Source of the DNA: a virus
DNA length: 21,243 nucleotides
IMG/VR virus record: IMGVR_UViG_3300043411_002968
Span: 1 to 21,243 of that record
Reading direction: 5' to 3' (one strand)
The notes below the pieces were generated by a model. The model worked only from the letters and a program-made list of their open reading frames with translations. It was not told the DNA's origin and ran no database searches. The translations under genes were made by a program, and so were the position numbers. This document shows, piece after piece, positions 1 through 21,243 of the stretch; within the stretch, counting starts at the first letter, position 1; every line of letters begins with the position of its first letter.

Positions 1-765
1 AAATATTATGTTTGATAAATCTGTTTCATTCAAATCAAAATAATCAAGAATTCCTTCAACAATTTCTTTTGTAACGTCCCATAAAAAATCAGGGTTTTGA
101 TAAGGCGATTTATCAGCTGTAGTTGAGTCATTACCTACAATTTTTGATAGTAAATTATTATCCAAAGGCATTAATTCTTCCATAATAATTATTGCGTAAT
201 TATTTTCTGGATTTAAAACATCTTTATATGGTGAATTTGAAGGAGAATCATCATCATCATCCCAAAAGTTTCTTTTAACTTTAATTTTATTAAAATCTTC
301 TTGATAGTTAATTTTGTATATCTTTGGCAAATATTTTTTAAGTGCAGGAACAACTGAACTTGAGGCATCTAATATATCTTCCCAATTTTTGACTTCTTTA
401 ATTCCATCTTCATAAAGAATAACTTTGGCCACAGCAGGTTTACCTTGATAAACTCCTCTAAAGACAGTTCCAAATGAACCCTGACCAAGAATAATTGATT
501 TTCCTCCAGCTTCTACTGGGTGAAAGTCTTCTTTTTTTAGTATGTTTGGAAAAGCACCTCTTTCAAAAGGAGGATGTGATTGCATTTTATTGTGAAAATC
601 TTTGCCTCCAACGGGATGTATTTTTTTCAAGTACTCATCTTCTGAAATGGGTTCAGATTCAAAATATTTTTCATCTATCTCTTCAAGATCTTCTATTTCC
701 TGTGCTAATTTTGTATAACCAGAAATTTTCAAAGTATTTGATAATATTTTTAATAAATTATTCAT
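1..765 (-). CDS. Protein-kinase-like protein, third tandem copy (C-terminus beyond window)
   Basis: The reading frame is open from an ATG at 765 to the window edge (255 codons seen), so the catalytic C-terminus is missing here. Residues 1-29 form the helical N-terminal element shared with the two upstream kinases. An acidic linker with SEPISEDEYL (37-46) follows. Then comes a kinase N-lobe: glycine-rich loop GQGSFG (94-99), VAK with the predicted ATP-binding Lys114, and a hinge-like segment IIIMEELMPL before the helical part. The ATG overlaps the stop of the upstream kinase by 8 bases (ATGAATAA), and an AGGA sits 10 bases upstream inside that gene. It is probably co-translated with the other two copies. 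Kinase fold is supported by alignment with its paralogues; substrate and activity are unknown. Confidence 0.8.
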   Translation of the reverse strand, partial: MNNLLKILSNTLKISGYTKLAQEIEDLEEIDEKYFESEPISEDEYLKKIHPVGGKDFHNKMQSHPPFERGAFPNILKKEDFHPVEAGGKSIILGQGSFGTVFRGVYQGKPAVAKVILYEDGIKEVKNWEDILDASSSVVPALKKYLPKIYKINYQEDFNKIKVKRNFWDDDDDSPSNSPYKDVLNPENNYAIIIMEELMPLDNNLLSKIVGNDSTTADKSPYQNPDFLWDVTKEIVEGILDYFDLNETDLSNIIF

Positions 766-1897
766 TTCCAAAAAGTCCTGCATCTATAAACTTTATTGTA
801 CCATCGGCGCCCATCATTAAATTATCAACGTGTAAATCATTCCATTTAACTCCGGCACTTCCCAACATTAGTAAGGCTTCGTAAAGTTCTTTTGTTTCTG
901 AACGATGCTCCCAAACTGGAGAATAATATTCGTAATCATGAAAATCCTTTGGCGTCGTAATACCATAATATCCTCTTGGAACACCTGGAACTTTACCAAT
1001 TGAATTATTTAAAATTGCTTTTATAATAGGAAAAACCTTTTCTTTATATTTTTCTCTGAATGGATACTTTTGTAATAAAAAGTTCGATATATTTTCAGCC
1101 ATAATTGTTGACGAAGGAAAAGATTTGTCATCTAATTTTTGAGATGACAGCAATTTAAATATTTCATTTGTATTAAGTTGAAAATTTCGCATATCCATCC
1201 TAAAATATGGATTTTTTGAAATTCCATCAACAATTAATGATGAGACTGTATATAAGTAATCATCATCTTTAAATAAATCTTTAATCATTTTTGATTTATC
1301 TATCATAGGATTATCATCCATGTTTAAATAAATATCTTTTGGTAACTTAAATAATTTTTCCATAATGATTATTTCATAATTTATTCCGAAAACATATTGA
1401 TTTTTTTCTTTTTTCAATACGCCTTTATTTAAGTGATAAATAACAGGAAAATGTTTTTTTAAATTTTCTGGAAAACTTTGTGTTATTTGCAATATTTTTT
1501 GCCAGTTTTCAACTTCTCCATTTGAGTTTAAAATAATTTTTATGGCAGCTAATTTACCTTTATAAACTCCTTGGAAGACAGAACCATAAGAACCTCGACC
1601 TAACAAAGGTTTCTCTTCACCTGAAGAAACTATTTTAAAGCCTTCTTGCTCGGCAATTTTATTATAATCATCAGCTAAATCCGAATCCGTCATATAAGAT
1701 TTTTGAGATACTTGATTTAAATATTCCTCTTCAGATATAGGTTCCGAGCCAAACTCCAAAGCGTCTTCTTCTTGAAGTTTATCGTGTTCTATTTCCCAAG
1801 GAAGAACATCTTCTTCCAGATTTTCAACTTCATTAGCCTCTTTGTGAAGATTATGAGTATATAAATAATTATATAATTTTTTTAAAAAATTATTCAA
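758..1897 (-). CDS. Protein-kinase-like protein, second tandem copy
   Basis: A 379-aa eukaryotic-like/atypical protein kinase fold. Residues 1-29 are the shared N-terminal helical element and SEPISEEEYL is at 51-60. The glycine loop GRGSYG is at 100-105 and the predicted ATP-binding Lys at 120 (AAIK). The catalytic segment WNDLHVDN (352-359) gives Asp354 and Asn359, and IDAG gives the metal-binding Asp372. The usual lysine two residues after the catalytic Asp is His, as in APH-like and atypical kinases. The protein ends only 7 residues after that Asp, so no activation loop or helices follow it. I chose the TTG at 1897 over the ATG at 1939: it gives MNNFLKK, matching the third copy, and overlaps the previous stop by 8 bases (TTGAATAA) exactly as the next junction does. 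The ATG would add 14 residues. Confidence 0.82.
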   Translation of the reverse strand: MNNFLKKLYNYLYTHNLHKEANEVENLEEDVLPWEIEHDKLQEEDALEFGSEPISEEEYLNQVSQKSYMTDSDLADDYNKIAEQEGFKIVSSGEEKPLLGRGSYGSVFQGVYKGKLAAIKIILNSNGEVENWQKILQITQSFPENLKKHFPVIYHLNKGVLKKEKNQYVFGINYEIIIMEKLFKLPKDIYLNMDDNPMIDKSKMIKDLFKDDDYLYTVSSLIVDGISKNPYFRMDMRNFQLNTNEIFKLLSSQKLDDKSFPSSTIMAENISNFLLQKYPFREKYKEKVFPIIKAILNNSIGKVPGVPRGYYGITTPKDFHDYEYYSPVWEHRSETKELYEALLMLGSAGVKWNDLHVDNLMMGADGTIKFIDAGLFGNE

Positions 1898-2984
1898 TTT
1901 TATAAAGTCCCATATCAATAATTTTGATATTACCATCATTTCCCATCATTAAATTATTTTCCTTAACATCGGCCCAAGATATGCCTAGTGAGGACATTTC
2001 TTCTAAAAATGATAACAATTGTTTTGTTTCCGGTAAATTACCAAAAAGTGGATTGTATTCTGTTGAATTAGGATCGTTATAATTTTTTTGTCCAGGAAAC
2101 CCTTCTTTAACTACGAACACTTTAATTAGACTTGTATTAAGTACTCTTTTAACTTTAATTAATTCACTACTCATGTCATATTCATTAACTACATAATTTG
2201 CAATATTATTAATGATATCATTATGACTATAAGAATTTATGTCACGCATTGAATACAAAACCTTAAATATTTCTTCTGGTGTAAGATCTTCAAAATAAAA
2301 CCATGAATCTAAATCTCTAGAAATCATTTTTGCCAAATCATATAAAAAATCTTCATCTTTAAGAGCAAGATTAAAGGATTCTTCCGATTTGTAATTGCCG
2401 ATTATCTCTCCAAGATGTTTATTTAATGGTTTTAATTCTTCCATCACTATGATTTCATATTGATAATGTTTGTCCACACCATCATTAGTAGGCGAAATAG
2501 AATCAACTTTAGATAAAAAAACTTGAGGGATATGCTTTCTTAAATTAGGAGATATTTTATCTTTAATAGACATTAACTTATGCCATTTTGGAGCCTCAAA
2601 ACCAAAATCATTAATAAATTTTTCAACAAAATCTTCAACCAAAACTATTTTTGCAACAACAGGCTGTCCTTTATAAATTCCTCGATAAACACGCCCAAAA
2701 GATCCTCTACCTATATATGAAGATTTACCTCCAGCCGAGACAGGCTTGAATCCTTCTTTAACAAAGATTTTACTAATAATATCCATACTAACATCTTCAT
2801 CATGCAAATCCGGATGAACCACTTGCTCTAAGTATTCATCTTCTGATATTGATTCAGGGCCAAATTCCTCAACAGCTTCTTGATGCCAAGACTCAGCATA
2901 TTCCTCTAAGTCTTTAATTTCTTGGGCAATTTTATGATAGTTGTTTTGAGTTAACCATTTTTTTAATTTGAAAAGAAATTTCAT
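1890..2984 (-). CDS. Protein-kinase-like protein, first tandem copy
   Basis: A 364-aa kinase-fold protein with the most canonical active site of the three. Residues 1-28 are the N-terminal helical element (LAxx-like IAQEIKDLEE at 19-28) and ESISEDEYLEQ is at 44-54. The glycine loop is GRGSFG (92-97) and the predicted ATP-binding Lys is 112 (VVAK). The catalytic segment WADVKENN (337-344) keeps Asp339, Lys341 and Asn344, equivalent to HRDxKxxN without the His-Arg. IIDMG gives Asp357 in place of DFG. The chain stops at 364, 7 residues past that Asp. The ATG at 2984 shares its A with the stop of the SOD-like gene (TAATG), and AGGA lies 8 bases upstream. Family membership is fairly sure. The partner or substrate is unknown. 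Confidence 0.85.
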   Translation of the reverse strand: MKFLFKLKKWLTQNNYHKIAQEIKDLEEYAESWHQEAVEEFGPESISEDEYLEQVVHPDLHDEDVSMDIISKIFVKEGFKPVSAGGKSSYIGRGSFGRVYRGIYKGQPVVAKIVLVEDFVEKFINDFGFEAPKWHKLMSIKDKISPNLRKHIPQVFLSKVDSISPTNDGVDKHYQYEIIVMEELKPLNKHLGEIIGNYKSEESFNLALKDEDFLYDLAKMISRDLDSWFYFEDLTPEEIFKVLYSMRDINSYSHNDIINNIANYVVNEYDMSSELIKVKRVLNTSLIKVFVVKEGFPGQKNYNDPNSTEYNPLFGNLPETKQLLSFLEEMSSLGISWADVKENNLMMGNDGNIKIIDMGLYKIE

Positions 2985-3691
2985 TATTTTATCCTAATAC
3001 TTTTAATTCTTTTTTTAACTAGTCTCCAATCAATTCTATTTAGAAACCATTTAACATATTCTTCTTTATTCAAGCCAAAATCTGAAAAATATGCATGCTC
3101 CCACATATCTAAAGCTAAAACTGGTATGCTTGAAATTAAGATGTTTTGGTCATGTGAATCGATAACATTAAAAATTAACTTTTTATTATATACGCAATAA
3201 CTAAAAACTACCCAACCATTTCTAGGGATTAAAGAAAGTCTATATAATTCTTGAGAAAAAGAATTATAATCTCCATACAATTCTTTTAAAAACAAAGACA
3301 TTTGTTCATCTTTTTCAATAGAATATGGATTATTATTTACAACATCAGAAAAGTACATTTCATGCAAAATTATTGCATTATGATTATAAGCATAAGAACT
3401 TGCTATATCTCGTAGCTTCCCAAAGTTAGGACTATCTTTTTCATTTTTAGACTTCATTACTTTGGCACGCTCTAAATCTAAATTTTCGATCGCTTTTTTG
3501 TACCCATTTAATAATGTTATGTGATCATCTACAGTAGACTCTTTAAGTCCACATTTATGTAAATCTTTGTTTTTTTGACTTGAGTTTTTAACATAATTAT
3601 CAACAAAGTCATCTAATATAGATGCTTCTTTTTTAAGACCTTTTTCATCTAAAGTTTCTGCAATATCTAGTAAATCATTTAAATAATTCAT
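2984..3691 (-). CDS. Fe/Mn superoxide dismutase-like protein with N-terminal tag
   Basis: A 235-aa protein whose residues about 45-225 follow the Fe/Mn SOD fold. The C-terminal signature LDMWEHAYF (194-202) gives two metal ligands, Asp195 and His199, followed by the usual W/R-rich tail. NHNAIILHEMYF (103-114) supplies His110. STVDDH (52-57) supplies His57 as the likely first ligand, by alignment with the ETIEYH of bacterial FeSOD. All four ligands are therefore plausibly present. SOD turns superoxide into H2O2 and O2. Residues 1-30 (DIAETLDEKGLKKEA core) lie outside the SOD domain and match the N-terminal element of the downstream kinases. The gene is coupled to the first kinase by TAATG and lies 2 bases after the upstream small gene. 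The ribosome site is weak. It could be a structural SOD relative with altered activity. Confidence 0.85.
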   Translation of the reverse strand: MNYLNDLLDIAETLDEKGLKKEASILDDFVDNYVKNSSQKNKDLHKCGLKESTVDDHITLLNGYKKAIENLDLERAKVMKSKNEKDSPNFGKLRDIASSYAYNHNAIILHEMYFSDVVNNNPYSIEKDEQMSLFLKELYGDYNSFSQELYRLSLIPRNGWVVFSYCVYNKKLIFNVIDSHDQNILISSIPVLALDMWEHAYFSDFGLNKEEYVKWFLNRIDWRLVKKRIKSIRIK

Positions 3692-3693
3692 TA

Positions 3694-4005
3694 TTATTTG
3701 CGCCCCATTCTTTTACTAAGAACATTGTGAATTTTTTTAGCAGTACGTAAATTACTATTATAAAAATAAAGTTTTTTCAAAAAATCTGGCAAATTATCTT
3801 TTCCAACCTTATTCATTGAATTTTGAATTTCTTTAATTTTATTTTCTGTTTTTTTTATAAAATTAATTAATTCAACCTCAAGATTTTTTGCCATACTTTT
3901 ATTTTTATTAATCAATATTTTTTTAAAATCTACATCAATCTTTCTAAAAAAAGTTTTTGCCTCGAACCAATCATTTGGGTAAAAATTATTTTGATAATTG
4001 GTCAT
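3694..4005 (-). CDS. Hypothetical helical protein
   Basis: I do not recognise this 103-aa protein. It is lysine- and asparagine-rich and predicted mostly helical from about residue 15 on, with no cysteines, membrane segment or catalytic motif. I chose the ATG at 4005, where GAGG is 5 bases upstream, rather than a TTG at 4020 that lacks a ribosome site. It is the first gene of the minus-strand run SOD, kinase, kinase, kinase, with only 2 bases separating it from the SOD-like gene, so it is probably transcribed with them. The 67 bases between it and the plus-strand gene at 4073 must hold divergent promoters, but I see no convincing consensus boxes there. Confidence 0.6.
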   Translation of the reverse strand: MTNYQNNFYPNDWFEAKTFFRKIDVDFKKILINKNKSMAKNLEVELINFIKKTENKIKEIQNSMNKVGKDNLPDFLKKLYFYNSNLRTAKKIHNVLSKRMGRK

Positions 4006-4072
4006 TTTAACCTCATTCAATAGTCTTTTATTACTTGATTATTTATTAATAGTTTAAAAATATAGGAAAGCT

Positions 4073-4564
4073 ATGAAGAAACGAAACGCACTTGATTTTT
4101 CAGGTAATACTTACACATGGTCAGATTTGATTTTAGAAATCAAAAAATATGAACAACTAGGTTGTAATATTTATATCGGCAGTGACTCACAGGTATGGGA
4201 TGGAATAATTTCTTTAGTCACAGCTATATGTCCACATAAGCCTGGCTTCAGTGGCAAAGTTTTTTATTTTAAAGAAGTTTATAGCCTAAAATTTTATCCA
4301 AATTTAAAGTCAAGAATGTTTCTTGAGGCGTATAGCAGTTTGGAAGTTGCGCAAGAAATTCAAGAATTTAGTAATAAAAAAATTGAAGTTCATCTCGATA
4401 TTGGGAACACTAATCGTTCCAAAACATCAGCTTATGAAAAAGAACTTCAATCTATGTTGCTGGCACAAGGATTTAAATGTGCTATCAAGCCAAATAGTTT
4501 TGCAAGTTATGCAGCAGATAAAGCTTTAAGAGGTTTTTTTAAGCCCGAAGTTGTGTCATTTTAA
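4073..4564 (+). CDS. YkuK-like RNase H-fold protein (DUF458 family)
   Basis: A 163-aa protein matching the YkuK/DUF458 family, predicted RNase H-like nucleases. Motifs in order: YIGSDSQV (34-41), typical first acidic strand with Asp38; Glu85 in the middle helix; HLDIGNTNRSKTS (107-119) with Asp109; and KPNSFASYAADK (139-150) with Asp149. These acidic residues would coordinate metal. Length is normal for the family. AGGA lies 5 bases before the ATG. It is one of only two plus-strand genes here. Its 3' end overlaps the convergent fibre gene by 26 bases, with no room for a terminator between them. The substrate has not been established for the family as far as I know. Confidence 0.85.
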   Translation: MKKRNALDFSGNTYTWSDLILEIKKYEQLGCNIYIGSDSQVWDGIISLVTAICPHKPGFSGKVFYFKEVYSLKFYPNLKSRMFLEAYSSLEVAQEIQEFSNKKIEVHLDIGNTNRSKTSAYEKELQSMLLAQGFKCAIKPNSFASYAADKALRGFFKPEVVSF

Positions 4565-6002
4565 TTCTAGCATTACAACGACCAGCCCCAGAAGATGCTC
4601 CTCCGAAAATTTCTGTAAAATCCACACTAAGATAAAAGCCTCCACCTACGCCAACAATCGTCCATGTCAGATAATCATTGGCTGCAACCCCTGAAGAACC
4701 TGTACTACCAACGAAGACTCTGTCAGACCCTGTACCTACTATTTGATATTGGTTATATCCTATATCACCTGCCGCTGCAGCCAGCGTCTGTCTGCCAATT
4801 ATAGAGATGGCCGTACCACCACCAAAAAATGACATGTCACTTAACAAGATATTCCATTCAATAGTAATTAAAGTTGAACTATTTGTTGGTACATATAAAA
4901 TATTATCTGTAGATGGAGCGTTACCATCAAGCGTTAACAAACAACTTGTATCACTAATCGCGTAGCTACCAAATACAACTAAATCATTTAATTGTGTTTG
5001 ACCAAGCCTTCCTGATGAGTCACCTGGAAAGGTGCCTCCTGATATAGAATGCTGATTTAGCATTATAGTTTGACCATCTGCGCCAACAATGGTTGAATAA
5101 TCAGTAGTTACAACATTGCCAGTTCCTGCTATGGCTGCACAAGCGGTAGCACTTCCTGAAATCACATTACTATGGCCACCGACAATAATTCCGCAATTAC
5201 CACTTGAAGTTATTGAATTGGTTGTCCCGCCCAAAATGGAATTATAATTACTTGTCGTAGTAATTTCATTTGAAATTCCTCCCAGAATTGCATTACAATC
5301 TCCATTCCCAGTGATACTATTTCCCTGTCCGCTACAAACACTTGAATAATTTGCACTAACGATTGAGTTATTGAGTCCCGATGTAATACAAGAATAGATT
5401 GCGGTTGATGAAATTGCATTACTACCACCTCCACAGATACTTGAGTTTACAGAATTAACCTCAATCGCATTACTTTGCCCTACAACAAAAGTATAATTTC
5501 CATTAGCCTGTGTATTTGTTCCAAACGCTGCTGAACCTAACCCCCTAGTATCCCATTGAGTAGAATTAGCCGTGCCTGCCCGAAATGCCCCAGTACTTTT
5601 TTCGAAAAGCATTCTACTATCATGTGTGGCGTCACCAGCATCACTTAATGTGCTACTTCCAAATAAGAAGCTATCGCTTGCCAAAGTTCCAGGGGCATTA
5701 CTTGTAACATTCAAAGCCGTGGACCAGACTGAGTCAAAAGTAAAGCTTGTTAGCTTATCTGGAGTAATAGAATTATCTAGTATATCACTTCCATCTAATC
5801 TGCCTGTTACATGCTCTCCTAAATCTATCTTTTGAGCATGGCCATCTTCTCCCCTGGAACCATCGTGAACATGCCCTCCGACCAATGGATTACTAGGATC
5901 TAAAGCATCACCCTCAGGATCTCCATACAAACCACCATATAATGTGTTGATAAAATCCTCTGTTAAAATTGTAATTCCTGATTTAAATCTAGTTAATGAC
6001 AT
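4539..6002 (-). CDS. Fibre protein with YadA-head-like beta-roll repeats
   Basis: A 487-aa virion fibre or adhesin candidate. The N-terminus (1-90) contains GHVHDGSRGEDGHAQKIDL (43-61) and HVTGRLDGSDI, a pattern common at the start of phage fibre-type proteins, where it attaches to the particle. Residues 161-310 hold about eight 16-17-residue repeats of the type SNxIxxxxNxSxIxGG, as in the left-handed beta-roll of YadA/Hep_Hag heads, which trimerise. Residues about 335-487 form a beta-rich C-terminal domain without recognised relatives. Several repeats carry a cysteine at a similar place. The start is the ATG at 6002, 2 bases after the tmk stop, with GAGGA 10 bases upstream. It could be a tail fibre or a head fibre; the sequence alone does not decide. 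Confidence 0.8.
   Translation of the reverse strand: MSLTRFKSGITILTEDFINTLYGGLYGDPEGDALDPSNPLVGGHVHDGSRGEDGHAQKIDLGEHVTGRLDGSDILDNSITPDKLTSFTFDSVWSTALNVTSNAPGTLASDSFLFGSSTLSDAGDATHDSRMLFEKSTGAFRAGTANSTQWDTRGLGSAAFGTNTQANGNYTFVVGQSNAIEVNSVNSSICGGGSNAISSTAIYSCITSGLNNSIVSANYSSVCSGQGNSITGNGDCNAILGGISNEITTTSNYNSILGGTTNSITSSGNCGIIVGGHSNVISGSATACAAIAGTGNVVTTDYSTIVGADGQTIMLNQHSISGGTFPGDSSGRLGQTQLNDLVVFGSYAISDTSCLLTLDGNAPSTDNILYVPTNSSTLITIEWNILLSDMSFFGGGTAISIIGRQTLAAAAGDIGYNQYQIVGTGSDRVFVGSTGSSGVAANDYLTWTIVGVGGGFYLSVDFTEIFGGASSGAGRCNARIKMTQLRA
5073..5522 (-). repeat. YadA-head-like repeat block inside the fibre gene
   Basis: This encodes residues 161-310 of the fibre protein, about eight units of 16-17 residues. 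The unit pattern is [S/N/T]N-x-I followed by a variable turn, then a small residue, I or L, and GG. Examples are SNAIEVNSVNSSICGGG and TNSITSSGNCGIIVGG. Cysteines fall once per unit in six units (C190, C205, C223, C236, C270, C288). Confidence 0.75.
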
Positions 6003-6004
6003 GC

Positions 6005-6616
6005 TTAAATATTCCTCATCCTTAATTGCATTTTTTTAATAGTTTCTATTACTGTGTTTAAATTAGAATCAATGGAATCATTACCATTGAGTTTTAAAAA
6101 ATTCCACCCTTTGTCCTCAAGATAATCATTTGTCTTTCTATATTTATCCAAAGCACTTGTTAAAAAGTCTTTCTTTTCAAAGCAATCTGGCGCACTACCT
6201 TTTCGCCCCGATATACGTTTAAGAGATTTTGTTACATCTCCATCAATATAAATTGATAAATCCGGAATTAAAAATTCAGAGGCAATATGTAGATTATAAG
6301 ACTTATCCATATCTATATAATTAGATTGATAAACCATTGTTGATTGTAAATACCTATCTGATATAACAATTTTATTATTGTTTAAATTAGGCTTGATAAA
6401 ATCTTTTATGTGAAAATCTCTATCTGTCATAAACAAATGATGTAATGATGAAGTATAAGGATTTTCTTGTTTAATAAGTTTTCTTATTAAGAGAGAAAAT
6501 TCACCTTGATAAGGCTCTTGAGTTACAACAAGATCCGAAATTTTTTGTGAATCCAATATGGCTTTAACAAGGGTTGTTTTTCCAGAGCCATCAATACCTT
6601 CAACAACAATAAACAT
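6005..6616 (-). CDS. tmk: Thymidylate kinase (dTMP kinase)
   Basis: A 203-aa cytoplasmic nucleotide kinase that phosphorylates dTMP to dTDP for dTTP supply. The P-loop is EGIDGSGKT (6-14), TQEP is at 32-35 (TREP in most homologues), the DRY motif with SDRYLQSTMVYQ is at 86-97, and a lid-like RISGRKGSAPDCFE is at 134-147. Length is typical of bacterial and phage enzymes. The ATG at 6616 shares its A with the stop of the Nudix gene (TAATG), with AGGA 8 bases upstream. Together with dUTPase and ribonucleotide reductase elsewhere in the window it completes a route from ribonucleotides to dTTP. Confidence 0.93.
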   Translation of the reverse strand: MFIVVEGIDGSGKTTLVKAILDSQKISDLVVTQEPYQGEFSLLIRKLIKQENPYTSSLHHLFMTDRDFHIKDFIKPNLNNNKIVISDRYLQSTMVYQSNYIDMDKSYNLHIASEFLIPDLSIYIDGDVTKSLKRISGRKGSAPDCFEKKDFLTSALDKYRKTNDYLEDKGWNFLKLNGNDSIDSNLNTVIETIKKMQLRMRNI

Positions 6617-7026
6617 TATTTTTTCCTATTTAAATAAAGCATTATATTTTTCAATATATCGGAATGAAGTGAGCCGCCCCCAACAAAGGGGTATTCAGGT
6701 ATTTCTAATATCGAAACCCATTTAAAATTCATGCTTTCTTTATTAATCTTTACCGTGCCAGAATAACTATTTGTTATAAACGTGTTAACAACAATATGTT
6801 CTAAAATTAGCGATCCAAGATAATCTATTTTATCTTTCTCAATTATTAACCCAGTTTCTTCTTTAACTTCTCTTATTGCTGCATCCATAGGATCTTCATC
6901 TTCTTCAACTTTACCACCTGGAAAATTCCAGGTCCCTGATCCCGATGACTCTGGCCCTCTTTGCAAGATTAAAATATCTTGTTTGTCTAATATTATTGTT
7001 GTCGCAACATTTAATTTATTTTTCAT
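6616..7026 (-). CDS. Nudix (MutT-like) hydrolase
   Basis: A 136-aa single-domain Nudix hydrolase. A complete Nudix box Gx5Ex7REUxEExGU spans 38-60: Gly38, Glu44, then REVKEETGL (52-60), with Glu56 and Glu57 as expected metal ligands. LQRGPESSGSGTWNFPGGK precedes the box, as in MutT and NudG/NudI types. It is likely to cleave a (d)NTP or other nucleoside diphosphate-linked compound, possibly cleaning up damaged nucleotides; the exact substrate cannot be read from sequence. It is translationally coupled to tmk by TAATG, which favours a nucleotide-pool role. Confidence 0.9.
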   Translation of the reverse strand: MKNKLNVATTIILDKQDILILQRGPESSGSGTWNFPGGKVEEDEDPMDAAIREVKEETGLIIEKDKIDYLGSLILEHIVVNTFITNSYSGTVKINKESMNFKWVSILEIPEYPFVGGGSLHSDILKNIMLYLNRKK

Positions 7027-7037
7027 TATACGAATTC

Positions 7038-7448
7038 CTAACGCTTACCTTTCCAATCACGAACGCTTATTTTTTCTAACGCTTGTGTTGCTAAATGAAA
7101 ACATTCATTTTTATTTGGCTTTTCTGAAACTATAACTTCTAATGCTTCGATTGCAATAGAGAGTTTTTTTTCTAAGCTATTATTTTCGGATAAAAATTCT
7201 GTTTTAGTCTGTGTTAAACCATGCTTAATTGTTTCTGTCAAGCCATCATTATAAATTTTTTGAGCGAAGTCCTCAATAATTTTTTTCATTTTTGGGTTAA
7301 TAGGCTCCCCCAAGTTTAACTTTTCAACAGCTTTATTTAACTTAGGATATTCAGATTCTAACTTTTCAATTAAGGTTTTAATTTCTTCAAATGCTTTTTC
7401 CTTTAAATTTGCAAAATCTTCTTCGTTTCTTTTATCTGTAAAACTCAT
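7038..7448 (-). CDS. Hypothetical helical protein
   Basis: I do not recognise this 136-aa, Lys/Glu-rich, almost entirely helical protein. It has a coiled-coil-like segment around residues 10-45 and another helix pair around 85-130, no membrane span and a single cysteine. The ATG at 7448 has a strong AAGGAG 7 bases upstream. It lies 11 bases before the Nudix gene and 11 bases after topA, so it belongs to the same probable transcript. It may be a structural, chaperone-like or scaffold-type protein, but nothing specific supports that. Confidence 0.65.
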   Translation of the reverse strand: MSFTDKRNEEDFANLKEKAFEEIKTLIEKLESEYPKLNKAVEKLNLGEPINPKMKKIIEDFAQKIYNDGLTETIKHGLTQTKTEFLSENNSLEKKLSIAIEALEVIVSEKPNKNECFHLATQALEKISVRDWKGKR

Positions 7449-7459
7449 GATAAATCTCC

Positions 7460-9715
7460 TTAAACTTTTTCTGTATACTTACACCCGTTTCTGTATTCCG
7501 AACAAGCCTTAAACTTTCCAAATTTACCATCTAACAATAGGATTTCTCCGGAAGAACATTTGGGGCATTTTTTTCCTGTAGACTCTCCCTTAGGAGAGTT
7601 CTTTTTTCCACCTTTTGTAAACTTCTTTTCTATTATCGCTCCATTTTCATCTAATGATCTGGAAAACTTACAAGACGGATACTTAGAGCAACCCACCCAA
7701 CTACCACCACCAAATTTTGATGGCCTTTTAACCAGACTACCCTTTTTGCAAGAAGGACAAGATTCTTCTAAAACTTCCTGTGCAGCTTTAACTTTAATAT
7801 TACCATCTTTATCCAAACTTCCTGTCCATTTACAATTAGGATGCGCCTTGCATGCCAAAAATTTTCCAAATTTAGATTTACGTTCTATAACCATTGAACC
7901 ACACTCAGGACATGGCAAACTAGTTTCCACTTGATTTTCTGTATAAGTTCCATCCTCATTAACACTTAATATATAGCCACATTTTGGATGGTTTTCACAT
8001 CCCAAAAAAACTCCATGTTCTGAAATTTTCTTAATCATCTTAGAACCATTATTGCATAATTTGCAGTCTATCTCTTGTTTGAAAAGAACTTTGTTTTTAT
8101 CCTTTTGAACATTTTGAATTGTTGATGTTAAATCGTCATAAAATTTATTTAAGACTGGAATGAATTCAATCTTTCCTAATGCAATATCATCAACTTCCTT
8201 CTCCATCACTGCTGTAAAATCTGGACTGGTAAGTTTTGGAAAATAATTTTCTAAATACTCACAGACCATAGCACCTATCTCAGTACCCTTCAGAGATTTT
8301 CCTTCGCGAACAATATATTTATGATCCACCAATCTTTCAATTGTTGCTGCATAAGTTGCGGGTCTACCTATGCCTTCCTTTTCCATTTTATCTACAAATG
8401 TTGGTTCAGTATATCTAGCTGGAGGTTTAGTGAAATGTTGTTCTGTAACAAATTTTTTAGATATGATTTCTTGACCAACCGTCATTGCTGGTAGACTTAC
8501 ATCTTTTGTGCTGGTCCCATATACCTTTAAAAATCCATCGAAAACAAGTACAGATCCTGTAGTTCTAAATTCATGAATATGAACCCCTTTATGCTCTAAT
8601 TTTACGGAAACTTGATCAAATTTTGCTGATGCCATTTGAGACGCCATAAATTTTGATTTTATTAAATCTAATAATTTATTTTCATCCGAACTTAAGTTCA
8701 TTGGCGTAGGTTCATATGTTGGTCTAATGGCTTCGTGAGCATCTTGTGCAGCATCCTTGGTATAAAGAATTGGACTTGGAGACAAGTAAGATTTTCCAAA
8801 TTGATTTTCAATCATGTCTCTAAGCTCTTCAATCTTTTTTGGCTCAGTTCTAGTGCTATCAGTTCTATGATAAGTTATACATCCCGCCGTAAATAAATTT
8901 TGGGCTGCATCCATTACTCTTTTTGAGCTCCAACCAAATTTTGTTCCTGCTTCCTTTTGAAGGCTAGACGTTATAAACGGTGGACCTGGATCTCTATTTC
9001 TAGATTTTTGCTGATAATCTGTAACAATCAATTTAGACTTACAATCTTTTAAAATCTCGTCTACTTGACCTTTAGATGTAGGAACAATTTTAAGTCCATC
9101 TGAGCCATAAAATTCTGCATCGAAATCTAAATTTGTTTTAGACACTATTGTCCAATATTCTTCCTCTTTAAATTTTTTAATATCTCTTTCACGATCAATA
9201 ATATATTTTAGGGCTGCCGATTGAACACGACCAGCAGAAGTGTTCCGAAGACCTTTAGACCACATTAAAGGGCTAATTTTGAAACCAACAACCCTATCCG
9301 TCATTCTCCGAACTTGCTGAGCTTTATTTAAGTTTTCATTAAAACCTGTTGGATTTTTCATTTCTTTTTCAATAGAGTCTTTTGTTAATTCTTTAAAGAC
9401 AACTCTATGAAATGTCTTACCTTTTTTAGGTAAGACTTCTAAAAGAGAAAACCCTATATTCTCACCCTCTCTATCTCCATCTGTTGCTATGTATATATCT
9501 TTGTGTTTCTTTACCTCTTCAACAAGCTTTTTAACCACATCATTTTTATCAAAATTAACAACATATTTAGGCGTCCAAGTTTCGACATCAATACCCATAC
9601 CTTTTTTATCTAAATCCATAATATGACCAACGCTAGCCATTACTACATAATTAGTGCCTAATATCTTGTTGATTTTACTAATTTTATTTGGAGATTCAAC
9701 TATAACTAGACTCAT
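7460..9715 (-). CDS. topA: Type IA DNA topoisomerase I
   Basis: A 751-aa full-length topoisomerase I that relaxes negatively supercoiled DNA through a 5'-phosphotyrosine link. The Toprim domain has LVIVESPNK (3-11) with Glu7 and ATDGDREGE (77-85) with Asp79/Asp81; most homologues have TDPDREGE. The catalytic loop ITYHRTDSTR (280-289) gives active-site Tyr282. EGIGRPATYAATIERL (447-462) closes the core. The C-terminus carries four tetracysteine zinc modules at about 551-580, 602-629, 653-683 and 717-746, like cellular TopA. I chose the ATG at 9715, giving MSLVIVES and 5 bases from GGAGG. A TTG at 9730 and an ATG at 9718 are also in frame. Full-size TopA is uncommon in phages. Confidence 0.95.
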   Translation of the reverse strand: MSLVIVESPNKISKINKILGTNYVVMASVGHIMDLDKKGMGIDVETWTPKYVVNFDKNDVVKKLVEEVKKHKDIYIATDGDREGENIGFSLLEVLPKKGKTFHRVVFKELTKDSIEKEMKNPTGFNENLNKAQQVRRMTDRVVGFKISPLMWSKGLRNTSAGRVQSAALKYIIDRERDIKKFKEEEYWTIVSKTNLDFDAEFYGSDGLKIVPTSKGQVDEILKDCKSKLIVTDYQQKSRNRDPGPPFITSSLQKEAGTKFGWSSKRVMDAAQNLFTAGCITYHRTDSTRTEPKKIEELRDMIENQFGKSYLSPSPILYTKDAAQDAHEAIRPTYEPTPMNLSSDENKLLDLIKSKFMASQMASAKFDQVSVKLEHKGVHIHEFRTTGSVLVFDGFLKVYGTSTKDVSLPAMTVGQEIISKKFVTEQHFTKPPARYTEPTFVDKMEKEGIGRPATYAATIERLVDHKYIVREGKSLKGTEIGAMVCEYLENYFPKLTSPDFTAVMEKEVDDIALGKIEFIPVLNKFYDDLTSTIQNVQKDKNKVLFKQEIDCKLCNNGSKMIKKISEHGVFLGCENHPKCGYILSVNEDGTYTENQVETSLPCPECGSMVIERKSKFGKFLACKAHPNCKWTGSLDKDGNIKVKAAQEVLEESCPSCKKGSLVKRPSKFGGGSWVGCSKYPSCKFSRSLDENGAIIEKKFTKGGKKNSPKGESTGKKCPKCSSGEILLLDGKFGKFKACSEYRNGCKYTEKV

Positions 9716-9720
9716 CATTT

Positions 9721-9725
9721 CCTCC
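9721..9725 (-). promoter_or_regulatory. Ribosome binding site of topA
   Basis: GGAGG on the minus strand lies 5 bases before the ATG at 9715 and 2 bases before the ATG at 9718. It falls inside the reading frame if the TTG at 9730 were used, which argues for the ATG start. Confidence 0.7.
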
Positions 9726-9791
9726 GACAAATAAACTTTGCTAAATACATGGTACTATGCAAATTTTAAACGTTCTAATCATTATTAATAT

Positions 9792-10010
9792 TTATGAAAG
9801 ACTATCTTGGAGTGATTTCATAACTTCTTCAAGCATCTTCCTTTCTTCCGCAGGAATTAATAATTCTATTTCCTCGACTTCAGAATTATTAATATTAGAT
9901 AATTCAGATATTATTTCAGAATCAATTTTATCAGCCAAATCTAATTGGCCACGTCTATCTAAAAGATCTGATACTTTAATTAACTTTTCTATAAGACTTT
10001 TTTTTCTCAC
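9792..10010 (-). CDS. Small protein carrying the shared N-terminal helical element
   Basis: A 72-aa acidic protein that starts with GTG at 10010, with GGGGGTGA just upstream, and lies 15 bases after the dUTPase stop. Residues 5-35 (core LIKVSDLLDRRGQLDLADKI) match the N-terminal element of the SOD-like protein and, more loosely, the three kinase-like proteins. The remaining 35 residues are a Glu/Ser/Leu-rich helix with no recognised domain. It may be little more than the tag plus a short tail. I cannot assign a function; it is interesting because the tag stands almost alone. Confidence 0.65.
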   Translation of the reverse strand: MRKKSLIEKLIKVSDLLDRRGQLDLADKIDSEIISELSNINNSEVEEIELLIPAEERKMLEEVMKSLQDSLS

Positions 10011-10025
10011 TATGTCACCCCCAAT

Positions 10026-10550
10026 TTATTTTGAATCCGATGAACCAAACCCACCACTGCCACGTATAGTCTCATCTAATGATTCAACCAAAACAAAATT
10101 AGTATCTAATCTCTTTCTAAGTATTAATTGAAACAAAATTGGTTTCTTATCTAAAACCAATTGAGCGACTATACTCATTGTGCTAGGTTTCGAACCAAAC
10201 ATTTTAACAATTCCATTGGGAAATGAAACTGATTTCAAATCCTGACCCATGCCAGAATGCGTTATTCTTACAGGAATAAGAATTTCTCCTGTATAATGCT
10301 GATCAATTATACCTACAGAGTTGGCCAACATTAGCGGCAATCCACTTATTGATGATCTTGGGTAAACCTCAAAATAATAACCGTCTGGTGGTTGAATAGA
10401 TAGTCCAGTTTTAAAAAATATTACATCACCTTCTATTTTGCTTACACCAATAGATTTGATATCATATCCAGAATCTGAATCATGCGCTTTTTTTGGTAAC
10501 TCTGCTTTAGAATCTAAAAGCCTTACCTTTGTTGATAATGTTTTTTGCAT
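10026..10550 (-). CDS. dut: dUTPase (dUTP diphosphatase)
   Basis: A 174-aa homotrimeric-type dUTPase, converting dUTP to dUMP and PPi to keep uracil out of DNA and supply dTMP synthesis. Five motifs are visible: I DSDSGYD (24-30), II PRSSIS (64-69), III NSVGIIDQHYTGEI (77-90) with the catalytic Asp83, IV VAQLVL (128-133), and the glycine-rich motif V RGSGGFGSS (163-171) at the C-terminus. It is slightly longer than the usual 145-155 aa because of an insertion around 97-122 between motifs III and IV. The ATG at 10550 has GAGGA 7 bases upstream, formed by the last codons of the metallopeptidase gene. Confidence 0.94.
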   Translation of the reverse strand: MQKTLSTKVRLLDSKAELPKKAHDSDSGYDIKSIGVSKIEGDVIFFKTGLSIQPPDGYYFEVYPRSSISGLPLMLANSVGIIDQHYTGEILIPVRITHSGMGQDLKSVSFPNGIVKMFGSKPSTMSIVAQLVLDKKPILFQLILRKRLDTNFVLVESLDETIRGSGGFGSSDSK

Positions 10551-10553
10551 AAA

Positions 10554-10961
10554 TTATTCCTCTTTTTTTGCTGCCCATTTTACATATTTATTTAACGCAC
10601 TTACCATAGCTTTATCCCATACTTCATCTATAATTGGAATGTGAAGTCTAATAGCCAATTCTTTCCCACGCTTCCAAGCCTCAATTTCTTCAATTATTGT
10701 AAATATTTTACAGTTAGTGCTTTTTGGAGAATAATGTGTTTTTTCATTAAATTTAAAATGGCTCCCATTTTCAAAAATGAGAACATGACCACATTCATGA
10801 AGTAATCTAATAACTTGTGTTCTTATTGGAAGAGATGAATTGATTTCTATTGTTTTAGAAACATCACAAACAGAATCATATCCATTTTTTTTAAAATCTA
10901 CACTATAATTCTTATTGTGAGCCCAATCTATTAGTAAATCTAGATATTCTTTCTTATCCAT
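10554..10961 (-). CDS. Small HExxH metallopeptidase, ImmA/IrrE-like
   Basis: A 135-aa protein with zinc-peptidase motif HECGH (55-59) in VIRLLHECGHVLIF. EEIEAW follows at 91-96, where a Glu is the likely third zinc ligand. This HExxH plus ExEAW spacing resembles ImmA/IrrE (DUF955) type peptidases, which in mobile elements often cleave repressors. No helix-turn-helix or membrane segment is present. The ATG at 10961 has AGGAG 5 bases upstream. It is 3 bases from dut, so the two are probably co-expressed. The protease fold is fairly likely; the target is unknown. Confidence 0.75.
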   Translation of the reverse strand: MDKKEYLDLLIDWAHNKNYSVDFKKNGYDSVCDVSKTIEINSSLPIRTQVIRLLHECGHVLIFENGSHFKFNEKTHYSPKSTNCKIFTIIEEIEAWKRGKELAIRLHIPIIDEVWDKAMVSALNKYVKWAAKKEE

Positions 10962-11023
10962 CCCAACTCCTACCAGGGTACCTCTTAAATTAGAATATAA
11001 CTAAAAAAAATTCAAAGAAATTG

Positions 11024-12967
11024 TTACCAAGTTTCGATGATTATGAATCCATTTCCACCCGTTCCTCCTGCCCCACCAGCTATTCCAGCTCCGCCACCAC
11101 CACCACCACACCCCAATGCGCCATCGGCTCCAGCTCCGCCAGTTCCAGATAAACTAGAGCCTCCTCCTGTTCCTCCATAGCCAAGCAAATAATATGTTGG
11201 GTCTGATAAAACTGTATTGATCGGATCTCCTCCATAATAATTTCCCGCAGTTCCAGGATTACCTGCTGTGCCACCTGGTATAGCTGGAAATAATGTTCCT
11301 AAGGCTTTATATCCCTGTCCAGAGGATTGAGCTACAGTAGTTTTTCCTCCACCCGTACCACCAGGCGTTGTTGACGCAGCTGTTGAGGCTCCACTTCCAA
11401 AAGGCCCTATATCAGCCGGAACACCAGATGTTGGAGTGGATGCGCTCGTTCCTGCTAAAGCTTTAAGAGATATTGAAAATTTTGAAGGCAACATAGATGA
11501 GAATGTTGCAACGGCTGCACCTGCACCAGACCCTAATCCACCAGATCCGCCTGATGTAGCATAACAATATATTTCAGCATATAACGTTCCGACTGTACCA
11601 ATAACTCCACCCGTATAATTGGTTGATGCTTGCACTAATGTACAATCCTGAGAAGAGTGTAAAGACACCCAGCAATTTAAAATTTCTTGCAACTGACTTC
11701 TTCGATATACTACGGATGTTATACCTCCGGAACCACCACCTCTACCTCCATTTCGGTTTGCTGTGTTATTTCCAGTAGTTCCAGCGTCACCATCACCACC
11801 TGAACCCACACAAGTTATCCTAACAAATTGAGCATCTGCTGGCAAAGTAACTGTAGATGCTCCAGTTGTTGTAATAGTTTGCAAACTATATCCAGCCAAA
11901 TGACTCGGGGCAATTACATCACTACCTAAGGTTAGGACTGTACCACCTAATGCTTTTGTTACATCACCCGTAAATGCGGCAACATTTACTGTACCAGTTC
12001 CTAACGTTAAATCTGCTCCTACCGTGATTTCTTCAACATTTCCTGATGAAGCAGTCCATCTACCCAAAACCCTATTTGTTGATATATTCTGTATTTTATC
12101 AAAAGTAACTGCATCATTAATAACCGAAGATGTAGTTACTGCATCATTTGCAATATGTGATGATGTTATAGCTCCAGACCCAACGACTAATGCACCAGCA
12201 GAAACATCGAGTCCTGAGCCATAAGATATATGGGAAGATATTTCTGTTGGGCCAGATCCGGATTGCTGCCAACTTACATTAAGAGCGCTTGTTGGTGCAG
12301 CTGGTGTTGTATTGTTAAAATTAGCATCCGTTATTGATGTACTGTTTACTGACAAACTACTTCCCGAAGAGGAGCTGCCATAACTTGGTAATACACTAAT
12401 AAATTCTAGATCTGTTGTTCCAATAACATATGGTCCTGGCGTACTTAACCAAAACTTGGTTACTTGATTTAGTGTACCTTCAATAACAAAAATCTCTGTC
12501 CCTGGAATTAATAATGACTCATCGTTAGCATCACTTGCTCTTGCCCATGAACCATCAGAACCTGTTCCTTCGTTTGTTACAACATAAATTCCATTTTCTG
12601 CCTGATTATTTTGCTGATAAACCAATACTCTATCATCCATACTTAGAGTTATATCGTCAACAATTAATGGCGCCCCAGAGGATATATTTGATATATTTTG
12701 GGTTGTTGCTACTCTGGCCGGATTCTTATATCCAAGTGTTGGCCCTGTTGTTAATAAGCTTAAAGTTTCTTCTAAAGCGTCAAGCCTTTCTCTTACGGTC
12801 TCAAAATTAATACTACTCGGATCTACACCCAGTTCTTTTTCAATATTAATTATTGCACTTCTTAGACGATTAACTGTTATTGCATCAACTGGTGTTACAT
12901 TATCTACAACCAAAGGTATTTGCGCATATCCATCGATTGCAACTGGATATATACTATAATCCGCCAT
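11024..12967 (-). CDS. Tail fibre/adhesin with glycine-rich C-terminus
   Basis: A 647-aa fibre-type virion protein. Residues 20-72 (VNRLRSAIINIEKELG, then RLDALEETL) form a helical N-terminal module seen in many phage fibre and baseplate-attached proteins. Residues about 80-193 are a recognised tail-fibre domain: LSMDDRVLVYQQNNQAENGI (108-127), WARASDAND (141-149), then an FVIEGT strand. The middle has repeats such as GAITSSHIANDAVTTSSVI. Residues about 385-415 and 520-647 are very rich in glycine and end in NGFIIIETW, recalling polyglycine-helix receptor-binding adhesins. The ATG at 12967 has AAGGG 6 bases upstream. It is likely a host-recognition fibre; which tail part it joins is not shown. 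Confidence 0.85.
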   Translation of the reverse strand: MADYSIYPVAIDGYAQIPLVVDNVTPVDAITVNRLRSAIINIEKELGVDPSSINFETVRERLDALEETLSLLTTGPTLGYKNPARVATTQNISNISSGAPLIVDDITLSMDDRVLVYQQNNQAENGIYVVTNEGTGSDGSWARASDANDESLLIPGTEIFVIEGTLNQVTKFWLSTPGPYVIGTTDLEFISVLPSYGSSSSGSSLSVNSTSITDANFNNTTPAAPTSALNVSWQQSGSGPTEISSHISYGSGLDVSAGALVVGSGAITSSHIANDAVTTSSVINDAVTFDKIQNISTNRVLGRWTASSGNVEEITVGADLTLGTGTVNVAAFTGDVTKALGGTVLTLGSDVIAPSHLAGYSLQTITTTGASTVTLPADAQFVRITCVGSGGDGDAGTTGNNTANRNGGRGGGSGGITSVVYRRSQLQEILNCWVSLHSSQDCTLVQASTNYTGGVIGTVGTLYAEIYCYATSGGSGGLGSGAGAAVATFSSMLPSKFSISLKALAGTSASTPTSGVPADIGPFGSGASTAASTTPGGTGGGKTTVAQSSGQGYKALGTLFPAIPGGTAGNPGTAGNYYGGDPINTVLSDPTYYLLGYGGTGGGSSLSGTGGAGADGALGCGGGGGGAGIAGGAGGTGGNGFIIIETW

Positions 12968-12981
12968 TTAGAATCCCTTAA

Positions 12982-13107
12982 TTATTTCTTTTTTGTAGAA
13001 GAATTTCTCACTGTAACAAGTGGTAATGATTGCTTATTAACAATTTTTTTACCTCTATTTACAATATCTCGATTTGATGTTTTCTTTTTGTTACATCCAC
13101 AAGCCAT
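12982..13107 (-). CDS. Small basic protein with CGC N-terminus
   Basis: A 41-aa ORF, MACGCNKKKTSNRDIVNRGK at its start and ending STKKK, strongly basic. The ATG at 13107 is 6 bases from a strong GAGGGGG, and the gene ends 14 bases before the fibre start, so a coupled gene pair is plausible. Similar tiny Cys-Gly-Cys, Lys-rich proteins occur next to phage structural genes, but I cannot name a family. It lacks the hydrophobic stretch of a lipoprotein signal. No function is assigned. Confidence 0.6.
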   Translation of the reverse strand: MACGCNKKKTSNRDIVNRGKKIVNKQSLPLVTVRNSSTKKK

Positions 13108-13113
13108 ATTAAT

Positions 13114-13120
13114 CCCCCTC
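13114..13120 (-). promoter_or_regulatory. Strong ribosome binding site of the 41-aa gene
   Basis: GAGGGGG on the minus strand lies 6 bases before the ATG at 13107. It is the main support that this short frame is translated. Confidence 0.6.
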
Positions 13121-13171
13121 TCACTGTAACATTATTTTTATTATTAATAGCATTAGATATTAATTTATTTT

Positions 13172-13181
13172 CATTATAATG
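13172..13181. promoter_or_regulatory. Palindromic TATAAT, possible divergent -10 element
   Basis: CATTATAATG is a perfect palindrome between two divergent genes and contains TATAAT on both strands (13175-13180 on plus; 13173-13178 on minus). It could serve as a -10 box for the plus-strand protease and the minus-strand 41-aa/fibre pair. No good -35 box lies 16-18 bases away on either side, and the region is AT-rich, so chance is a fair alternative. Confidence 0.3.
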
Positions 13182-13198
13182 GACAAAAAGGAGATTGT

Positions 13199-13987
13199 AT
13201 GAGAGATACCTTTGCAGAAATATTTTACTTCGTAACATTTTTATTTTTAATATCAATTATATGTTTTGCTGATAATAATAAAATGACAACATCTAAAGAA
13301 AATTATATATTACAAACTTCGATCGGTAGTTACACAAATTTAAAAAATAATAAAGATAGCCAAATATTTATTGATTCCGTTTTAAAATTAGACTACATAG
13401 ATGAAATGGATTCTGTATCTAGTGCCACAGGTTTCAGCGTCATCTATAAAGGAGACGATGATATTAGTTATATATTAACTAACGAACACTTTTGTGAAAA
13501 GAATATTTCCGGCGACAAAGGGACTTTTTATTATGAACTACCTAACGTTGAAATTTCGACAACGTCTAGGATATTCGTTGATTCCTTAAAGGTTGTTGCT
13601 TCAAAAAAAGCACAAGATTTATGTTTATTGTCAATGAATGGTTACATTAAACCTGTTAAACTTGCTCCTGATGGTTATGAAATATCTAGAATGGAGCCCA
13701 TTATAATTGTTGGAAGTCCCCATGAACAATTTCCTGTTGTTAGAGAGACTTTTATAACTAATACAGTTTCAATAAAAGAAGTTTTTAGTTGGATGAGTCT
13801 TAACGCTCCAGCTTTATTTATTTCAGATATTGTTTTGCCTGGAGAAAGTGGTAGCCCAATCTACAATAAAAAGGGTGATGTCATTGGCATAGTTGATGCT
13901 ACAATGTCAAATGGATCTATTGTGTTTGGAGGGGTAGGTATATCTTATGTTGATATAAAAAGTTTTTTAAAAGAAACTAGACTTTAA
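13199..13987 (+). CDS. Secreted trypsin-like serine protease
   Basis: A 262-aa chymotrypsin-fold serine protease. Residues about 7-24 are strongly hydrophobic and end FADNN, a signal peptide or membrane anchor, so it should be exported from the host cytoplasm or sit in the envelope. Catalytic triad: His97 in YILTNEHFC (91-99; TAAHC in trypsin), Asp140 in AQDLCLL, and Ser217 in LPGESGSPIYNKKGDVIGIV. There is no PDZ domain. AAGGAG lies 5 bases before the ATG. It stands alone on the plus strand, divergent from the fibre pair, and its 3' end overlaps the convergent gene by 11 bases. Possible roles are envelope attack, processing of fibre or envelope proteins, or lysis support; none is shown. Confidence 0.87.
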   Translation: MRDTFAEIFYFVTFLFLISIICFADNNKMTTSKENYILQTSIGSYTNLKNNKDSQIFIDSVLKLDYIDEMDSVSSATGFSVIYKGDDDISYILTNEHFCEKNISGDKGTFYYELPNVEISTTSRIFVDSLKVVASKKAQDLCLLSMNGYIKPVKLAPDGYEISRMEPIIIVGSPHEQFPVVRETFITNTVSIKEVFSWMSLNAPALFISDIVLPGESGSPIYNKKGDVIGIVDATMSNGSIVFGGVGISYVDIKSFLKETRL

Positions 13988-14261
13988 TCTTCTTGTTTTT
14001 CTTTTTTTTCAAAACCGTTTTCTTTTTATCATTAAAACTTGTCGATTCACTTGCCCTTTTTTGAGCTAAACTAGATAAATTTTTTAAAAAAACTGGGTCA
14101 ATTTGATTTCCTGACATTATAGTATTAACTACTTTGCTGGCAATATCAATTGCCTGCAAAGCTTCTATTATCTGAGGATCTAAAATTTCTCCCTGCTCTT
14201 TTTTTTTCCTCATTTCCTGAAGAATTAGCATCATTTCTGGATTTATATTTGTTTTATTCAT
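13977..14261 (-). CDS. Hypothetical protein with Lys-rich tail
   Basis: A 94-aa protein, not recognised. Residues 5-65 are predicted helical (MMLILQEMRKKKEQGEILDP and IIEALQAIDIASKVVNTIM). The last 18 residues are mostly lysine, suggesting nucleic-acid or other polyanion binding or just a disordered tail. The ATG shares its A with the stop of the upstream 62-aa gene (TAATG), so the two are co-translated. Its 3' end overlaps the convergent protease gene by 11 bases. Confidence 0.6.
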   Translation of the reverse strand: MNKTNINPEMMLILQEMRKKKEQGEILDPQIIEALQAIDIASKVVNTIMSGNQIDPVFLKNLSSLAQKRASESTSFNDKKKTVLKKKKNKKIKV

Positions 14262-14449
14262 TAATTTTTTCTAGTCTTTAATAAAATTAAATTTGCAATT
14301 AATTTATCAAGAATATCTTGTTTTAATTTTGCTGTAATAATGATTCCTCTTGAAGAATCATTAGTCCTAAGTGATAAATCAACATTTCCTTCATCATCAC
14401 TTTTAACCTCAAGATATTCTTGATTTTCTACATCAAGAAATATTTTCAT
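14261..14449 (-). CDS. Hypothetical small protein
   Basis: A 62-aa acidic protein with alternating beta-strand pattern in its first 40 residues (MKIFLDVENQEYLEVKSDD, then IIITAKLKQ) and a C-terminal helix. No recognised domain. The ATG at 14449 is preceded by AAAGGAG with a short 3-base spacer that overlaps the end of the PhoH gene region. It is coupled to the next gene by TAATG. Confidence 0.55.
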   Translation of the reverse strand: MKIFLDVENQEYLEVKSDDEGNVDLSLRTNDSSRGIIITAKLKQDILDKLIANLILLKTRKN

Positions 14450-14457
14450 TAACTCCT

Positions 14458-15795
14458 TTACATTACTTTGGCTGCGAATGTAGCTAATTTACTACGCTCT
14501 CCTTTCCTTAATGTAATGTGAGCCGAATGACCAAATTCTTTGAATAATTCTACCACTGATGAGAGCCCTGAATTATCTTGATTTAACGAAGGGGAATCTA
14601 TTTGTTCTAAATCTCCAGTCAAAATAATTTTTGAGCGATCACCCATTCTTGTTAACAACGCTTTAGCCTCATGATGAGTAATGTTTTGCGCCTCGTCTAT
14701 AATAAAAATGGTATCAGGTAAAGTTCTTCCTCGGATATATGTCATGGCCTCTACCTCTATAATACCTTTATCAATCATTAATTCTATATAAGAATTACTT
14801 TTACCACTATAAATTATATCTATATTATCGAATATTGGTTGTATCCAAGGAGCCATTTTTTCTTCCTTTGTTCCTGGTAAAAATCCAATATCCTTGCTTG
14901 TACTTTGAACTGGGCGTGATATGATTAACTTTTTATAAGTTTTATCATGAAGCATTTTTATAGCTGCCGCAATAGCTAACAATGTTTTTCCTGATCCAGC
15001 AAATCCAGCCATTGTAACTAAATGAATGTTTGGATCTAATAAAAATTCACAAGCTAAAGTCTGCTCCTTAGAACGTGGTGTAATTCCTTCCATAGAAAAT
15101 CCTTTTTCGCCTGAAATATATAATTTTCTAACTCTGGTTTCATTTTCAGCAATGGCTAATGCTGATGATTGACCTGATTTTAAAATCACGCCTTGATTTG
15201 GATAAAAATTACAATTAAATAATTCTACATTACCAACGCTATAGAATTCATCAATTTCATCTTTTGAAACTTCCACAATCTCAGTTCCACTAAATAATTG
15301 ATCTTCGCTTGAAAATTTTTTATGATTGTAATCTATTGATGGAATAGATAATGCATCACATTTAACACGTAATGCTATATCTTTACTAACCACAGTTACA
15401 TTTTTTCCATCTTTCATTAATTTGACGGCTACTGATATAATTCTATTATCATTTATATCTGCCATACCTGATGGTAATAGTGATAAATCAGAATCAGAAA
15501 CAATGTAAATTGTTTGGCCATTATCTAATAATATTCCTTCTGAAGCGTTTCCCATTCCTAAATATTTATCTAGATATCTATTAACATAACGACATGATGC
15601 CCCAACAGAATCGGACCTTGTTTTTAAAGTATCCAATTCTTCTAAAACTTCAATAGGTAAATAGACGTTGTGATCAGCAAAATCATGAATAGACTCGCCA
15701 TGTGCAGCCAAAACCGATGTATCAATTACGTAGTTTAAGCGCTCATTTTCCTGCAATAAATATGGTGACATTAACACTCCATTTATATCAAACAT
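14458..15795 (-). CDS. phoH: PIN-PhoH protein (RNA helicase/nuclease type)
   Basis: A 445-aa two-domain protein of the YlaK/PhoH2 type. The N-terminal PIN nuclease-like domain (about 20-160) has YVIDTSVLA (22-30) with Asp25, LPIEVLEELD (46-55) and the later acidic SDSDL and NDNRI. The C-terminal PhoH ATPase (about 240-445) has Walker A GFAGSGKT (264-271), SRPVQSTSKDIGFLPGTKEE (293-312), Walker B IFIIDEAQ (363-370) and LTGDLEQID (392-400). Cellular homologues unwind and cut RNA; PhoH is very frequent in marine phages, where its role is unsettled. The ATG overlaps the upstream stop by 8 bases (ATGTTTGA). Domain calls are secure. Confidence 0.93.
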   Translation of the reverse strand: MFDINGVLMSPYLLQENERLNYVIDTSVLAAHGESIHDFADHNVYLPIEVLEELDTLKTRSDSVGASCRYVNRYLDKYLGMGNASEGILLDNGQTIYIVSDSDLSLLPSGMADINDNRIISVAVKLMKDGKNVTVVSKDIALRVKCDALSIPSIDYNHKKFSSEDQLFSGTEIVEVSKDEIDEFYSVGNVELFNCNFYPNQGVILKSGQSSALAIAENETRVRKLYISGEKGFSMEGITPRSKEQTLACEFLLDPNIHLVTMAGFAGSGKTLLAIAAAIKMLHDKTYKKLIISRPVQSTSKDIGFLPGTKEEKMAPWIQPIFDNIDIIYSGKSNSYIELMIDKGIIEVEAMTYIRGRTLPDTIFIIDEAQNITHHEAKALLTRMGDRSKIILTGDLEQIDSPSLNQDNSGLSSVVELFKEFGHSAHITLRKGERSKLATFAAKVM

Positions 15796-16120
15796 TAATA
15801 TTCTCTTCTAAAATTGACCAATAATTTAATTCTATTTCGTAATAAAAACCTCCATTGTCTGTTTTTAATGTTAGTTTTGGACTGTCCCAAATACCTACAA
15901 CTTCACTTTCAGATTTAATCTGAACAAAACCGTTTCGTAAGTCCTCCAATATTTCAATCTTATTTTGAAATAAATGTAATACAAACAAAGATTTATCTTT
16001 ATTAAGTAATAACTGAATATCGATCCCTAAAAACAAAAGTAAATTTTCTATCCATTCATCTCTTTGTTCTTCTATGGCTTTTTGATAGCCAAATCGATCA
16101 GTCATTAATGTAATTTTCAT
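15788..16120 (-). CDS. Hypothetical protein
   Basis: A 110-aa protein that I do not recognise. It has a short N-terminal helix (QKAIEEQRDEWIENLLLFLG, 13-32) followed by beta strands (SLFVLHLFQNKIEIL, then FVQIKSESEVVGIW and a final FYYEIELNYW), a compact alpha/beta or beta-sandwich pattern. No catalytic motif is evident. The ATG at 16120 lacks a clear ribosome site; the ATG of MTDRFGY (16105) is an alternative. It overlaps phoH by 8 bases, so phoH translation probably depends on it. Confidence 0.6.
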   Translation of the reverse strand: MKITLMTDRFGYQKAIEEQRDEWIENLLLFLGIDIQLLLNKDKSLFVLHLFQNKIEILEDLRNGFVQIKSESEVVGIWDSPKLTLKTDNGGFYYEIELNYWSILEENINV

Positions 16121-16196
16121 TATGGGTTTTGTTTACTCACAACATTATTATTGGTTGTTAGTAGAAACTTGTTGCTTGTCCGCCTGTGGCGTCAAT
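16121..16196. other. Spacer after the GIY-YIG gene with a short GC-rich hairpin
   Basis: This is the only sizeable minus-strand gap between nrdA and phoH. It contains CGCC-TGT-GGCG, a 4-bp stem with a 3-base loop, in an otherwise AT-rich region. There is no U-tract, so it is not a clear terminator. On the minus strand the GIY-YIG frame continues after its stop for 12 sense codons (IDATGGQATSFY) before the next stop. That may be a relic of the sequence displaced by the endonuclease gene or chance. Confidence 0.3.
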
Positions 16197-16904
16197 TTAT
16201 TCTATTCTTTTGACCTTCCATATACCAAAAATTAAGCTGTTTGTATGTTTTTTTGAATGTGTGCAAAGTCTTCTACTTATTGACATTGGTGAGCAACCTA
16301 TCTTTTTAGACATTTCTTTTAATGATTCTGTTATAAAAACATCATTCGTTTGTATATTCTCTGCCATTATTCTAGATATAAATCCTGGGTTGTTTTTACC
16401 TGTTAAAGATTTTTTTATTTTTTCCTTTGAGAAATCAGAATGTTTTTTTCCTAAATGAGCTAAACGATTTTTTTCTTTAGCTTCTACTGTGTGTTTCTTA
16501 CCCTTAAAAGCTTTGCTTACTTTTAAACGAGATTCTTTTGATAATCTCAAACCAAACATTGGGCTTGTTGCATTATGAGCTATATTATAGTATAGCTTGC
16601 TATGATTATTAAGTAAGAATATTTCATCAAGATATTTTTGTTCTATGTCCAAGCATTGATTTATTTCGCAAAATTCAATAATTTTAAATTCAAAGTTATC
16701 TTTGCCGCATTTATTAAAAGATCTCTGTAAATATTTGTTAGTATGCTTATTTCTCTCTAGCATGTAAAAATGATACCTGGCTCGCCTCCTAAATATTTTA
16801 GCAGAGCCAAGATATTTTTTTCCATTTTTTAAATTAATAATTATATATATACCACCTTTGTCTAGGTCTTCATCTTCGCCATGATAATACCTTACTTTGA
16901 CCAA
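16197..16904 (-). CDS. GIY-YIG homing endonuclease
   Basis: A 235-aa free-standing GIY-YIG nuclease. The signature is GGIYIII then KKYLGSA (YLG replaces YIG). The conserved Arg/His region is FRRRARYH, the catalytic Glu is in DIEQKYLDEI, and YYNIAHNA follows. Next are NUMOD3-type DNA-binding motifs (SPMFGLRLSKESRLKVSKAF, then GKKHSDFSKEKIKKSLTGKNNP) and a C-terminal helix-turn-helix (EMSKKIGCSPMSISRRL). There is no ATG near the 5' end. I take the TTG at 16904, 7 bases after GAGG; a TTG at 16910 is the other option. Either start lies inside the last codons of nrdB in another frame. It cuts DNA to spread itself; no intron core is visible around it. Confidence 0.87.
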   Translation of the reverse strand: MVKVRYYHGEDEDLDKGGIYIIINLKNGKKYLGSAKIFRRRARYHFYMLERNKHTNKYLQRSFNKCGKDNFEFKIIEFCEINQCLDIEQKYLDEIFLLNNHSKLYYNIAHNATSPMFGLRLSKESRLKVSKAFKGKKHTVEAKEKNRLAHLGKKHSDFSKEKIKKSLTGKNNPGFISRIMAENIQTNDVFITESLKEMSKKIGCSPMSISRRLCTHSKKHTNSLIFGIWKVKRIE

Positions 16905-17851
16905 CCCCAATCCTCGCCACTTAATCCGGCTGCGCTATAGTCTGTAACAGTGCCTTCAAAGAAATTTTTAAATGAGTCTCCATTAATAATCCAATCTAAC
17001 CATGGCAAAGGATTTTCAACAATATTCCAATTTGCTTTTAAACCCAAACCGTTCAATCTACGATCAGCAATATATCGAATGTATTGTTTAACTTCTTCTT
17101 TTGTTAAACCATCAATATCACCCATTGAATATGTTAAATCAATAACTTTATCTTCCAAAGCAACGGCATCTATAAACATTTGATAAATAGAGGCTTTAAA
17201 TTTATCATTAACAACCCTTGAGTGCTCTTGACAAAATTCTCTAAAAAGTCTAGTCATGCCCTCAACATGAAGAGTTTCATCCCTAATACTCCATTCAACA
17301 ATCTCACACATTCCTTTCATTTTACCAAATCTTTGATAATTCAGTAACATAACGAATGCACTAAATAACGACATCCCCTCATTACAGGTGGTCTGAGCTA
17401 AAGACTTGCCTAATCCTGTTAACGTTGTTACATCATTATTTTGCATAAATTCTATTTTAGATCTTAATTCATGATATTCTAAAAATGTACTGTACTCACT
17501 ATCAGGAAAACCTAAAGTATCGTTTAATAAAGCATAGGCCCTTTGATGTGTCCCCTCTCTGTTTGCAAAACTTAGTAACATATTTCTGATTTCATTGTTT
17601 TTAAATTTTGGAATAAATAAATCGCAATAATTACCGCCAACAGTAACGTCAGTTTGTGTAAACAGTCTTAAAATTTGAGTGATGTGATTTTTTTCTTCTG
17701 GTTTAATAGCTCCAACTTTCCATTGGTTTATATCTTCTTGCAATTTTGCTTCCCAGCTGCCCCAATGAATCTTTTCATGAGATTCAGCCAACTCCATTGC
17801 CCATGGGTATTTAAAAGGCTTATATGTTTCTGATGATTCTAACATTGACAT
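16892..17851 (-). CDS. nrdB: Ribonucleotide reductase small subunit, class Ia
   Basis: A 319-aa ferritin-like R2 subunit that holds the diiron-tyrosyl radical cofactor for NrdA. Predicted ligands, matching E. coli R2 in spacing, are Asp68, Glu99, His102 (REGTHQRAY), Glu158 (NEGMSLF), Glu192 and His195 (RDETLH). The radical tyrosine is Tyr106. The C-terminal tail VTDYSAAGLSGEDWGWSK is the same length as in the TEYSRA-type R2 family, so the protein looks complete, although a C-terminal Lys is unusual. The ATG at 17851 lies within the 3' end of the upstream homing-endonuclease gene (13-base overlap). Its GGAG (17860-17863) is coded inside that gene. The 3' end overlaps the GIY-YIG gene. Confidence 0.95.
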   Translation of the reverse strand: MSMLESSETYKPFKYPWAMELAESHEKIHWGSWEAKLQEDINQWKVGAIKPEEKNHITQILRLFTQTDVTVGGNYCDLFIPKFKNNEIRNMLLSFANREGTHQRAYALLNDTLGFPDSEYSTFLEYHELRSKIEFMQNNDVTTLTGLGKSLAQTTCNEGMSLFSAFVMLLNYQRFGKMKGMCEIVEWSIRDETLHVEGMTRLFREFCQEHSRVVNDKFKASIYQMFIDAVALEDKVIDLTYSMGDIDGLTKEEVKQYIRYIADRRLNGLGLKANWNIVENPLPWLDWIINGDSFKNFFEGTVTDYSAAGLSGEDWGWSK

Positions 17852-18987
17852 TTTAATTTCTCCAATTCATTTTTAAGAATATTTTCTATATTCTTATAGT
17901 TTTGATAATTTATTCTTAATAATTTTAAACTATTATTCTCACAATATTTTTGCTTAATGTTATCATTGGCTTGCAATTTCTTAAAAGAATTTTCACCACC
18001 AAAACGACTTACTGGATGGTAGTGTTGTATTCCGTCATACTCGATGCATAAGTTATACTCTTGTAAATAAAAGTCAAAAGGCATCTTTTTTAATTCTGGA
18101 AATCTTTTTTGACGATTATATTTTATTGATTTTTTTTCTAACCATAGCGCTATTCTTTTTTCACCCTTACTTTCAAAACATAATGGACACCCATTACCAT
18201 TTAAATGACCTAATGGGGTTTGATTAAACGTACCGTGTGTCAGACATATAATTGAAATATTAGTTTTATTATTGACATAATTAACCAGCGAATAATCATA
18301 TTTATTTGCATGAATCTTAAAGGACTCATTTAAAAAGAATTCCTTTGATTTTGCCAAACTTGTTCCGCAAGAAATTCTACCACACTTTGGGCACCCACTC
18401 CCAGATAAGTGGGTATATGGTTTTTGTTTAAAACCACCATGCTGATGGCACACAATATTAATTTCCTTAAACGAATTAATGTAATTAACTTTAGAATAAT
18501 CATATTTATCATTATGTATGATAATTGCATCGTTAATAAAAGATTCAAGACTTTTACTCATAGATTTCTTTGCTTGAATTTTTCCACATGTTGGACAACC
18601 ACATCCTTGCAAGTGTGAATTAGGTGATTGCAAAAAAGAACCATGTTCAAGACAAATTATTTCAATTTTCATATTACTTTTTATATAAACCGCTTTGGAA
18701 TAATTAAATTTATCGCCATGAACTTTGATGGCTTTTTTTATAAATTCATCAATAGAAGAAGACTTACAGTTTGTAGTAATTTCTACACCACATTTTTTAC
18801 ATCCATGACCATTCAAATGGTCATAAGGTTTTTGTAGAAAGAAACCATGTTTATAACAGAAAATTTTTATTTTAGTATAATTATTAACATAATTGACTGT
18901 GTCATAATTATATTTATTATGATGTTTGTTTTGTGCCTCTAAAACAAAGGCACATAAATTTGTGTATCTCATCTTTATAAGACTCAT
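17839..18987 (-). CDS. Homing endonuclease with DUF723-like zinc repeats and EDxHD/Vsr-like nuclease domain
   Basis: A 382-aa protein inserted between nrdA and nrdB. Four repeats of about 65 residues (about 15-66, 77-134, 147-202, 214-270) each have a K[YF][ND]YSxVxYxN-like strand, a CxxHGxFxQxPxxHLxGxGC segment and a CxxC pair. They are probably small zinc-bound DNA-recognition units. The C-terminal domain CIEYDGIQHYHPVSRFGGE (314-332) with downstream NDNIKQKYC resembles the Vsr/EDxHD nuclease fold of I-Bth0305I-type free-standing homing endonucleases. I chose the ATG at 18987, which shares its A with the nrdA stop (TAATG), over a TTG at 19008 lying inside nrdA. It should cut allelic phage genomes lacking it near nrdA/nrdB. 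Confidence 0.88.
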   Translation of the reverse strand: MSLIKMRYTNLCAFVLEAQNKHHNKYNYDTVNYVNNYTKIKIFCYKHGFFLQKPYDHLNGHGCKKCGVEITTNCKSSSIDEFIKKAIKVHGDKFNYSKAVYIKSNMKIEIICLEHGSFLQSPNSHLQGCGCPTCGKIQAKKSMSKSLESFINDAIIIHNDKYDYSKVNYINSFKEINIVCHQHGGFKQKPYTHLSGSGCPKCGRISCGTSLAKSKEFFLNESFKIHANKYDYSLVNYVNNKTNISIICLTHGTFNQTPLGHLNGNGCPLCFESKGEKRIALWLEKKSIKYNRQKRFPELKKMPFDFYLQEYNLCIEYDGIQHYHPVSRFGGENSFKKLQANDNIKQKYCENNSLKLLRINYQNYKNIENILKNELEKLKCQC

Positions 18988-20780
18988 TAGCCTTGACAGG
19001 CTACACAATCGTCTCCTTCTTTACTTACATAGTCGGCCAAAGGTTTTCTTTCTACCTTATATGAAACCTTATCTGCTGTTACACCAGCATTAGTTCTTAA
19101 ATAATATAAACCTTTTAGTTTTTCCTTCCAAGCCTTCAAGTGTACTTGGTTGACATAACTACGACTTGCGCCTGCTGGGAAAAATAAATTTACACTTTGA
19201 CCTTGACAAACAAATTTTTGCCTATCTGCTGCGTGAGCAACAACCCAATTCTGATCAATTTCAAAGGCGGTTTTGAATACATCCTTATCTTCATCAGACA
19301 TAAAATCCAAATGTTGTACGGATCCCATATTAGTGATAATTGATGGCCAAACTTTTTCTAACCATTCATCCTTATTTTCAACAGAAGGAGCATATTTATT
19401 AATCAGTAATTGTTCTAAATACTTATTCTTAACAAAGAAACTTCCCGCTCTAGTTCTATGGACATAGGCATTACTTTTCCATGGTTCAATACTTGGCGAT
19501 GCTGCAAGTATTATTCCACTGTTAGCGTTAGGAGCAATTGCAAGCAAATGAGCATTCCTTTTTCCTGAGCCAATTCCATCTAAATATTCTCCTCGTTCTT
19601 GAGCCAACAATTCTGTTTCCATCTCTGCCTGCTCTTTTATATGGCTAAATATTTGAAGATTAATAACTTTAGCTAAACTAGAATCCCATGGTATCATATT
19701 TTTTTGAAGATATGAATGAAAACCCATCGCTCCTATACCAATACTTCTTTCTCTTGCCGCTGAGAATTTCGCTTTAATAAGAACATCAGGAGCGTTGTCA
19801 ATAAAAAATTGCAAAACATTATCTAAAAATCTAACTAAATCTCTAACAATCGAGGTTTCCTTCCATTCATTAAATGTTTCCAAATTCAATGAACTCAGAC
19901 AACAAACAGCTGTTCGTTCCGAAGATGTTGGTAATTCTATTTCTTGACAAAGATTTGAATTATTTATTTTTAAACCCAATTTTTTAAGTGGATCTGGCAA
20001 ACACCTATTAGCCTCATCAATAAAATGCATGTAAGGCTCACCAGTCCTAAATCTAATTTCCAAAATTCTTTGCCATAAATCTCTAGCTTTGGTTGTGCCT
20101 CTAATAGTTTTATCATTAGGATCTATAAAATTCCAATCCTCATCCTTGGAAACAGCTTCCATAAATTCATCGGTAATATTTATTGCATTATGAAGATTAA
20201 AACATTTACGATTAGGATCTCCTCCGGTTGGTAATCTTATATTTAAGAATTCTTCTAAATCGGGATGACTAATGTCAAGATATGCGGCATATGATGCTCT
20301 ACGTGTAGTGCCCTGCCTATATGCAGTAACATCAGCATCAATAGTTTTTAAAAATGGTATTGGACCTGGTGCCACATTACTTACACTTCTTATATTTGAC
20401 CAACCCGCTCCAATACCACCACCTTTTACTGATAACCATCTTATCTCTTCTGTATGAGCAATCAAGCTTTCTAGTGTATCATCTACCGACAATAGGTAGC
20501 AGCTAATTGGCAAAGCCTTTGTTTTTTGTCCTACTTGTGGTGCATTAGACAACACTGGGCTTGCATACATAAACCAGCCCTTAGATGCATAATCATATAT
20601 TCTCTGAGCTAGAGAAATATCTCCTGCACAATAAGCTAATGCGGCTCTAGCAAAAGATTCCTGAGGGCTTACCTCATCTTTTTGCTGATAATATTTACCA
20701 AGTAAATCTAGAGCAAAGTGATCTAACCCTTTATCTCGATCTAAGTCTATGGTAATTCCGTGATAATCCCTTAATTGCAT
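18987..20780 (-). CDS. nrdA: Ribonucleotide reductase large subunit, class Ia, without ATP-cone
   Basis: A 597-aa R1 subunit reducing ribonucleoside diphosphates to deoxy forms with NrdB. Active-site landmarks: Cys94 in ALPISCYLL, NLCQEI (276-281; Asn276, Cys278, Glu280), Cys293/294 in AVCCLSSLNL (second redox Cys), Tyr559-Tyr560 in LYYLRT (radical path), and CVAC at 592-595 as the C-terminal redox pair. IAPNANSGIILAASPSIEPW (414-433) is the conserved phosphate-binding region. It is short: about 150 residues fewer than E. coli NrdA, and the N-terminal ATP-cone that mediates dATP inhibition is absent. The ATG at 20780 is 4 bases after GGAGG; a GTG at 20837 would add 19 unlikely residues. Confidence 0.95.
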   Translation of the reverse strand: MQLRDYHGITIDLDRDKGLDHFALDLLGKYYQQKDEVSPQESFARAALAYCAGDISLAQRIYDYASKGWFMYASPVLSNAPQVGQKTKALPISCYLLSVDDTLESLIAHTEEIRWLSVKGGGIGAGWSNIRSVSNVAPGPIPFLKTIDADVTAYRQGTTRRASYAAYLDISHPDLEEFLNIRLPTGGDPNRKCFNLHNAINITDEFMEAVSKDEDWNFIDPNDKTIRGTTKARDLWQRILEIRFRTGEPYMHFIDEANRCLPDPLKKLGLKINNSNLCQEIELPTSSERTAVCCLSSLNLETFNEWKETSIVRDLVRFLDNVLQFFIDNAPDVLIKAKFSAARERSIGIGAMGFHSYLQKNMIPWDSSLAKVINLQIFSHIKEQAEMETELLAQERGEYLDGIGSGKRNAHLLAIAPNANSGIILAASPSIEPWKSNAYVHRTRAGSFFVKNKYLEQLLINKYAPSVENKDEWLEKVWPSIITNMGSVQHLDFMSDEDKDVFKTAFEIDQNWVVAHAADRQKFVCQGQSVNLFFPAGASRSYVNQVHLKAWKEKLKGLYYLRTNAGVTADKVSYKVERKPLADYVSKEGDDCVACQG

Positions 20781-20784
20781 TCCG

Positions 20785-20789
20785 CCTCC
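20785..20789 (-). promoter_or_regulatory. Ribosome binding site of nrdA
   Basis: GGAGG on the minus strand lies 4 bases before the ATG at 20780 and inside the longer GTG frame. It decides the start. The 106-base gap up to the DisA_N-like gene is AT-rich and probably holds the nrd promoter, but I see no clear boxes. Confidence 0.65.
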
Positions 20790-20886
20790 GAAACATCTTC
20801 GATAAATTATTATTTTAAATAGAACTAATTTTTCCACTTTTCTTTGTATTTAGATACCCAAAGATTAATAGGTTGATTTTTATAAT

Positions 20887-21228
20887 TTAATCTTCACCTT
20901 TATGATTTGGGTTATACTGCTCTGTGTATACACCATCTTTCCATATTCTAACTGTTAAAGTTTCTTCTGATAAAGTAAATGTCGCCAAAACATCATTTCT
21001 TGTTGAGAAACTACAAGCGGAAATATGTCTAGTTCCTGTGCCTTCTGGAATTTCAACTCCTGGATCATTAACCGTTAAATACACCCTCTCTGCCAATATT
21101 TGGCCATCTTGATTAATAAGAATAGCTCCATCATTACCAGACTCTAATATTTTCATAACCTCATCTTTAAATTGAGAAAAATTGATATTAAGATAAAGAT
21201 CTATCTTCTCTTTAGTTAAACTTCTCAT
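20887..21228 (-). CDS. DisA_N (diadenylate cyclase)-like domain protein, possibly 5'-incomplete
   Basis: A 113-aa protein resembling the DAC/DisA_N domain that makes c-di-AMP from two ATP. NDGAILINQDGQILAERVYL (32-51) fits the DGA motif and following strands. GTGTRHISA (63-71) fits GTRHRAA, but the last residue of the RHR motif is Ile. TLSEETLTVRIWKDGV (85-100) fits the conserved VSEExGxISVxxxG. The domain is near minimal length and has no membrane or helix-hairpin-helix part. The ATG at 21228 has a GAGG only 2 bases away, and the frame stays open to the window edge, so the real start may lie outside. It could be an active enzyme, a nucleotide sensor or a dead relative. Fold match is fairly convincing from motif order; activity is not. 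Confidence 0.65.
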   Translation of the reverse strand: MRSLTKEKIDLYLNINFSQFKDEVMKILESGNDGAILINQDGQILAERVYLTVNDPGVEIPEGTGTRHISACSFSTRNDVLATFTLSEETLTVRIWKDGVYTEQYNPNHKGED

Positions 21229-21243
21229 TCCCTCAACAACCTG

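Follow-up and report, generated by a model that had tools for sequence, protein, structure and literature searches.

Three overlapping kinase-like genes in a large phage

The window analysed here is a whole virus record of 21,243 bp, which derives from a large uncultivated phage. After a gene for a protein resembling superoxide dismutase, its minus strand carries three kinase-like genes, A, B, and C, which lie side by side and overlap one another (table 1). The count of three comprises two complete copies, A and B, and one partial copy, C, the catalytic half of which is outside the contig. For copy B the mechanical open reading frame starts from the ATG at 1939 and would encode 393 residues; we have placed its start at a downstream TTG, because the junction between A and B is homologous to that between B and C. 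At both junctions the stop codon of one gene falls within the start of the next (ATTGAATAATTT for A and B, AATGAATAATTT for B and C), and the two can be described by the same pattern, (A/G)GGACTTTxTxxAAxTGAATAATTT. The Shine-Dalgarno-like GGGA present in both corresponds to the Gly-Leu codons of the terminal motif, DxGL[FY]. Given this overlap of stop and start, the DNA downstream of each junction holds no leftover coding for a C-lobe.

Table 1. Position of the kinase-like genes, their relevant elements, and other genes in the window
Feature	Position	Strand	Evidence or remark
Kinase copy A, 364 aa	1890..2984	-	Pfam Pkinase; AF2 model and VIA-align
Kinase copy B, 379 aa from TTG 1897	758..1897	-	Start assigned by homology of its junction with the ATG junction of copy C
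Kinase copy C, first 255 aa	1..765	-	Cut by contig end before the catalytic loop; HMM and tree group C with A and B
A/B junction, GGGACTTTATAAAATTGAATAA	1880..1925	-	A stop overlaps B start
B/C junction, AGGACTTTTTGGAAATGAATAA	748..793	-	Arrangement as in A/B
Copy A catalytic codons	K112 2649-2651; E130 2595-2597; D339 1968-1970; N344 1953-1955; D357 1914-1916	-
Copy B catalytic codons	K120 1538-1540; D354 836-838; D372 782-784	-	Last residue 379
Copy A insertion, hinge to helix E, residues 189-316	2037..2420	-	Mostly confident helices in the AF2 model; two-block PDB matches; proposed substitute C-lobe
Copy A N-terminal hairpin, residues 1-28, AQE	2901..2984	-	AF2 model; equivalents in B, C, and the giant-phage homologue
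Copy B N-terminal hairpin, ANE	1811..1897	-
Copy C N-terminal hairpin, AQE	679..765	-
Superoxide dismutase-like protein	2984-3691	-	PF02777 3.9e-17; Aquifex enzyme 1coj 1.3e-17
72-aa protein	9792-10010	-
Trypsin-like serine protease	13199-13987	+	PF13365 7e-11
PhoH	14458-15795		Lead to related large phage contigs
GIY-YIG/NUMOD3 homing-type endonuclease	16197-16910	-	Adjoins RNR small-subunit gene
Treble-clef protein (DUF4379)	17839-19008	-	Between RNR subunit genes

Several of the other genes deserve a comment. The protein encoded directly upstream of the kinases belongs by similarity to the Fe/Mn superoxide dismutases, and the regions of the second His and of the C-terminal Asp/His ligands align (LHEMYF, LDMWEHAY), while conservation around the first metal-ligand His is not clear; for this reason it may not be a standard superoxide dismutase. 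The serine protease has a hydrophobic N-terminus and is encoded on the strand opposite to that of most genes. The endonuclease and the treble-clef protein are probably the products of mobile genes that reside in the RNR operon.

Kinase signatures and predicted fold

Copy A presents a glycine loop, GRGSFGRV, at residues 92-99, followed by the catalytic residues listed in table 1. In both A and B, which retain the glycine loop, the ATP-binding Lys, the catalytic Asp and Asn and the DxG Asp, the last residue lies exactly 7 positions after the DxG Asp, precisely as the preliminary description of this DNA had it. Its broader claim of three tandem kinase-like genes with a C-terminal active site holds in full for the complete copies; the portion of copy C within the contig includes the glycine loop (94-101) and Lys114. 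The Pfam Pkinase profile matches copy A with an E value of 6e-9 (36.0 bits, above the cut-off of 31.7) and copy B with 2e-6 (27.8 bits, below the same cut-off), while a search with copy A matched B at 38% identity and C at 45%. Moreover, when the residues of A or of B were shuffled, 20,000 times each, the ordered set of motifs never appeared. On these three grounds, the motif set is not a product of chance.

The N-lobe has all the elements of the protein kinase superfamily (PF00069-like), namely the glycine loop, the beta-3 Lys, the alpha-C Glu, and five strands, and the catalytic-loop Asp and Asn together with the DxG Asp also conform to this superfamily. The textbook minimal protein kinase additionally includes an activation segment and helices F-I. 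Neither an activation segment with APE nor helices F-I follow the DFG position in A and B, which are therefore not classical kinases. Some catalytic positions vary within the family. Residue 341 of copy A (1962-1964, minus strand) is Lys (DVKENN, as in the eukaryotic HRDLKxxN), the equivalent residue being His in all other family members (DLHxxN), and in one clade the beta-3 Lys is replaced by Arg (VAR for VAK) with the other catalytic residues kept (L091, 1667-2620; L101, 2258-3235; L102, 2724-3779; L042, 8791-9705). Because of these substitutions, kinase activity may vary among family members.

An AlphaFold2 (AF2) model of copy A was obtained from an alignment of 18 sequences (pLDDT 80.1, pTM 0.63) and replaced an earlier, weak model based upon 4 sequences (pLDDT 63). 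The modelled chain proceeds from an N-terminal hairpin through beta-1 to beta-3, helix C, beta-4, and beta-5 to a series of helices within residues 189-316, and then to helix E (318-332), the catalytic loop, beta-7/8, DxG, and the chain end; residues 291-310, just before helix E, have pLDDT below 50. Foldseek returned TM-scores of about 0.3, because the insertion breaks the alignment, and VIA-align 2 was used instead. With this program the model matched Aurora A with a Z of 11.9 (132 residues, 2.5 Å, chain 128-280), and Z was at least 8 for 683 of 999 chains, the match with solved kinases generally ending at DFG or just past it. Structural matches span only 132 of the 364 residues of copy A, from beta-1 to DFG. 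Consistent with this, the A3 family profile recognised kinases among PDB sequences with E values down to 2e-11 in two blocks, one being the N-lobe and the other extending from helix E to DFG. HipA, APH, and Bud32 are not among the listed structural matches of copy A, the list being filled by eukaryotic-type kinases. A kinase fold is thus predicted for copy A, and the outcome that would have spoken against the preliminary description, a predicted structure devoid of such a fold, did not occur. That description had also placed a helical C-lobe in roughly 150 residues ahead of the catalytic loop; the model and the two-block PDB matches point to an insertion of about 125 residues, mostly helical, before helix E.

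Could these proteins phosphorylate small molecules instead of proteins? The kinase fold is shared by phosphotransferases acting on nucleosides, sugars, antibiotics, or lipids, such as APH and choline kinase, and the Asp-Leu-His-x-x-Asn catalytic loop of the family is APH-like. APH-type enzymes are also without an activation segment, and the Pfam family APH is matched by two A3 family members at E<0.01 (best 7.5e-5), choline kinase by one. We nevertheless regard this reading as unlikely, given that Pkinase is the best Pfam family (6 members), the matches shown by the PDB profile and VIA-align are protein kinases, the PHROG neighbours are protein kinases of the gp0.7 type, and neither A nor B has an APH match at E<=10. 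Moreover, APH enzymes have further helices after their DxD, and these are absent from the kinases of the window.

Homologues, their common end, and the age of the triplication

Following the lead of PhoH, a kinase homologue was found in two related contigs of 395 and 236 kb: an identical protein of 384 residues, 28% identical to A, in which 16 residues follow the DxG Asp. Just downstream of this giant-phage kinase and on the same strand lies a gene for a calcineurin-like phosphoesterase (L013, 2769-3467, plus strand; PF00149, 3.5e-9), which makes a kinase/phosphatase pairing possible. Relatives were also sought with copy A, the A/B/C alignment, and the giant-phage protein as queries, and none came up other than those in the two related contigs; a pattern-limited search of bacterial and archaeal genomes likewise retrieved none. 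For A and B, as for three distant family members, tblastn over 50,697 phage records produced no full-length match of any credibility. We have also scanned IMG/VR with degenerate DNA patterns that describe the catalytic loop and impose no condition on the sequence after DxG. Of the distinct kinases retrieved in this way, roughly half end at most 25 residues after the DxG Asp, while the others have from 30 to several hundred more. Among them, L049, L106, L048, L088, L091, L053, L101, L102, L042, and others are recognised by the profile built from the window family.

In relatives from other large phages, between 5 and 22 residues follow the DxG Asp, the number being 5-11 in L042, L048, L049, L053, L088, L105, L106, G018, G019, and the second kinase of G016. 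Members at contig edges share this end once their frames are completed ('...VISDPGRFGFAN', '...VISDPGLFRFYD', '...VVIDVGQYEIE'), and the second kinase of a 371-kb phage terminates with '...VLIDYGLYRFMNEDE'. The exception is L109, which continues for about 109 residues past DxG. Overall, the short layout recurs in about 20 distinct phage kinases, including a T7 gp0.7 homologue and kinases of cultured Streptomyces phages, so that it is not special to the triplet. The frames of the window could in principle be remnants of longer kinases, truncated by error or mutation, an idea to which only their departure from the textbook layout lends some appeal; the equal end of homologues from independent contigs and cultured phages, together with the conserved overlap of stop and start at the junctions, renders it hardly credible. 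The second outcome that would have spoken against the preliminary description, homologues revealing truncation of longer kinases, did not occur either. Several genes of the short kinase class are currently annotated as hypothetical, and annotation would gain from their recognition; the subset of open-access literature that we searched yielded no description of phage kinases devoid of the activation segment.

How old, then, is the triplication? A, B, and C form a single clade in the tree (support 98/98), in which each of their end branches measures 0.8-1.1 changes per site. On this phylogenetic evidence the triplication is lineage-specific and old, because the three copies cluster so firmly and their end branches are so long. 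Family members outside the window are 16-28% identical to A. Among the 12 other contigs with family members, 11 have one copy and only the 371-kb phage has two; G019 was counted once, because its two matches belong to a single frame of 346 residues. That the copies of the window were kept after so long a divergence suggests a division of substrates among them, which is plausible. The preliminary description had proposed several substrates or a stepwise action on host proteins, and the retention of such old copies would be in keeping with specialisation.

Conservation also bears upon whether these proteins are catalysts at all. They might be pseudokinases or binding modules, in which the shortened fold binds a nucleotide or a host partner without catalysis, as could be surmised from the missing helices, which in other kinases hold the substrate and stabilise the core, and from the clade in which the beta-3 Lys is Arg. 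However, the catalytic Asp, the Asn, and the DxG Asp do not vary across 17 rows of the alignment, and both complete paralogs have kept them after about 1 change per site, which makes loss of catalysis improbable. More specifically, D339, N344, M346, D357, P297, and Phe/Tyr361 are retained in 17 of the 17 rows that reach them, the position of E130 is Glu or Asp in 15 of 15, and that of the beta-3 Lys is Lys or Arg in 14 of 15. Fold and residues together imply phosphotransfer, as far as a predicted structure allows us to infer.

Candidate roles and known systems

The explanation that we favour, and hold to be reasonably probable, is that A, B, and C are phage protein kinases reduced to a minimum at their C-terminus, with a role in host takeover like that of gp0.7 and with the insertion serving as substrate lobe. 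Each complete copy is predicted to have an ordinary N-lobe, helix E, the catalytic loop, and the Mg-binding DxG, and the chain then ends, dispensing with the activation segment, APE, and helices F-I. The glycine loop, K112/E130, and D357 would bind ATP, while D339 would act as catalytic base. The helical insertion before helix E may hold the substrate in place of the missing C-lobe. The absence of the activation segment implies that there would be no switching by activation-loop phosphorylation, so that the enzyme would presumably be active once made. By analogy with T7 gp0.7, host proteins of transcription, RNA processing, or translation could be phosphorylated during takeover, and the three copies may divide these substrates between them.

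An additional possibility, compatible with the host-takeover role, concerns the route by which the kinases reach the host. At the N-terminus of A, B, C, and the giant-phage copy (AQE), a helical hairpin that contains A-[QN]-E is predicted over residues 1 to 28 or 29. The prohead protease of phage SPN3US cuts after A-x-E, with several sites being AQE, and mostly frees N-terminal propeptides of head or ejected proteins (PMC10052503). The hairpin with its A-x-E is thus possibly a tag for packaging in the capsid: it would be a propeptide cut by the prohead protease, and the kinases would enter the host together with DNA. The sequence AQE/ANE/AQE/AQE in the four closest copies fits with this, as do the hairpin-like N-termini of other proteins of the 395-kb relative, including a lysozyme-like one. 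We see only a modest chance for such packaging, since A-x-E is a short motif and the kinase genes lie amid genes of DNA metabolism, not head genes. Furthermore, a hairpin profile built with kinases only adds just one protein, in the 395-kb phage (3.6e-5), and although a relaxed hairpin pattern falls in the first 30 residues for 8 of its 9 occurrences, that pattern was drawn partly from those very hits. As to the window itself, a joint profile that contains both the 72-aa and the superoxide dismutase-like proteins indicates in each a kinase-like N-terminal hairpin, LDxxGxxxxA; the kinase-only profile detects neither, and a tag common to them and the kinases is at best faintly hinted at. Another N-terminal motif, LRxLIRxxLLE, was sought in related loci and is present only in the kinases themselves.

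A bolder generalisation would be that DxG-ending kinases constitute a distinct structural class, present in unrelated phages, which has lost the whole C-lobe after DFG and has derived its substrate lobe from the insertion, and that the three diverged copies of the present lineage are in addition packaged in the virion via the AxE tag so as to act at infection; taken as a whole, it appears rather doubtful. Be that as it may, a widespread group of phage kinases ending at DxG raises general questions: How little of the fold suffices for phosphotransfer, and where does specificity sit?

Among known systems, T7 gp0.7 (PHROGs 2828 and 15752) is likewise a phage kinase, having its catalytic Asp at position 195 and the DxG-type Asp at 213 of 359 residues, 18 apart as in A. 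The N-terminal ~30 kDa are reported to carry its kinase activity (PMC4858673). It differs from the window family in having a separate C-terminal domain for host shutoff and no large insertion. The kinase core is completed soon after the DxG-type Asp in both lineages: after 7 residues in A and B, and after 4 in L044, a gp0.7 homologue of 202 residues (2e-13) that ends two residues after DPV. Six A3 family members match the gp0.7-type phrog_15752 (best 2.8e-5), where shown only around the catalytic loop, whereas the A3 profile aligned by hhalign with gp0.7 alone covers just 33 residues around the same loop with a probability of 12%, and copy A itself matches no PHROG at 0.01. The best named phage match around the catalytic loop is gp56 of Blastoid, a Bacillus Andromedavirus phage, which is 48.8% identical over 41 residues to the giant-phage homologue but continues for about 90 more residues after DxG.

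With respect to eukaryotic-type kinases (PF00069) such as Aurora A and PLK4, the portion from the N-lobe to DFG superposes (Z of about 12, 2.5-2.7 Å, about 132 residues), but the window kinase has nothing of what follows DFG and possesses instead, ahead of helix E, the large insertion of helices. RIO and Bud32 are atypical kinases without the activation loop and part of the C-lobe, which keep some helices after DxG; compared with this general description, the window family has only 5-22 residues there. A parallel in layout comes from the cultured Streptomyces phage Emma1919 (Gilsonvirus) with its small kinases gp252, gp259, and gp264. In these proteins the chain stops 3-5 residues past the DxG Asp ('...LIDLGA', '...VVDLGLAN', '...VIDIGA'); the annotation reads serine/threonine kinase for two of them and hypothetical for the other. 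They are unlike those of the window in being 166-239 residues long, non-adjacent, without the 125-residue insertion, and without close sequence similarity. Since cultured Streptomyces phages have up to three short kinases per genome, both the layout and the multiplicity seen in the window have precedents in cultured phages, and a layout common to these phages and to T7 relatives is directly testable.

Follow-up and report, generated by a model that had tools for sequence, protein, structure and literature searches.

A shared N-terminal hairpin on unrelated proteins of large phages as a candidate prohead-targeting leader

Five proteins encoded on a fragment of an uncultured giant phage, a superoxide dismutase (SOD)-like protein, three kinase-like proteins and a small protein of 72 residues, share an N-terminal helix-turn-helix of ~30 residues. 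From sequence comparisons with related phages, we consider it likely, with a probability of roughly two in three, that in this group of large phages the element is a prohead-targeting leader resembling the T4 capsid targeting sequence (CTS) in role and unrelated to it in sequence, which in many of its carriers would be removed at the motif [LIMF]xKxA. The stretch of DNA analysed, hereafter the window, comprises 21,243 nt (21 kb; IMG/VR record IMGVR_UViG_3300043411_002968, positions 1 to 21,243). It contains neither a head module nor a head protease, and the mechanism proposed below is therefore taken from the relatives of the phage.

The element in the window

An HMM was built from the elements of the relatives alone, without any window sequence. 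In the window it picks exactly the five proteins for which the initial annotation had claimed a common N-terminal element, and for which it had given coordinates and sequences correctly: the SOD-like protein (E 1.3e-7), kinase-like proteins 3 (4.6e-7) and 2 (2.8e-6), the 72-residue protein (1.2e-3) and kinase-like protein 1 (3.7e-3). The best window protein beyond these five has an E-value of 0.97; the profile search yielded no sixth carrier in the window and further ones in related phages. Two subtypes can be distinguished, 'LDxxGxxxxADxID' on the SOD-like and 72-residue proteins and 'LxxxLxxxNxxKxAxEhxxLEE' on the kinases, which align to one another in a profile-profile comparison (hhalign probability 84%, E 7.3e-6). 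When the model of the kinase type was run on 1,765 proteins from eight genomes, restricted to their first 70 residues, 16 matches reached 12 bits or more, about half of them seeds of the model; 876 internal segments and the reversed N-termini gave 0 matches each.

The SOD-like protein (235 aa, 2984..3691, minus strand) belongs to the Fe/Mn type, with a Pfam match to Sod_Fe_C (3.9e-17), a phmmer match to PDB 1coj over residues 62-230 (1.3e-17) and a structural match to SODs in Foldseek (7.7e-9). The metal ligands H, H, D, H are present: H110, D195 and H199 align with solved SODs, while the first ligand, H57, was located by inspection of homologs. Its element comprises residues 1-33 (3593..3691, minus strand) and, in agreement with the initial annotation, lies outside the SOD fold; resemblance to solved SOD structures sets in at about residue 53 to 62. 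In AlphaFold models, whose confidence is modest (mean pLDDT 66), the element forms helices H2-16 and H20-40 ahead of the SOD fold and helices H2-13 and H17-40 in kinase 3, where they are followed by a low-confidence linker and then the kinase domain, which places the element before that domain as had been claimed. No firm fold match could be made with the kinase model, which is too weak.

The three kinases, all on the minus strand, are tandem paralogs, with kinase 1 being 38-40% identical to kinases 2 and 3 in the alignment. Kinase 3 (364 aa) is encoded at 1890..2984 with its element at 2901..2984, found by profile match and in the AlphaFold model. For kinase 2 (open reading frame 758..1939), the upstream sequence indicates that the true start is very likely TTG 1897, overlapping the stop of kinase 3, and kinase 1 (1..783), which is truncated by the window edge, probably starts at ATG 765. 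With these starts, the elements of kinase 2 (1811..1897) and kinase 1 (679..765), both identified by profile match, come to lie at the extreme N-terminus of each protein. Pfam Pkinase was matched on two of the three window kinases (6.3e-9 for kinase 3 and 2.1e-6 for kinase 2), and the window kinases carry a glycine loop GRGSFG, the lysine in VAK, a catalytic WADVKENN and a DFG-like DMG. The proteins at 758-1939 and 1890-2984 stop right after the DFG-like motif; their N-lobe and catalytic loop are separated by a long stretch, and the usual activation segment and the end of the C-lobe are missing.

The 72-residue protein (9792..10010, minus strand) consists mostly of the element (9906..9998, minus strand), detected with E 8.9e-7 by a subtype-a HMM without window sequences, and an acidic C-terminal stretch. 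Similar small tagged proteins are encoded in the relatives G012 (19191-19445) and G006 (128030-128296).

Elsewhere in the window, a gene for a trypsin-like serine protease on the opposite strand (13199-13984) is conserved in five relatives. Between 16197 and 19008, a GIY-YIG-like and a repeat-rich endonuclease-like open reading frame flank nrdB, the latter lying between nrdB and nrdA; judged by eye, both are probably homing endonucleases.

Carriers and head modules in related phages

Larger contigs of the same group, sharing gene order with the window, were reached via NrdB and PhoH searches: G001 (80 kb), G002 (67 kb), G003 (135 kb), G006 (133 kb), G007 (395 kb), G012 (332 kb) and G014 (206 kb). 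The matches of a further contig, G004 (236 kb), are in common with those of G007. At E <= 1, the element profiles were positive for these seven large relatives and for hardly any other record searched. Among 22 further PhoH-matched viruses, subtype a was found in none (E <= 1) and subtype b gave one match (E 0.046), and both subtypes were absent at E <= 1 from T4, Bacillus phage G, Tunturi_5 and Rctr197k. Most of the contigs reached through NrdB at 80% identity proved unrelated, and only the syntenic ones gave element matches. A profile of the three kinases retrieved no viral relatives, and a search of viral contigs with the SOD alone was likewise negative.

In these phages the element precedes a range of unrelated proteins. 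It is carried by SODs in the window, G007, G012 and the contig L220, by kinases in the window and G007, by a HAD_SAK phosphatase in G001, by LysM proteins in G002, G007 and G012, by a cell-wall hydrolase in G003 and, as assigned by eye, by a RelE-like protein in G014 and a peptidoglycan-binding-type protein in G012; small orphan proteins are also among the carriers. Since the SODs of G001 and G002 do not have the hairpin that is present on other SODs, the element is modular. These two hairpin-less SODs (G001 11339-11911 and G002 2198-3073) carry LLKKASE and LFIKASS, respectively, near the C-terminal end of the SOD domain; these sequences may represent the candidate site discussed below in a C-terminal position.

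The same element is also found at the C-terminus of, or inside, head-module proteins, near the genes for terminase, portal, head maturation protease and major capsid protein. With PHROGs, terminase and portal were identified in G012, and a head maturation protease (3140-6268, match to phrog_18299) and the major head protein in G006; homologs of the protease are encoded in G012 (166014-169508) and G014, and homologs of several head-module proteins in G003, G012 and G014. A candidate for the prohead protease gene that the initial annotation had proposed to look for is encoded in the relatives; the 21 kb window has none. The T4-type protease PF03420 was not found in these genomes in a Pfam model search run without a positive control. 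The element-bearing proteins of the head modules include an acidic, scaffold-like protein beside the protease (G006 6281-6871), a protein near the portal (G006 30-524), a protein of G014 (191247-191636) and several others in the same genome, as well as two proteins with a weak form of the element (G006 8176-10356 and G012 160593-163193).

The motif behind the hairpin

The initial annotation had linked the LEE at which the element ends in the kinases to the [LI]xE cleavage rule of the T4 prohead protease. The LEE end is present in the three window kinases, which are paralogous, and only they show it consistently; at the leader ends of the relatives, [LI]xE occurs in 6 of 28 tags against a background of 15% (p 0.24), so that this rule finds no support. 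A different motif stands there instead. [LIMF]xKxA follows immediately after 13 of the relatives' 28 tags, compared with 1.9% expected (p 1.6e-15), and the wider form [LIMF]xKx[AS] after 17 of 28, compared with 3.6% expected, counts that carry some selection, since several tags had initially been chosen by eye, at a stage when the motif had not yet come to attention. In the remainder of the tagged proteins, an excess of the motif that raw counts had suggested is not significant (z 1.2). The LysM domains of G002 and G012 start directly behind the site.

Within the window, the SOD has a weak form of the candidate processing site, YVKNS (residues 33-37; 3581..3595, minus strand), which fits [LIVMFY]xKx[AS] and at whose position SOD homologs have ITKEA, MRKTA and LRKHA. 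It is the only site form in the window; the kinases, with LEE instead, and the 72-residue protein have no K site. Removal of the tag is therefore uncertain for the proteins of the window.

The motif is also a property of the head proteins. In the pooled head modules of G003, G006, G012 and G014, [LIVMF]xKxA was observed 113 times compared with 39 expected (z 13), while the other proteins of these genomes reached z 2.2. With the elements masked, LxKxA was found 48 times in the head modules compared with 10 expected and IxKxA 22 times compared with 7, and the enrichment became weak or nil when K was replaced by R, E, D, Q or N. At the last motif position A is strongly preferred, with L and I also up and S slightly (elements masked), and serine is favoured after KxA. 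As a possible cause of hxKxA, we considered helical periodicity and rejected it: no other central residue shows a comparable enrichment, and A is preferred. The motif occurs in the first 70 residues of 40% of the head-module proteins compared with 8.4% of the others (p 1.8e-9), and a scan of the non-head proteins for a motif near the N-terminus revealed two more hairpin leaders that the models had missed (G012 44115-44771 and 52160-56314).

An unsupervised test searched for aXb residue pairs enriched in head proteins and not elsewhere. KxA was the top pair in G006 and in G012, each taken alone; it was not the top pair in G003 or G014 alone, and the phages Tunturi_5 and Rctr197k did not show the motif in this test. 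As a positive control, the test applied to T4 puts IxE first, the known motif of the T4 prohead protease. [LIMF]xKxA has the form that a prohead-protease site would be expected to take.

Among cultured phages, the closest capsid relative found is Bacillus phage G, with a major head protein 49% identical. Its head region also contains an excess of [LIMF]xKxA (19 compared with 6.2 expected, z 4.9), and in the phage G sequence (L213, 1-25 kb) the motif often lies near the N-terminus, as in gp9, gp13, gp14 and gp20. In contrast to the phages described here, the motif of phage G is not accompanied by a hairpin that the profiles can detect, and its major head protein is without the N-terminal extension of the relatives. 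MIKQAL as a maturation site of the capsid protein is doubtful, as phage G retains that region though without the extension.

Proposed mechanism, alternative readings and known systems

The initial annotation had suggested a packaging or sorting tag. The unrelated carriers, the element in scaffold-like head proteins, the head protease of the relatives and the head-specific motif behind the tags support this suggestion well at the level of sequence comparison, while the LEE rule attached to it is not supported. In the mechanism that we propose, the hairpin leader would dock otherwise unrelated proteins into the prohead core, probably by association with core or scaffold proteins bearing the same hairpin. 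The head maturation protease would then remove the leader in many carriers at the [LIMF]xKxA right behind the hairpin, with the candidate scissile bond after K or after A, and the cargo would be released from the head along with the DNA to act in the newly infected host. Presence of the tagged proteins in the virion, their cleavage and their ejection are in this respect predictions from sequence. The LysM/lysozyme-type carriers could be endolysins, for which packaging is not required. The odds appear about even that this amounts to a general head-loading system, in which one hairpin is shared by the scaffold and interchangeable enzymes (SOD, kinases, phosphatase, cell-wall hydrolases, RelE-like protein) and the cargo is released by a protease of the previously undescribed specificity [LIMF]xKxA, common to Bacillus phage G.

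An alternative is that the hairpin serves many proteins of these phages generally in dimerisation or oligomerisation, as a small LisH-like domain with no role in head targeting. Like LisH and single TPR-type hairpins, it is built from a pair of short helices joined by a Gly/Asn turn, with an L...A...L spacing, and it is also found on lysozyme-type proteins and at C-termini. No element, however, reaches the Pfam cut-off for LisH, the sole match being to LisH_TPL in one sequence, over 10 residues, with 15 bits (cut-off 30.7) and E 0.02. The element further differs from LisH and TPR hairpins in having no significant Pfam match, in being followed by a processing-type motif and in its restriction, within the records searched, to a single group of phages. 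A dimerisation domain leaves both the head-specific [LIMF]xKxA after the hairpin and the presence of the element in head modules unexplained, which makes this reading unlikely. Moreover, dimerisation and targeting are compatible, as a homotypic hairpin could itself be the docking mode of the tag.

The element might also direct its cargo elsewhere in the infected cell, to a compartment or complex such as a phage nucleus, the membrane or a replication factory. Any sorting system could make use of a short element at the N-termini of diverse enzymes, and the phages are all uncultured, but the element within head-module proteins and the head-specific motif after it point to the head, and we regard another destination as very unlikely. 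Least probable of all is shared ancestry without a common function, by which the N-terminus would have been copied among neighbouring genes through duplication and recombination: the window kinases are indeed tandem paralogs and the tagged genes of the window, G001, G002 and G012 group near SOD, but the elements sit on unrelated folds, are spread over up to 395 kb and are kept at low identity across divergent phages, which argues for selection on the element.

The T4 CTS and its function, and the delivery of T4 cargo with the DNA, have been described (PMC9026906). As in the packaging of T4 IPI-III by the CTS and of Alt, an N-terminal leader precedes unrelated proteins here and is followed by a prohead-protease-type motif. 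The T4 CTS, however, has ~10 residues (MKTYQEFIAE) and is cut at [LI]xE, whereas the hairpin has ~30 residues and is followed by [LIMF]xKxA. The tags do not have a sequence of the MKTYQEFIAEA type; the hairpin consensus differs, and neither element profile matches T4. Giant phages of the SPN3US/phiKZ type have N-terminal propeptides on internal head (ejection) proteins, and the SPN3US protease cleaves at AxE with serine favoured at P1' (PMC10052503), a serine preference also seen here after KxA. Most SPN3US propeptides are long (111-254 aa) and each is specific to its own protein, in contrast to the one short shared module described here with its different motif. In the literature searched, we found no published description of this tag.

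Leaders are also present on Fe/Mn SODs of other phages (loci L221-L298), where sequences such as MKNFAHFVESKDHLVLE stand ahead of the SOD domain. These resemble the T4 leader MKTYQEFIAEA, seen in IPII and IPIII. A loose T4-CTS-like pattern was found in 38 of 65 distinct SOD N-termini compared with 19 of 423 other proteins (p 5e-25, a value that is overstated, as related sequences are not independent). At those SOD loci, some HAD-type nucleotidases start with leaders of this kind. That one cargo bears different leaders across lineages fits packaging, and SOD may be a general head cargo among phages.

If the hairpin is a head-targeting leader, the proteins that enter the host together with the DNA, many orphans included, would become readable from the genomes of uncultured giant phages. 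From the motif, the head protease of Bacillus phage G, which is in culture, would be expected to cleave with this specificity, and SODs of phages may commonly be head cargo. The hairpin would then provide, next to the T4 CTS, an independent second leader by which proteins could be loaded into phage heads.

Follow-up and report, generated by a model that had tools for sequence, protein, structure and literature searches.

The window analysed here is a viral contig of 21,243 bases, identical to the whole record IMGVR_UViG_3300043411_002968, and holds one gene encoding a diadenylate cyclase (DAC) domain protein. The gene (minus strand, 20887..21243, 118 codons) extends to the contig edge, which truncates it at the 5' end. 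The encoded protein matches the Pfam family PF02457 (DAC, DisA_N) with 45.6 bits (E = 6e-12; gathering score 27 bits), so that the family assignment proposed in an earlier note, made from the letters of the sequence, is borne out. The three motifs named in that note were likewise found in this minus-strand frame: DGA (residues 38-40 of the fragment, 21124..21132), GTRHI as the counterpart of the RHR motif (residues 70-74, 21022..21036) and LSEE (residues 91-94, 20962..20973). DGA is the motif that contacts ATP (PMC8573169, PMC6741144), and its D and G do not vary among the 21 viral and cellular DACs that were aligned. GTRHI is invariant in 12 of 12 viral proteins, and the S and E of LSEE are kept across viral and cellular DACs. 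Solved CdaA/DacA structures gave weak but consistent matches to the window protein in a single-sequence search. A profile that combined viral with cellular relatives clearly matched 20 distinct chains (best E = 8e-16), nearly all of which bear the name diadenylate cyclase, DisA or DAC-domain protein. In PHROGs, no match to the window DAC was obtained.

The reading frame of the DAC gene is open up to the contig end at position 21243. The ATG at 21228, taken as the start in the earlier note, encodes an internal methionine, part of a G-M-R motif that the relatives conserve, and is not the true start. The first residue of the fragment corresponds to approximately residue 65 of the 180 aa protein of the nearest relative, L007 (IMGVR_UViG_3300035698_027961, 7806-8348; 63-65% identity over the common part). 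The true start is accordingly expected about 64 codons past the contig edge, with about 64 amino acids absent from the fragment. Full-length viral relatives are 167 to 193 aa long and consist of the DAC domain and a short N-terminal tail, the protein ending approximately 15-20 residues beyond the domain. The description of the protein as reduced to the DAC domain, unreadable from the window itself, is therefore right for the intact relatives. A membrane segment is absent (maximum 19-residue hydropathy ≤1.57 in the viral DACs compared to 2.56 in the CdaA control).

Relatives were retrieved from IMG/VR by profile searches, with profiles built first from viral and cellular DACs and then from viral DACs alone. 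The 16 DAC loci found represent 11 distinct viruses besides that of the window. Profiles were required for this: neither the window DAC nor nrdA, used as a single query sequence, matched anything in the viral contigs. The DACs of the 11 further viruses are 46-65% identical to that of the window, and PF02457 was above the gathering score in every viral relative tested (44.2-49.9 bits for the intact ones). The longest DAC-virus contigs comprise 395, 335, 332, 317, 236 and 223 kb. A terminase large subunit (phrog_675) was detected in four large contigs, where the Pfam terminase model alone was weak; this identifies the DAC viruses as tailed phages of jumbo size. Since the contigs also carry phage replication genes, the gene is phage-encoded, as had been proposed. 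The terminase gene of L124 contains a LAGLIDADG insert.

The conserved genes that follow the DAC gene in the window are, like it, encoded on the minus strand. Directly adjoining, as claimed before, is nrdA (18987..20837), encoding the large subunit of a class I ribonucleotide reductase (PF02867, 361.9 bits; 62% identity to its counterpart in L007). It is followed by nrdB for the small subunit (16892..17851; PF00268, 213.7 bits; 69% identical in L007), a small conserved ORF (15788..16120) and a gene encoding a protein with PhoH and PIN domains (14458..15795; PF02562, PF13638), which forms the right border of the conserved segment. Both the small ORF, located between reductase and PhoH, and PhoH are in place at every DAC locus whose contig extends there. 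In all 11 further viruses the order is PrkA kinase, YhbH/DUF444, SpoVR, DAC and ribonucleotide reductase, which makes the DAC gene the fourth of a PrkA-YhbH-SpoVR-DAC cluster upstream of the reductase and PhoH. The small ORF and PhoH come next in 10 of the 11, the contig of L096 stopping inside the reductase gene. A DnaB-type helicase is encoded upstream in 10 of the 11 as well; for L088, this position would lie outside the stretch fetched. The upstream genes of L007 were assigned with Pfam to PrkA (PF08298, 379.5 bits, and PF06798), DUF444 (270.8 bits) and SpoVR (346.7 bits), and according to NCBIfam the DUF444 protein is closest to the sporulation protein YhbH. Of this segment, the window covers the right half, from DAC over nrdA, nrdB and the small ORF to PhoH, and PrkA, YhbH and SpoVR are predicted to be encoded upstream of its DAC. 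In L078 the DAC gene starts with the last base of SpoVR and thereby overlaps its stop codon; in L075 the two genes are approximately 20 nt apart. This overlap and the short gap suggest that SpoVR and DAC share one operon. Promoter and terminator scans of L007 yielded sites no more numerous than in shuffled sequence.

Several further features were observed in the window and its relatives. The reductase located between DAC and PhoH belongs to class I in L007, L094 and L100 and to class II in L075, L088, L097 and L101; the class is swapped while the neighbours are constant (nrdA-nrdB segment of the window, 16892-20837). Two ORFs of putative homing endonucleases (minus strand, 16197-16910 and 17839-19008; GIY-YIG-like and treble-clef-like) are found in and beside this segment, and the reductase gene of L078 (8763-11945) harbors an intein with a LAGLIDADG endonuclease. 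Oversized gene products, namely SpoVR with 829-891 aa (L088, L091, L094, L099 and L101), PrkA with 1010 aa (L094) and PhoH with 796 aa (L090) and 1258 aa (L101), suggest that these genes contain inteins. A trypsin-like protease (PF13365) is encoded on the plus strand at 13199-13987, opposite to its neighbours, and has the same place in most relatives. At positions 1-2984 (minus strand), three tandem paralogue-like proteins are encoded, which have a 'SEPISEDEYL'-like N-terminus and an 'NLMMG' motif in common; the member at 1890-2984 contains a protein kinase domain (PF00069, 36 bits).

A comparison of the DAC genes of the window and L007 resulted in a dN of 0.24 and a dS of 1.76, and other pairs of viral DACs gave dN values of 0.10-0.32 with mostly saturated dS. 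The low dN relative to dS points to purifying selection on the protein. Other phage records were searched by tblastn. Three viral DACs had no match in 50,697 phage records, and CdaA-type matches were obtained in 22 records. The four of these that were examined are 'UNVERIFIED' clones in which glmM is located just downstream of cdaA; they represent host chromosome and were rejected as phage DACs. A match on a Rhizobium plasmid (H6) lies inside an oxidoreductase-like gene, shows no DAC motif and was judged to be due to chance. As the CdaA matches examined turned out to be host DNA and the DAC gene of the window is cut off at the very end of its contig, host contamination or decay of an acquired gene might be suspected here, too. 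This explanation is nonetheless extremely improbable, because 11 other viral contigs of up to 395 kb hold the DAC gene between the same phage genes and the gene is under purifying selection.

Among the named families, DacZ (NF041371; Haloferax volcanii DacZ) was the best for each viral protein tested. The scores (37.6-52.9 bits; 37.6 for the window, NCBIfam) stay below the equivalog cut-off of 430 bits. The DacZ model is aligned from position 106-136 of 270 up to 268, i.e. over its last 60%, so the viral proteins are devoid of the N-terminal DacZ domain. Both kinds of protein are alike in this C-terminal catalytic part and in a third RHR position that is not R in the homologues seen, and in many cases share an NP motif upstream of DGA. 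They differ in length (167-193 aa compared to approximately 270 aa for DacZ) and in gene neighbourhood. Short haloarchaeal DACs (around 185 aa, e.g. WP_014030783) resemble the viral ones in their single soluble domain, similar length, the SA following the motif and the sequence VAAITLSEE. In contrast to the viral proteins, they have GTKH instead of GTRH, are encoded adjacent to transport genes (TrkA/permease) and are distant in the tree. Such GTKH DACs beside TrkA/permease genes were seen on haloarchaeal plasmids (L003 and L006), representing a second kind of haloarchaeal DAC besides DacZ. CdaA/DacA, the membrane DAC of Firmicutes and others, shares DGA, GTRH and SEE with the viral DAC, but has N-terminal membrane helices and adjacent ybbR and glmM genes; the viral DAC has neither and is flanked by SpoVR and the reductase. 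In DisA, the DAC domain is followed by a linker and HhH DNA-binding domains, both absent from the viral DAC. The model of CdaS, a DAC type with autoinhibitory helices at the N-terminus, was matched only weakly (18.9-19.6 bits, cut-off 225). Judged by its sequence, the viral DAC is a soluble protein of a single domain and is DacZ-like. A distant DAC (L080, 7818-8468; PF02457, 53.8 bits) is encoded on an 86-kb viral-labelled contig (IMGVR_UViG_3300031673_000011). It was left out of the viral group, which it does not resemble, and is by eye closest to a Micrarchaeota-type DAC; it has a C-terminal hydrophobic tail, as does the Micrarchaeota DAC L028.

In the DAC tree, the window protein and that of L007 are sisters (support 98/96). 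The viral proteins are set apart by a branch of modest support (83/56) with a long stem, and the tree leaves them without a resolved nearest cellular group. In a profile-profile comparison, the 12 viral DACs were aligned to cellular DACs over 140 columns with a probability of 99.4, and the viral profile matched DacZ-type proteins of the Desulfurellaceae phylum with up to 58 bits. All 12 viral DACs have D-G-[AS], G-T-R-H-I-[ST]-A-[AC]-S-F-S and F-T-L-S-E-[EQ] in common. The separate, long-stemmed branch and the invariant active-site residues of its own (GTRHISAASFS) would also fit an active cyclase forming another cyclic dinucleotide or oligonucleotide, which might act against nucleotide-based immunity of the host, as a decoy or counter-signal. 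However, known DAC enzymes use ATP, the Haloferax DacZ being specific for it (PMC6741144), and nothing near the DAC gene hints at counter-defence. Moreover, the constant gene order across the phage group favours a core function over a changeable anti-defence gene, and such a product appears improbable.

The RHR motif, which is typical of bacterial DACs, is incomplete in the viral set, where it reads RHI in 12 of 12 proteins. The PF02457 profile does not demand a complete RHR. In the cellular relatives, the motif was found as GTRHM (31), GTKHL (13) or GTKHM (7), a few others having A, H, T, S, N, L, I or R at the last position, in a sample that was seeded with the viral family and is tilted to DacZ types. 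Nearly all DacZ-type relatives have M, L, I, A, H, T, S or N at this third RHR position, and one Desulfurellaceae protein of the DacZ type has exactly GTRHI. An R at this variable position hence does not define the DAC family. The earlier note had read RHI as a possible sign of reduced or altered catalysis. Given that none of the viruses deviates from the I and that most DacZ types lack the second R, RHI is normal for this branch rather than a sign of decay, and the claim of weakened catalysis is not supported. It is further countered by the activity measured for an enzyme of the DacZ class, which was sampled here through other members: Haloferax DacZ forms c-di-AMP from ATP with Mn2+ in vitro (PMC6741144). 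The exchange of RHR for AAA, which abolishes the activity of M. tuberculosis DacA, changed all three residues (PMC3328451). DGA is present in the window and in all viral relatives except L096, which has DGS; this exception and the lack of the second R in all viral proteins weaken the reading as an active enzyme to some extent.

Possible receptors of c-di-AMP were searched for in the records of the DAC viruses. A c-di-AMP riboswitch was not detected above threshold, nor was a PstA-type receptor or a TrkA_C domain or TrkA_C-type receptor found. With none of these types found in the viruses, the receptor would be either a protein of the host or a component of the phage module that escaped recognition. 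Four large DAC phages encode a DHH phosphoesterase with weak likeness to NrnA-type enzymes; as a dedicated c-di-AMP hydrolase partner it was rejected, because the family is common (phrog_4771; 127 phage records). The outcome of the riboswitch, PstA-type and TrkA_C searches would be compatible with a catalytically dead DAC domain that is retained for nucleotide sensing or as a regulatory subunit, binding ATP or c-di-AMP and regulating PrkA or SpoVR. The missing second R in every viral protein, the DGS of L096 and the locking of the DAC gene to a kinase module point in the same direction. Such a role is considered unlikely, since the catalytic D, G, T, R, H, S and E are preserved in 12 diverged viruses and the same R is missing in almost all DacZ-type relatives, one DacZ enzyme being active all the same (PMC6741144).

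Phage-borne SpoVR was also inspected for an accompanying DAC. PF02457 was not found in six SpoVR phage records, i.e. those of the Thermus phages phiYS40, MN1 and phiLo and of LR756502, LR756511 and LR745206. Like the DAC viruses, the Thermus phages and these huge phages carry SpoVR and, where annotated, a PrkA-type kinase; in the Thermus phages an additional conserved bacterial protein adjoins SpoVR. The jumbo phage RsoM2USA encodes PrkA and SpoVR (PMC8504454). A viral contig with PrkA, DUF444 and SpoVR (L119) has no DAC within 6 kb on either side. Among the SpoVR-carrying phages compared, the DAC is specific to this viral group. At 77 cellular DAC loci (651 kb), a sample dominated by haloarchaea and the Desulfurellaceae phylum, PrkA, DUF444 and SpoVR are absent within approximately 5 kb of the DAC gene. 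The pairing being absent near the sampled cellular DACs, it is the viral gene order that argues for a functional link between DAC and PrkA-YhbH-SpoVR. No report of a phage-encoded diadenylate cyclase was found in the open-licence literature.

Taken together, the gene probably encodes a soluble, stand-alone DacZ-like diadenylate cyclase, which is kept in large tailed phages and would produce c-di-AMP during infection along with the PrkA-YhbH-SpoVR module. Two DAC protomers would meet face to face, as known for DACs (PMC8573169), each presenting one ATP, and the two ATP would be condensed to c-di-AMP in the infected cell. The product might act on host targets in potassium, osmolyte and cell-wall balance, might control the PrkA-YhbH-SpoVR stress module encoded alongside, or both. 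The claim of activity is much stronger than that on the target of c-di-AMP. A complete second-messenger circuit of the phage, in which the DAC product controls PrkA-YhbH-SpoVR and c-di-AMP signalling is imposed, possibly on hosts without their own, is put forward only tentatively on the basis of gene order.

Some phage enzymes are known to destroy or sequester cyclic nucleotides. The fixation of the DAC gene in a group of large phages suggests that c-di-AMP synthesis belongs to their ordinary infection programme. PrkA, YhbH and SpoVR occur widely in bacteria, in settings that range from sporulation to starvation, and little is understood of what drives them. The constant place of the DAC gene behind these three offers a testable idea, namely that a nucleotide signal may drive them.
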